Source: Terebella lapidaria
Taxonomy: Eukaryota > Annelida > Polychaeta > Terebellida > Terebellidae
Assembly (NCBI GenBank): GCA_949152475.1
Contig: OX424555.1
Location: forward strand, 9,814,868 to 9,878,867
Length of the DNA: 64,000 bases
Direction: 5' to 3'
Program-made: the position numbers and the translations under genes
Shown here: piece after piece, positions 1 through 64,000 of the stretch
Position numbering within the stretch: position 1 is the first letter of the stretch
Layout of the letters: each line of letters begins with the position of its first letter
The notes under the pieces: model-generated
Seen by the model: the letters and a program-made list of their open reading frames with translations, nothing else
Told to the model about the DNA's origin: nothing
Databases searched by the model: none

Positions 1-689
1 CGATGCGGAGACACTATTCTCGTCGCGGCGTTAACCATTTATGCTGCGCCTCGTCGCAACGTGGCGGTTTGAAGGCCCGACTTGGTCCATTGGACGCCTG
101 ACAGTCATTGTCTGCCCTCGCGTTATCGTTATTACTATTATTGTCATTTTCATAGTCTGACTAGAACTTGATGGAACACCTGATAAGGACAGTAAACCTG
201 TGTAGCATTTGACGGACGACTCAATTTTGCATTTTGTGTTTGACTGTTCCGATTGCTCTGATTCTCACTCTGGTCATAGCACACTCCCTCCGACGCACTA
301 TCATAACGTATCATAAGGTATCAGTTGCAAATTTAAAAAAACCCAGTCGTTTGGACTAGTTTCACAAGACACGGGCGTCGAATGAAAGACGCTGGCGTCG
401 AATGAATAACAGTTTCATTCGATGCCCGCGTCTTGTGTTGGGTAGCCGAAAACGTTATTTGATGTCATCGGTTGCGTGAATAACATGCGTGTATTGTTTC
501 GTTAGCGGACAGCAGCGCCCGCAAAAATGATAATAATAATAGATATGAGCGCCATATCGACTCACGAGACAAGATGCCGTGTTGAGACATTTGGCCTTTT
601 TCTCACTCTTGTCCCATTTTGTGAACTTCAATGTCGCAATTAGGTGTGGAGCATATGATCATTATAAAAACATATATGTCAACAAGTAC
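1..689. other. non-coding, no gene seen
   Basis: No ORF of note and no recognisable domain on either strand. The only structure seen is a short near-repeat around 379-430, where a segment about gcgtcgaatgaa occurs twice and is followed by its inverse. I see nothing else to annotate. Confidence 0.5.
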
Positions 690-793
690 TGTATTTTGTC
701 TGTAGAGGTCAATTTCCCTATTTAGGTCTGGCAAGATTTGTGTAAGATCAAGGTCGTTTAAGGTAAAGTTCAAGGTCACCAAAAGATGTGCCT

Positions 794-835
<42 letters not shown>

Positions 836-1180
836 GATGTACACCTATCCTCTAGGTGTGAACGTATAAACCTCAATGGCCAACTTACACATTCCATGTC
901 AGACATCCAGCACTCAGGGTCATCCGAGATCAAGCTCAATATGAGCTCTATATGTTCATAATGCAAACATAAGCTCTATCACGCTGCCTGTAGAAGCAAA
1001 TTTGGTATTTTTTTTGTCGCAGTAATGGCTGTTTTGACCTCTCAAGGTCGTCCAGGTCAAATTCAAGGTCACCACACAAATTGCTACATACAACTTCCTA
1101 TTTGAAAGTGCCAATATCTAAGCTTTATTTTCAGGTGTTCTATGAGTACAGTGGTGGCAGCTCCTATTATGAGGAAAAAA
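690..1180. repeat. dispersed AGGTCA-rich repeat, copy without clear ends
   Basis: This block matches the interior of the better-preserved element at 60740-61275. Shared stretches include the part about lower-case cattccatgtcagacatc, the words ttcataatgcaaacataag, and repeated tcaaggtcacc. It contains a TA dinucleotide run at about 793-834. No TIR is visible at its edges, so it is a truncated or diverged copy. It has no coding potential. Confidence 0.55.
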
Positions 1181-1559
1181 AGTGTCAATTTTTTTTTCCA
1201 AGGGTGAATTTTTTTTTGCCTAAAAAGTAATGCGATTTGGGGCAAACAAAATGTTTTTTGCCGACCCGTCAAAAATTCAAAATGGCCGCCACACGGAGAC
1301 CGGAGATTCAAGGGCAACAAAACTTATACACATTACAAAGGTATATAAGAGGAATCTTCTTTAAACAAAAATCTCAAAACTGATCAGAAAGTTTTTGAGT
1401 AAATGGTCGCCAGAGATGAGCGTTTTTCTACGAAAACGGCTCCATTTTGAGAAAAATTAAACAATAAGAAAATTAAACAATCCCTCCTTCTTGAATTGTT
1501 TTAAGGTATTGTAACGGGGTTTCCCCCTCAGTCCAGTTGCCAAATGACTATTTTCTTGT

Positions 1560-2340
1560 GAAGCATGTTTTGGCGTCATTATGAACTTTTTTTGTTGATT
1601 CATCATCTCTGAGCCTTCCTGAGTCAGAATCAGTCGGGTGCCACCTTGGCACCCTTGGGTTTTTTTTTCAGAGCCGAAAAACAAAATGGCTGCCACCAAA
1701 TACCGCATAATTTACGTATTTGACAATATCTCCGCTTCTAGGCCACTTAGGAGCACAAACTTGGTGTCTACTACTAGGTTTTCATGGTCAAGGAATCCAA
1801 ATATAATACTGCCAAACTTGTATACATAACAGCTTATCCGGTTTTCGAGACTGACGAACCCGATTCTTTAAAAAAATTGGTTCTGCTCAAGTCATATGTA
1901 TTTTCCACTTTAATTAACAATCTTGGTGTTCACTACTGGGTTAGTGAATCCATAGTACTGACCCAACAAAAGCTGTATGATTTTAACTCATCAACTGTTA
2001 CATGTGACAACACTGTGGGCCATTTACAGATCATAACTTGATCAGTCATCATTATCGCCTTCCTGAAAAGGTTTCTTCTTTGTATATTCGTTGCAACAAT
2101 CTTGGCTTAAAAACAGCCACGGAACTTTGAACAGCACATCTGTTGTTGAGCAGCGGGTTTCCACAAAACTTGCATTCGAGCACGATGTACATGCTGAGCA
2201 AAGGCATTTTGTGATGGGGCAATACCTTTAGTTTTGCAGCTGATGTGATCTTCGAGTTTGCCATCTTCACCTTCCGTACAAATGTCGGTAAGCAGACATT
2301 GATCACTTCCCCGTTTGGAACAATAACAGGCAGCAATAAA
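1560..2340 (-). pseudogene. decayed CXC-tailed mobile-element protein, copy 1
   Basis: On the minus strand a segment ending in the residues DCCNEYTKKKPFQEGDNDD corresponds to the tail of the plus-strand copy at 10337-10714 (DCCNEHTKEEP followed by an acidic run). The preceding cysteine cluster is split between frames, so the gene is broken. Beyond the stop, 1560-1760 is the reverse complement of 10735-10935, sharing tgacgccaaaacatgctt and the words around ccaccttggcaccc. The family resembles the CXC (tesmin/TSO1-like) cysteine tails found on many repetitive invertebrate proteins. That is family knowledge, and no enzyme domain survives here. About 280 bp between the tail and the shared segment is absent from copy 2. 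Confidence 0.5.
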
Positions 2341-2619
2341 GGCAGTCGTTGTTTCTTCTGTTCCTAGTTAACTAAGTTAGTTGAGGCGATGTCCTCCCAT
2401 ATGGGACTTCAATGGTGAGGCGTTCACAAACACATATAAAGATACGAAATTGCACAGTATGGCCAGCATAATATACCGTTTGGGGTGCTGTGAGGTTTAC
2501 GTAATCCTTGATAGACACAAACCAACACAAAGCAAATGACAAGATCTTGCCAGAAGGTAAAAAATTAAATAATGAAAAAAAAAACATCAGCTTAGTCTAT
2601 ACACGATACTATTTCTGCA

Positions 2620-3401
2620 AAAAGTGGTTCATAAAGTAACCTACAACACGGCTCGATTGAAGCCGTTCATCTACTTCAGTGGAATAGCCACCAGCCATGT
2701 CTTGAAGACGACCAAGGAGGGCGAGTTGATCACACTGCTGATTGTTTGGTCGCCTGTTGCTTGTCTGAGACAGCTCAGAAGGATGATGGTCAATCCATTG
2801 GCCATCTTGTCGAAACGGGTCAGCGTCATTCTCCTTCTCCACTCCATGAGTGATATCCATCCGAGGTCATTAGGAATAGCTATAATGCTGTCAGAATGAC
2901 GATAGGGTTCGTTTGCTTGAAATCTGGCCGCAGATCACTGAACCTTTCCCAGCTGGTTCTATAGCTTGGCCTGATGTGGGCACCAGACCACACAGCAATA
3001 TTAAGTGAGGTCAGATGAGAGCGAAATTTTTCCTTTGGATTGGATGACTTGTCACATCGAATAAGGTTTCTACAAAGGAAGCATAGTGCCCGAGTCGCCG
3101 TCGTTTATGGTTATCATCCTGTATTGAAATCCATTTGCCTTTTGTGAATTCAGGCTACCAGTCTGTCAATGTCATTATGAAGCAGACTGTGATCCTCAAT
3201 TGACGAGATTTCATGAAAGATCAAACAAATATCTGCACGCAGCCTGGTGGTTGATGTTAAATTCATCGTGATGTCATCTATGAAGAGTAGAAACAGCAGG
3301 TACTAGACATTCAGAGGCCAGATTTCCATCCACGTGGATCTTTGGGATTCTCTGATCCTTAAATGAACCGATCCATAGAATATTTTGTCTCTGATTCCAT
3401 A
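2620..3401 (-). pseudogene. LINE (non-LTR retrotransposon) reverse transcriptase, 3' half
   Basis: Read on the minus strand, the block runs through the end of a non-LTR reverse transcriptase, broken by frameshifts. In order it shows GIRDKI, then WIGSFKDQRIPKIHVDGNLA, then LLFLLFIDDITMNL, a degraded FADD region (LRADICLIFHEISS), DIDRLVA, and the C-terminal LGW helix region (DLGWISLMEWRRR). The catalytic FADD is lost (RLRADIC), so the copy is dead. It begins exactly where the matching 5' half at 9729-10065 stops: the 5' half ends in codons for LDYY and this one opens with GIR, as in intact family members. It is separated from that half by the 6.3-kb insertion at 3402-9728. Confidence 0.75.
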
Positions 3402-4168
3402 GTGCATGATTCTATTGTCTCGAGCAGGTATTTATTTATACATACCTAGAGAGAGTGTATTATATGAAAAATCCCATGAGGCGATATTGCGCCTTCATGC
3501 GTGGAACCAGCCAATAACAACTACAAGTGTACAAACTGTGTATACCAAAAGCAACACGTGTTTGTTTGCTTGAGTCATTATCATCATTGCCGAAACTTAA
3601 TTCGGTTGACGGAACACACTGTGGGTCGAGGCATAATGATATAGATACCATGTTGCAATATGTTTGTGGTGTTCATACTGAACCCATATCCATTTGATAG
3701 GTGTCAAAGCAACGACCAAACAGGAGGGTTGGGGATATAAGTATAATTTTCAATGATACGGATGTATGACTGGAATGACCATATCAATGATGAGTCTAGA
3801 TGTATTCAATATATCATTTGCATGTAGAAAGCGCACCACAAATTTAACGTTTACAGCCTTGTACGGTTTTACCAGGAGTTGTGCCAACGAAGGAAATTCA
3901 TTCCCTTATCATAGCCAGGATATAGAACATAACAATGGTGTCAATACCAGGTAACACTGGCGCCACCTAGTTTAGGTTATGTATTGCTCTTACGTGAGAA
4001 GCAGATGTATGTCTCACATGTACAGGCCTTGCTGAAGTGGAGCGCGACGGGCGAGTCTATTGTTCATATCCCGCTCTAGGGGCGATATGAGGACCATTCC
4101 ACATTATTTGGGGAGGTTCTGGTCGTTTTTGGCAATAAAAACAATCGGGTTCACTCGGTATGTATGAC

Positions 4169-4274
4169 AAATAATACACTGTCACCCCACGGCGATATAC
4201 ACGATCATCACGCCTCGCTGACGCTCGGCCTGATATCATGTATATCGCCTCAGTAACAGTGTATTATTTCACAC
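4169..4274. repeat. long palindrome (hairpin) inside unit 1
   Basis: The left arm contains aaataatacactgt and gcgatatacacgat. The right arm contains their complements, tgtatatcgcc and acagtgtattattt, around a GC-rich centre (gcctcgctgacgctcggc). The same palindrome occurs in unit 2 at about 8011-8119. It could extrude as a cruciform or be an inserted MITE that was then duplicated. Confidence 0.7.
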
Positions 4275-5639
4275 GTAATAAATACCTCTCTGCGAGGTAT
4301 CTATTTCCAATAAATACCTGTCCCAGGTATCGAATGGAAATAGATCATGGTGGACATGTAAACAAACTGGAAATTGTATTTTTTTTATTGCCAAGCATAT
4401 ACATGTACAATGTATTATGATTATATTACTCGGTGTACATAAACTAATCGTGGACAGCTAATCGTTGCAATAATAGTGTGCGAGTTGAATCCATTGGTCA
4501 TAAACAGTTTTGTGGTTAATATTTTGATATTTGGTGCATGGAATCCTCTGCAGAAATCCAGTGAAAACGTATATATCCACAATATCCTTGGAATTCCAGA
4601 GGTTTTGATAATCCTGCGATATTCCACATACATATATATCCGCAATTGTACCGGAATCCTAGAGAAACCTCCAGAGATCACGTATAACGTAATTTTCCTG
4701 CAAGTATGAATGAGATTCACAAACATGAAGGTTTCATTTTTCCTTTTTAAATGTAGATTATAGCTATTCAGCATATGTATTGTGGGAACAATTTGAACAT
4801 AACTTTTACATTGCCATATTATGCACGAATAGCACAAAATTAGAAAAAAATACTTACCAGTCGTACGTTGAAGTCATGGATCAAACCTTAGAATCAATCG
4901 TAGTGATTTTACGAGGAATTCTGTAAATACATGTGAATAAATCGTTTTTATTTTGTTATGAGGATTGAAAGAAGGGAAGATGAAGATATTTGTTCAGGCA
5001 TTTGTTCAATTATGATCCAATTCTTTGTACACGGGTACAACCCGTTAGATAATGCAAGAGAAAATGCTAATTTTGTATTGAATTCAAAGAAATAAGTCTA
5101 ATATATTACTCACCGGTTCACAAATCTGGTACTTTGTTCATGCACTGCATCTGGTTACACAAAACATTTGAGTCATTCCCATGAATAAGGTTTTGCAAGT
5201 ATATCCAACAAACAAGCGCGTCAGAACACGCGTTTATATCCGCATGTGGCGTTATCCATGTTGTGCATTTTTTCATCACGAAAAGTTGATGTCACGTAGC
5301 TTGCTGTTTCAAAGTGAGCGCGCCTTTTGCCGCGTTTGCTTTTATAGGGTTCTATTTGAGAAATACTCACAAACACGTTACTAGGGGGAGAAAACAATTC
5401 AAAGGCACAGTGCGAGTCCACCAGAAACACACTCAATTGGAACCATGCATACTGTAGCCATAACAACAGAATGCCGCTAGGGTTGAATGTACGAATATAT
5501 GAGCTGAGTCATGTGGTGAAGTAAATTGTGCAGCGGGTAATAGATCCTACGCTTTTCCTGACGGATACACCTGATTGAGCAAGGACTGTGCGTTGCATGG
5601 CCCAAGTATCATATTCTGCGCCTTCCTCTATATTCAACA

Positions 5640-6840
5640 AGTATAACGCCATGTTTTAGAAAACATGGCAGAAAAAAACCCGGCCATTTTATGTGTACGT
5701 GTTTCCCATGGACTCACAAAACTGAATTCAATACACAATCAACACATAGGCCTATATATGAATAACTCACAACAATAGTTGTACAGTTCATATAAAAAGT
5801 CACACAATCAGTCACATCAAAGTAAATGAAACAGGAAATCGTGTACACCCTCAGCCAACTTATCTCCCCCAAGTCCACTTAGATGTACGGTATCCTTGCC
5901 AGATCGCCGGTGCCAGTCTTTGGACCTAGCCGTCGGCAGCTCTGTTAAAAACATCCTACTAAATTCCTGCTCCATAAGTCGCCCAAGAATCTGGAAACTA
6001 TCTTCTAGTTTAAAATCTCACATTCCCAATATGCCCCAAAACATCACCATAGGTTTAAATATTCACATAGAGGCGGCAGGATTTGATGAATATAGGCCTA
6101 AAGTGTATATGTACAGCCGTATTACAATGGATAGATGTCTAACCGTTCCTGCACAGGCCCTAGGCATATGTACAAAATTCCATAGCAGGGCTCATATAAA
6201 ACTGGAATAAAGGTTATACCTATTGCCGGATTTTTAAGTACCCGTGGTCGAAAGCACGGATTCGTCACGGCTTCGTTATGGCGGCCTTGGCTATTAAAGG
6301 CGATCGCGCTTGTGAAGCAACAAAATTTCTCATGCTTCAGTTTTGTTATGCTACACGCTTGATCGCCCGACGAAAAATGGCCTAACAGGCCTAATGCAAC
6401 TGTAATAATTCGAAAAGATAATTTTAAACTATTCTCTGAAATGCTTACACCTAATGTATCACTGTCTGTCGCTGCAATACAACATATTCTTAGTGATTAC
6501 TCGTTGGCGTAGTTATATAACGCAGTGATTATATCTGGGGCGGTTCAAATATGAGAAGTTCCAAAATAACCGGCAGGAGAATCGGTAATTGCACTTGCGA
6601 ATACCAGCCGAAAACTAATTTGAAACAGCACTTCTCATTGTCATTCAAATTCTTATTGTTAGTACAGTGATATTAGCAGTGTTTTTAAATCAGTTTAGCG
6701 GAATTTATCGGCTTTTATTGCAAATTCGCGAAACCAACACCAATGTATGCTGAATCTAAGAGAGTCGTCCGAGAGAGTCGGAAGACAGGAGATACATAGG
6801 GTGAGGTCAACGACAATCACATATACCCGGCCCTGAGGGG
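5640..6840. other. segment unique to unit 1, no gene seen
   Basis: It is absent from unit 2. A 6299-6371 inverted repeat is visible (ggcgatcgcgcttgtgaagc against the complementary ending at gcttgatcgcc). The longest ORF (5896-6210, plus) has no recognisable domain and looks like chance. Confidence 0.4.
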
Positions 6841-7018
6841 CCGGGAATAAGGATTAAAAAGGTGACAGACGGATTAAATAGCATTCATTTCGTGGCCGAG
6901 TAGTATTAAGGCGCAGCGTATGATACTTGGGCCCGTTGCGGCTGCAGTTTTGTTGTTTATATTGAATTACGTAAAATGTATGTGATATGTTGTCTATGAA
7001 CTAAATGAATGGCAGGGG

Positions 7019-7062
7019 GAGGGGGGGGGGGGGGGGTTGTGTCAGAAGGGGGGGGGGGGGGG
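7019..7062. repeat. G-tracts
   Basis: Runs of G up to about 17 long are broken by a short ttgtgtcaga spacer. An equivalent block lies in unit 2 at 9541-9611, there with a GT run. On the plus strand this could form G-quadruplexes. Exact lengths in such runs are often uncertain in assemblies. Confidence 0.8.
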
Positions 7063-7189
7063 TGCATGCACTATGTCGGATAATGCCTACGGCTTCGTAT
7101 TCCTCACGAATAGAAACCTCGGCCTTCGGCCTCGGTCTCTATTCGTGAGAAATACTCAGCCTAGGGCATTATCCTATACATAGTGCATG
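7063..7189. repeat. GC-rich hairpin closing unit 1
   Basis: A near-perfect palindrome. The arms read inward catgcactatg, ggataatgcc, ctcacgaatagaaacc, and the complementary series returns to catagtgcatg, around the core cctcggccttcggcctcgg. The matching hairpin of unit 2 is at 9614-9732. Confidence 0.8.
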
Positions 7190-8010
7190 ATTCCATTGTC
7201 TCAAGCAGGTATCTATTTGTAATAAATACCTCTGTGGGAGGTATTTATTTCCAATAAATACCTGTCCCAGATACATACCTAGAGAGAGTGTGTTATATGA
7301 AAAATCCCCATGAGGCGATATTGCGCCTTCATGCGTGGAACCAGCCAACAACAACTACAAGTGTACAAACTGTGTATGCCAAAAACAACACGTGTTTGTC
7401 TGCTTGAGTCATTGTCATCATTGCCGAAAGTTAATTCGGTTGACGGCACACACTGTGGGTCGAGGCAGAATTATATAGATACCATGTTGCAATATGTTTG
7501 TGGTGTTCATACTGAACCCATATCCATTTGACGATAGGTATCAAAGCAGCGACCAAACAGGAGGGTTGGGGATATAAGTATAATTTTCAATGATACGGAC
7601 GTATGACTGGAATACTGGAATGACCAAATCAATAGCCAATCTAGATGTATTCAATCTATCATATGCATGTAGAAGGCGCACAACAAATTTAACGTTCATG
7701 GCCTTGTATGGCATTACTAGGAGTTGTGTCAATAAACGAAATTCATTCCCTTATCATAGCCAGGATATAGAACATAAAAATGGTGTCGATACCAGGTAAC
7801 ACTAGCGCCACCTAGTTTAGGTTATGTATTGCTCTTACGTGTGGAGCAGACGTATGTCTCACATGTACAGGCGTTGCTGAAGTGAAGCGCGACGGGCGAG
7901 TCCATTGTTCATATCCCGCTCTAAGGGCCATATGAGGACCATTCCACATAATTTGGGGAGGTTCTGGTCGTTTTGGACAATAAAAACAATCGGTTTTACT
8001 CGGTATGTAT

Positions 8011-8119
8011 GACAAATAATACACTGTCACCCCTCGGCGATATACACGATTATCACGCCTCGCTGACGCTCGGCATGATATCGTGTATATCGCCTCAGTA
8101 ACAGTGTATTATTTCACAC
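8011..8119. repeat. long palindrome (hairpin) inside unit 2
   Basis: Duplicate of the hairpin at 4169-4274 with a few substitutions. Both copies keep the pairing arms. Confidence 0.7.
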
Positions 8120-9613
8120 GTATTGAATGAAAATAAATCAATACTGGTGGACAGAGTAAACACACCGGGATTGTATTTTTTATTGCCAAGCATATACATG
8201 TATCAGACTTATATTACTCGATGTACATAAACAGCTAATCGTTCTGGTGTGCGAGTTTAATCCATGGGTCACAACAGTTTTGTTAATTTTTGGACATTTG
8301 GTTCATGAAATCATCCGCCTTCTGCAGAAATCCAGTGAAAACATTGTGGATATATACATCCTTCGAAATCCGGAGGTTTTGATAATAGTCCTGCGATATT
8401 CCACATCCGCAAATGTACCGGAATCCTGGCGAAGCCTCCAGAGATCACGCATAACGTAATTGTCCTGCAACATGAATGAAATATACAAACATGAATGTTT
8501 GATTTTTCCTCTTAAAATCTAGTTTATAGCTATTCAGCATATGTAATATGGGAACAATTTTAACAGAACTTTCACCCCGCATATGAATTAAATGCACGAA
8601 TAGCACACAAACTTTTACCTACCAGTCGTACGTTGAAGTCATGGATCAAACTTTATAATCGCCGTAGTGATTTTACGAGGAATTCTGTAAATACATGTGT
8701 ACAAATCGTTTTTTATTTTCTTGTAAGGATTGAAAGAACGCAGAATAAAGATATTTGTTCGGGCAGAAATTATGATTCAATTCTTTGTACACGGGTACAA
8801 CCCGTTAGATAATGCAGAAGGAGAAAATGCTGATTTTGTATTGAATTCAAAGAAATAAGTGATATACTCACCGGTTTACAAATCTGGTATGTTGTTCATG
8901 TACTGCATCTGGTTACACCAAAATTTTGAGTCATTCCCAGGAATAAGATTTTGCAACAGTATCCAACAAACAAGCGCGTGAGAACACGCGCGTTTATATC
9001 CGCATGCATCGTATCCATGTGTTCCATTTTTCATCACGTAGCTTACTGCTTCAAAGTGAGCGCGCCTTTTGCCGCGTTTGTTTTTATAGGTGTTCCACTT
9101 GAGCAATACTCACAAACGCGTTACTAGGGGGAGAAAACAGCTCGAAGGCACAGTGCGAGTCTACCAGAAACACACTGAATTGGAACCATGTATACTGTAG
9201 CCATAACAACGGCTGGGGTTGAATGTAGAAATCTATGAGCTGAGTCATGTGGTGAAGCAGTTTCGGCCCAAGTATCATATCCTGCGCCTTCCTCTATATT
9301 CAATAAGGATTAAAAAGGTGTGAGACGGATTAAATGGTACGTTTTCAGTGGACGAGTAGTATTAAGGAGCAGTGTACGGTACTTGGGCCGCAGTGGCTGT
9401 AGCGAGTAATAGATCCAAAGCTTTCCTGACGGATACACTTGATTGGGCAAGGACTGTGTGTTGCATTTGCAGTTTTGTTGTTTATATAGTGAATTACGTA
9501 AAGTGTATGTGATATGTTGTTTATGAACTGAAAGTGTGTGAAAGGGGGGGGGGGGGGGGGGTGTTAGTGGCTTGTGCTAGAAATGTGTGTGTGTGTGTGG
9601 GGGGGGGGGGTGT

Positions 9614-9732
9614 GCATGCACTATGTCGGATAATGCCTACGGCTTCGTATTCCTCACGAATAGAAACCTCGGCCTTCGGCCTCGGTCTCTATTCGTGAGA
9701 AATACTCAGCCTAGGGCATTATCCTATACATA
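9614..9732. repeat. GC-rich hairpin closing unit 2
   Basis: Same sequence as 7063-7189 up to the final CATA, where the LINE sequence resumes. The sequence around the core cctcggccttcggcctcgg is identical in both copies. Confidence 0.8.
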
Positions 9733-10065
9733 ATAGTCCAGTTCTGCTTTTTATTTGGAGTGTAGGACCCGATCATGTGTCATGTGCTGAAGTCTAGTAT
9801 GGCCATATGTACTTGTTTGCACCTGTTGGGGATGTCAGGTCGTGAATCTCAATGATGAGTTGGGACTCATATGGACGTTTAGCTCGGAATTTGTGTTGGC
9901 AGTCAACTAGGATATTGTGTTCGTCAAAATGGTCCATCATGTTGCTCACCAGAATATGTTCCATCACTTTGCAAATCACGGTAGTGCCGCTATATCTTTA
10001 TCACATGCACACTGGGACCACATAAGCTTTCCTCCAGCATTCGTCAAACTGCTCAAACACACAGA
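9729..10065 (-). pseudogene. LINE reverse transcriptase, 5' half
   Basis: Minus-strand remnants in family order. First comes a WRKAYVVPV stretch (family form WR.A.V.PIFKKG). Then ICKVMEHILVSNMM, HNILVDCQHKFRAKRP and ESQLIIEIHDL. After a frameshift come AILDFS and HDRVLHSK, an in-frame stop, then KAELDYY. These are typical of the fingers/palm entry of Jockey/CR1-like reverse transcriptases. Stops and frameshifts make it a pseudogene. It continues in the fragment at 2620-3401. Confidence 0.75.
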
Positions 10066-10336
10066 AGCATAGCAAAATACATGCCAGGTGTACATGTCTC
10101 AATGGGGGAGGTGGGTGTGACACTGTGTACTACAGTATCTGTTTGGCATTGGAAAGGCCACAGCATGGATGATCCCAAGAGGGGAAATCACCTAATCTCA
10201 CATGGTCAACCAGAAGCAGATGAACAAACTTGATGCCAGAAACGAATGCTCCTTTTGCTGAGTATCATGGTTTCAAACTGAGAGATGATATGTTTGTTCA
10301 CCACCATCCTGTGAAGAACACATTAGCCTGAAGGTA

Positions 10337-10935
10337 TTACCCCTATCACAAGATGACTTTGTTCAGCATCTACATCGTACTCAGTTATAATTCCACACTT
10401 TGACCCGACCCGATATGGTCGGAATACAGATGGAGACGGCACAACATGCGTCCAACCCGCTTCCAACTGGTGTATACACTGTACCTGTCGCCATTCTACA
10501 AACAGTCGAATGTGGATGCTCCACCAGCCGGCCATGTTCCACTGGGAGATGTGGCTGTGTAGTGCCCCAGGTGTCTTGTTCAAAGTTTTGTGTATGTTAT
10601 TCTGCACCAGATTGTTGCAATGAACATACCAAGGAAGAACCTGTTGAGGAAGATGATGATGATGTCGATTCGAGTTACGAAGAATTGCCAATGCTTCGGA
10701 GCATTCCTGAGTAGTAGAAAAACCTAGTAGTAGACACCAAGTTTGTGCTTCTAAGGCCTAGAAGCGGAGATATCGTCAAAGAAGTAATTTAGCGGTATTC
10801 AGTGGCAGCCATTTTGTTTTTCGGCTCTGGAAAAAATTCCCCAAGGGTGCCAAGGTGGCACCCGGCTGATTCTGACTCAGGAATGCTCAGTGATGATGAA
10901 TCAGCAAAAAAAGTTCATAATGACGCCAAAACATG
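10337..10935 (+). pseudogene. CXC-tailed mobile-element protein, copy 2 (C-terminal remnant)
   Basis: The open stretch begins with LPLSQDDFVQHLHRTQL, then an in-frame TAA at 10388-10390, then an ORF to 10714. Its end is a dense cysteine module (ECGCSTSRPCSTGRCGCVV, SCSKFCVCYSAPDCCN) followed by an acidic tail (EEDDDDVDSS). The form C-G-C-x5-C-x4-C-G-C and a closing CC-N is that of CXC/tesmin-like tails of repetitive invertebrate proteins. The 10735-10935 3' flank is the inverse of 1560-1760. The N-terminal part is missing or unrecognisable, so this is a fragment and not a host gene. Confidence 0.5.
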
Positions 10936-12272
10936 CTTTTCTGCAGTTCTGCTGGACTATCTGTGACGTCCGGATAACACGGTTTCTTGGAAGGTGGTTG
11001 AGTCTGTTTTAGTTAACCGGAGCTGGAACGGAAAATTCCGGGACACTGCTGCTTGCACGGCTGGATCACGGCTAGAAGTCTCTAAGGGTTGGTAGCATGG
11101 TCTGGAATGGACCTCCAACCGTTCTCTTCCCCCGACTGCAATCTGCAACTGCACCTGAAAATAAGAATCCGGTGGCGTTTCCGCTACCGGTACTGCAACT
11201 GCTCTGTCGGGTCACCGTTTCCGCAACTGCTCCGTTGTTTCCCATCTCTCTGCAACTGCGGCTGCACCTGAAATGAGGAATCTAGAAGCGTCTCTGCCTC
11301 CAACTCTGCAACTTTTCCGTCAGGTACTGCCTCTGCATCTGCTCCGCTGCTATTGTCTCCACTGCAACCGCGACTGCACCTGAAATGGAAATCCTAGAAG
11401 CGTCTCCGCCTCTGATACTGCAACTGCTCCTGTCTCTGCAACTGCTCCGTCAGGTACCGCCTCCGCAGTGGGTCCGCTGCTTCCACCTCCGTCTCCGTCT
11501 TCTTCTCCGGTGATCTGGGTTCTGGATCACCCTCAGACGTCGTCACAAACTTTGTCTTAACCGACCTTTAACTTGTCTCCCTTCTTCTCCGTATTACTTT
11601 CTTTTTCCGTTTACTTTAACTTTATCATGATTTCCAAGTTCCCTAACGAACACGGAAAAACAACCCGGAATAAGTTTTCAGATTTACTTCTCTAAGTGTA
11701 CAGTCGGAAGACATAAACTGTAATCATCTGCATGACTCAAGCCGGAGCATGGGAGTAGTCTGCTATGGGAGAAGGGGTCTGCACAGGTCGACGTCAGGAC
11801 ACCAACTCCGCAGTCCGCTCTGAAGCGGGGGCTTTTATAGACCTGAGGCCCAGGGTCACGTGACCGACCATTGTGACGTCATAGTCTGCCAAAACACTGA
11901 TTTTTCCGGAATTTCCAAAAACATGCTAGAACCAATCAGTGGCTGACACGTCACCTTTCAAACCGAAAACGAGGCTGATCACATGACCTTCCGGAAATAA
12001 CGTCATTACGTTTTTGTACTCCATTGTTCCGGCTCCGTCTCCGTCTCCGAACAGACTCATATCACAACACATATACAAGTTTTCAACCATTAAATTGTCC
12101 GTATAACAAACACAACTTGTTTCCGTGATCCGGGTACTGGTATCTCTTAACTAATTTTACGGTTACCGTACCCGGGTATCTTGCTTGCTTCGTTTCCCAC
12201 TTTTTAACTCTTAACTATACTAGGATCTGGGAAACGGCTCTTCTTTCTTCTTCTTGCGACGACTTGCGACGG
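10936..12272. other. pyrimidine-rich non-coding block with degenerate repeats
   Basis: No gene seen. From about 11120 to 11470 a degenerate repeat of roughly 115 bp recurs three times, recognisable by gcacctgaaa followed by tagaagcgtctc and ctgcaactgctcc. The lower half holds a promoter-like module at 11832-11880. Composition (CTCCG, CTGC words) is like that of the neighbouring element remnants at 12.3-18 kb. Confidence 0.45.
11832..11880 (-). promoter_or_regulatory. promoter-like module B (TATA, CACGTG, CRE)
   Basis: Read on the minus strand: a CRE-like TGACGTCA half at 11874-11880, an E-box CACGTG at 11857-11862, then TATAAAAG at 11832-11839. Order and spacing match a core promoter firing towards lower coordinates. 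A similar set lies at 14073-14122. Both may be LTR promoters, but I could not align the surrounding sequence convincingly. Confidence 0.4.
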
Positions 12273-13496
12273 TTACTGACCACTAGTATCGCGGCGTGAA
12301 CTGCTCCCTGACGGCGGTCGAGGCGGGATCGTCTGCGGAACCAACGGTCGTCCAAAGCTTTTCCCACGAGCATCAACCGGGAGAAGATCGGGATCGTGAA
12401 GACTCCACTGGGGTGGCACATAGAACCCATCACGGAGACGCTCATCCCGGATGGACCAGTCGTGGATCCGGACAATTTGACGTGTCGGGTGGAGTCCAAA
12501 CGGTGTCTCCCTCTGCTCCAAGATCTCCACGTAGATGCCAGAGTCTCTCATTTCTGCAGGCCCCCACTGTTCTGGGCCCCACCGCACAGCGTAGTATCCG
12601 ACGTGCTCCGGGACTGCAGGTGCAAAGACAGGTGCACTTCTTCCTCCTATGTTCGCCGGAAAACAGTGTGACGGACACGGTTGAGTTGAAGGACCGCCAA
12701 ACGGGTTGAAGGTGTAGGGTGGACTCTGTGTCGGTGCTCTTGTCTGGCTTCTTCCGGACCGCTCACTAGAGGATTGTCGTGGTCTGGTCTCTACCGGAGA
12801 AAAAATTCCGGGAGTAGCTCTAGCTTGATCCATCAGGATGCTCCTCCGTGCTCTATGCACGTCTACATGGCTTTGGTCGGAAGCGGAAGACTCCACACCA
12901 TCATCCCGTCGTGGTCTGGTCTCTACCGGAGAAAAAATTCCGGGAGTAGCTCTAGCTTGATCCATCAGGATGCTCCTCCGTGCTCTATGCACGTCTACAT
13001 GGCTTCGGTCGGAAGCGGAAGACTCCACACCATCATCCCGGGCTGCGGAACTGGTTCTGCTTCCGGACACTGCTTGGATGATCGCCGGTAACGTTCTCTC
13101 CGTAGATCCACGGGTCTCCGCCGCACTGTCAACTCTGCTTCTGGATCTGCTATCTGTTCTGGTATCCGCTCTGCCTCCTGATCTGCTTTCCGGTCTGCTA
13201 TCCGCTTTGCCTCCTGATCTGCTCTCCAGTCTGCTATCTGCTCTGCTATCCGCTCTGCTATCCGCTCTGCCATCCGCTCTGCTATCCGCTCTGCTATCCG
13301 CCCTGCCGTCCGCTCTGCCGCTGGATCTGCTTTCCGCTCTGCTATCCGCTCTGCTATCCACCCTGCCGCTGGATCTGCCTTCCGCTCCGCCTCCGGGCCG
13401 GACGATTACACTGCTCACAGCTCTGCCACTGCCAGTTGTTTTCGGAACCGGTGTCCGAAAGCTGCCCTCTCCGTCTCTGCCCTGCAAATCCGCCAT
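12273..13496 (-). CDS. unrecognised 407-aa Arg/Ser/Asp-rich repeat protein, element-associated
   Basis: An uninterrupted minus-strand ORF. The first ATG is at 13496 (MADLQGRDGEGSF) and an in-frame stop lies just upstream. Residues about 30-135 are a low-complexity, very basic/acidic tract built on RADSRADG-type hexanucleotide repeats. A 44-residue segment (HVDVHRARRSILMDQARATP at its centre) follows twice in tandem. The C-terminal 150 residues are of ordinary composition, with VPEHVGYYAVRWGPEQWGP and RETPFGLHPTRQIVRIHDWS, and end Arg/Pro/Ser-rich. I do not recognise any family. It lies about 1.4 kb downstream of the pol end of a decayed Ty3/gypsy element on the same strand, in the position of a third ORF. 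It could instead be gag-like coding of a separate short element between the two promoter-like modules. Confidence 0.45.
   Translation of the reverse strand: MADLQGRDGEGSFRTPVPKTTGSGRAVSSVIVRPGGGAEGRSSGRVDSRADSRAESRSSGRADGRADSRADSRADGRADSRADSRADSRLESRSGGKADSRPESRSGGRADTRTDSRSRSRVDSAAETRGSTERTLPAIIQAVSGSRTSSAARDDGVESSASDRSHVDVHRARRSILMDQARATPGIFSPVETRPRRDDGVESSASDQSHVDVHRARRSILMDQARATPGIFSPVETRPRQSSSERSGRSQTRAPTQSPPYTFNPFGGPSTQPCPSHCFPANIGGRSAPVFAPAVPEHVGYYAVRWGPEQWGPAEMRDSGIYVEILEQRETPFGLHPTRQIVRIHDWSIRDERLRDGFYVPPQWSLHDPDLLPVDARGKSFGRPLVPQTIPPRPPSGSSSRRDTSGQ
12778..13041. repeat. 132-bp tandem duplication inside the 407-aa ORF
   Basis: Copies at 12778-12909 and 12910-13041 are nearly identical; the visible difference is ctttgg against cttcgg. 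The 132-bp length keeps the reading frame (44 codons). Confidence 0.9.
13139..13390. repeat. hexanucleotide-type array (ccgctctgctat words)
   Basis: An imperfect array of 12-bp and 6-bp words encodes the SRADSRADG tract on the minus strand. On the plus strand it gives the LLSALLSALPSALL shadow ORF. Confidence 0.8.
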
Positions 13497-13690
13497 ATCT
13501 CCTACTGCTACTGCTAACTGCCACCGTCTTGATTCCGCATCAGCCAACCGCTACTGCCACCGCATCTGCCTCCATCGTCTGCCTCATGGTTCACCTTCAT
13601 CTGCCGTAGCGTAGGAAGATGCTCCCGACTCCGAGTCCTCCGCCTCCGCCTGTGGGCCAGGTACCGCCATCAGCTCCGCCTCTGCCTCCC

Positions 13691-13846
13691 GGTCAGGTAC
13701 CGCCAACAGCTCGGCCTCCCAGCTTTCCGCCTCTGCCTCCCCGGTCAGGTACCGCCAACAGCTCGGCCTCCCAGCTTTCCGCCTCTGCCTCCCCGGTCAG
13801 GTACCGCCAACAGCTCGGCCTCCTTGTTCTGCACGAAAAGCTTGGT
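13691..13846. repeat. 52-bp tandem repeat, three copies
   Basis: Units start ggtcaggtaccgccaacagc at 13691, 13743 and 13795, with almost no divergence; the last copy is partial. It lies between the ORF at 12273-13496 and the promoter-like module at 14073. Confidence 0.9.
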
Positions 13847-14072
13847 ACGCCATCCGGAGAGTTCCGTGTACTTGAAGTCTAATACTGCACCGCTTTTACT
13901 GCACCGTTTCTCTGGACTGGTGGTCTTCCGGGAAACACTTTGTTGTTTTCTCTGCCTAACTGCTTCTTGCCGGAAAAATCGTCGGCTTGATTCGATTCCG
14001 CCACCCTTTAATAGCGATGTGCACAGCTCGAGGTCTGCTCTCCAACTGCTGCCTGGGCCCGATTTCAAGGCC

Positions 14073-14122
14073 CTTTTATACCCTTTCGGCTCACGTGACT
14101 GGAAAAGCTCCACGCTGATTGG
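14073..14122 (-). promoter_or_regulatory. promoter-like module A (CCAAT, CACGTG, TATA)
   Basis: On the minus strand, reading downstream: CCAAT at 14118-14122, CACGTG at 14092-14097, TATAAAAG at 14073-14080. The spacing suits a RNA polymerase II core promoter pointing towards the 407-aa ORF, whose ATG is 577 bp beyond the TATA box. It lies after the end of the gypsy pol remnant, where a 3' LTR would be, so it may be the U3 promoter of that LTR. Confidence 0.5.
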
Positions 14123-14890
14123 CTGCCTCAGGAGTGGCGTCACAAGTAGTCAAAAACTCAACCGTTAACCGGGAGGTGTCCGTCTCCGGCTCAACCGCAA
14201 ATTCCGGGTTTTTCCAGCTTGATTTAACCGTCTCTCCTGACAAAGTTTCTGAAGTTTTGAAATATCTCCGCTTGCTGGAGGGTTGAATAGAGTCTCAGCT
14301 AGTAGAATCTGCCTGCCAGACGAACATCTCGACTGCAAGTTGGGCGTTTCCGCCATCTGCACTGCTCCGCCAACTGGATATCTGCTCTCCGATATAACTG
14401 CTTGTCGACATTGGAAACTGCATACATTCTTGTCCAGAAGGAGGGCCCTTCCTATTTGGAGTGATGTTTCACCACTTCTGTCGATCTGCAGCCGGTTTGC
14501 TGTCTCTGCTAAGTAGAAACTCCTGATAAATGTCTTCAGCCGGAAAACTTTTCCGTGTTAATTCTCCTGATACGGAAGACGTGTAGCTGCTTCTCTGGAG
14601 ATACTAGACCGCTAACCCAGGTTCTTCTGGACCCCTGGCCGCTACCCTTGACTGGTTGACAACAAGCTCAACCCAGTCAGAAGCTCTAGGATGTCTTCTA
14701 TCCGGTCTCTGCACCGCATTCCGCTTCTGCATATTTTTCCGCCCTTTTTCCGGAATCAGCACTGCATACTGTTCCATCCTCTTGCGGTCGCATTCTGCCG
14801 GAACTCAACGTTTTACCAGGGTCTCAGCTATCTCCGCTTTCTGCTCTACAGCTCACACCGTCTTCCTACATTTCTACGTCCTCTGTGGCT

Positions 14891-16416
14891 TTACTCCGAG
14901 TCCGTGTCTGACTCAGAGACCAACTGTTCCGCCTCCGGAACGTTTTCCTCCTTTGACGGTTCCGTCTGCTTCCAGGAATCCGCCATTCTCCGCTTCATCC
15001 ATCTCGGATGTTTGACTCCAAGATAGGGTTTCACAAATCGAAATGAACCACGTTCTGCCGATTTTCACTCTGCAATCTCGTAGGTCACGTCAGTGAATCT
15101 GCTCAGCACCAGCTTCGGTCTGCTCCCCTTCCTTTGCAACTTGGGTGCCTTCCCTTTTTTCCGTGTTTTAACCGCCATCCACACTCGGTCTCCTGGCTGG
15201 AACTGACTGTTGACCTTCCGTCTGTCATATAGCTTCTTCTGCAGTTCCATTTCTCTGCCAGATTTCTCCCGAACCGCCTTGTAAACTGCTTCCAGTTGCT
15301 CCCGGAGCTGACTGCCATACTCTGTTACTTCTACTGTTGATTCGCCCGGCGGCCTTCCAATCAGCAATTCTACCGGAGTGTTGACTTCTCTGCTCAGCAT
15401 CAGCAAGTTGGGACTCTGCCCGGTTGTTTACTGCGGGGTACTCCGGTAAGCTGCCATTGCCAACGGAACTAGTTGGTCCCAATTGGTTTGCCGCTCACTC
15501 ACATACAGGCTCAGGATCTGCTGCAGCGTCCGGTTGAATCTTTCAATGAAGCCATCCGACTGAGGTCGGAAGGCTGTTGTCCGTGTCTTGTGAATCCCCA
15601 GGATTCTGCAAACATTCTTCAGCAAGTCGGACTCGAAATTTCTGCCTTTGTCGGTGTGGATCTCCATCGGGATGACGTACTGCGCTGCAAACTGGTTGAC
15701 GAAAATGTCCGCAACCGTAACCGCTTCCTGATTCGGCATGGGGTACGCCTCTACCCACATCGTAAAGTAATCACTGATTACCAGGATGTACCGGTTCCCT
15801 CTGGTGGATTTAGGTAACATCTCATCACGTCCATTGCCACCCGCTCCATTGGTGCTCCTACCCGGTACTTCTGCATAGGAGACCTCCGTAGGTTCTGCAT
15901 ACTTCTTGACGCACATTCGTCGCAGCTCAGCACCCGCTGCTTTATGTCCCGCATCATGGCCGGCCAGAAATATCTCCGTCGAATGCTAGCTGCCATCCTT
16001 CTGCTTCTGAGGTGTCCTCCCGTTCGGCTCTGATGGGCCAGACGGAAAATCTCCTGTCTCAGCTCCTTCGGTGTTATCAACTGCATTCGGCTAATTCCTT
16101 CTGCTGTTTTCCACTTCCGGTAGACGACTTTGTCGACTTTCAGCAAGGTCTTCCGCATTCCGTACAGCACTAACGGATAACTAATGGAAAAGCCTGCACT
16201 AACGGATATTCCGCTTCTGTCGATCAGCATTGCTACCAGTGGGTACCAAGTTTCTGCTTGCTGCATTCTCCGCAGGTCAGCCGGTTGATACTTCTGCCCC
16301 AGCATGGTTTCCTTTTCTGCATTTTCCGCCAGCCTACTCTGCTCTGCAACAGCTTTTTCCGCATCCGCTTTCTCTGCAACCGCTACCCGCCTTTCCTGGG
16401 ACAGCTTTCTCCGCAT
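14891..16416 (-). pseudogene. pol: decayed Ty3/gypsy integrase and pol C-terminus
   Basis: Three frame-shifted pieces of one integrase. 16416-15778 carries the HHCC zinc module (AHQSRTGGHL, then SCDECASR). 15916-15428 carries the catalytic core with YILVISDYFTMWVEAYP, HTDKGRNFESDLL and FRPQSDGFIERFNRTL, so the D-D-E residues are still present. 15406-15065 carries the GPD-type C-terminal module (FQPGDRVWM), followed after frame breaks by VKPYLGVKHPRWM and an acidic tail (EAEQLVSESDTDSE) ending at a TAA at 14891-14893. The frameshifts make it non-functional. It continues from the RT/RNase H piece at 16334-18190. Confidence 0.85.
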
Positions 16417-18190
16417 TCGCCTTTACCGCAACCGCCACCGCCTTGCCTTGAACAGCTTTCTCTCCATCCGCGTCTGCCGCCTCCGTTGTCTCGGCCAAGT
16501 CCGCTTTCCTAGATGACCTCTGCGACCGCCTCCGGCGTCCCCCCTTCCTTGGCTTGGGTTGTGGAGTTTCCTTGCTCCGGGTCTGCCGTATCCTTTCTCT
16601 GTAGTTCCAGGCGTCAATCTTGGCCTGTTTCCAGTCGATTTTCCCGCATTGGCTGCACGGAGTTCTTGACAGGGCATCCGCGTTATTGTGAATACGGGCA
16701 GGGCGGTGTTCTATGTCGAAGTGAAACTCGCTCAGGAGCTCGATCCACCACGCAATCTGGCCCTGTGGCTCCCTAAAATTCATCAGCCAGGTAAGACTGC
16801 CGTGATCCGTGTGGAGTAGGAAATGTCGTCCCAGCAAGTACTGTTTATTCTTCTGTATGGCATATACAACCGCCAGGAGCTCCTTCTGGGTTACGCAGTA
16901 CCGGCGTTCTTCTTTGGTCAGGCTGCGGCTCAGGTAAGTTATTACCCTTTCCTGGTTCCCCTGCTTCTGTGACAGCACTGCTCCCAGCCCGGTATCACTG
17001 GCGTTCGTGTCTAGGATGTATCTGCCCTGCTCTCTCGGATAACCGAGAATTGGTGCCGTCACTAGGCGGTTCTTCAGCTCTGCAAACGCCTGTTCTTGTT
17101 CTATCTGCCACCGGAACTGGACTCCCTTTTCCGTTAACCGGATCAGCGGGGCTGCTATTTCGGAAAATTTCGGCACAAATTTCCGATAGTAGGAACATAG
17201 ACCCAGAAAACTGCGCAGCTCCGTCAGGTTGGTGGGTGTCCGCCACTTCCACACTGCCTCCGTCTTAGCTGGGTCGGTTCGGATCCCATCTCTTCCGACT
17301 ATGTGTCCGAGGAAGGATACCTCCGGCTGGAAGAATCTGCATTTAGACGGTTTTACTTTCAGGTCTGCCTCCCTCAGCTTGTCGAAAACCTGCTGCAGAT
17401 CACGGAAGTGATCATCCAGGGTCTTGCTGTAGATGATGATGTCGTGCAAATATATGAGACAGGTCTTCCAGGAAAGTCCGCCCAACACCTTCTCCATCAA
17501 CCGCTCGAATGTACCCGGAGCATTGCACAAACCGAAGCTCATGACTTTGAACTGGTACAGGCCTCCTGGCACACAAAATACCGACTTTTTCCGTGCGTCT
17601 TCGTCCATCCCGACCTGCCAGTATCCACTGGTCAGGTCAAGAGTGGAGAACCACTTGGCGTCTGCACAGGCTGCTATGGTGTCGTCAATTCTCGGCAACG
17701 GATAAGCATCTTTTTCCGTGACCGCATTCAACCGCCGGTAGTCAACACAGAACCGGGTAGCTCCGTCCTTTTTCTTAACCAGAACAATCGGAGAAGCCCA
17801 CGGACTACTGCTATCATCAATGACATTTTTATCTTTCATCTCTTGGATCAGACTGCTCACCAGCTCCCTTTTGTCCGGCGGAATCCGTCTGGTTGGCTGC
17901 TTAATCGGCCGGTGATTACCAGTGTTGATGCTATGCTGTACCACGTTAGTCTGCCCCAGCTCTCCGGCGTCACTGCTGAAGGTCTGCTTATTCCGGAACA
18001 GGAGATCGGTTATTTTCTCTCGGTAGTATCTCGGCACTGCATCTTGGGTCTGCTCAGCTAACTGCCTCTGCTGCTCATGACCGCTCCAATTCCGCCCGGC
18101 CTCCGTTTCCAGAGAGATCTGCACCTTTCTGCTCCGCTCTGCCATTGGAACAATACTGCAACCGGCTGCTAGGGTGGTCATTGTCGCCAA
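16334..18190 (-). pseudogene. pol: decayed Ty3/gypsy reverse transcriptase-RNase H
   Basis: An open stretch of about 600 codons with RT landmarks in order: SSSPWASPIVLVKKKDG, RFCVDYRRLNAVT, FSTLDLTSGYWQV, GLYQFKVMSFGLCNAPGTFE, then the active-site box. That box reads YLHD where the family has YxDD, so a catalytic aspartate is gone. The RNase H start reads DTNAS instead of DTDAS, a second damaged catalytic position. A TAG at 18191-18193 cuts it from the protease in the same frame, and the 3' end frameshifts into an Ala/Glu/Lys-rich linker before the integrase. Confidence 0.9.
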
Positions 18191-18193
18191 CTA

Positions 18194-19190
18194 CGCTCCC
18201 TTCTTGATGATTACCGGCTCCGCTAACACGTTGATAACTCGGACAGGAACGATGCCCTGTTTTATTCGGGACAGGGTTCTCCCAATCAGCCATGGTCTTT
18301 TCTCCGACGGTTCTTGGGTCATTTCTAGAACTCTTTCAGCATCCCGGACACTGTCTGCCTGTCCTATTATCAGCTGTTCTGTTTCCGGTGGAATTTGGTA
18401 GTCTGCTACAGCGTTGATCGGAAACGGCTCTCTTGCCTGCTCGAACATGGTGAGGAACACCTCCTGACTGCCCATCTGCATGGTCATCCGGTCAAAGTTG
18501 ATTCCGGAGATCCGGGAATGGATAAAATCCATTCCTAGTATCCCCTCATCTTCACAGTCCGCTATCTCGAATGATACGTTTTCCGCTATCCCAGCGATGT
18601 TGAGAGGGAGCTCTTTCCGGCCGTACGTCCGGATGTTGCTTCAGTCCACCATGGAGAGACGAATCGGAGACCACTTCAGCTTCATTCCTGGTTTCCGGAT
18701 CCGTTCCCAGGTTTGATGGTTCAGCATGGTGACTGCACTGCCGGTGTCGATTATCAGCGTTACTGGTTCTCCGCAAATTATGCCTGTCACACACATGCCA
18801 ACCTCTCCCTAGGACCGGGTCCGTGGACCACCTGCCGGTTATGGGGGTGTCCTCTTTTACGGGTCTCGCTATTCCCCTTTTCCGAGACCCGCTCTAGTTT
18901 TCCTGCTGCTGCTGTACTTGCTGCTGTTGCTGCTGCTGCTGTGGCTGCTGCTGCTACTGTGGTTGCCACCGTTGCTGCTGCTGTCTCGGGAGTCTGCAAT
19001 CTCTGGCGAAATGCCCCTTCCGGCCGCAGTTAATGCACTCTAAATCTGCTCTGGAACCGCGCTGCTGTTGCTGCTTACTAACTGCCTCTTTAACCTGGAT
19101 CATCAGGTCCGCCAACTGCTGCTGCGTTTGATCCGCCTGCTTTTTCAGCTCTCCCATCTGCTGGCTCCACTCTGGCTGATTTAAATATCT
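18194..19190 (-). pseudogene. decayed Ty3/gypsy gag end and protease
   Basis: From high to low coordinate: the end of gag with one CCHC knuckle (CINCGRKGHFARDC) near 19010-19055, then a Gln-rich run with an in-frame TAG, then the retropepsin active site (LIIDTGSAVTML) near 18740-18770, with a premature TGA at 18641-18643, then EGILGMDF, the flap-side conserved motif. The upstream half of gag and any 5' LTR are missing. Homology stops at about 19190, next to a splice-acceptor-like tgttcctttcag on the minus strand, so the element is 5'-truncated. Confidence 0.8.
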
Positions 19191-21056
19191 GAAAGGAACA
19201 ATTCAAGTTCAATAACTGCCTGACGGCGCAAAATAAACAAAGTCCCAAACTAGAAAATCCAAGAGATCTGAAGATCCAACATTACGAAAACATTGGCAAA
19301 TCTGTAATACAAATAGAAATACAAGATTAGTACTCACTGTTTAATGTTTGTCTGGATATCCTAAGTTAAGTTAATTATTCCGTTATTGATGTTATGATGT
19401 TGACTGTTCAAAAGTTTCGGTAGATGTGTTTAAACTTTGTTGGCTGGTTGCCAAGGCAGGCGTAAACAAACGAAAATCGCGGGAATTTAGTTTTTATTTA
19501 CATGGTAGAATTTGCTATCGATAATAAACTCCGTTAGGCGGAACTGTCATAATGTAACCCTGCCACAAATTTAAAGATAAAAATGTGAACGGACGGACTG
19601 ACGACGGACGCAACGCAATAGGTTATCGGACCATAGATCTGGTAACCTAAAAACCAGCCATGAATGCAATATACTCAGAATGTGTCCTTTACATACAATA
19701 AGGATACCACAATGCTCGCTGCCATTCAAAACTTTGATGAAATGCCATATTTCAAATGTTCCTATATCCTTCTCAGAAGGAAATTGGCATTAACTTCTCA
19801 CAAGGACGGTCATTATTTTAATTGATTCAACATCAATGAACGTTGAAACTGAAGTATGTCAACCGGTTCTCAACAAACAAAATCAAGCCCACTTACTTGG
19901 TGTTCAGGCCTTTCCTCATCTTCAAAATACGGAATCCGCAGACGGAAGTGACGTCATCCACTAAGTACGCACCCTTGTCCCAGAGGTGTCAAGGAATTTA
20001 GTGGTACGTAATGTCAGTGTTATTTTGCCCAGAAATGAGTTGTGAGTTCAGTTGGTGACAAGGCTCCCCCCCCCCCCCCCCCCTCCAAATTTGCTATTTT
20101 GTCAGCACGGGATTTGCTTTTCTATCACTGCTCGCCAAAAAAAAAAGTGATTTGAACGGTAGAGGGCTCTTGTGTAACATGGAGCGAAACGTAGATTGTT
20201 GTATAATTTCAGAATCCAGTATAAACTTTGGAATGTATATTCGAAGTAGGGAAAACAAAATCATGCAATGCAGACATGTACCGTCATATGTTTGTAATAG
20301 TAATGTCTTGATCTATACGAGATTTAGTTCGATTGCAAATATACTCCGTTCGTTTAGCACGTACTGGATATAGTATGCTTTTTAAACAAAGACAACGTTA
20401 TTGGTTGCTCTATCAGCAAGAACAATTGCACTTTGCAGAAATTACTGAGTGACTTTGACAATACATGACCTAATTCGTGAGAGTCAAATAAAACTAAGGA
20501 CACATTTCAAATTTTGAATTGTATAAACATATTAGGTGAGTTGTCCATTCTGAAACAAAGCCTGTGAAATACTTGCAGGACAAGTAGATAGGCACCCGAA
20601 TTTATAATCCGAATGGATAGAAACTGCAATATAGCTGATGATGACATACGCAACTGATTTCATATAAGCCAAAATGACACCACACTGTACATCATTATAC
20701 AACGAGTCAAATGGTGTGGAAATACAGCTAGTTTATCGCAGGGCTGTGTCCTTAAACAGTATCAGCAATAGACTTGTGATGATACAATCTTTTGAAAACA
20801 TTACCGAGGGAATAAATCGAAGACTTGCATGTCGTGTAAAACGGGAATGTGCTACATGCCAATATCAATTTAATCCCATTTGTTTTTTAATCAATTGTGA
20901 ATAATTTTGAAATGTCATACTCATCGAACATTGAAAATCAATATCAAGCGCCCAACATCCATCTATAAATCTAATGTTCAACGAATAGATTGTATCAGTA
21001 TTTCAAACGCATTATAATATCGTGTATCCATAGAAAGCTCAGAGTCACTAACAATC
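19191..21056. other. intergenic; MITE end and poly-C tract
   Basis: No gene seen. The 19545-19648 block is the right end of the AGGTTACCG-type MITE family (ends ggtaacct at 19641-19648, preceded by gacggactgacgacggacgc-like sequence as at 61200-61240). A C-run lies at 20066-20083. ORFs here are short and featureless. The DNA directly upstream of the fucosyltransferase gene shows no clear TATA box. Confidence 0.5.
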
Positions 21057-22445
21057 ATGGTTGTATTTACAGGATCGGTGAGAAAATACAAAGTGACAGT
21101 GTCAATTGTAATCGCCTCATGCACATGGCTGATATTGGTCAGCACGAGATATACATCAATGACATCGTCAACAATTATGAAAATACGTAGACTTGCCGAT
21201 TCTGACAATGATGCCCACATCCACACCGTATTCCCCGACACGTCCCGTGATGAGTTGCACAAACAAGAGCAAACATTTGGGATCATACATGATACGAAAT
21301 ATGAAAATACTGCAGAGAATTACACCCAACAGAGAACATTGTCCAACGTTGGAGATCAAGAAACGACTGAACTGGAATCTCCAGAGTCAAACCCCAACAT
21401 CTCAGATACTACCTCATCCAAAGGAGTAGATACTTCAGACAGCCAGGTTAAAACAATCGTGTACTGGACAAAGCACTTTGGCAAAGATTGGGAAACAACG
21501 TGGGGTCGTGGAAGAGAACCCTTCGAACGCTGTAAGAATTCTAAACAATGTACAGTGACCAGTGACAGATCAAAGCTCAAAGAGGCGAGTCTAGTACTGT
21601 TCTTTCATATGGAGGATCCCAATTTTCCAGAAGTCCGTTACCAACGACAACTCTACGCTCATGTCTGCAAGGATCCCCCACGACCGAAGTCTTACACTTA
21701 CTTGGACCAGTACGAAGATATTTTGAATTTTACTGCAAATTATCGACCGAGTGCTGATGTGTTTTCCCCTTATGGATACTTTCGGCAATTAGACAAACCA
21801 CGATCCAGAAACTTTCTCCCAGATATACCGTTCAAGAACAGAACCGGCTCTGTTGCTTGGATGGTTAGTCATTGTCGGACCAATTCGCAAAGACACCTTT
21901 ATGTCAACGAACTCAAACGGTACATCGACGTTGACATATATGGTGCGTGTGGGAACCAGACATGTCCAAAAGACCTTGGTTATAGCTACTGCTTCGGACA
22001 ACTAGGAAAGGATTATAAATTTTACTTGGCTTTCGAAAACAGCATATGTCCTGAGTATATCAGTGAGAAGATGAACCAAGCTCTCAATGCTCAAATGGTT
22101 CCGATAGTCTTCGGCATGGCGAACTACACTCACAATACAACATTCGCGCCTCCTCATTCTGTGATTGATGTAAGAGATTTCAAGAGTCCGAAAGACCTGG
22201 CCAAATTTCTTAAGGCAATGACAGAGGAAGAATATAACGAATATTTTCGTTGGAGATTGACATATGGAAGATATGGCAATGGTAGCATACTGTGTTCTTT
22301 CTGTGACATCCTGCATAGTGAGAAGTACAAGAATGGTGGTCAGTTCGTACCGTCCTACAAAAAGTTTGGAGGATACCGCAGGTGGTGGCAGGACACATGT
22401 GATAATGACTTGATTTTGAGAATGAGAGAGGAGGGCGGATGGTAA
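21057..22445 (+). CDS. alpha-1,3-fucosyltransferase (GT10 family), intronless
   Basis: 462 aa, a Golgi type II membrane glycosyltransferase predicted to move fucose from GDP-fucose to GlcNAc/Glc on glycoprotein or glycolipid chains. A short cytoplasmic tail is followed by one membrane anchor (about residues 10-29, VTVSIVIASCTWLILV), a Ser/Thr-rich stem to about residue 130, and the catalytic domain to the end. The family signature FYLAFENSICPEYISEK lies at about residue 322 and the C-terminal CxxC (CSFC) at about 412-415. Several N-glycosylation sequons (NFT, NRT, NQT, NYT) are present. The acceptor-side motif reads LNFTANYRPSADVFSPYG, corresponding to the WT..YR.DSD...PYG block. The reading frame is intact from the first ATG to TAA. 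No intron is needed, which fits either an ancestrally single-exon FUT gene or a retrocopy. Exact linkage and acceptor cannot be told. Confidence 0.9.
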   Translation: MVVFTGSVRKYKVTVSIVIASCTWLILVSTRYTSMTSSTIMKIRRLADSDNDAHIHTVFPDTSRDELHKQEQTFGIIHDTKYENTAENYTQQRTLSNVGDQETTELESPESNPNISDTTSSKGVDTSDSQVKTIVYWTKHFGKDWETTWGRGREPFERCKNSKQCTVTSDRSKLKEASLVLFFHMEDPNFPEVRYQRQLYAHVCKDPPRPKSYTYLDQYEDILNFTANYRPSADVFSPYGYFRQLDKPRSRNFLPDIPFKNRTGSVAWMVSHCRTNSQRHLYVNELKRYIDVDIYGACGNQTCPKDLGYSYCFGQLGKDYKFYLAFENSICPEYISEKMNQALNAQMVPIVFGMANYTHNTTFAPPHSVIDVRDFKSPKDLAKFLKAMTEEEYNEYFRWRLTYGRYGNGSILCSFCDILHSEKYKNGGQFVPSYKKFGGYRRWWQDTCDNDLILRMREEGGW

Positions 22446-23292
22446 TTGATATCGTGTCTTAACTTTCAAATCAACAAGCATGAGCCCGTGCGGATTTGCT
22501 GCCCATACATGATCTGCTGCCCATACATGATTACCATTTACTTCAAGATAAAGTTATGGAAGAACATACTTGTTTCAGACACATCAGTCCACACTGCAGA
22601 CTTCTTTTTTGGTACATATGCAACGGTAAATGCAATATGTTGCATGTCGTCATTACAAATGTTGGATTTTTGTGTATTTCATATAATACAAAATATCAAT
22701 CAATTGCATCTCACAAATAAGAATCACAAATAAGAATCGTTTGTACTTTTTGTGGTGTAAATGCATTACTAAATATATGATGCCACTTCAAAATATCTTA
22801 CTAGAATATTTCTTCATGGCAAAACCGAATCATTAACGACATTCTTCCGATTACCTGTAATAAAATATATTTTCAATATCAGTGGATTGGTTGACATATA
22901 CATTTGAAATCGATGCTCAAGAGACATACATCGATAGCATGTGGGATAAACATAATCGATTTTCAAATTTTTATCGGAATGACACGTAGCAAACCGCCAG
23001 GAAGTCTATGTAGAACCGAGTAGCATATAGTTATAGTGTCAGACAGAGACATCATTAAAACCTGGAAACATTTCAGATATATATATATATGTTCTTGTCA
23101 TCATCAAAATTGTAAGGCATATATCCATGAGGATTGCCACACAAACTCCACACCATTTTCCTGACAATACACTACGGTATATAAAAAGCTTGAGTAAATC
23201 GAACATACAATTACAATTTGGCTTATCAGCTTATAGGTGTGTCTGTCGTAAGGCCATGGTCTACCTTCACAAATCAGTTTCGTTCACAAATA
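22446..23292. other. 3' flank of the fucosyltransferase gene
   Basis: No further gene seen. The sequence is AT-rich, with a direct repeat of gcccatacatgat at 22501-22531 and a short AT run near 23076-23090. Confidence 0.5.
22859..22864 (+). terminator. candidate poly(A) signal AATAAA
   Basis: First canonical AATAAA downstream of the fucosyltransferase stop codon, about 415 bp away. Assignment is by position only. Confidence 0.4.
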
Positions 23293-24035
23293 ATTAGCCC
23301 AAAGGCTAATACAGGTTACCGGAAAATATATGTTTCATATTTGAGATATTAGTCACTTTATCATGTTTACCTTAAAGATACTTGAAACAAGTATAAAGGT
23401 CAAGATCAAGGCCATGAGCCTATTCAGCATAAATTATTTCCCATATGTGTGCGATCTATTCCCAAGCTGTCAAGTCAACATTAAACGAGATATTAGCCAT
23501 TTTGCGCTCTGACATTGAAAACGACGTCGAATATCAAATTCAAGGTCATCAGAATATTTGTCGCGTATCATATCCTATATGTCCAAACTGATTCCCAAGC
23601 TATAAAGTTGATAAGAAACAAGATATTAGCCGTTTTGTCCTGTGACCTTGAAAATTAGGAAAGTCAAATTCAAGGTCACCAGAATATTCAGCATATATCA
23701 TTTCCTATATGTCCACAATTGATTCCTAAGCTGTATAGTTTAAAATCAGTCAGATATTAGCCATTTTGTGCTCTGACCTTGCAAATGAGAACAAAGGTCA
23801 AATTCAACGTCATCAGAATTTTCGGCATACTAGTATATCATTTCCTATATGTCCACAATTGATTCCTAAGCTGTAAAGTCAACAATAAGCGAGATATTAG
23901 CCATTTTGTGCTCTGACCTTGAAAATGATATCAAAAGTCAAATTCAAAGACATCAGAGTATTTGTCGCATATTATTTCCTGTATTCCACAATTGACACCC
24001 AAGATATAATGTTGATAAGAAGCGAGATATTAAAG
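23293..24035. repeat. tandem array of ~130-140-bp AGGTCA-rich units, MITE family left end
   Basis: The block opens with ggctaatacaggttaccgg, the left end seen at 60730-60750. The word tattagcc recurs at 23491, 23623, 23754 and 23894 (spacing 132, 131, 140 bp), each time with tgtgctctgaccttgaaaat, caaattcaaggtcatcag and atttcctatatgtccacaat. The right terminal repeat is not evident. It has no coding capacity. Confidence 0.75.
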
Positions 24036-24513
24036 ACCCACCGATGTCAACCATGGGAGTAAACATTTATCAGACCTAAAACCACACGGCAGTGACTTGG
24101 CAAAAGTTGACTTGCCCAGTCTTGCCTATAAAATAGGGGTGTATGGTTTTTAATATATTGAGAGGAGTATTTAAATTTTCAGTGATACTTTTGTCATGTC
24201 TTCATTGTTGTTAGTCTGTCAATGTTAGTTTGTGTGTTTTTACTGTTTGTTTTTAGTGTTAGCTCCACTCCAGCTACTCTCAAATAACTTTAAGACTAAC
24301 TTTGGCCTTTGGAAATATGCAAACTGGAACCAGACAGTCAGGTTATAACCACATTCACTTTTCAGACAAAAGTCTGTATCTGTTTACACACTGTAACGCC
24401 TATAGATGTATACCTCACACCCCCATTGCGTGGACTCGCCCTTTGTATATGGATATCCCAGCAGTGGTGAAATTTGAATTTTCATTTTCAAATTTATCAA
24501 TGTATACTTGTTG

Positions 24514-24658
24514 GATTTTGATTAAATTTGATTTGTATTTTTCTATGTGACCTATAAGTAGGTGTGCCATTTTTTTTATATAGGGGGGATTTTGATTAAA
24601 TTTGATTTGTATTTTTCTATGTGACCTATAAGTAGGTGTGCCATTTTTTTTATATAGG
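24514..24658. repeat. two-copy direct repeat of about 75 bp
   Basis: The segment gattttgattaaatttgatt through ggtgtgccatttttttt to atatagg occurs twice in a row with no visible change. Confidence 0.85.
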
Positions 24659-24940
24659 CCTAATAAATCATCATGTTTGAGTAAGTGTATTTTTAAAGGG
24701 TTAGTTCCTAGTAAATATAAACTTGTCAACACAAATAAAATTAAGTATAAATCGATTGATGGTGGTGTACTGATTCAGAATCGCCCATTTGTGGATTTTA
24801 TTTTCCATCCTATATGCACTCTATATGTCAATAATGACATGTCTGCGGCCGCCCCCTCTTTCCGGGTAATGAATGCGCGATCCCTTGTGACGTCATCGGT
24901 TGTACAACTCGTCAACACGTGTCGTTCGGCTCAAACACTA

Positions 24941-25789
24941 GGCCCCTCAAAGGGGTAAAAACGAAGTCGCGATGTTGGCATTCTGAACAACATCGTTTCG
25001 ATGTTGCTACTCTTAAACTGTGATTAAATACTGACTAAATTCCGACGTTGCGATATCCTTCTCCTTAAATGATGATTAAAAAACGAAGTGTACGACGCTC
25101 ACTCATCAAATACTGACTAAATTTCGATGTCTGACTTTTGTGTTGATATTACCGATTAAATATCGATGTAAACGATGTTAACCCTTTCACTGCCGGAGGC
25201 GACTTTAGTAGACAGGGGGGTTCATTGCCGGAGGCGACTTTAGTCGACCAAAATTAGGGGAAATCAGGGCAAACTGAAACACTATAAATTAACATTAAAT
25301 TTATGTTCCGATAATGAAATTTTGGAACTTATGTTCTATACATTGTACTTAGAACAAACCCACCCTATATTCTATTATAATTTAAAAAGTTTCACAATAA
25401 ATATGCCATTTGAATATATAATTCATAATTTCTTCAAAATAACTTGGCAATGGGATACAAGGTCTGAAACAGTTTTTGGCAGTGAAAGGGTTAAATAATA
25501 TGAAAAAAAAATATACATGAACGAACTGAACCACGGAAAACTACGAAATGCGGTTGCGATGTGTAGCGAGTGCGTTATGATGCTTCGTTGCACAAACTTT
25601 TCATCTGAGGTGCGATGTTAAGGCTCTAAAATTATGACTAAATTCTGACGTGCGATGTTAAGGCTCCAAAAATATGACTATATTCTGAAGTGCGAAGTTG
25701 AGGCTAAAAAATATGACTAAAATATGATGTGTGATGTTTCTCAGCTTAAAAAATGATGTTGCGATGTTGGACCCCCCCTTTGAGGGGCC
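24941..25789. mobile_element. MITE with GGCCCCTCAAAGGGG ends
   Basis: Perfect 15-bp terminal inverted repeats (GGCCCCTCAAAGGGG), each itself nearly palindromic, flanked by TA (24939-24940 and 25790-25791). Many subterminal copies of the words gactaaattc-gacg and gcgatgtt(aa)ggct sit inside both ends. There is no ORF. A piggyBac-type MITE is inserted in it at 25182-25490; without that the element is about 536 bp. TA target choice would fit a Tc1/mariner-like mobiliser, but the TIR is not one I recognise. Confidence 0.75.
25182..25490. mobile_element. piggyBac-type MITE, nested
   Basis: 309 bp. It starts CCCTTTCACTGCC and ends in the complement GGCAGTGAAAGGG, flanked on both sides by TTAA (25178-25181 and 25491-25494). 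These are the hallmark ends and target of piggyBac transposons. The word gccggaggcgactttagt occurs twice just inside the left end. There is no transposase, so it is non-autonomous. Confidence 0.9.
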
Positions 25790-25791
25790 TA

Positions 25792-27129
25792 ACACTGTGT
25801 TCAGCCAAACGCCGAGAAAATGCATCTAGGTTAGTAACCAGAATGAAAATAAGCGATAATAATCATTATGTCTTAATGTAAATCATGGACACAGTAGAAT
25901 ATATAAAATTGCTCCCAAGTTGTCGATTTGGGGTTGAAGTGGGCGATGAGAGGTGCGGGACAATTCGTGCGCGATAGGGTTTTTGACGGGGCGTAGATAT
26001 GTCGATAATTCATTGATCTGAATTTTGTAAGCGATGTTTATAAGACATTTATCCATTCAAGTAAATTTTGCAGTTTCATTCATTTTCCTCTAGTAGTTCG
26101 TCCACAATCGTAAATTTAAAACGCTGATTCGTACGATGTGATTTTCCTTATTTCTGACCGTCGCCGTCGGCGTCCTCATCCATGATGCGAGGTTTTTTTT
26201 CATGGAATGTCTACCGCACTTTCCAGCTTTTCTATAATATTTTCGTATATATTCTGTATATTTTATCATATAGATCTGGAATTTATTTATCATATATATC
26301 AATCGTGGTCATTTGCGCACTTTAGAGACTAGATCTAGTGTAGACTAGAACTATATGGAAATTATGGATCACGAGAAGGATTAGGGATGATTATTTTATA
26401 CTAGGAATTCGGATACAGCCAAACCGCACGCATGCAGCAACTACCAGTACCGGTATATATCAAAATTTATACCCGAAAAGCCATACCTCTACATCACGCA
26501 GTCTAGATATAGGGTAGTACGTATTGCTAAGAGTCTGACATACCTACTGGTATTTCAACTGATAAAGGTTACATCATTCGAAATAAACTGCACCATGAAA
26601 TGTGTAGGAAATTGAAGTGAGTTGTGTGAGTGTTTGCAGTAAAAAATACTTCGTAGATCTGGTAATGTTTCATATCATACAATTTCAATCATATAAAAAA
26701 TGATCTCATGGCTACTCATTTTCATTCGAGGCAATGAACTAATGTGAAGAGAGCAGTAAAACACGACCATTTCTCACTTATGATGATTAATAATGCATAA
26801 ATTAACTAATGCTTTGCTAAATTAACTAATGCATTGCTTTCCATTTAAAAGAAGATGGTGCTGGAACTGGTCCTGTAAAGTTGTGGGTATGTGACGCGAC
26901 AGCCTCTCATAGAATACTAGCACTTCCCACTGAAGTTAGGTGGGTGAGAAATTTGCTATCAATTGTAAAACAAAACATAAAAAAAAATTAGAAACACGTT
27001 TTCACACACTGTCTGACCCTGATAACGCAATTTTGTCTTTGGATAAACTGTTTGGTCGGCTCTGTTTCTATTCCAAAATTGTATTTTAGATTTGGTGTTC
27101 AATTGGCATCATCAAAATCTGGTTGTATT
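25792..27129. other. intergenic, no gene seen
   Basis: No coding features. 26016-26108 is a member of the dispersed sequence into which the foldback element at 44298 inserted, here uninterrupted (tgcagt at 26069-26074). The ORF at 26090-26302 has no domain. Confidence 0.5.
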
Positions 27130-27864
27130 TGTAAAGTTATTGACTACCGTCCGCTCTTCGGGATCCTCGAGGATAGTCCTCTCTCATCCGAGTCCTTGCG
27201 GACGCGCATCCGCTATTCCGGATCCTCGCGGCAGGGCCGCTCACCGGAGGTCGCGGCGGACACGGTAACTACTTCATCATTAACGGTAACCAGGTAACAG
27301 CCCACCCGACACTCCCAGGCCTACGGACACCGTTCAGAAACTGGTTCATCACCACGGTGTTAACTGGCGGGGCCTGGCGAGCCGCGGTCTGCCTCGGGGA
27401 CGGAACCCCGTACAGTCCGACATGCTGGCCAGAGCCTCTGTCACATGTCCCGGGAAGGGAGAGAGCTGGCGATCCACAGGGCCGAAGGCCCCCGAGTCAG
27501 CAACTCGTCTCTCCCAGCCCGGGCCTCCCCACGGAAATCGTCCCCAGGGCTCTAGGAGCCCACTACTCAGACTCAGGGAACACAAAGCTCATGGCGAGCC
27601 TCGTGTGCGTCCTAGTCTCGATCTTGGACAATCTCCTCGAACGAGTCGCTTCCAGTGTATATATAATACACCACAAACTGTAGGACGCACGCGAGGTTAA
27701 ATCGATCCATTGTTATAGTTTACTGGAGCGTAAATTACAATACGTCGCCGTGGCAACGCACGCTCGAACGGAGCATGTCAAAACAAGGCCAAGTACGAAA
27801 AGGCCACATAAATGGCATTTATGTTTACAATCACCTGCCGCGTGCTTAGGGCAAAATCGCCACA
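27130..27864 (-). repeat. 3' LTR of the complete Ty3/gypsy element
   Basis: 735 bp. In the element's orientation it runs from TGTGGCGATTTTG to TAACTTTACA (TG...CA). It appears identical base for base to 37135-37869. A TATA-like stretch (tgtatatataatacacc) lies at about 27656-27672. The 4-bp target copy TATT is at 27126-27129. Confidence 0.95.
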
Positions 27865-27865
27865 T

Positions 27866-27880
27866 TACCCCCTTCTTACA
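27866..27880 (-). promoter_or_regulatory. polypurine tract
   Basis: On the minus strand the purine run AAGAAGGGGGTAA directly precedes the 3' LTR start TGTGG, as expected for the plus-strand primer. Confidence 0.75.
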
Positions 27881-30497
27881 ATGTTGGTCCCCAACATGTT
27901 CCGCCCGCGCCCAAAATGCTCGAAACCCGACGAAGGCTTCGCATGGCGGGGGCCGGAAGAAGGCACGATGGCAACGCCCGGAAGTCACGGCGCAAACACT
28001 AGGACTTTAAGAGTCCCTTTTGGAAGAATGGGGAACTACCCCCGGACTTATGGAGTAAACTATAACGCGCTTTGCAATTTTGAATAAATCCTAATAAACA
28101 AGCTAAAATTTTGACCGAGGTGGTCCAAAACCGTGTGATGACCTTGAAAGGTCATCCATTATAAAAGGACGGTGTGTCGAGTCTTTGGAATATCTTTAAG
28201 GTTAGACTTTAAATTTAGAAATTTTGTAAAACGACACACCGAGTGATCAAAAGTGATAGTACCTCTAAAATGTTGCCGACCGCCCTGCCGGCCGGCTCCT
28301 CAGATCCGCAGAACGGGTCTGAGGCAGGGCGGAGCCGCGGAAGCGACTCCGGCACGCCCGCATGACGTATGTACATCTAGCAGACACACATACACCTGCG
28401 GACAGCTGTCGCAGACAGCTATCAAAGCCAACGCGGCAAGCCGCATCGACTGCCAGTATCTGTATACTGCAACCCGCACAGGCCTGTGTACAGACACGCA
28501 GATGGACGGACGTCTGCACTTTCATGCAGCCGCCCGCCCGCCCGCACATCTTCAGCACGGCCCGCATGGGGAGTTTACAACTGGCAAAATCACCCGCATC
28601 TCGAACACCGGACACGCGGATCCCGCGGGATCCAGCGCGGCATCAGCGGACGAAATGCGAGTGGCACAAAACACATGTGCTACACATCTGGAGATTAATA
28701 AAAATCCGAGAACGACATTTTTACATATATATACATGTAACAAATGACAGCTATACTACACGTGCAGCAATGCACGCGGTGTCGCTGCAAAACTCTGTCC
28801 CCGGTCATACTGACACACTGCCGTACCAACATACAAACACCACAAAACTCATGCGGAGGCAGTCATTTCCCTCCGGTGACTCCAAATCAAACCATGTATA
28901 CGGGTAGAAAATAAATTTCTATCCCGGGGGACCTCGCAAATAACTACAGTAATTAAAATCAGTCATTAGCTAAAGCTTCCGCACTGGCGGTAAATGACGT
29001 GAAACTAATCACCAAAGCAAGGTAGAAATTGGGCATAAAATTGACAGTAACCACTAACTTGTGGCTTGTACGAATATGTCAGACGAAAACAACAATAAAT
29101 TGTCATTCTCCAGTCTTTTCAAATATCACAGCAATCCGTCACTGTCAAAATTAGCGCAATCCCTTACACCCCTCTAGCGAAAGCAGAAATCTCCCGATTT
29201 CCTACTCTCTTTTGCACCGGAGAGGAAATTTCACATACTTGACTCACTTTGTATCAGTAAATGAGCAAGAACAGAATTCTCCAGAGACATGCCGCACACT
29301 TGTGGCTTATAATCCTCCCATAAATAATAACTGAGATGGAAAATAAACAAAATCACTCCCCATAGCCGCTGGCACGCTTACAGGGCGATCGGACATACCC
29401 ATGACGTCCGGACAGACAATCGGGCGCCCTATGGGCGTTTGCAAAGCGCCCACTAGCAACCCCGACGTACAGCCCGGCCGCGGAGCGGTGCCCGGTCCAG
29501 CCCAGAGCCTCCTCAAACGACTACCGGAGCGCGGAGCCAATAGATTAGACGCGGAGCCGGCATGGGCCATAACCGCACTGGTTAGGGGGCGAACCCTTCA
29601 TACCGGCGCCCAATCTAGAGGCGCCCAAAGATGGTGAAAGCAATAGCCGGCGGACGTCCGGAGCTGCCCGCGGACGGAGTCCAGGCCAGACGCCTACCAT
29701 AGAACGGCGTATTGCCCTTATCCAATGAATATGAAATTGGAATTAAAAGCCACCACAAGTGTTGCGCATGTAAAATACGACCCCCTTCTTAGAAGGAGGC
29801 CGGGGATCCGGTCATTACGGCCGGACCGCATATTGTAAGGTGCGATCCGGACGAAAATGAGCGTCCCCCACTGCCGCGGCTGGTCCACACGTGCGGACTT
29901 AACAGCCGGTCCATTAAAAATAATGGTTAAACGATTTCCTGCCGTTAGAAATCTTAATCTACTATAACCGCAATTACAGTAGTGGCTCACGGGGGATAAC
30001 TACACCGAAGTGCGTCATCTTAAAGCGCCGCGGACGCCGGACGAGTCACGCGGACGAACCGCGGACATCAGTCCTCATCGGCGGACACTATCCCCGCGTC
30101 CAGAGCCAGTTCCCCAAATCCGTGGGAAGACGCTTCTCCCGTAGCGGACGTAAATCCCAACCTCAGTCTGGCCATATAAGAGGTTGTCCCGGGACCAGGG
30201 GCGTCCGGCCGAATCAGTAAATTCGTCCGGCCAGCGTAACCGTTGTACGGATTACGCCGGACAGCCGTCCACATGGTGCGGACCGGCCATCCGCACGTCC
30301 CTGGCGCTAGAAACTACAGGAGGGCGGATGCGGAGCGGCGGCGTTACGACATGAAAGTCTCCGCGGACCTCAACTCCGAAGATGGCCACAAAGTAGCCAC
30401 CCGCGGAGGTAAGTCGTGCGGACTCTCACGGAACGACCTAAAACCCGTCCGTAGTATGATAGACGGGTACCGCAGACGCATCCGCATGGGCGGAAGG
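27881..30497. other. long 3' non-coding region of the Ty3/gypsy element
   Basis: 2.6 kb lies between the pol stop and the polypurine tract. ORFs on both strands (for example 28253-28907 plus) are short and overlapping, with no retroviral, envelope or accessory domain. CGGAC and GCGGAC words are strongly clustered around 29640-30070 and 30240-30480. Function unknown; it could be packaging or export RNA structure. Confidence 0.55.
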
Positions 30498-33400
30498 TTA
30501 TTCCCACCCATACCGGGCTGGCGCACGTGGTTTCCGACGTGGCCGCCCGTCATCCGCAGGTACTGGAGGGAGTGGAGGTACCTGCGGATCGCCGTCATCT
30601 GGCTGATAGCCACCCAGCCCATCATCTGACGGGTCAGAGAGGTCCGGGAGGCCCACCATACGGCGCACACGCTCGTCCGGAGTCCGCGGATGCTGACCGG
30701 ACGGATCCCATACGGGAGCATCATCCGGTTCCGCATCTTGAATTAGCGGATCCATGACAAGCGGGCCCTCGTACTTCTTCAGATTATCGATATGGACAAC
30801 CAGAACCCTGTCCGGATCGGAATCCCTCCGGATCCGGTAGTCCACATCTGTCACCTGTTTCAGTACGGTAAACGGGCCTATCCACGGCTTAGCAAATTTA
30901 TTGCCTTGCTTAAGCGGCGGATAATAGTAGCGCACCTTGTCGCCTTCCGCAAAAGCTGGCCTACCCTTAGCATGGGCGTCATAGCCTCGCTTCTGCCGGA
31001 GGGCAGACTTGTCCAGGCGCGCGCGCGCGAAATCATGGGCGTTCGCCAGGGCGCGGCGAATCCACTCCACGTACTCCGGACCGCACTGGGGTACTGCGCC
31101 GGTCTCTGCCGCAGTTGGATACATAATATCCACGGGCAAATTTAACTCCCGGCCGTACAACATCGCGTGCGGAGTAACTCCGGTCGAAGAGTGGACCGAC
31201 GACCTGTACGCCATTAAGACATACGGGAGGTGGTCATCCCAATCATTCGCACGATCATTCACAAAGGCCGCCAGCATGTTGAGGACCGATCGATTAAAGC
31301 GTTCGACCTGGCCATCAGACTGGGGCCTGTAGGGGGTGGTACGCACCTTGGTACTCCCTAGCATCTGTGCTAGGTTCCGGAACAGGTTGCTCTCAAATTG
31401 CGTGCCCTGATCCGAATGTACCTGTTTAGGTACCCCATGGTACACCACCCATCTATTCACCAATAACCGAGCTACCTCGTCCGCAGTCTGGCGGCGCAGT
31501 GGGTAGGCGTCGGTATACTTGGTAAAATAGTCGGATATCACCAGGATGTACCGGAAACCGCGCGGGGTGACCCGGTGGGTATCCAGTATATCCAGAGCTA
31601 TCCGATCAAACGGCGCGCCCGCCTTAACCGTAGTTAAGGGGTGGCGGCCAGGAGTCGGGACTCCTTTGCGAGCTTGACACCGAGGGCAGGCTGCGCACCA
31701 CCGTTGCACGTCCAAGCCGCTACCAGGCCAATGAAAGCGCTGTTGTAGCCTATGGACGGTCCTCCGGATTCCCAAGTGACCGGTCACCCGGAGGTCATGC
31801 AACTGGTGGAGTACTTCTTTCCGCAGCTCCGCCGGAAGCACTAACTGCCATATTGGAGGCAGTGGGGTCGGTGGCTCATAGCGCCGGTATAAGAGGCCAT
31901 CCCTCAAGGAGAGTCGTTCCCACTGAGATACTAGAGACAAGGTCTCCTCCCTGTAGGTCTTCCGCTCATCCTTCGAGGGCTTCTGGCCGGCCTCAAGGGC
32001 TGTGATTACCGGTGCCAGAGCTCTGTCAGCTCTCTGCGCCGCAGCTATCTGCGCCGGAGAGTAGCCACCCAAGTAATTAGGCTCCTCATCCGTCGCGTCC
32101 GGCTGCGCCGCAGCGGCCATCACCACAGGGGGCAAGGACCGCTCATACTCAGACTCTCCAGAGGACGAGGGTACCCACGAGGAGTACACCGCCGGACTCG
32201 AGGAAGACTCGCTGGAGCTGAGCCGCACCTCCGCTTCATATGCGGGACGCCCTCGCCGATATCGGCGGGTCCGCGCGCGGAGATGAGCCCTAGACGCTCC
32301 GGCCGCCGTGTTGTTAGAGGGGGCGGCGGCCTGCGGTCTCCCCGGAACGTCCAATTCCGAGTCTGAGGACGAATCCGCGGCTTGCTGGAATGGTGCCATC
32401 CCTGCACAACCCGGATTCTTGCATTTATGACAACGGGACAGGCCGTCCGCGTTGCCGTGCAACTTACCAGCGCGGTGCTCTATCTGCATGTCATACTCTT
32501 GGAGTTTGACGAGCCACCGCGCCACCAAGCCATCGGCCTCACTATAGTTGAGGAGCCATCTCAGCGAACTATGATCAGTCCGCAAACGGAAATGGCGTCC
32601 CAACAAATAGTGCCGGAAGCGCTTGGTCATCGTAACCACCGCGAGCAACTCGCGATGAGTGGTACAGTAGTTCATTTGAGAGCGGCTCAAGGCCACACTC
32701 GCATAAGCTACTACCCGCTCTTGCCCGTCCACGATCTGCGAGAGGACACCGCCGAGCGCGAAGTTACTCGCGTCGGTGTCCAAGATGAACTCGCAGTCCG
32801 GACGAGGGTGCCGCAGCACCGGGGCCACTACCAAGGCCTGCCGGAGTCCCGAGAAGGCGTTAGCCTGCTCGGCGGACCAAACAAAATCGGCGCCCTTTTC
32901 CGTGAGGATAGTAAGGGGACGCGCGATCTCCGCAAAGCCGCGAATAAACCTGCGGTGGTAGCTCGCGAAGCCCAAGAAGGACCTCACGTCCGCCACGTTA
33001 CATGGCGGAGGCCATTTCTGCACGGCCGCCACCTTTGCGGGGTCTGGTCTCACTCCGGTGCCCGTTACCATGAAGCCCAAGTACAGGATTTCCTGCGCGA
33101 ATAGCTCGCACTTACTTGGCTTCAATTTAAGCCCTGCTCCGCGGATGCGATGGAGCACCATCTGGAGGTTGGTGAGGGTTTCCTCGAACGACCGGCCATA
33201 CACGACGACATCGTCGATGTAGACCATACATCGCTTCCAGAGGAACCCTTTGAGTACCATCTCCATGAGGCGCTCGAACGTCGCTGGTGCGTTACAGAGC
33301 CCGAACGGCATTACCTTGAATTGGTAGAGCCCGTTCTTGGTAACGAAGGCAGTCTTCGCCCGATCACTCTCCTCCATCTCCACCTGCCAATACCCGGAGG

Positions 33401-34807
33401 CCAGATCCAGAGCACAGAAATAGTGCGACCCGGCCAGGGCATCGAAGGTATCCTCAATGTGCGGGAGAGGATATGAGTCCTTCCGCGTGGCATCGTTGAG
33501 TTTCCGATAGTCCACGCAGAACCTCCACGAGCCGTCCTTCTTCTTCACCATAACCACCGGACTGGCCCAAGGGCTGTCACTGGGTTCGATGATGTCCAAG
33601 TCGAGCATCTTTTGCACCTCCTGGTCTATGACCTCTTGGTGCACTATTGCTGCCCGACGAAGACGCTGCTTGAGAGGACGCTCGTCCACGAGGTCGATGC
33701 GGTGCTTGGCGACGTCAGTCTTGCCAACCGCACCATCAGGACCCATGAACACATCCGCATACTGCCGTAGCAGTCTGCGGAGCGCTTGGCGCTGCTCTTC
33801 ATCCAGCCGGTCCTTCGGAACCCGAGATTCCAAATGGTCCGGCAGGGTGAACGGATCATCTCCGGCGGCCGCCGCCGCGCACGCAGCGCGGCAGACCGGA
33901 TCGTCGGGGATGACACGACTCGAAGCCGCGGGAATAGCAGTAGCTGCTATGCATCCGCGCTTCAGTACAATCGGAGCATCCGTAGGATTCACCACGAGGA
34001 TGGGCATCGCGCGGGGGTTGGACATGACCAGGGCCCCACCCAGCACGAGCCCAGTTCCTGCGGCGAAACTGCTCACGGGTTGCACTATACACGGACGACC
34101 ATCGAGGGGCATGCGGGGACGCCGCGGCCTCGTCTCGATGATCATCTCACTCATCGGCGGCACTACTACAGTGCGCGATGTCCGCATCTGGAATGAATGC
34201 ATCGGGCCCGAGCGGAAGAGGAAGTGTGTGTCCTCTCCCATCCGGAACTCGCCAGCGCTAAAGTTGGCAATCACCCGGTGGACCCGTAGGAAATTCATCC
34301 CAATTATCCCGGCCGCTCCGATATCCGCCACGATCGCCTCTGTCAGATACACCTTGTCCCCAAGGGTAATAGGCAGATCGATGATGCCATGGATACGGAT
34401 GCGGTTGTCTCCCGCTCCGTAGAGCTTGTATGGTCCGGGATCTCGCAACTCAAGGTTGCGGAGTGCGGGCTCCTTCCTAAACGTTCCGGCGGCCACGAGG
34501 GTCACCTCCGAGCCTGAGTCTATGAGGAACCGGACCGGCTCCCGTCCGAAGGACAGGGGCAGGTACCAGCAGGGGTCCCTCACCAGCGCGCAGGTCGGGC
34601 GATACCTTTCGCACGCGCTGGGCTCATCTACGGAGTCCTCGCCATCCGCCTCAGCCGCGGAGGAGCTAGACTGGTCTCCAAGGACTACTTCCGGAGAAGT
34701 CATATCCACTTGGGGTCCGTCCTGCTCATCAGCGGGTGGGGCGGCATCGTTTGCCACCGAACAACTATCCCCGGACGCAGTGTTGGTCGCCACCACGTCC
34801 GGATCTA
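30498..34807 (-). CDS. pol: Ty3/gypsy Pol: protease, reverse transcriptase, RNase H, integrase
   Basis: Open to 30498 and readable upstream to 35012, overlapping gag in the -1 frame. Translation should enter it at the frameshift site at 34808-34814. Domains in order: retropepsin with active site FLIDSGSEVTLV near 34510-34530; reverse transcriptase with FCVDYRKLNDATRK, FCALDLASGYWQVEM, FKVMPFGLCNAPATFE and catalytic MVYIDDVVVYG near 33210; RNase H starting FILDTDASNFALGGVLSQ; integrase with an HHCC module (HLGIRRT, then CAACPRC), a D-D-E core (ALDILDT, HSDQGTQFESN, SDGQVERFNR), and a C-terminal GPF module (WIGPFTVLKQV). It ends with a Pro/Asp-rich tail (PRRKPRAPARYGWE). All catalytic residues I could check are intact. 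No chromodomain is seen. Confidence 0.95.
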
Positions 34808-34814
34808 GTTTCCC
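34771..34814 (-). promoter_or_regulatory. -1 ribosomal frameshift signal (G GGA AAC plus stem-loop)
   Basis: The last sense codons of gag are CAG GGA AAC followed by TAG (34805-34807), giving the heptamer G GGA AAC (34808-34814) in the phase needed for -1 slippage. After a 5-nt spacer comes a 7-bp GC stem (CCGGACG at 34796-34802 with CGTCCGG at 34771-34777), extended by an inner TGGT/ACCA pairing (34792-34795 with 34784-34787). Slippage leads straight into the pol frame (CTA GAT CCG, L-D-P). Confidence 0.85.
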
Positions 34815-37021
34815 TGCCGCGGGTTCCGATTCTGCTGTCCCGGAGGACCAGACCGGAAGGAATTCCTCCGTTGCGGGCCAGGGAGAGCTCCCTGGTATCC
34901 GCGCGACCGCAGGCGTTCCAACAACTCCGGACACTTCAGCCAAAAGTGTCCCTGCTTTCCGCAGAAGTAGCAGGGACGGTTCTGAGCTGGTCCGGAGGTG
35001 AACGCGCAACATTCTGCGGCTCCCGGAGCTTCGAGCCCGGCGCAGTGCGCAATCATCTGCGCGGCGCCGAGGTCATATTCCTCTATGTCGCACTCGTCCG
35101 AAGGCGAGTGCGGCGCGGCGACCGGTGCCGCATGTGCGGGCGCCCCTGTAGAAGGTGCCGGCGCACTAACCCACTGCTGGGTAGGTTCCCTGGCGGGTTC
35201 CCGGACGACCGGGTCCTGCCACGGGGTCACCTGCGATGCCTTGACCGGAGGAGGAGTCGCCACCTGCGCGGGCACAGCCGGGGCCGGAGCCGAGGCTGGA
35301 GGCAACTGTCTAGGACGGACAGCCATCTCAAGCGCAAGCGCGGAGTCTATCGCCTCCTCCATCGATCGCTTTTCATGGGTGGCCAGCCCGTACGCTAGGT
35401 GGTAAGGCTGGCCATCGATGAACTGATCGATCAGCATCGTCTCGAACCGTCTGGAGTCCATGTCCGGAAAGGCTTTCCGGCCGAGTATGCGTAAGCCGTA
35501 CGCATAGTCTGTCACGGACTCAGTCGGCTGGCGGATACGCGCCTTGAACTCTCGTTCAGACTGCCGCCGATTGGTCGTCGGCGGGAACAGCAGGCGAAGT
35601 TGACGAGCAACCTCGCCGAACGTCACTGTTCCTACCGGCAGACACGGCATCACGCGGAGAGCTTTCCCTTCCAGGCTCCCCGCGAGGACGTGTCCAGCCT
35701 CAGGCTGGGACCATCCTTCGTACACGGCGGTACGCCATACCTGGAGCAAGTAGTCCTCCAAGTCGGCGTTATCCCCGTTGAACCGTTTCCGCCACGAAGA
35801 GTGGTCGGGCCCGTCATCGCGTTTGTTACGCGCCCGACGTGCGGTCCCGGCTCCGGGGTCGTCCGTGTACTGCGGCAAGTTCCGCGCGCTTCCCACGCCT
35901 GCGGCGGAGTCTGCCGGAGCAAACATCGACGCCGCGGACATAGGAGCAGGGAAGCTCACGTTTGCCGCCGGGATCATTCCCGCTGAAAACCCACTCTGGC
36001 TAGGTGCGGGCGGGGCTCCCATCGAACCTACTGGGTAGGCTCCAGAAGGGGCGGCAAAGCTTGGGGCCGAAGCCGCCTGTTGCCACTGCCCGTCCGACAC
36101 ACTGTACGTGCCAGGGTAAGTCGACCACGCGGCTTGCGCTCCAACCGTCGGAACGGTCGACGCGGTCGCCAACGTGGTGCCTCCGAGCCGCGGGGCAGGC
36201 GCGGGTCCCATTGCGGGGGCCACTGGCGCCTGCGGACTCGGCAGGACTTGGGGAGGGGCTACTGGCCCAGACATCCCCGGACTTAGGGTGACCGACGGGT
36301 CAACGCTCGAATGCAGCTGATTCCGCTTGAACAGTACAAGCGCCTCGGAAATCAGCCACCTCTCCCTCTCCGTCAAAGGCCCCGAGTTGCCTTGTGACAG
36401 CGGAGAAGGGGAGCGGTTCCGCCGGTCTGATCGTCCCTGATGGGGCGACCGGGCGCGGTCATAGCGCCCGAGGGGAGCCAGCTCACCAAGTGCGTCGGTG
36501 AGCTGATCCACCACACTGCCCGGTGCGGACCGACCAGAACCCATGCCAGAGGCCCGCGAGGGAGCCCACCCGGCCGGGTGCGGCATCTGGTAGGACTGGT
36601 CCGCTCGTCCAGAAGGACCCGCATGCATCGGCGCTCGATTCCGGACGCTCGAAGGCGTCTTATGGAAGGGTGCCGATTGCCACGGATCTGTTCTGGGCGC
36701 GGGCGGGCGCGGCGTAGAGCCGTTGCCAGCTCCACCCACCGCGCCTAACACGTCAAGGTCCGGCCTTGACGGCAACTCCTGCTGCGGCCCCGCGGGGCCC
36801 GACTCTACGTCCGAAGACGGAGCCAGGGACGCCGGAGTCGTCTCCGCGGACGGGGTCTTGTCCACGGAGGTTTCCGCGCGTTCCTTCCGGCCGCCGGAGT
36901 CGTCCGGAGACGTCTCACGGGGGCTGTCGCGTGACCGGGTGTGGTCCGCGACACTTCCACCCTTATCCCTCCCCTTGGATTCATCGGCCTTATCTTTGGC
37001 CTTCTCTTTCGCTCTCGTCAT
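34805..37021 (-). CDS. gag: Ty3/gypsy Gag polyprotein
   Basis: 738 aa from the ATG at 37021 (MTRAKEKAKDKADESKGRDK). The frame is open a little further upstream, but this Met begins the conserved-looking basic start. The N-terminal half is Pro/Ser/Gly/Ala-rich and disordered. The retrotransposon capsid region lies at about residues 440-570 (FNGDNADLEDYLLQVWR, then RQSEREFKARIRQPTESVTD). A single CCHC zinc knuckle (CYFCGKQGHFWLKC) sits at about residue 682 for RNA binding. The ORF ends at a TAG placed directly after a slippery heptamer. It should form the virus-like particle shell. Intact. Confidence 0.92.
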   Translation of the reverse strand: MTRAKEKAKDKADESKGRDKGGSVADHTRSRDSPRETSPDDSGGRKERAETSVDKTPSAETTPASLAPSSDVESGPAGPQQELPSRPDLDVLGAVGGAGNGSTPRPPAPRTDPWQSAPFHKTPSSVRNRAPMHAGPSGRADQSYQMPHPAGWAPSRASGMGSGRSAPGSVVDQLTDALGELAPLGRYDRARSPHQGRSDRRNRSPSPLSQGNSGPLTERERWLISEALVLFKRNQLHSSVDPSVTLSPGMSGPVAPPQVLPSPQAPVAPAMGPAPAPRLGGTTLATASTVPTVGAQAAWSTYPGTYSVSDGQWQQAASAPSFAAPSGAYPVGSMGAPPAPSQSGFSAGMIPAANVSFPAPMSAASMFAPADSAAGVGSARNLPQYTDDPGAGTARRARNKRDDGPDHSSWRKRFNGDNADLEDYLLQVWRTAVYEGWSQPEAGHVLAGSLEGKALRVMPCLPVGTVTFGEVARQLRLLFPPTTNRRQSEREFKARIRQPTESVTDYAYGLRILGRKAFPDMDSRRFETMLIDQFIDGQPYHLAYGLATHEKRSMEEAIDSALALEMAVRPRQLPPASAPAPAVPAQVATPPPVKASQVTPWQDPVVREPAREPTQQWVSAPAPSTGAPAHAAPVAAPHSPSDECDIEEYDLGAAQMIAHCAGLEAPGAAECCAFTSGPAQNRPCYFCGKQGHFWLKCPELLERLRSRGYQGALPGPQRRNSFRSGPPGQQNRNPRQGN

Positions 37022-37121
37022 TTTTTCGAGACGTCCTTGAGGAGCGGGCGATCCCCAGGGACTAAGGAGGCGACAACACTGTGACGGTAGGCTGCGATGG
37101 AACACTGTCGGACTGATCCTG

Positions 37122-37133
37122 GTCACGGCACCA
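37122..37133 (-). promoter_or_regulatory. primer binding site, tRNA-His-like
   Basis: One base inside the 5' LTR, the minus strand reads TGGTGCCGTGAC. This is complementary to a tRNA 3' end GTCACGGCACCA, the form found in animal tRNA-His (recalled, not searched). The match ends after 12 bases. Confidence 0.75.
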
Positions 37134-37134
37134 A

Positions 37135-37869
37135 TGTAAAGTTATTGACTACCGTCCGCTCTTCGGGATCCTCGAGGATAGTCCTCTCTCATCCGAGTCC
37201 TTGCGGACGCGCATCCGCTATTCCGGATCCTCGCGGCAGGGCCGCTCACCGGAGGTCGCGGCGGACACGGTAACTACTTCATCATTAACGGTAACCAGGT
37301 AACAGCCCACCCGACACTCCCAGGCCTACGGACACCGTTCAGAAACTGGTTCATCACCACGGTGTTAACTGGCGGGGCCTGGCGAGCCGCGGTCTGCCTC
37401 GGGGACGGAACCCCGTACAGTCCGACATGCTGGCCAGAGCCTCTGTCACATGTCCCGGGAAGGGAGAGAGCTGGCGATCCACAGGGCCGAAGGCCCCCGA
37501 GTCAGCAACTCGTCTCTCCCAGCCCGGGCCTCCCCACGGAAATCGTCCCCAGGGCTCTAGGAGCCCACTACTCAGACTCAGGGAACACAAAGCTCATGGC
37601 GAGCCTCGTGTGCGTCCTAGTCTCGATCTTGGACAATCTCCTCGAACGAGTCGCTTCCAGTGTATATATAATACACCACAAACTGTAGGACGCACGCGAG
37701 GTTAAATCGATCCATTGTTATAGTTTACTGGAGCGTAAATTACAATACGTCGCCGTGGCAACGCACGCTCGAACGGAGCATGTCAAAACAAGGCCAAGTA
37801 CGAAAAGGCCACATAAATGGCATTTATGTTTACAATCACCTGCCGCGTGCTTAGGGCAAAATCGCCACA
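37135..37869 (-). repeat. 5' LTR of the complete Ty3/gypsy element
   Basis: 735 bp, equal to 27130-27864 at a constant offset of 10005. The target copy TATT is at 37870-37873. Confidence 0.95.
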
Positions 37870-37873
37870 TATT

Positions 37874-38756
37874 GCTTGTAATATGTTGATACTTACACCA
37901 AGCAAAAACAGATGTATTCACAATCACTGATACATAAATCTATTTGCAAATTTTAATACTAAATTCGATAATGACAAAATGAATCACAAAAATCTACTTT
38001 GTATTTTCAGATACAGTACTGGCTGCTGTGAGAAGGGGAGACCTCATGGAGCATGCGCAAGTTGGAAATAGCACTTTGTTGTCACATACAGCAGTATGCA
38101 GATGTCAAGGCGATGCTATTCCATACATATATGCAACACACTGATTTTTGCTTTGAAAAATAGAACATTTGATTTTTATATACTGATTGATATGTATTTT
38201 TGTTTCATTATAACTTAGGTTGGGATGCATGAGTAGTTTAGTCTGCATATAAAATATAATGAGTTGCAATTGTAGAATATTTATGACTGTTATGGCCCGA
38301 AACCCGTCCCTGACACATTCTCCCACTCGACATACACGGCACAGATTCATCACATGACTTCATACTTACTTACCTTACGTCACCGGGCACGCACCGTCCT
38401 CGCACCACATCTACATGTAAACAACACCGCTCACGCTATCACTTCCAACATTCCCACCAATCACCACATTCCCAGACACATGACTCCGCCCACACAGACA
38501 TGACATCACTTTCCCGCCATTTACATGAACACCTGCCACATTACGCGGGAAAACCCACACACACCATAGACTTAGCCCCGCGCTTTCACACACTTGATTC
38601 TAGGCTTTTGTATTGAGAAGTTGGATTGAGAGGTACTAGAGTCAGAACGGAAGAACTGATTAGCAATCAATGTTTCAGAACAGTTTGGCTGAATGTTTGA
38701 ATCAAGTCCTCATATAGACCAGAACATATAACGATAATTTGAATACTCAGAACGGA
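37874..38756. other. intergenic, no gene seen
   Basis: AT-rich host sequence to about 38290, then a short C-rich segment. ORFs are short and featureless. Confidence 0.5.
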
Positions 38757-39640
38757 ACGACCTCTCCTGCCCTCTCCTACGTGTTGCCAACCTGTACTTT
38801 CGTGATCCTGCTCTTTCCTACATCTACCCGACCTGTCCCTTCATGTCCTACATCTCCTACATGTATGACCTGTCCCGTTGTTTTCCTGCCCTCTCGAACA
38901 TTTACTCGACCTGTATTTCGTGTTCTTGCATTTTCCTATATATCCGACCTGTCCCTTTGTTTTCCTGGTCTTTCCAACATGTACCCGACCTGTCCCTCCG
39001 TGTTCTTGCCCTTTCTTCTATGTACACAACATGTCCCTTCATGTTCTTGCCTTCTCTTATATATATACCTCACCTGTCCCTTCGGTTCTTGCCTTCTCTT
39101 ATATGTACCCGACCTGTCCATTCGTGTTCTTGCCCTCTCTTATATGTACCCGACCTGTCCATTCGTGTTCTTGCCCTTTCTTGTATGTACCCTACCTGTC
39201 CCTTCGTGTTCTTGCCCTCTCTTATATGTACCCGACCTGTCCCTTCGTGTTCTTGCCCTCTCTTATATGTACCCGACCTGTCCCTTCATGTTCTCTCTTA
39301 TATGTATCCGAGCTGGTCCTTCGTGATCCTGCCTTCTCCTACTTGTACCTGACCTATCTCTTTGTGTTAATGCCCTCCCTAACATGTCTCTTTAAGCTGG
39401 TGCCCTCTCCTACATGTAGTTGATCCGTCCCTCCATGTTCCTGTCCTTTCCCACATGGTTACGACTTGCCCCTTCATGTTCCTGTCCCCTCCTACATCGA
39501 CATGACTTGTCCCTTCATGTTCCCGCTCTCCCCTACATGACATTGTGCACGACATGTCCTTTTGTGTTTCTGCCCTCTCCTACATGTTGCCGACCTGTCC
39601 CTCCATGTTGATGCCCTCTCCTACATGTTTCCGCCCTGGG
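38757..39640. repeat. degenerate ~41-bp minisatellite
   Basis: Units of about 40-45 bp carry tgtcccttcgtgttcttgcc and ctctcttatatgtacccgacc, most regular at 39100-39300. Because of the composition, all plus frames stay open and give Cys/Leu/Pro-rich shadow ORFs. A second array of the same family is at 41010-41760. Confidence 0.85.
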
Positions 39641-41009
39641 GCCTCTAACTCGATGACGTCTTACGTAAGTATATCCTAAGACATACTTACACCGAAATCT
39701 TAGCTCAGCCACGTCCATAACTCGAAGCACTCGTAACACACACTTGGGTAAGACCAACTTGGGTAAGACTTGTCTTTAGAAATACGCTTTAGAAATACGC
39801 TCTGTTGCACCTATCACGTTAGGAAAGTTGCAGTGTCATGAAATATTTCTTTGATTCGCTTTTGACTCGCAGCATCGGAGTACATGTTCAATTTAGTGGG
39901 CAATTTTGTTTCTCCATGATAATCAATGATAATGATGAGTTCAACAGTTGTACAAAATGATAGTCACAGATAAAAAGAAGCAATGGTGTGTCATAGTACA
40001 TTTTCCAATCATAACCAATCGTCATTCTGGAACTTAAGTATATGGAATCAGCTGGGAATTAAATTGCCTACTAAATTGAACAAGTAATTGTAATTAATTC
40101 AACAAGTATTGAACAACCCGCAGCATCAAGTGGAAAGAATATAAATATATTATTGCTCCTGCATATTGCAGCAGCTACACTGTTAACATAGCGAGACATG
40201 GCGCTGATACCATGCAGATAAGTATGATTGTCATCATTGAGCTGTGGAGATCAATAACTGTTGTAACTTGCATTGGTTCGGACAATGCAATACAACGAGC
40301 AGTTAGCTCCTCCAAGTCATTTTTGAACATATTACATTGTTTGAAAATACTAAAGTCAACTTCAACACAAAACTTCGAATGGTTTTTGTCCATAACTTCA
40401 TTTTGGTTCAATTATGATCCCTTTCTATTTGGCACAAAACCATATTATTTCCACCACATTTTATCTTCAAAACTGAAAGAAAAAAAAGGTGATAATCTAC
40501 TCCTCAACCTCTCCTCAAAGGTGATAATCTACTCCTCACCTCAACCATGAATTTTGATAATCTGAGCACAATTTGGCAAGTTAATGGATATTTGATTTGT
40601 ACAGTGCTTTGGCAAGAAGATATTTGACCAGAATACACTCGTAGTTTTCTGTCATAAAAATCTCACAATTTGTACATTGCTCATGGGCTCAAACAAACAT
40701 CATGAAATCCCTAAATTTGGTCGAATCCAGGTGATCCCATTTGCCGCTGACATTTAACATTGGAGTAGATTTGAAGATAAAAGTCTTCAAAAAAATGTAT
40801 GTCAAATGATTTCAAATTGAATTTCAAGTTGAAATGACGATCCAAATTAATGCTATCGACAAATCAATTAAAAATTGTGCGTTGAAAGTCCCTTTCCCGG
40901 AAAACGCCGCCGATTTTCACGTCGTTGCAATATAATTGTGTGAAACATTTGAAAGCAGAGCTCGTGGCGAAATCAGCTAAGGTGGCGTTACACCATCTCC
41001 CAAGCTCTT
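39641..41009. other. spacer between two minisatellite arrays, no gene seen
   Basis: AT-rich unique-looking sequence. The ORF at 40212-40550 has no recognisable domain. A short duplication (ctcctcaacctctcctcaaaggtgataatct-like words) lies near 40490-40540. Confidence 0.45.
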
Positions 41010-41760
41010 ACATGTTGCCGACCTGTTCCTTTGTGTTGATGCCCTCACCTACATGTACCTGACCTGTCTCATCTTTTTGATACCCTCTCCTATACATGTA
41101 TCTATCCGACCTTGTGTTTCTGCCTTCTTACATTTACCCGACCTGTCCCGTCATATTCCTGCCCTATCCTACATGTACTTGATCTGTTCCCTCATTTTGA
41201 TGTCCTCTTCGTGTTGATGCTCTCACCTACATATAAGCGACATGTGCCTGCATGTTCCTGTCCTGTCCTTCATGTTGCCGACCTGTCCCTTCGTGTTGAT
41301 TCCATCTCCTACATGTATCTAGGACATATCTCTGTGTTCACGCCCTCTCCTTCATCTCATACAGCTACCTCACCTGTCTCTTTGAGTTGATGCCTTCTCC
41401 TACATATACCCGACCTGTCCATGCATGTTCCTGCCCTCTCCCATATGTACCCAACCTGTGTTCACGTCTTTTCCCCTACATTTATCCAGCCTGTCCCTTC
41501 ATGTCAGTGCTCTCCTGTCCCTTCCTACCTCTGCCCTCTTCTACAAGTGCCCGACCTGTCCCTTCACGTTCATGCCCATGTTATACATGTGCACAACCAG
41601 TCTGTTCGTGTTTGTGCCTTATCCTACATATTCTCGACCTGTCCCTTCGTGTTTCTTCCCTCTCCTAAATGTACCCGATCTGTCCTTTTCATGTTCTTGC
41701 CCGCTCCTACACAAGACTGTCCTGTGCATTCGTGTTTGTACATGTACCTGTCCATCATGT
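41010..41760. repeat. second array of the ~41-bp minisatellite, more diverged
   Basis: Same words as at 38757-39640 (cctacatgtacctgacctgtc, cttcatgttcctgccctc) with greater divergence. Confidence 0.75.
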
Positions 41761-42200
41761 GTTTATTTGAAGTAGTGACTGCCACGTTTGTCATGAGGTA
41801 GTGATTTCCATGTGTGTATTTGATGTAGTGACTTTCATGTGTGTATTTGATGTAGTGACTTTCATGTATGTGTGTATTTGAAGTAGTGACTTCCATGTGT
41901 GTATTTGATGTAGTGACTTTCATGTGTGTATTTGAAGTAGTGACTTCCATGTGTGTATTTGATGTAGTGACTTTCATGTGTGTATTTGATGTAGTGACTT
42001 CCATGTGTTTATTTAATGTAGTGACTTCCATGTGTGTATTTGATGTAGTGACTTCCATGTGTATATTTGAAGTAGTGACTTCCATGTGTGTATTTGAAGT
42101 AGTGACTTCCATGTGTGTATTTGATGTAGTGACTTCCATGTGTGCATTTGAAGTAGTGATTTCAATGTGTGTATTTGATGTAGTGTTTTTCGTGAGTGAC
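41761..42200. repeat. 27-bp minisatellite
   Basis: About 16 units of gtagtgacttccatgtgtg followed by tatttgat or tatttgaa. As 27 is a multiple of three, frames stay open on both strands (9-residue repeats such as HMEVTTSNT on the minus strand), but there is no gene context. Confidence 0.9.
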
Positions 42201-42617
42201 CTTCATGTGATTACTGGTGATTGATTGTGATGTCAAATGTTCATGAATGATGAAGCTGTTTATACACATTATTATGCCGTGTAATGCTATATCTGATCAA
42301 ATATGTAATTCCAGTAGGTTATCTGCTTTCTCGTGCAGGTCGCTATTTGTTTTCGAGGTTTGTTGAAATAAGTAGTGACTTCCTAGTAGGTATATGAAGT
42401 AGTATGTATTGCTACCTTTGCAGCAATATCTCGATTGTAGTTTCTGATATTGACTCACCTTATTACTGTTGTTCCTATCTAGATAAAGTATTGTCATCTT
42501 ATTTTTCGTCGTACTTTTAAATTACATGCATGCATAATAAACTATAATCCAGATAATGCTGGAAAGGTATTTGTATACAGATTGCAATGGAGTATAACAT
42601 TAAATGATCGCGGTGAC
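42201..42617. other. intergenic, no gene seen
   Basis: AT-rich. A stray copy of the 27-bp unit word (gtagtgacttcc) occurs near 42372. Confidence 0.4.
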
Positions 42618-43174
42618 CTAGACCAAAAAATAAATGGTGTGAAGTATACTATCTAAAATATTGCTTTCTTGACCGAAAATAGCATCAAGCTGCATGTCAC
42701 CAATAAGGGTATACTGGGAATAACGAAGTAAATTTTCGATACAAGTAAGAATAGCAGATGTCATTAAGAAGGCAATTACAATCCCTATCCATAGATACAC
42801 CATATGTGGGGATCCTTCGAGTCAGTAAGGAACGGCAGCCTGTTGAGTAACCATACCCCCTAAATATCGCTAACGATTTTTCGCACAAAGTCTCGTATAC
42901 GGTACCCTGTTTCAAAAGCTCATATCTTATTTTCCCCTTGACTGCTGGCTTGGCATCATCGTGTTTCATCAACTAGGTATATACATCTGCAAGAAAAACC
43001 CTGTGGACAAATGTAGTACAGCCATGTTGGGTCCCATTTGGTGGCCCATCCTGCAGCACTAATATGACATTGTTTCGAGTGTGGTTTCTGCCTTCACCAC
43101 ATTTCCAGGTTTCCTGAAGTTTGCGTACTAGTATATTGGTACTGTATTTCCCTGCATATCCTGTAACATATATA
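42618..43174 (-). pseudogene. unrecognised open stretch, possibly decayed coding sequence
   Basis: The minus strand is open over most of 43242-42697 except one TAG near 42973. In another frame a hydrophobic stretch (MVYLWIGIVIAFLMTSAILT, 42750-42803) could be a membrane segment. A piece upstream in that frame (YLGGMVTQQAAVPY) is followed by a stop. I do not recognise any family. It may be exon remnants of a membrane protein or chance; the open stretch runs into the MITE at 43175. Confidence 0.2.
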
Positions 43175-43666
43175 GGGCTGGAAAGCGGAAGTACTGATCG
43201 ATGACAAATTCCAATGAATTTCTTCGGACTGGGGATAACCACCTGACGCCTCCCTATCTTTTAACATGGGGGTGCATTTAATATGGTGGTTTTAAGTATA
43301 TGAACGATGTCTTTAGTGTATTAAAGTATCCATACACGATGAAGATATACAAAAACTGTTGTAAAAGATAAAAATTGTCCAATTCCACAACATATCCATG
43401 CTTCGAAGAGGCACTGAAAAAAAAGGCACTTCGAATAAAGCCTTGCTCTAGCAAAATTGCCGGCAGACGGCCTGTTATTCTAATGAATTTTGACACAAGT
43501 ATACCTGCTTTGTACTTTCGCTAAAGTTATTTGACACAAGACATGTTATTCCAGCAGTTATTGACATTGTTAGAAATGGGCGATAATTGGGTTTATCCCC
43601 GGCGACGCCTTATTCACGAATATTTCATTGGAATTTATCACCGATCATACTTCCGCTTTCCAGCCC
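43175..43666. mobile_element. 492-bp MITE with GGGCTGGAAAGCGGAAGTA ends
   Basis: Imperfect TIRs of at least 45 bp (gggctggaaagcggaagta, then gatcg(a/g)tga and aaattccaatgaa on both arms), flanked by TATA (43171-43174 and 43667-43670). That fits a TA or TATA target duplication. There is no transposase. Confidence 0.75.
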
Positions 43667-43670
43667 TATA

Positions 43671-44297
43671 GTATCAAGTTCAAAGCGCTCAAAGCATCCC
43701 TACAGCAGGGATAGAAACTACTGCCGGCCCTTCAGTCCTGGACCACCAAATATCTAGTTGGGCTGGCAAAATTTTAAAGATGCAGTTCCCCGGGACCATC
43801 ATTGTTTCATTCTTTTGTCATCACTGATAAATGAAAATGAACTGGAGACCCGTAAGCATCGATTTATAATAAAAGTATAGGCTGATGAAGACGTCCATGG
43901 ATGAGAGGGAGTGGTTCTACAGACGCCTTCCACCCCCCCCCCCCGCTGCATCTCCCGTTGGTTGTTAGGCCTACTACTCGATTCTGCCACGTGCACGTGT
44001 GGAACGCACGGCTCAAACTCACGGCCAAACAGTACTGCCTGTATTCGCTAACATCGTTCTAATCATCGATAATGCTGACAGTCTAGCTGCCAGATTCATC
44101 ATTTAATTTGGATACCAAATTCCACTCGCAAAAACAAGATTCATGAACATTTTAGTGTGAAAAGTTAGAATCAAGTCGAGGTGCCAAAACGGATTGCCGG
44201 TGTTTGTTTACATGTACCACATGGTCAATAATTCTTCGATTTGAATTCTGTAAACGATGTTTTGAAGACAATCAACCACACAACTGATATGTGCAGT
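43671..44297. other. spacer between MITE and foldback element
   Basis: No gene seen. A C-run lies at 43932-43943. 44220-44297 is the left half of the dispersed sequence that continues at 49026 on the other side of the foldback element. Confidence 0.45.
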
Positions 44298-44327
44298 AGT
44301 AGTATACTACCCACTTTTTATTGTTTT

Positions 44328-44500
44328 TCCTAGAACAGGGTCACCATGTATGAGGTCCACTTTTTGTCCTCCCTAGAACAGGGCCACCATGTATGAGGTA
44401 CACTTTTTGTCCTTTTTCCTCAGAGCAGGGTCACCATGTATGAGGTCCACTTTTTGTCCTTTTTCCTATAACTGGGTCGCCATGTATGAGGTCCATGCAT
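44328..44500. repeat. ~58-bp tandem repeats at the end of each foldback arm
   Basis: Three to four units of agggtcaccatgtatgagg followed by tccactttttgtcc; mirrored at 48817-48989. Confidence 0.85.
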
Positions 44501-46084
44501 GGCCGAAGCCATCATCAGATGTTTGTAAGCAACCATGGTTGTAATCAATGCTTAGTAAACAATGGACATGTGGGATGATTTTATTTGTATAAAGGGGTCA
44601 TTTGGCATAATCCATTTGCACAATGACTGATGAAATACTATTTAACTATGTATATGTTCAGTGTATGGAAGAACAAATACTTGGTAAATGTCCTCAATTT
44701 TTAATTCCACCACTACATATACAGCATGAATTTATTTGAGCACGTTGACTAAAGTCGGCAGTTATATCACAGCCTAGTTGATATGCCTTGGCGACGCTGA
44801 ACCTACGATCGAAAGGTCTCCAGCCTGAATGGTACTATGACACAGTGCTAGAGGGTTACCGGGGTATGGGATTCACATCCCTTTCACCAGATGTTCAGTG
44901 TGTTATCACAGCCTTTCACCCTCCCGGCTCAAACACACATCATCACAAGCTGGCTACTAATAACCGTTTACCAACCGCGTTTGGTCCATTGTCTACAGGT
45001 ACCAACGGCTCAATGCAAAGTACAATACTCAGAACATTGAAGGATTTAACTGGCCATTGCACAATATGTGCAATCTTTCAGACGAATCAATTGCTCACTA
45101 ACTTAATAATACGTTCATTTGCCTTATATATCTGAATTTATACCCACTCAATAGTAATGGTGTTAGTAGTATTCCACCATTAATTTTCATTCATGTAAAT
45201 GATTACCACAATGTATATGTTGAAAAATTAACCACTAAAAGTTTTTTCCTCTTTGTTGCGTATAAGTGTTCCATAATTTGCCACTAAAAGGTGATATGAA
45301 GAGCAAAATAGGCACTAACGTAGACTTGATGCTTGGAGTTTAGCACAGCGCCATCTGGTGAATAAGGCATCATTTATTGAATATGAATTGCAACTTGAAT
45401 AACGGCGCCATCTAGTGAATACAAATGGCAAAATGTATTACATGAAAGGAATGTGTATGCCATTTTATAAACATATTCCACAATAAACATATTGAAACGA
45501 ATTTTCTACATATACCATATTCAAATGACTCAAGTTGACATCATAGAACAGTCTGACAAGGTCTGTTGCCTCTATATGGCACCATTACAATGGGTGGTAT
45601 TCAGGAACGCTATGACTGTGTATAACACTCTTATTATGCAGTTCTTTGCAGTTTTTGCATTGCCTGATGGGTAAATTTTATCATTTTAAAATTGTTTATT
45701 CACGCATCATGGATGTATGTAATATATAGCTCATTCAGATGCATTCTGAACGTACGAGACAAGGCGCCACACTAGCAATAATGGGTGCCACATTAGTAAC
45801 ACCAAAATTATTGAGTGAGTTCAAGGGTATGTGCTAAAATAGTTGGAAGTGATGTCCGTACAAATCATTTTCATTTCTTATGAAATTTCTAGCATTTTAG
45901 GGACTGAAAGGGCGAAATGTGCTTTCCAATTTTTAAAAAAATATTACACGACTGAGGATGGGCAGACAGGCGGAATCCTATATTTTTGTTTTAGTGCTTA
46001 TTATTTTGGACCGTCATTAGATCTAAAATGCATTTTTGATCATGGAAATACACAATCTAGTAGTATTTTTATCACTGCAAAAGG

Positions 46085-47232
46085 CGGCGCCAGGCTTGGC
46101 AGCCTCAGCCACAGGCTCAGCCTCAGCCACAGACTCAGCCTCAGGCTTGCCAGCCTCAGCCACAGGCTCAGCCTCAGGCTTGCCAGCCTCAGCCACAGGC
46201 TCAGCCTCAGGCTTGCCAGCCTCAGCCACAGGCTCTGCCTCAGGCTTGCCAGCCACAGCCCCAGCCACAGGCTCAGCCTCAGCCACAGGCTCAGCCTCAG
46301 CCTCAGGCTTGCCAGCCTCAGACACAGGCTCAGCCACAGCCTCAGCCACAGGCTCAGCCTCAGCCACAGGCTCAGCCACAGCCCCAGCCACAGGCTCAGC
46401 CTCAGCCACAGGCTCAGCCTCAGCCTCAGGCTTGCCAGCCTCAGACACAGGCTCAGCCTCAGGCTTGCCAGCCTCAGCCTTAGGCTCAGCCTCAGACACA
46501 GGCTCAGCCTCAGCCTTAGGCTCAGCCTCAGCCACAGGCTCAGCCTCAGCCACAGGCTCAGCCTCAGCCACAGGCTCAGCCTCAGGCTTGCCAGCCTCAG
46601 GCTCAGCCTCAGGCTTGCCAGCCTCAGCCTTAGGCTCAGCCACAGGCTCAGCCTCAGCCACAGGCTCAGCCTCAGCCACAGGCTTGCCAGCCTCAGCCAC
46701 AGGCTCAGCCTCAGGCTTGCCAGCCTCAGCCACAGGCCTGAGGCTGAGCCTGTGTCTGAGGCTGGCAAGCCTGAGGCTAAGGCTGAGCCTGTGGCTGAGG
46801 CTGAGCCTGTGGCTGAGCCTGTGGCTGAGGCTGAGCCTGTGGCTGAGGCTGAGCCTAAGGCTGAGGCTGGCAAGCCTGAGGCTGAGCCTGTGTCTGAGGC
46901 TGGCAAGCCTGAGGCTGAGGCTGAGCCTGTGGCTGAGGCTGAGCCTGTGGCTGCGGCTGTGGCTGAGCCTGTGGCTGAGGCTGAGCCTGTGGCTGAGGCT
47001 GAGCCTAAGGCTGAGGCTGAGCCTGTGTCTGAGGCTGGCAAGCCTGAGGCTGAGGCTGAGCCTGTGGCTGAGGCTGAGCCTGTGGCTGGGGCTGTGGCTG
47101 GCAAGCCTGAGGCAGAGCCTGTGGCTGAGGCTGGCAAGCCTGAGGCTGAGCCTGTGGCTGAGGCTGGCAAGCCTGAGGCTGAGTCTGTGGCTGAGGCTGA
47201 GCCTGTGGCTGAGGCTGCCAAGCCTGGCGCCG
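46085..47232. repeat. inverted tandem array at the centre of the foldback element
   Basis: Words of cagcctcagccacaggct and caggcttgccagcctcagc up to a caggcctg switch point at 46734-46741, then the complementary words. The left array is about 650 bp and the right about 495 bp, so the switch lies about 78 bp off the symmetry centre. Arms of the array have expanded or contracted independently. Confidence 0.85.
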
Positions 47233-49110
47233 CCTTTTGCAGTGATAAAAATACTACTAGATTGTGTATTTCCATGATCAAAAATGCATTTTAGATCTAA
47301 TGACGGTCCAAAATAATAAGCACTAAAACAAAAATATAGGATTCCGCCTGTCTGCCCATCCTCAGTCGTGTAATATTTTTTTAAAAATTGGAAAGCACAT
47401 TTCGCCCTTTCAGTCCCTAAAATGCTAGAAATTTCATAAGAAATGAAAATGATTTGTACGGACATCACTTCCAACTATTTTAGCACATACCCTTGAACTC
47501 ACTCAATAATTTTGGTGTTACTAATGTGGCACCCATTATTGCTAGTGTGGCGCCTTGTCTCGTACGTTCAGAATGCATCTGAATGAGCTATATATTACAT
47601 ACATCCATGATGCGTGAATAAACAATTTTAAAATGATAAAATTTACCCATCAGGCAATGCAAAAACTGCAAAGAACTGCATAATAAGAGTGTTATACACA
47701 GTCATAGCGTTCCTGAATACCACCCATTGTAATGGTGCCATATAGAGGCAACAGACCTTGTCAGACTGTTCTATGATGTCAACTTGAGTCATTTGAATAT
47801 GGTATATGTAGAAAATTCGTTTCAATATGTTTATTGTGGAATATGTTTATAAAATGGCATACACATTCCTTTCATGTAATACATTTTGCCATTTGTATTC
47901 ACTAGATGGCGCCGTTATTCAAGTTGCAATTCATATTCAATAAATGATGCCTTATTCACCAGATGGCGCTGTGCTAAACTCCAAGCATCAAGTCTACGTT
48001 AGTGCCTATTTTGCTCTTCATATCACCTTTTAGTGGCAAATTATGGAACACTTATACGCAACAAAGAGGAAAAAACTTTTAGTGGTTAATTTTTCAACAT
48101 ATACATTGTGGTAATCATTTACATGAATGAAAATTAATGGTGGAATACTACTAACACCATTACTATTGAGTGGGTATAAATTCAGATATATAAGGCAAAT
48201 GAACGTATTATTAAGTTAGTGAGCAATTGATTCGTCTGAAAGATTGCACATATTGTGCAATGGCCAGTTAAATCCTTCAATGTTCTGAGTATTGTACTTT
48301 GCATTGAGCCGTTGGTACCTGTAGACAATGGACCAAACGCGGTTGGTAAACGGTTATTAGTAGCCAGCTTGTGATGATGTGTGTTTGAGCCGGGAGGGTG
48401 AAAGGCTGTGATAACACACTGAACATCTGGTGAAAGGGATGTGAATCCCATACCCCGGTAACCCTCTAGCACTGTGTCATAGTACCATTCAGGCTGGAGA
48501 CCTTTCGATCGTAGGTTCAGCGTCGCCAAGGCATATCAACTAGGCTGTGATATAACTGCCGACTTTAGTCAACGTGCTCAAATAAATTCATGCTGTATAT
48601 GTAGTGGTGGAATTAAAAATTGAGGACATTTACCAAGTATTTGTTCTTCCATACACTGAACATATACATAGTTAAATAGTATTTCATCAGTCATTGTGCA
48701 AATGGATTATGCCAAATGACCCCTTTATACAAATAAAATCATCCCACATGTCCATTGTTTACTAAGCATTGATTACAACCATGGTTGCTTACAAACATCT
48801 GATGATGGCTTCGGCCATGCATGGACCTCATACATGGCGACCCAGTTATAGGAAAAAGGACAAAAAGTGGACCTCATACATGGTGACCCTGCTCTGAGGA
48901 AAAAGGACAAAAAGTGTACCTCATACATGGTGGCCCTGTTCTAGGGAGGACAAAAAGTGGACCTCATACATGGTGACCCTGTTCTAGGAAAAACAATAAA
49001 AAGTGGGTAGTATACTACTTGCAGTTTTATTCATTTCTCTCGAATAGTTCATCCACAATCCCAGTCAAACTCTCAAACGATACTGGATTGCCGGCGTTTG
49101 TTTACATGTA

Positions 49111-49716
49111 CCGGGGATCCCCGTATTTAAGCCCCTCTTTGGATAAGCCCATGGGCTAATACAAGGGGAGTACTACTCTTGTATAAGCCCATGGGCTTAT
49201 AAACGGAATAAAATTTTGTCTCGCATCAGGACTGGGCCTATATTTGGGGGAAAACGTAGTTGACGTTTTGTTTTTCGTAGGAGACGCTGTAAGTGTTGGT
49301 ACCTAGAATAAGGTACTGAAATGCAATTGATAAAAGACGTACGTTTATCCCTTTCCTGGGGCTACTATAGTACGTATACACGTGACCAGCTGGATTTTAT
49401 CCGGTACATGCATGCATAGGCATGTATATGTGTACATATTTATTCGTCATGTGTGCGTTTAATATGACGGTGAATATCTGTGATATTCTATCTTTATGGA
49501 ACTACATAATAAAATGTTTGTATAAATATAGTTTTTACGCATATAAGAAGTGCTTTCTTGTCTAATCCATTGTGAATTCAAGCGTGCAAAATAAAAATCG
49601 TAAAATAATCATTCCCCAAATATAAGCCCATGGGCCTATATATGGAGTTAAATTTCATCCCACACAACCCCTTCTCGCCAATTATAAGCCCAGGGCTTAA
49701 ATACGGGGATCCCCGG
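49111..49716. mobile_element. 606-bp MITE with CCGGGGATCCCCG ends
   Basis: Perfect 24-bp TIRs (ccggggatccccgtattta followed by agccc; complement at 49693-49716), flanked by TA (49109-49110 and 49717-49718). The interior carries several self-complementary ataagcccatgggcttat words. No ORF. It is inserted in the dispersed sequence seen uninterrupted near 44205-44215 (tttacatgtacc). Confidence 0.85.
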
Positions 49717-49718
49717 TA

Positions 49719-50149
49719 TGTGCCCCTGATGTAGGGGCACATGCACTTGTACAACTTATGACGTCACAAGTTTATGATCGCTACACATGACGTAAAGTGC
49801 GGGCAGCAGTTGAAAACGTCAAAAACATCTAAAAATCCACACGAATTTTCTGTATTAAATCAATCGTAGTTCCATTTTAAATAAAGATATCGGCATTTGG
49901 GTTACATATTTCAATAGCTTAATATTCCCGCTTCTTGAATACGATGATATTTCAATGAATTCATTGAAACTTAGACCACGAGGTCGATTCAAACGAAGGT
50001 GGGGTATGCTACATATACCAGGAACTGACCTTTTTTTAAAAAAAAATTATCACAAATACCCAGAATCCAGTGAAGGCATGCCTTGACAGATAACGACTGC
50101 CATGTTATGCCCACCCCCTCTATTTATAGGCTAGCTGAGACAATTAGTT
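49719..50149. other. intergenic, no gene seen
   Basis: A small palindrome (gtgcccctgatgtaggggcac, 49720-49740) sits next to the MITE end. The remainder is AT-rich without features. Confidence 0.45.
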
Positions 50150-51167
50150 CAAAGTTCAAATTCAATGTCGCGAGAATGTTCAGCATATATCATTTCCTAT
50201 ATGACCACAGTTGATTCCCAATATTAGCCATTTTGTGCTCTGACCTTGCAAATGAGAACAAATTAAGGTAAAATTTAATGTCATCAGAATATCCAGCGTA
50301 TATCATTTCCAATATGTCCACAATTGATTCGTAAGCTGTAAAGTCGATAATAAGCGAGATATTGGCCATTTAGTGCTCTGACTTTGAAAATGAGGTCAAA
50401 GGTCAAATTCAAGATCATGACGGTGTTCAGCATACATCATTCCACATGTGTGACAATTGATCCCTAAGCTGTAAAGTCGATAATAAGCGAGATATTAGCC
50501 ATTTTGTGCTCTGACCCTGAAAAGGAGGTCAAAGGTTAAATTCAAGGTCATCAAAATATTCGGCATACATCATTTCCTATATGTCCACAATTGATTCGTA
50601 AGCTGTAAAGTCGATAATAAGCGAGAAATTGGCCATTTTGTGCAATTACCTTGAAAATGAAGTCAAATTCGAGGTCTTTGGAATATTCGATGTGCATCAT
50701 TTCAAATTCAATGTCATGAAAATATTCAGCATATATCATTTCCTATATATGTCCACATTTGAATCCTAATCTCTAATCTCAATATTAAGTGAGATATTAG
50801 GCATAATGTGTCCCATCATAAAGCATATGAGAATTTAACAGGAGAAAGTCCCTTTTGACCTGAGTTTGGGCCAAAATGGTCAACTTCGAGCAATTGTTGG
50901 GCAACGAAACTTATACACGTTACAGGGTTACATATGAGGAGTGTTATGCATCAAAAAGAAAAAAGTTACTAAGCAGATTTTGAGAAAACGACCGCCAAAG
51001 TTCAAAATTGTATTTTCGTCAAAAACGACCGTCATTTTGAAAAATATTGCGAAAATAAAAAAACCCCCTAACATATAACTCCTTCGTGAAATATTTTTAG
51101 GCGTTTTGTGCGGACAACGAACGCGACACCACGGCAATAGGTGATCGGTCCAAAGGTGCGGTAACCT
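50150..51167. repeat. AGGTCA-rich tandem array with MITE right end
   Basis: Units of about 135 bp, with tattagcc or tattggcc at 50222, 50360, 50493 and 50628. Same family as 23293-24035. A perfect AGGTCA-A-AGGTCA (DR1) lies at 50393-50405. The block ends in cggtaacct at 51159-51167, the right terminus of the AGGTTACCG MITE family. Confidence 0.75.
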
Positions 51168-53251
51168 CAAATTGGAGCTGGAAGAAATGTTGGAATCATG
51201 TCCGTAGGTTGGTACTTATGAATCTTTTTTCGGGGAAAATTTACAATCGATGTTCGCTCAGATGTCAGGAAGCAAGCTTGGTCGTTGGTTGGTAGAATGT
51301 GAGTGTCAACCTACTACCGCAAACACAACAAGATTTTGATGATGCCAATAGCACATATAAATTATAATATTTTTAATAAAAACAAAGCCAAATCAAAACG
51401 TTTACCCAAAGACACACTGGTGTCATCAGGGGCAGACAGTGTGTAAAAATGTAGATGTTTCTCCTTCACACCTGATGGAAGTGGTATACAACTGCCCAAC
51501 AACATATTAGAACAATTTAGAAATCCAAAACAAACCCTATGCAATAGGTATATGACAAGTACATAAGTACCTAATCACGAGCCAAAAGGATACTGACTTT
51601 ATAAACAAATAAATGTTTGATGTTCCAGTATATCTATGGTGGTTACGTATATAAAGAAAAAACTAGCTCAAGGGATAGGAATGCTTATCGAGGGAAAGTA
51701 GAGTGTCAGACACACCATATTTTCAAGTAAAATTGCTTCTTTGACATATTGAATCCACTAAAGATCAAATTCAAAGTAACAAAAAGAACCACCCGATGTG
51801 ACTGCCTACAGTTTTATCGGTATGCTCATAATACAAATCTAAACTCCATCTACAAGCATTCTATTTGGTTTGGTCAATTTACATTATTCACACCGAATGA
51901 TACCGCGACGATTACCACTCAAGGTCATCTTAGGTCAGGTTCAAGGTCACCAAAAGATGCTCCGTGTACGATTTCCTCTCACAAACCTGAAATCTATGTG
52001 CAAACGTTTTGGTCCCAGAGGCCAAGTTATGCATATCATGCCATTTTGGGCCTTTCTGCCCTATGTATCGGGTCTTGATGGTGCTCCATCTGCTGATGCA
52101 ACATCAAGCATCGCAACTGACATGTTTTGAAATAGAACCTACAAAACTGACCAGAGAGTTTTCGACAAGACAACGTGCAAATCTGAAGATATTTTAACCC
52201 AAAATGGCTGTTTTGACAATTCAAGGTCCTCGAAAGTCAAATTCAAGGTCACCTCACGAATCGCCACTTATAACTTCCCATTTGAAAGTACCATTATCTG
52301 AGCCTTTTCTTCAAGCTTTTTTATCAGTACAGCTGCGGCAGCTCCCATTATGAAGGGGAAAAAAATGCAAAAATTCAAAGAGATTTCAAAATTCTTTTTC
52401 TTTCAAAATGATGGTCATTTCTGACGAAAAATGTCAACTTTGGACTTTGACAGACATTTTCTCGAAAGTTTTCTGATCAGTTATCGAGATTTTTGTTTCA
52501 AAACATGTTAATTGGAGTCCTTGACATTGTGTATAAACATGGAATGCCCTGAATCGATTGTAAGGCCCGAAATCTGGGCTCAAGAGGCCAAAATTTCAGT
52601 TTACGATTGTTTTTATCAAAAAGCATTTGATCAGTTTAGAGATTGTCGTTTCAAAACATGCTAATTGAGGTCCTTGACATTGTGTATAAACATGGAATGT
52701 CCTGAATCAATCGAAAGCCCGAAATCTAGGCTCAAAAGGCACAAAAGGCCAAAAATTAAGTTTACGGCCGTTTTTATAATAAAAAATAATCGATAAGTTT
52801 GGAGATTTTTGTTTCAAAACATGTTAATTTTGGTTCTTGACATTGTATTTAAAGGTGGAGTGAATTAAGCTGCTGAAAGGCCCAATATGTGGGCCTCGAA
52901 AGGCCCCAATAAGACATCATATATACAATAGACAAATTGCTGTATGATGGGAAACGCTTGTACATAGGGCTGAGGTTTGTATTATAAACATACAGGTAGT
53001 CGAATATGGCACACCTTTTGGTGACTTTGAACTTGACTGTAGACCTTTGACCTCAAATCGATACTGGCCTATAACTTCAACGTATACCGGAACATATGAA
53101 GATAATATGCCCTGACGTGTACTATTGTTACTAAGAACATGTCTGGGTGTGGTTCTGTGTGTGTGTTTTTTTTATAATATACAGACGAAAAGACTTCGAT
53201 CACGCAATGTGTTCAAACAACATTGTGGACATTGACAATCAGCCGAGCTCT
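51168..53251. other. intergenic repeats downstream of the channel gene
   Basis: No gene seen. 51720-52330 is another AGGTCA-family copy (tcaaggtcaccaaaagatgc near 51940, like 775). 52440-52870 holds three units of about 150-160 bp marked by gtttcaaaacatgttaatt at 52497, 52649 and 52812 and by ttgacattgtgtataaa. Confidence 0.5.
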
Positions 53252-53257
53252 TTTATT
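53252..53257 (-). terminator. candidate poly(A) signal AATAAA
   Basis: AATAAA on the minus strand 75 bp beyond the TAA of the lectin/ENaC gene; well placed. Confidence 0.6.
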
Positions 53258-53331
53258 ATTACAATGAGTTCAACATGAAACCAATAGGTACGAACTAGAG
53301 AAAAACACAACACAATGTATGTGAACAACGA

Positions 53332-53583
53332 TTAGTCCCACGTTGTCACTACGGGTGAAGGGAGGGGACCCTCCGCACAGTACCCGTCTTTCTCGCTGGA
53401 CTTTTTTTTTTCCTTTCGAGTTCGGGTTTTCCTCAAGGACCTATACTTGAGTCTGTTGACCAAAGACGTACTGAAGAAGACTGTCATATCCATGCCGAAC
53501 TCCAGCACCTCGGCGACTGTACAAACGGACCAGCCAATACATAAACCAAGCATACCGCCAAGGTCTGATAGGTAACTCCCGAT
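53332..53583 (-). CDS. exon 13: TM2, selectivity filter, C-terminal tail
   Basis: Encodes GSYLSDLGGMLGLCIGWSVCT, matching the pre-TM2/TM2 region of DEG/ENaC channels. The filter triplet reads GWS where most family members have GAS or GSS. The tail is strongly basic (RKTRTRKEKKK). TAA at 53332-53334. Confidence 0.9.
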   Translation of the reverse strand: MGSYLSDLGGMLGLCIGWSVCTVAEVLEFGMDMTVFFSTSLVNRLKYRSLRKTRTRKEKKKSSEKDGYCAEGPLPSPVVTTWD

Positions 53584-56500
53584 CTGTAGATAATATAACG
53601 GCATACAGGTAAGAAGTATTCCAGCCTAAATGACTCAGATTTGAAGAGTGTTGTGTATGGAAGCCTACCGTATATCCGATCGTTTCTTCAACAGTTTCGT
53701 AATTGAATTCTTCATAGTAAATTTCCAGCTTTACAAGATTTCTCCTGAATTGCTTTGGGTCGTTTATGTCGAAACTATCTTCAACCAGTGCGGATAACTT
53801 GGATATCAGTGATTCCTGGCAAACGTGGGAGAACACATAAACATGTTGCGGTAGCAATGATAATCGGTGTCAGGTGACGAAATCTGGTACTCACCCGCTG
53901 TACTTGGGAGGGCCATTGACCCAGCGAAACCTCGGCAGAGTAGGCAACCGCTCTGAAGAAAACGTTATGGTTCCATACATTGTTCAATGTGTAACCAAAG
54001 GTGTGACTAATCGGCCGTGAACCGCCGTATTTCATAACTAGAATACTCAAATAGAATAACCACCGAAAACGAAATCTAATAAAACCAACATCTATACGTG
54101 AATGTACATGTATGACTGTATAACCTGCAAATTTCTGGACAGTCACAAAGCAACGAGTTGTTGTTGAAACTGCTCTGTACTTCTTCGAGACAAGTAGCTG
54201 AAATGTAACATATTACAGAGACAAGAACAGCCCCTGGCCAGGCCGCCTCAATAATTTCCACGAACACATCCTTGAGTGTTGTCCAATGATCAAATCGTTC
54301 AATGAAATGTGTCATATCGCGAATTCAACACTGTACTGTATTACCTTCTGCATCGTCGGAAGAATTGCACACAGAGACCGGTGTCTCCGGGTCGATAGTA
54401 CTGCGCAATGGGTAGTGGGCGTCACCACAGCCACACGTGCTAATCACGTGTTCCTGATAGCAGGTCTTCTGGCAACTCTGGCGAAAAATATATAAAACGC
54501 GGAGATGTGGTTATTTGCGTCCGACCGACTATTGATACCATATCAATAGCCTGACGTTCAGCGAAAGTACAAATCCACCGATTTTGAATGCATTGATCAC
54601 CTACTTTTGGGGAATACTCTACAGGGTAGAGGAAGGAGTATATATCACGTTCAGTTTGTTGAGTCGATGAATTGATGCACTTTCCTTTCGGTGGCGACAA
54701 ACGGGTAACCACAACCTTTGTATGGAAGTACAGATAGCAAAAATATCAGCTGCCTATAATCTACGATTTTTAATCTCGAATACATATAGTGGTATGTGAC
54801 ATTGAAGCACAGTTGTGGATAGGTGTGCATACCTGTCTGATCCCTATCGATGTTGTGAAGCCTGGTGCGACTGTCAGACCTTCGTCCTCTGGGAACGGGA
54901 ACCTGTGCTGAGGATGAACTACCACGCGTATCCCAGCAACGTCGTTCCCAATGTCGATGTATTCATTTTGAGCGATGTTTAAAATCAAGTGTAGGCCTGG
55001 AATACGTACACGTACATACAAGTAGCGCACCTTACTCTGTTAATACTACTCACCCACTGAATGTATACCATATTTTATCCGTCGGGCACATTTTTAAGGA
55101 CGAATTGCACGTAAAATCCCGAATCTGGAACTCGCCAGTTCTCCATTCACTTATAATGTAAATAAAAAGGTAACAAAATCATGAACTTGCAAACATCCAT
55201 TTGGCACCAGAATTTACTGTGGCGACCTATAGCCATCAATGATCACCAACCAAGACTTGGTTCTTGACTGAATATGATTAATTGTCTGATAATTGTCATT
55301 TTCAAATGGCATTTTGTGACTTATTTCTCAAAAGCCTACACTCAAAACATGCCAAACAGCAGGATTATTTTTTAAAGACATATAGCATGCCGATGAAAGT
55401 GCTTTTCATTTAGTCTATTATGATTAGTTCGAACTATTATGATTAATTTTACAAATACAATCAATGTGTTTCGAGATATCGAACCAAATAGGCACTCCTT
55501 CCGTAAATTGCCGAAGAGTTTGATCCTGATTTTAGTGTGGGTCACGTGGTTGGTGACGTCAGTTGAGGCAGACCTGAAAGTACATGTAGCCAGCAAGGTA
55601 AAACTGCATGTCGCATATCCATTCCCCTGATGTATGTTTGACAATTCAAGTGAAGGGGTGACATGGCAGAAATGCGGCATTTCTTGTCTTGATATTTAGG
55701 ATCAGTACTATTTATTCACCCAGAACGGAGGTTTGTTGAACTGCAAGATGTCCAGTATTTGCTGGTTTTTGCGTGTTTTCTGTTGAATCGCATGCATTTT
55801 GAAGTGATTTTCTGTCTTTGAGCTGGCCACCAAATTACGTATTTTACGTTTTCGGCGAGCCATCGAAGCACATTCTGCCTCAACTGACGTCACGATTACG
55901 GAAATTGCCGAAGCTATTTCTTCCATCGGCTGGAGAAGGCGATTGTAATACTGGCTCAATATACTCCATTATATATCGGTGTTAATAGTTACCAATTAAC
56001 GCGAACACCTTTTTTTATCACCAAATGTCCACAATGCCTTTATGTGAACAGGAATAAAACCATATAATGGTACCTTGCTACTATGACTTTAATGCGGACA
56101 ACTAGTAATGCTAGTAAAGCTCACTGGTGAGTTGCGCTCGGGTGCACCAAATCCGCCTATTGTATTCCTCTCGCAGAAATTCAAGTCGTATATGCATCTA
56201 TTATTGGATGGTCACACAACAAAGCGTACATACCAACAACAGCTTGTTTGTAACGCTGAAGATACTACGTGTTGTTTGCTGGCGCGTGTAAAAGTGATAT
56301 CTATAATCATCAATTTGTACAATCACTGTGATACTTTTTATAGAACCATGTCTCGGTTCATCATCCATGGCTATACATACCTCTGTTAATGAAGTTTCAA
56401 GAAGAACGGTTGGGTTGTCTTGCTGATTTTGTTACCTTTATGTTTACATTACAAATGAATGGGAGAGCGGCTCACCACAGTGTTTGGTCTGTTACCCGCA

Positions 56501-59500
56501 GTCAATCCTTAATCTTCATTGAATTTAGAAGAAATAGTAAGCTGCGCTACATGGGCCCACTTTTTTTAGCTAGAGCGATCATCTGAGTCCAGTAGGCCGT
56601 TAATAAATACAGAAAACGATCTAACCATGGCGTCTTCCCGTCTTCGAAGACAGCCTAGGACCAGTGGCGCTAGAATTCCACCCCGAATTGAATGTGTAAC
56701 AATTCCCATGAGTCGGATTGTAGAAAGTGGAAAATTCTCTGAAACAGAGATAAAACGTATGACGTGATTTATGTGTAAGTTAAATGTGTATGTTAATACA
56801 TTCAAGTCATTTAATATATATATCAATGTGCGTTATTGTATTGCAGTTGGTGATTGGGCTAATATGCACCAGCGGAATAGCAGATTGCAGGTACAACGTA
56901 CCTCGCTAGACATGTGTAGCCGGCGTACTGACAGTCGAGGATGAGTTGATTGACCGAGTACCCCAACTGAGATTTCTCTGTCTCGTCCATGACTGCAATT
57001 TTCTCGGTCAGTCTGTCTTCACTCTGAAACTCTTCTAGCGTACGGGTGTTTAGGCTGGACTCGGACGTGTTCAGTATCTCGGACTCCGTCGATGTCTGTC
57101 CCGTTGTTTTTGTGGTGTCGGTCTCGGCTGTCTCGGCAGTCGTGGCGTCATCGTCAGTGGGTCTGTCTGTCGCAGTGAACAGGTCATGCGGTACGGTTGG
57201 ATCATGTGGTGATGTCACTGTCGGAATACTTGAAGCACACTGAATTGCCTCGGATACTGCTGGAGAATTGCAAGTATTGCAAGTTGTAGTGATGTATAGT
57301 CCCGTATAAACATTGTGACGGCAACACGTGCAACAGCATTGGTTATGAAGGAAGGCCGGGGATGTTAATGATGCAGTAACTGTTGTTGTTGGTAATGCAG
57401 TTGTTGTTGCCAGTGATGCAGTTGTCATTGTTGTTGCTGTCGTTGGTGCTGATGTAGCAGGTGTCGTTGGTGATGCAGACGTTGTCATCTGTGATGCAGT
57501 TGTTGTTGTTGTCGTCATCTGTGATGCAATTACTGTTGTTGGTGACACAGTTGTTGTCGTTAGTGACGCAGTTGTTGTCGTCGGTGATGCAGCTGTTGTC
57601 ATTGGTGATGCAGTTGTTGTCGTTGGTGACGCAGTTGTTGTCGTTAGTGACGCAGTTGTTGTTGGTGACGCAGTTGTTGTCGTTGATGACGCAGATGTTG
57701 TCGTTGGTGATGCAATTGTTGTCATTGGTGATGCAGTTGTTGTTGTTGTTGGTAATGCAGTTGTTGTCGTTGGTGGTTCAGTTGTAGTCGTCACTGACGC
57801 AGTTGTTGTCGTCGGTGACACAGTTGTAGTCGCCGGTGACGCAGTTGTTGTTGTTGGTGATGCAGTTGTTGTCGTTGGTGACGCAGTTGTAGTCGTGAGT
57901 GACGCAGTTGTTGTCGTTGGTGACGCAGCTGTTGTCGTCGGTGACGCAGTTGTTGTCGTTGGTGATGCAGTTGTTGTAGTCGGTGACGCAGTTGTTGTAG
58001 TTGGTGATGCAGTTGTTGTCGTTGGTGACGCAGTTGTTGTCGTTGGTGATGCAGTTGTAGTCGGTGACGCAGTTGTTGTAGTTGGTGATGCAGTTGTTGT
58101 CGTCGGTGACGCAGTTGTTGTAGTTGGTGATGCAGTTGTTGTCGTTGGTGACGCAGTTGTTGTAGTTGGTGATACAGTTGTTGTCGTCGGTGACGCAGTT
58201 GTTGTCGTTGGTGATGCAGTTGTTGTCGTCGGTGACGCAGTTGTTGTCGTTGGTGATGCAGTTGTTGTCGTCGGTAACGCAGTTGTTGTCGTCGGTGACG
58301 CAGTTGTTGTCGTTGGTGATGCAGTTGTTGTCGTCGGTGACGCAGTTGTTGTCGTTGGTGATGCAGTTGTTGTCGTCGGTGACGCAGTTGTTGTAGTTGG
58401 TGATGCAGTTGTTGTTGAAATAGCCGCAAGTTTGCAGACATAGTATTTTGAAGCACTACATGCCGCAGACTCCCAGTAACCCTGTGGATGACTTATGCAT
58501 CCGCAAGTATCACTACCGATACTGTTTCGCCAGTTCTCAAACACAAAAGCTGAACCATCCAACCACTGCCAGGTACCGCTAACCTTTTCCAGACCAATCC
58601 AATACTCAGTGTGAGAATTTGTGGGACTGAATGAATGAAGAAATAAATCACAGTATAAAATAACAATCAAAAGCTGAACACGAACATCTATAAAACTGGC
58701 ATATATATGCAATATATAACAAAGTTGTTGTTGCTCTAGTTTTATTCCGATTGCACGATAATCGGTTTGTCAAGGCTATAGATACACAAGGCCACAAAAC
58801 AGTTCTCCGACAAGACATTCTGGAAAATTTTATGTCGAATACGACTTGATAATGAAACTGATAAACAATCTCTATATGACCAATGAAATTTGGATGTTAT
58901 GCAGTGTTTTGCAGTGAGCATTTACAGAACATGTATGATTATCGGTGTGACAGAAGTGTGTGTACAATGTTTACAGTTTCCATTTTGAGTGACACAAGTA
59001 AACATCAGGGATCCAGAGTAACAAAAGTGGCCAAAATTCTTGTTGTGAGATCGTCAGTCAAATAAACTAATAAAATTGGATGATGTGTGTGCTAGAATAT
59101 CAGTTCGTGAGCTGAGCAGCTTGTGAAAAAAGGTGCACTGTGCTAAGCGGCACCGGAAGTTAAAGTAACTTTGTATTTGAAATCGGCCGCCGCTGATGCG
59201 GCGACCAATAACCTCGAGTTTAGACACTCGGGATCCTCGGATCCTCGGTCAAGTGCGGTCTTGTCACGGATACAGCACACACGACCAAACTCTCTGATAT
59301 ACGACTTCATATGCTCATGATACAAACCTCGACATTGCACTTTCTTCAGACTAAACATATGCACACTATGATTTGCTTCCTATTTTCTGAACACTATAGC
59401 CCGTCATATTTGTTCATTTACAGTGACATTTGATGGTTATGAATAATGCCCGTACGTGATGCCGTCGACGTATGTCCATTCTGCTGCGTCTTGTACACTG

Positions 59501-61574
59501 GTGAGGTGTGCGCCACTCGCCTGACAGGCACTCTGTGCTCCGGAGAAGTCTGTCTTGCTTCCTGACACAAAGTAGCAGGCCCCGTTGTATTCCGTCCATC
59601 CGGCATCACACGTTGCTGCTAGGATACAACATCAGACATTAGAGAAATGATACACTTTCTAGTATATGGCAATAATGAAAGTCTGGTTGTCTCCTTGTAA
59701 CACGGTGTCATCTGAATGTATCAATGAAAGACATATTTGATACGATCATACAACTAACGCTGGAATCCAGCCATCCAGGTGGTTATTGAAGAATCGTTGG
59801 AAAAATTTTCTTTGATATCCCGGAATTGGTATGCACGAGTTCATGCGAGACTCACCCCGCTTGCGGCGCCGTTTGGGCAAAGATGACACCCGACCGCTGG
59901 TGTACTGTGCCAAAGCGGAGGCTCGCACCCTGTTCATGTTACATAACGTGATGGCTGGGAACTTGAGCTCATGTTGGTGCTGGAAGGTCACGGCCACAGA
60001 AGTTTCATCCGAAGTGAATGTTTGGGATATGTTGATAAGGTAGTAGAACAGTAGAACCAATGTAGCGAGCCAAGTTACTATCCAGAACGTCTTTTTCACC
60101 AAACCTATTAGAGGGGATGGGGGTATGTTTCAACATTTCCATACACGACGTGGTATCAAGCGTTTCAGTGGCGAACTGTTGTGTTGTAAGATCCAGTCAT
60201 CTAATGTATGAAATTCAAATACGCCGAGAAGAAATAGAGAAGTTAAGAACCATACCTTTGGATGCGTCCGTTCTCCGGATGCCATGTGAGGTGGTGAGGT
60301 CTCGGAATCCGTCCCACAGGATGGCTGGATTTACGCGGGGAAGGTAGGCGGCCTCAGGACTAACCTGAGTACTTAGTATCGCCTTGAGACTCATCAGATC
60401 CCAGTAGGACGGAGTCAGATAGCAGTACCATGACCTCCCGGATAGGTGTTTCGGTATCTCGGGATGCACTGGACCTGTACATAGGGAATAGTTTAGTCTG
60501 AATGTATTAATACATAATGTAAACACAATGCATGCACAGACTTCTCTATCACAATACGGTAACTATACACTACATGTTATGCGGATTTAACTATATCGTC
60601 CCACCAGGCATATTCAGTAACATAAGAATATGGCCATCAAAGTCCTGAACAAATTTTGGTGAAAAGAAAACGGAGCTCGACCAAACATTTCATAAACAAA
60701 TAATCCAGGCATATAAGAAAATTAGCCCATGGCTAAGATAGGTTACCGGACAATTTTGGCTTGGATAATGGCAGGTAATAGATCTTGAGATACACCAATC
60801 AAGGTTATCCATGTGAACTTCAATGTCACCATTACATGTACGTGTGCGGCATTTGATTTTCCATATGTTCATAATACAAAGATATATCTGGGTGCAAGTG
60901 TTCAGGCCACTCAGGCCAATTTACACATTCCGAGTTAGACATTTGGCACTCAATGTCATCTTTGGTTAAGTCCAAGGTCATCATTAGTTTTGCCATAAAT
61001 GTATTCCTATATGTCCATAATGCAAACATAAGTGTTATCTGCAAGCATTTCATCTATAGGGGCAAATCTGGGATTTTTTAAAAACCCAAAAATGGCTGTT
61101 AGACCTTTCAAGGTCATCGAAGGTCAAATTCAAGGTCACCACACAAGTCGCAATATATGACGTCCCATTCAAAGAGTGACCGTAAACTTTAAAGATAAAA
61201 ATGTGGACGGACTGACGACGGACGACGGACGCAACGCCATGCCAATAGGTTTTCTGACCAAAACAACGGTAACCTAAAAACACACCACAATTTTCTGGCG
61301 ATAATATGATATCGTGTACCTTTTGATTTCTTTACCAGAGAAGCGTCTTTCTCGAGGATGTCCTGTCTGTAGTCTGGATCGTGCATTCTGCCGGGTAACA
61401 CGAGGTTGTTAATCCCCTCCTTCCGCTCGAGGTCCCTTTTATAGTCGGGATCATTCCGTAACTGCGCAGGGTACGCACAATCAATGGCGGTGTTCTTGTC
61501 CTTCATTTTCTTCCTCATGTCGCTCTTTTCATTTTGTTTTGCGCCTTTCTCCAAATCGAGTAACCTCCAGACTA
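53332..61574 (-). CDS. DEG/ENaC-type channel with inserted C-type lectin and mucin-like region (multi-exon)
   Basis: Exons 5'->3': 61574-61320 (may extend or begin at ATG 61518), 60474-60256, 60104-59856, 59618-59456, 58626-56902, 55149-55058, 54996-54833, 54715-54605, 54477-54345, 54197-54125, 53952-53895, 53815-53669, 53583-53332. All junctions are GT-AG and phases fit throughout (1,1,1,2,2,1,0,0,1,2,0,0). That gives about 1194 aa from Met 61518. Order: cytosolic N-terminus with the HG motif (LTTSHGIRR), TM1, FPAITLCNMNR, C-type lectin domain, Thr-rich tract of about 350 residues, small Cys cluster, then the remaining ENaC ectodomain, TM2 and a basic tail. Predicted trimeric sodium channel in the plasma membrane with the lectin and stalk outside. 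The weakest junction is exon 6 donor (TTCA|GTGGGT). The 5' end is not established. Confidence 0.82.
53669..55149 (-). CDS. exons 6-12: DEG/ENaC ectodomain (palm, knuckle, thumb)
   Basis: Seven exons. 55149-55058 gives the WYTF turn. 54996-54833 gives GLHLILNIAQNEY, GIRVVVHPQHRFPFP and VAPGFTTSIGIR. 54715-54605 gives TRLSPPKGKC and IYSFLYPVEYSPK. 54477-54345 gives SCQKTCYQEHVISTCGCGD. 54197-54125 gives SLLCDCPEIC. 53952-53895 gives AYSAEVSLGQWPSQVQ. 53815-53669 gives FRRNLVKLEIYYEEFNYET. Each is the expected family block in the expected order, with the thumb cysteines present. The exon 8 donor (AAA|GTAGGT) was chosen because it restores the YS..Y...C..C spacing. Confidence 0.85.
55553..55893. 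repeat. 20-bp inverted repeat in intron 5
   Basis: gtgacgtcagttgaggcaga at 55553-55572 and its exact complement at 55874-55893, about 300 bp apart. Both contain a TGACGTCA CRE-like site. It could be the ends of an old small element. Confidence 0.6.
56627..56767 (+). CDS. short plus-strand ORF inside intron 5, uncertain
   Basis: 46 codons starting in a good Kozak context (accATGg): MASSRLRRQPRTSGARIPPR at the N-terminus, ending EIKRMT. It lies antisense within intron 5 of the channel gene. No family recognised and no neighbours; likely chance, recorded because of its start context. Confidence 0.15.
   Translation: MASSRLRRQPRTSGARIPPRIECVTIPMSRIVESGKFSETEIKRMT
56902..58626 (-). CDS. exon 5: lectin second half, mucin-like tract, ENaC cysteine segment
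   Basis: A single 1725-bp open exon. It starts with HTEYWIGLEKVSGTWQWLDG and ends the lectin fold with YWESAACSASKYYVCK. It continues with about 50 heptads of TTTTASP type, then a cysteine cluster (NQCCCTCCRHNVYTG), an acidic Thr/Ser stretch, and finally LGYSVNQLILDCQYAGYTC. The last is the channel family block GHxxxDxLLxCxxxGxxC. The lectin lacks the EPN or QPD sugar-binding triplets and has WES in place of WND, so classical calcium-dependent sugar binding is not predicted. The mucin tract should be heavily O-glycosylated. Confidence 0.9.
57361..58420. repeat. 21-bp coding minisatellite (Thr-rich heptads)
   Basis: About 50 copies of gttgttgtcgttggtgatgca (21 bp, written on plus), with occasional 3-bp losses or gains that keep the frame. 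Antisense frames give the VVVGDAV and QLRHRRQQ shadow ORFs. Copy number is likely polymorphic. Confidence 0.95.
58627..59455. other. intron 4 of the lectin/ENaC gene
   Basis: 829 bp splitting the lectin domain. It ends in the acceptor ttcattcattcag and begins GTACGG. Nothing else recognised. Confidence 0.6.
59456..59618 (-). CDS. exon 4: first half of the C-type lectin domain
   Basis: Encodes CDAGWTEYNGACYFVSGSK and then AQSACQASGAHLTSVQDAAE, the long-form lectin start with the extra N-terminal disulfide. It joins exon 3 in phase 1 (CGG G|CA) and exon 5 in phase 2 (AC|T). The first available AG (cctag) at 59619-59620 is used; a second AG three bases on keeps the frame. Confidence 0.85.
59856..60104 (-). 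CDS. exon 3: TM1 and post-TM1 palm strand of the ENaC channel
   Basis: Encodes VKKTFWIVTWLATLVLLFYY (TM1), then HELKFPAITLCNMNRVRAS, the family motif after TM1, and ends at a furin-like basic run (PKRRRKR). The donor is a consensus G|GTGAGT. The frame stays open 97 bp past the donor to another possible donor (GC|GTTAGT at 59759), but that junction would run into a stop in exon 4. Confidence 0.85.
60256..60474 (-). CDS. exon 2: cytosolic N-terminus of the ENaC channel
   Basis: Begins VHPEIPKHLSGRSWYCYLTP and ends GFRDLTTSHGIRRTDASK, which contains the conserved His-Gly gating motif that precedes TM1 in DEG/ENaC channels. Bounded by phase-1 introns with acceptor ctatgtacag and donor AAAG|GTATGG. 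Confidence 0.8.
60740..61275. mobile_element. MITE with AGGTTACCG ends in intron 1
   Basis: Left end aggttaccg(gaca)attttgg at 60740, right end ccaaaacaacggtaacct at 61258-61275: short imperfect TIRs. The interior holds several tcaaggtca words and the gacggactgacgacggacg stretch. Truncated relatives lie at 690, 19545, 23293, 50150 and 51720. Confidence 0.7.
61320..61574 (-). CDS. exon 1 (or internal 5' exon) of the lectin/ENaC gene
   Basis: Open reading with a possible acceptor (attcgcag) at 61575 and donor AAAAG|GTACAC after 61320 in phase 1. The peptide holds two related segments, RNDPDYKRDLERKEG and MHDPDYRQDILEKDA, giving a charged, soluble N-terminus. If translation starts here, the ATG is at 61518 (MRKKMKDKNTA). 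Otherwise a further exon upstream is needed, which I could not identify. Confidence 0.6.
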
Positions 61575-64000
61575 CTGCGAATATATACTACACATCCTAG
61601 CCATGTTTCATATCATCTGAAACTTTGGTTAGTATCATTCTATGAAATATGATGTAAAATTAACTTTTCGTCTGAGATATATGCAAAGGCACATTCGTCT
61701 CAAATGTGTACAAATATTGTACGAGTTGAGTCAGCAAAGAAATGTGATGTGGGAAGTTTGTCCAGTAACAATAGGTTCGTGTGCTTGCAGGCTAAACTCT
61801 ATATAACCAGACCGTTCCAGTTTATCTTCATTCAAGTACATATCTTATTCATCCTCTGTCTTTTCGTCAATATCCGCAGTCGTGTAGAAATTCTATTTTT
61901 CCCGGTGAATGCATAGATCATTTGAATCCTTAGTGCAGAAAGCTGCCACCTAAAAAAAGCGGAACATGCATTCAGTAATATGGATTTCGTGAATACTTCA
62001 AAGAATATACATCATGTGCTCTTTCTGTTCCTAGCACGGCAAACAATTCCTCATTGTTGATTGATTAATGTCTAAGTAGAGGATATTGTCATCGTATGTC
62101 TTCTCATTATGTGTCATTTTCGTGAGATAACCGTTTCATCTACTTCCAAATGCTAGAAAGTAAGTAGATAAGAACCTTGATGTTTCCAGTCTGTTTATTT
62201 CGGATTCCATGCGTGCCGAAGCCAGTTAGTGTCTTATTGGATTGAAACGACACATCTTCTCGCCCCATTTGGAGTACAAGATAGTTTACGATTGTTTTGA
62301 CCATTCCTCGGCGAGCAAACTGGACCTGCCCCGCCATTTTTAGCTGTGACCATAGAACCAGCCGGTATACAATGGATGCGCATTGTTTTTTTAAACAGAA
62401 TGCATCTTGGTGTGGATTGATGAACGCGTTCACGGAACAGTGAGTTGTTGCCACTTGAGGCATTATCTTTGACGTTCTCCTATTGATACATGGCCTCGGA
62501 TACATAAATCGAGATCGATATATCGAAGGTTTGGTATAAAATTGATGCCGTTCACTCAATCACCTTCGGCAGTGGCCGTGAACGACGAATTCACCCTGCA
62601 GTGATGGTTGATGTACTTCAAACAGGTGTCCAACCGTGGCAACGTCGTGGGGAGGACAAAAACAGTCTTCGATTATTTTGTGTGGAAGGGATCATCTGTC
62701 TGATATATGCGTCGGGGTGATATTGTGATATTTACGCTATTATGTTCTAAAGCGATGACTATCAACTCCCTCACAATACTGTACGGCGATGTAACGTATG
62801 GGCATGCTCAGCACGGCATTGTCTCCAATCAGGGCCATGGTAAAGGGTGCGCTGGGTGCAAACGCCTCCCCCGTAATCTAAATAATTTGTCTTAGTGAAA
62901 TGACGCTTCTACGATATAACTCATAGACAATATTACCTGGTTTTTCCAGTATGTGACCTGATATATGCCCCGAGATCTCGAGTATTAGCCCGAGGCCGAA
63001 GGCCGAGGGCAAATGCCGGGATCAAGGGCAAATATCGGGGCACATGCTGGAAAAGCCAGGCGATGTTGTGTTTATTATCAAAAATTTTCTTTGTTATTAT
63101 ATACCGTGAAAAGAATAAAGGAAAGGACAATAGAACGCGTACATGTGTAGTTTTGGCATAGTCATTCGATGCGCATGAGCGATCGTTGACAGCGGGTAGG
63201 ATACCGGCCAGTATCTGTCCTGATATTTGCCCTCGTATTTGCCCGCTGAGCACAACCAGGGCACAAACCACTGTGGCTATACTGGATGCACTAACGATTA
63301 GTGGATGCACTAACGGTCTGTTTGGTTTTTAACCATATTTTATCAAATGACAGGTCCATTTGTGATAAATGGATACTTCCAAGGTAGCTTAGTGTTTTGG
63401 TCAAAGACATGCGTAGTTATTTCAAGCAGATCACGCTTCTTTGTTTAGATATGTTGAGGAAAAGAATTAGCGATAAGATTCACCAACGACAAAAGTGAGA
63501 TTCCCTAGGCCTAATACGTGTATATTGTAATAGGTCCATATCATACACCATTGTGAATTCCTGATTTATGCGACATAAATTAGCGAATATCACATTAAAA
63601 ATATGAAATCTGTACTAGAAGATCATCTCTACACATCAATACATGTCAATTGGTACTTTATTTCACGTTTAACATTTAAATAACGTCGATTTGAATTAAT
63701 AAAGAAAAGATCGTTAGAGAATCTTCACATGTTCGTTAGGGAATCTTCGATTTTACAAAAACAATCGTTAGGGAATCTTTCGGCTTTTTTCAGACGAGTT
63801 TTTCATGTTCAAACCAACATAAATCGCCATGTATTTGCAACGACCGGTTGTTTCGTGCGCATAAGAATCAGCAAATGTATGTGTGTATCGATCACAATCG
63901 TAATTATCGGGAAAATTAAGAAAATTTAAATATGCTATTATAGGGTGCGCTGGGTGGTGCGATAGGTGGTACAATATGGGGTTTTATGCCCGAGGGCCAA
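61575..64000. other. 5' flank of the lectin/ENaC gene, hairpin element, no further gene
   Basis: No confident gene. The 62140-62559 minus ORF (MAGQVQFARRGMVKTIVNY inside) has no clear domain. A palindromic element lies at 62936-63060, with cctggtttttccagtatgtg pairing with cacatgctggaaaagccagg around gaggccgaaggccgagg. Three cgttagggaatctt words occur at 63713-63780. Confidence 0.45.

Follow-up and report, generated by a model that had tools for sequence, protein, structure and literature searches.

Does the 64-kb stretch of DNA analysed here (the window) encode a single protein in which a C-type lectin-like domain and a mucin-like stalk are built into the ectodomain of a DEG/ENaC sodium channel, and what could such an arm do to the pore? 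The gene model, derived from genomic sequence alone, runs from 61574 to 53332 on the minus strand and comprises 13 exons with GT–AG borders and consistent phases throughout, leading to a product of 1201 aa. Position 53332 is the stop and position 61574 the border of the first exon; a previous sequence-only reading had given exactly these ends, and its 13 exons with fitting phases were reproduced. Because the border at 61574 is acceptor-like, a non-coding 5′ exon or a further coding exon may precede exon 1. The 64-kb window contains no Rfam families at gathering score and no tRNAs. The elements of the gene are listed below, with reference to a tandem paralog and to P0001, a relative from Paralvinella palmiformis (Annelida).

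61320..61574, minus strand: exon 1, whose first in-frame Met codon lies at 61518; N-terminus resembling that of the tandem paralog
60256..60474, minus strand: exon 2, part of the cytosolic N-terminus that includes the His-Gly motif (TTSHGI) and is conserved in both the tandem paralog and P0001
59856..60104, minus strand: exon 3, TM1 followed by the first strand (FPAITLCNMN) and by finger helix 1; ASC match at C1:9874724-9874966
59857..59871, minus strand: RRRKR, polybasic furin-like motif immediately N-terminal of the lectin
59456..59618, minus strand: exon 4, C-type lectin-like domain, half 1
56902..58626, minus strand: exon 5, a single open frame with lectin half 2, mucin-like tract, CCCTCC element, Thr-rich linker, finger helix 2 and the first channel cysteines
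58431..58626, minus strand: C-type lectin-like domain, half 2; Pfam Lectin_C 8.4e-12 from exon 5 alone
57342..58421, minus strand: mucin-like Thr/Ser/Pro tract, ~360 residues
57237..57341, minus strand: cysteine element CCCTCC…CNTC…C, conserved in lectin-less relatives
56967..57236, minus strand: second Thr-rich linker and EEFQSEDRLTEK segment entering the channel
56626..56738, minus strand: exon 6, REFSTFYNPTHGNCYTFNSGW…SKTGRRHG; conserved in P0001
54833..54996, minus strand: exon 7, channel ectodomain
54605..54715, minus strand: exon 8, channel ectodomain
54345..54477, minus strand: exon 9, ectodomain cysteines (SCQKTCYQEHVISTCGCGDAHYPL)
54125..54197, minus strand: exon 10, ectodomain cysteines (CDCPEIC)
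53895..53952, minus strand: exon 11, YSAEVSLGQWPSQ
53669..53815, minus strand: exon 12, final portion of the ectodomain, preceding TM2
53332..53583, minus strand: exon 13, TM2, cytosolic tail and stop codon
53527..53535, minus strand: GWS, found also in the tandem paralog

For exon 6, the candidate 55149–55058 was rejected, as its better donor breaks the frame and the match to P0001 points to 56738–56626; with the latter, the Pfam ASC score rises from 249 to 295 bits.

The window protein matches Pfam ASC at 1.3e-87 (295 bits) in two stretches, the best of them spanning positions 98-455 of the profile, and Lectin_C at 3.6e-20; both domains are thus found on one predicted protein, as the sequence-only reading had it. 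TM1 (exon 3) and TM2 (exon 13), assigned by homology and by inspection of hydrophobicity, flank a cysteine-rich ectodomain, the cysteines of which align with those of ASIC and its relatives. The sequences TTSHGI before TM1 and GLCIGWS in TM2 contain a His-Gly and a GxS motif, respectively, which we take to be the defining motifs of the DEG/ENaC superfamily. The solved chains closest in sequence are ENaC beta (188 bits), alpha (168 bits), gamma (164 bits) and delta (153 bits), with lower scores for ASIC1 (146 bits) and FaNaC1 (101 bits); because ASIC1 and FaNaC outrank ENaC by E-value in a Foldseek search of the PDB, this nearness to ENaC is one of sequence scores. The ENaC subunits SCNN1A/B/G, which also have an ASC domain, lead by sequence only, whereas ASIC1/2, which share the fold, come second by sequence and first by fold search. 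ASICs have a short finger, and P0006 in the alignment is devoid of the RRKR, CCC and Thr-rich parts. FaNaCs, which are invertebrate DEG/ENaC channels, match in fold with a weaker sequence score, and we know of no lectin domain in them. ENaC, to our knowledge, has neither a lectin nor a long mucin-like tract, and the CCCxCC element is absent from it as well.

The fusion of the three parts is most evident in exon 5 (58626–56902), where 574 open codons start in lectin half 2, cross the Thr-rich tract and reach LGYSVNQLILDCQYAGYTC with no interruption, as the sequence-only reading had also found. A lectin half, a Thr-rich tract and a channel segment also lie in-frame in one exon in the tandem copy and in loci L033, L034, L035, L038, L039 and L040. 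Overlapping genes or alternative transcripts, with the lectin–mucin exons used by another transcript and skipped by the channel, would agree with the existence of relatives that have no lectin (P0001 and P0002), and a cryptic acceptor could in principle enter exon 5. Such an arrangement is nevertheless very improbable, given the one-frame exon in all of the genes just named, the phases of the window gene, which all fit, and the lack of a stop after the mucin-like tract. It is also at odds with the comparison of the tandem pair, in which dN is 0.197, dS 0.678 and pN/pS 0.39 for the lectin, and dN 0.192, dS 1.93 and pN/pS 0.245 for the channel; as judged from these substitutions, both halves are under purifying selection. 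We regard it as nearly certain that the encoded architecture is that of a DEG/ENaC channel with a built-in lectin–mucin arm.

The tandem paralog, located ~20 kb from the window gene, encodes 948 aa with the same lectin–mucin–channel build. Searches of the same genome revealed 11 loci (window gene included) that pair both lectin halves with channel exons, as well as a likely twelfth and a further locus whose lectin is degenerate, although channel exons past the LGY segment were found in only 6 of the 11. Lectin-half matches fall inside ASC loci in 11 of 33 and 11 of 18 cases, again including the window gene, compared to random expectations of ~0.03 and ~0.02. A tblastn search of 20 stretches (200 kb) on the two sides, outward of the window and its tandem copy, detected no additional family member; the window itself served as the positive control. 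Since the tandem copy and the further loci share its build, the architecture is not a lone oddity, and the genes very probably form a multigene family under selection. An assembly artefact or a pseudogene could be suspected from the 42-repeat array described below, from the assembly of 438 contigs and from the three GC donors of the tandem copy. The chance of either is negligible, however, with the frame open and the splice borders intact across 13 exons, and with other loci on C1, C7, C9 and C15 that differ in their mucin repeats.

The site of insertion can be located with the help of the lectin-less relative P0002, the AlphaFold2 model of which (mean pLDDT 60.6) has its insert between finger helices 132-143 and 323-342. 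The first two finger helices thus flank the insert, in the position assigned to it by the sequence-only reading, and together with the alignment this model suggests that the insert of the window protein, with its furin-type motif recognized by eye, lies between finger helices 1 and 2. As the insert of P0002 is disordered, the model is silent on contacts between arm and gate. Both P0001 and P0002 contain RRKR, CCCxCC, a Thr-rich tract, the LGY segment and the channel core in the same order as the window gene, differing from its product in that Pfam does not match Lectin_C in either. Having RRKR and CCC without a lectin, they indicate that a channel of this type need not contain one.

The WIGL motif and the cysteine framework of the lectin are present in the alignment, and LY75, PLA2R and CD69, whose C-type lectin-like domains belong to the same fold family, give high PDB sequence scores with it. 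In those proteins the domain is part of receptors with one membrane segment, whereas in the window gene it lies inside a channel ectodomain. EPN or QPD together with WND-type residues mark the C-type lectins that bind sugars in a Ca2+-dependent manner. These residues are absent from the window lectin, which reads RNSIGSDTCGC…YWES, and the glycan sensing that had been proposed is therefore unsupported for the window copy, while the fusion and the insertion site of the same interpretation stand. Among the 11 family lectins examined, EPN occurs in one (L033), EPD in three and EPS in one, with none of these in the remaining six.

Inspection by eye revealed the RRKR-type motif at all of the 10 TM1-exon ends of the family that were read. 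Most of the mucin-like tract consists of a 21-bp tandem array (57534-58415, 42 copies), and 362 residues of the tract include 186 Thr, 50 Ser and 43 Pro. Stalk length varies from ~360 aa in the window gene and 183 aa in the tandem copy to little at L042, with the longest stalk found in the 1015-aa ORF of L039. Two motifs, RRRKR preceding the lectin and the conserved CCCxCC following the mucin, go beyond what the sequence-only reading had noted, as do the existence of a tandem copy and that of a gene family.

In Noreng 2018 (PMC6197857), the GRIP domain of ENaC is placed between α1 and α2, with a furin site N-terminal of P1 and inhibitory peptides packed against α2. Finger helices 1 and 2 of ENaC, according to the same paper, enclose an insert with furin sites in the alpha and gamma subunits. 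The insert of the window protein probably occupies the position of this protease-gated domain. It is quite improbable that the arm is shed, with RRKR and a second cut freeing a soluble lectin–mucin, so that the channel would mainly be its precursor or would be activated by loss of the arm. The furin-like motif directly preceding the lectin is compatible with shedding, and so is the precedent of ENaC, where an inhibitory tract lies between two protease sites and loss of the inhibitory peptide activates the channel. However, the stretch of the window protein that separates the lectin from the LGY segment (residues 346-830) has no RxxR or dibasic site, although other proteases could act there.

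We consider it reasonably probable that the whole represents an ENaC-like subunit with a lectin–mucin insert in the finger, present at no fewer than 11 loci and gated through a tethered arm; for the control of gating by the arm, taken separately, the chances are slightly less than even. A proprotein convertase would cut RRKR, a site read from the motif alone, after which the lectin would sit near the free end of the mucin leash. The leash would be attached directly to finger helix 2, where the inhibitory peptides of ENaC pack, and this helix, and with it the open probability of the sodium channel, might shift when the arm captures a ligand, comes under tension or is cut again by proteases. Gating by ligand or force and roles in chemosensing, immunity or fertilisation, as the sequence-only reading suggested, are conceivable for such an arm. 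It is possible, though on balance unlikely, that the arm is instead an anchor or a coat, tethering the protein to mucus, cuticle, matrix or neighbouring cells or shielding it from proteases, with the pore opened otherwise, by a peptide, by protons or as a constitutive leak. Relatives without a lectin would fit such a role, and the wide variation in stalk length among the paralogs argues in the same direction, since it disfavours a tightly tuned mechanical part. On the other hand, the point at which the arm joins appears to correspond to the one through which ENaC senses proteolysis, and every exon end read has kept its RRKR-type motif.

No report of a lectin–mucin–DEG/ENaC architecture was found among the papers listed from the literature searched, which did not extend to most subscription journals or to preprints. 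PMC9822975 describes DEG/ENaC channels as similar in structure, each with a large ectodomain and a pair of membrane segments, and neither its main text nor that of PMC10507113 contains the word "lectin". In protein searches, PF00858 and PF00059 were not found together in any database protein among the matches listed (at least 80); in one of these searches, which used the rejected exon 6, P0001 was the sole match. A further protein-database search returned five lectin-domain proteins, four of them of proteoglycan type by name or domains, and did not return P0001, probably because Thr-rich words dominated; it thus carries no information on whether other species have lectin-bearing channels.

By placing a domain for recognition and a mucin arm inside the finger, such a multigene family would couple extracellular recognition to sodium entry in one polypeptide. 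Since the lectins and the stalk lengths differ from gene to gene, the same output would answer to different ligands across the family. We can speculate, while considering it rather doubtful, that these proteins are a lineage-specific family of ionotropic lectin receptors. In 11 or more sodium channels, an individual lectin would sit on a mucin leash fixed to the gating helix of the finger, and after priming by a furin-type cut the binding of different external ligands, be they microbial, mucus, gamete or self molecules, would be converted directly into a sodium current. With stalk length and lectin type varying and the channel core conserved, the family would constitute a natural experiment on the control of the gate by the finger/GRIP region.

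A further feature concerns the pore. The middle residue of the GxS motif is usually small, whereas the GWS of the window gene, which presumably occupies this selectivity-filter position, has a bulky one.

On the window's minus strand, the gene comprises 13 exons running from 61574 to 53332, with GT–AG at all borders and fitting phases, and encodes a protein of 1201 residues from the Met at 61518, in agreement with the phase-consistent 13-exon channel proposed in the sequence-only reading. Pfam recognizes in it both Lectin_C (residues 245–342, E 3.6e-20) and the DEG/ENaC channel domain ASC, the latter split over two stretches (E 1.3e-87). Exon 3 terminates in RRRKR, a furin-like motif, immediately ahead of the lectin. 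The same reading had lectin, mucin, and channel fused in a single frame of exon 5, which does carry all three.

Exon 5 of the window gene (1725 bases, minus strand, one open frame), contents in order
Second lectin half
Thr-rich tract, about 360 residues, most of it a 21-base array of 42 copies
CCCTCC…CNTC cysteine element
Second Thr-rich linker
Channel segment LGYSVNQLILDCQYAGYTC (LGY segment)

Scanned alone, exon 5 gives the lectin half as its sole Pfam match, since the channel segment lacks the length needed to match ASC; this segment was recognized via alignment to P0001, a lectin-less channel relative. An alternative exon 6 was dropped, as P0001 pointed to another exon and its own better donor broke the frame; the corrected exon eliminates the sole junction with such a donor and raises the ASC score from 249 bits to 295. 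The window gene is almost certainly a genuine fused gene. A recognition domain inside the finger, the part of the DEG/ENaC ectodomain that receives the arm (lectin and mucin-like Thr-rich stalk), is unexpected, and no report of such a channel with a C-type lectin domain was found in the literature searched, outside which lie preprints and most subscription papers.

In the genome of the same animal (761.6 Mb, 438 contigs), a tandem paralog of 948 residues lies at C1:9901757–9896522, about 20 kb from the window gene on the same contig, and shares its thirteen-exon architecture, with GC donors in three introns. Between the two copies, dN is 0.197, dS 0.678, and pN/pS 0.39 (bootstrap 0.26–0.60) for the lectin, and 0.192, 1.93, and 0.245 (0.20–0.30), respectively, for the channel part; purifying selection acts on both. 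At 0.68, the lectin's dS is far below the channel's 1.93, which could reflect gene conversion or constraint. The Thr-rich tract spans 360 residues in the window gene versus 183 in the paralog.

A search of this genome with the CCC–LGY segment yielded 20 matches (E up to 10). Short stretches were fetched around 11 further loci (L033–L043), and six weaker matches (on C8, C13, C3, C1 at 73.7 Mb, C7 at 10.3 Mb, and C2) were left unfetched. A single exon-5 frame that links the second lectin half, a Thr-rich tract, and an LGY-type segment, in this order, recurs in L033, L034, L035, L038, L039, and L040. The lectin half is apparently in a separate exon in L036 and L042 and is degenerate in L041; no whole lectin half was found within the short stretches L037 and L043. 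The Lectin_C cut-off was passed by 8 of the 10 proteins scanned with Pfam (the tandem protein plus nine ORFs from the loci); L041 fell below it with 17 bits, and L040 gave no match, yet its halves match the window lectin in the genome searches. Among the matches listed, 11 of 33 for the first lectin half (E up to 0.01), including the best eight, and 11 of 18 for the second, including the best five, lie in ASC loci; both counts of 11 take in the window gene, and high ranks are to be expected for its close copies. With random placement, the expected counts are about 0.03 and 0.02, respectively (same strand, less than 10 kb from 99 ASC matches and 17 of the 20 CCC–LGY matches, the three weakest being dropped). 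At least 11 loci carry both lectin halves on the same strand as channel exons.

Loci with both lectin halves (contig and position in Mb)
C1:9.87, window gene
C1:9.90, tandem paralog
C9:28.61
C7:36.60
C7:8.47
C7:38.26
C7:9.84, halves known from searches alone
C15:26.08
C7:7.72
C7:4.59, second half read directly (L042)
C7:8.45

A TM1 exon was seen at nine of these 11 (exceptions C7:8.47 and C15:26.08), and channel exons past the LGY segment at six (window, tandem, C9:28.61, C7:36.60, C7:9.84, and C7:8.45), the rest being read no further. At C8:17.95, a second lectin half only lies between a TM1 match and an LGY match; the lectin is degenerate at C1:21.43, and none was seen at C1:21.46. The mucin repeat sequence varies by locus, and is Thr/Ser/Pro-rich throughout in the channel-joining frame. 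These loci very probably constitute a genuine gene family, offering natural variants in arm length and lectin, usable for testing the gate. The pairs C7:8.446/8.474 Mb and C1:21.43/21.46 Mb lie on opposite strands, about 30 to 36 kb apart. The conserved DCQYxGxxC cysteine pair is apparently missing wholly from L036 and partly from L037 in the frames read, unless splice borders went unseen.

An RRKR-type motif ends the TM1 exon in all 10 loci read (window, tandem, L033, L034, L042, and L044–L048, with the variant RRQKR in L045); eight of them carry both lectin halves, the remaining two are C1:21.43 and C1:21.46, and this exon end is unread at C7:8.47, C7:38.26, C15:26.08, and C8:17.95. Such a motif could mean that the arm is shed as a soluble lectin–mucin after a second cut. 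The window protein contains no RxxR or dibasic site between the lectin and the LGY segment, which slightly lowers the odds of shedding, an improbable reading.

Two lectin-less relatives, P0001 (a predicted protein of 681 residues from the annelid Paralvinella palmiformis) and P0002 (751 residues, encoded on a 2930-base contig), have in common an RRKR-type motif, a CCCxCC element, a Thr-rich tract, and the channel core, with no Pfam match to Lectin_C. On the simplest reading of these sequences, the finger insert is older, and the lectin and long stalk would have entered it between RRKR and CCCxCC; alternatively, P0001 and P0002 may have lost them. An AlphaFold2 model of P0002 (mean pLDDT 60.6, alignment of 17 rows) has a disordered insert (residues 143–322) flanked by helices 132–143 and 323–342. 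These are taken as the first two finger helices, consistent with the finger position suggested earlier for the insertion. Among solved structures, the channel core scores best by sequence against ENaC beta, alpha, gamma, and delta, followed by ASIC1 and then FaNaC; in a fold search, ASIC1 and FaNaC rank first. According to Noreng et al. (2018, PMC6197857), human ENaC has its protease-gated GRIP domain between alpha1 and alpha2; a furin site lies N-terminal of the domain's P1 strand, and inhibitory peptides pack against helix alpha2. Given this parallel, the insert position, and the sequence ranking, the arm may act on finger helix 2, and its control of gating is nearly as likely as not.

The canonical EPN/QPD and WND residues of C-type lectins are absent from the window, tandem, and L034 lectins. 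EPN is kept, with WKD, in L033; EPD with W-x-D is present in L035, L036, and L040, and EPS in L042; none of these three motifs (EPN, EPD, EPS) occurs in L038, L039, or L041. In the PDB, the window lectin best matches by sequence the yolk sac IgY receptor, LY75, PLA2R, and mannose receptors; among single-domain entries, CD69 ranks first. These matches and the missing residues make a protein or non-canonical ligand more likely for the window copy, so that of the glycan- or ligand-sensing antenna originally envisaged the glycan part is unsupported for this copy. The family lectins may span canonical and non-canonical ligand types.

Elsewhere in the window, retroelement-like ORFs with reverse-transcriptase-like, integrase-like, and zinc-knuckle segments were recognized by eye at 15068–19202 (minus strand), and a large palindrome occupies 44782–48535. 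Its 117-residue ORFs at 44782–45132 (plus) and 48185–48535 (minus) read identically, and those at 45843–47291 (plus) and 46026–47474 (minus) share their start. At C1:83.98–84.12 Mb, ten similar lectin first halves are clustered with no ASC matches listed nearby, possibly a separate lectin gene array. The genome also contains at least 12 ASC frames that are nearly full-length and free of stops and introns (e.g., C14:125653, C2:42.70 Mb, and C9:2.05 Mb), several of them clustered; these are apparently intronless DEG/ENaC genes.
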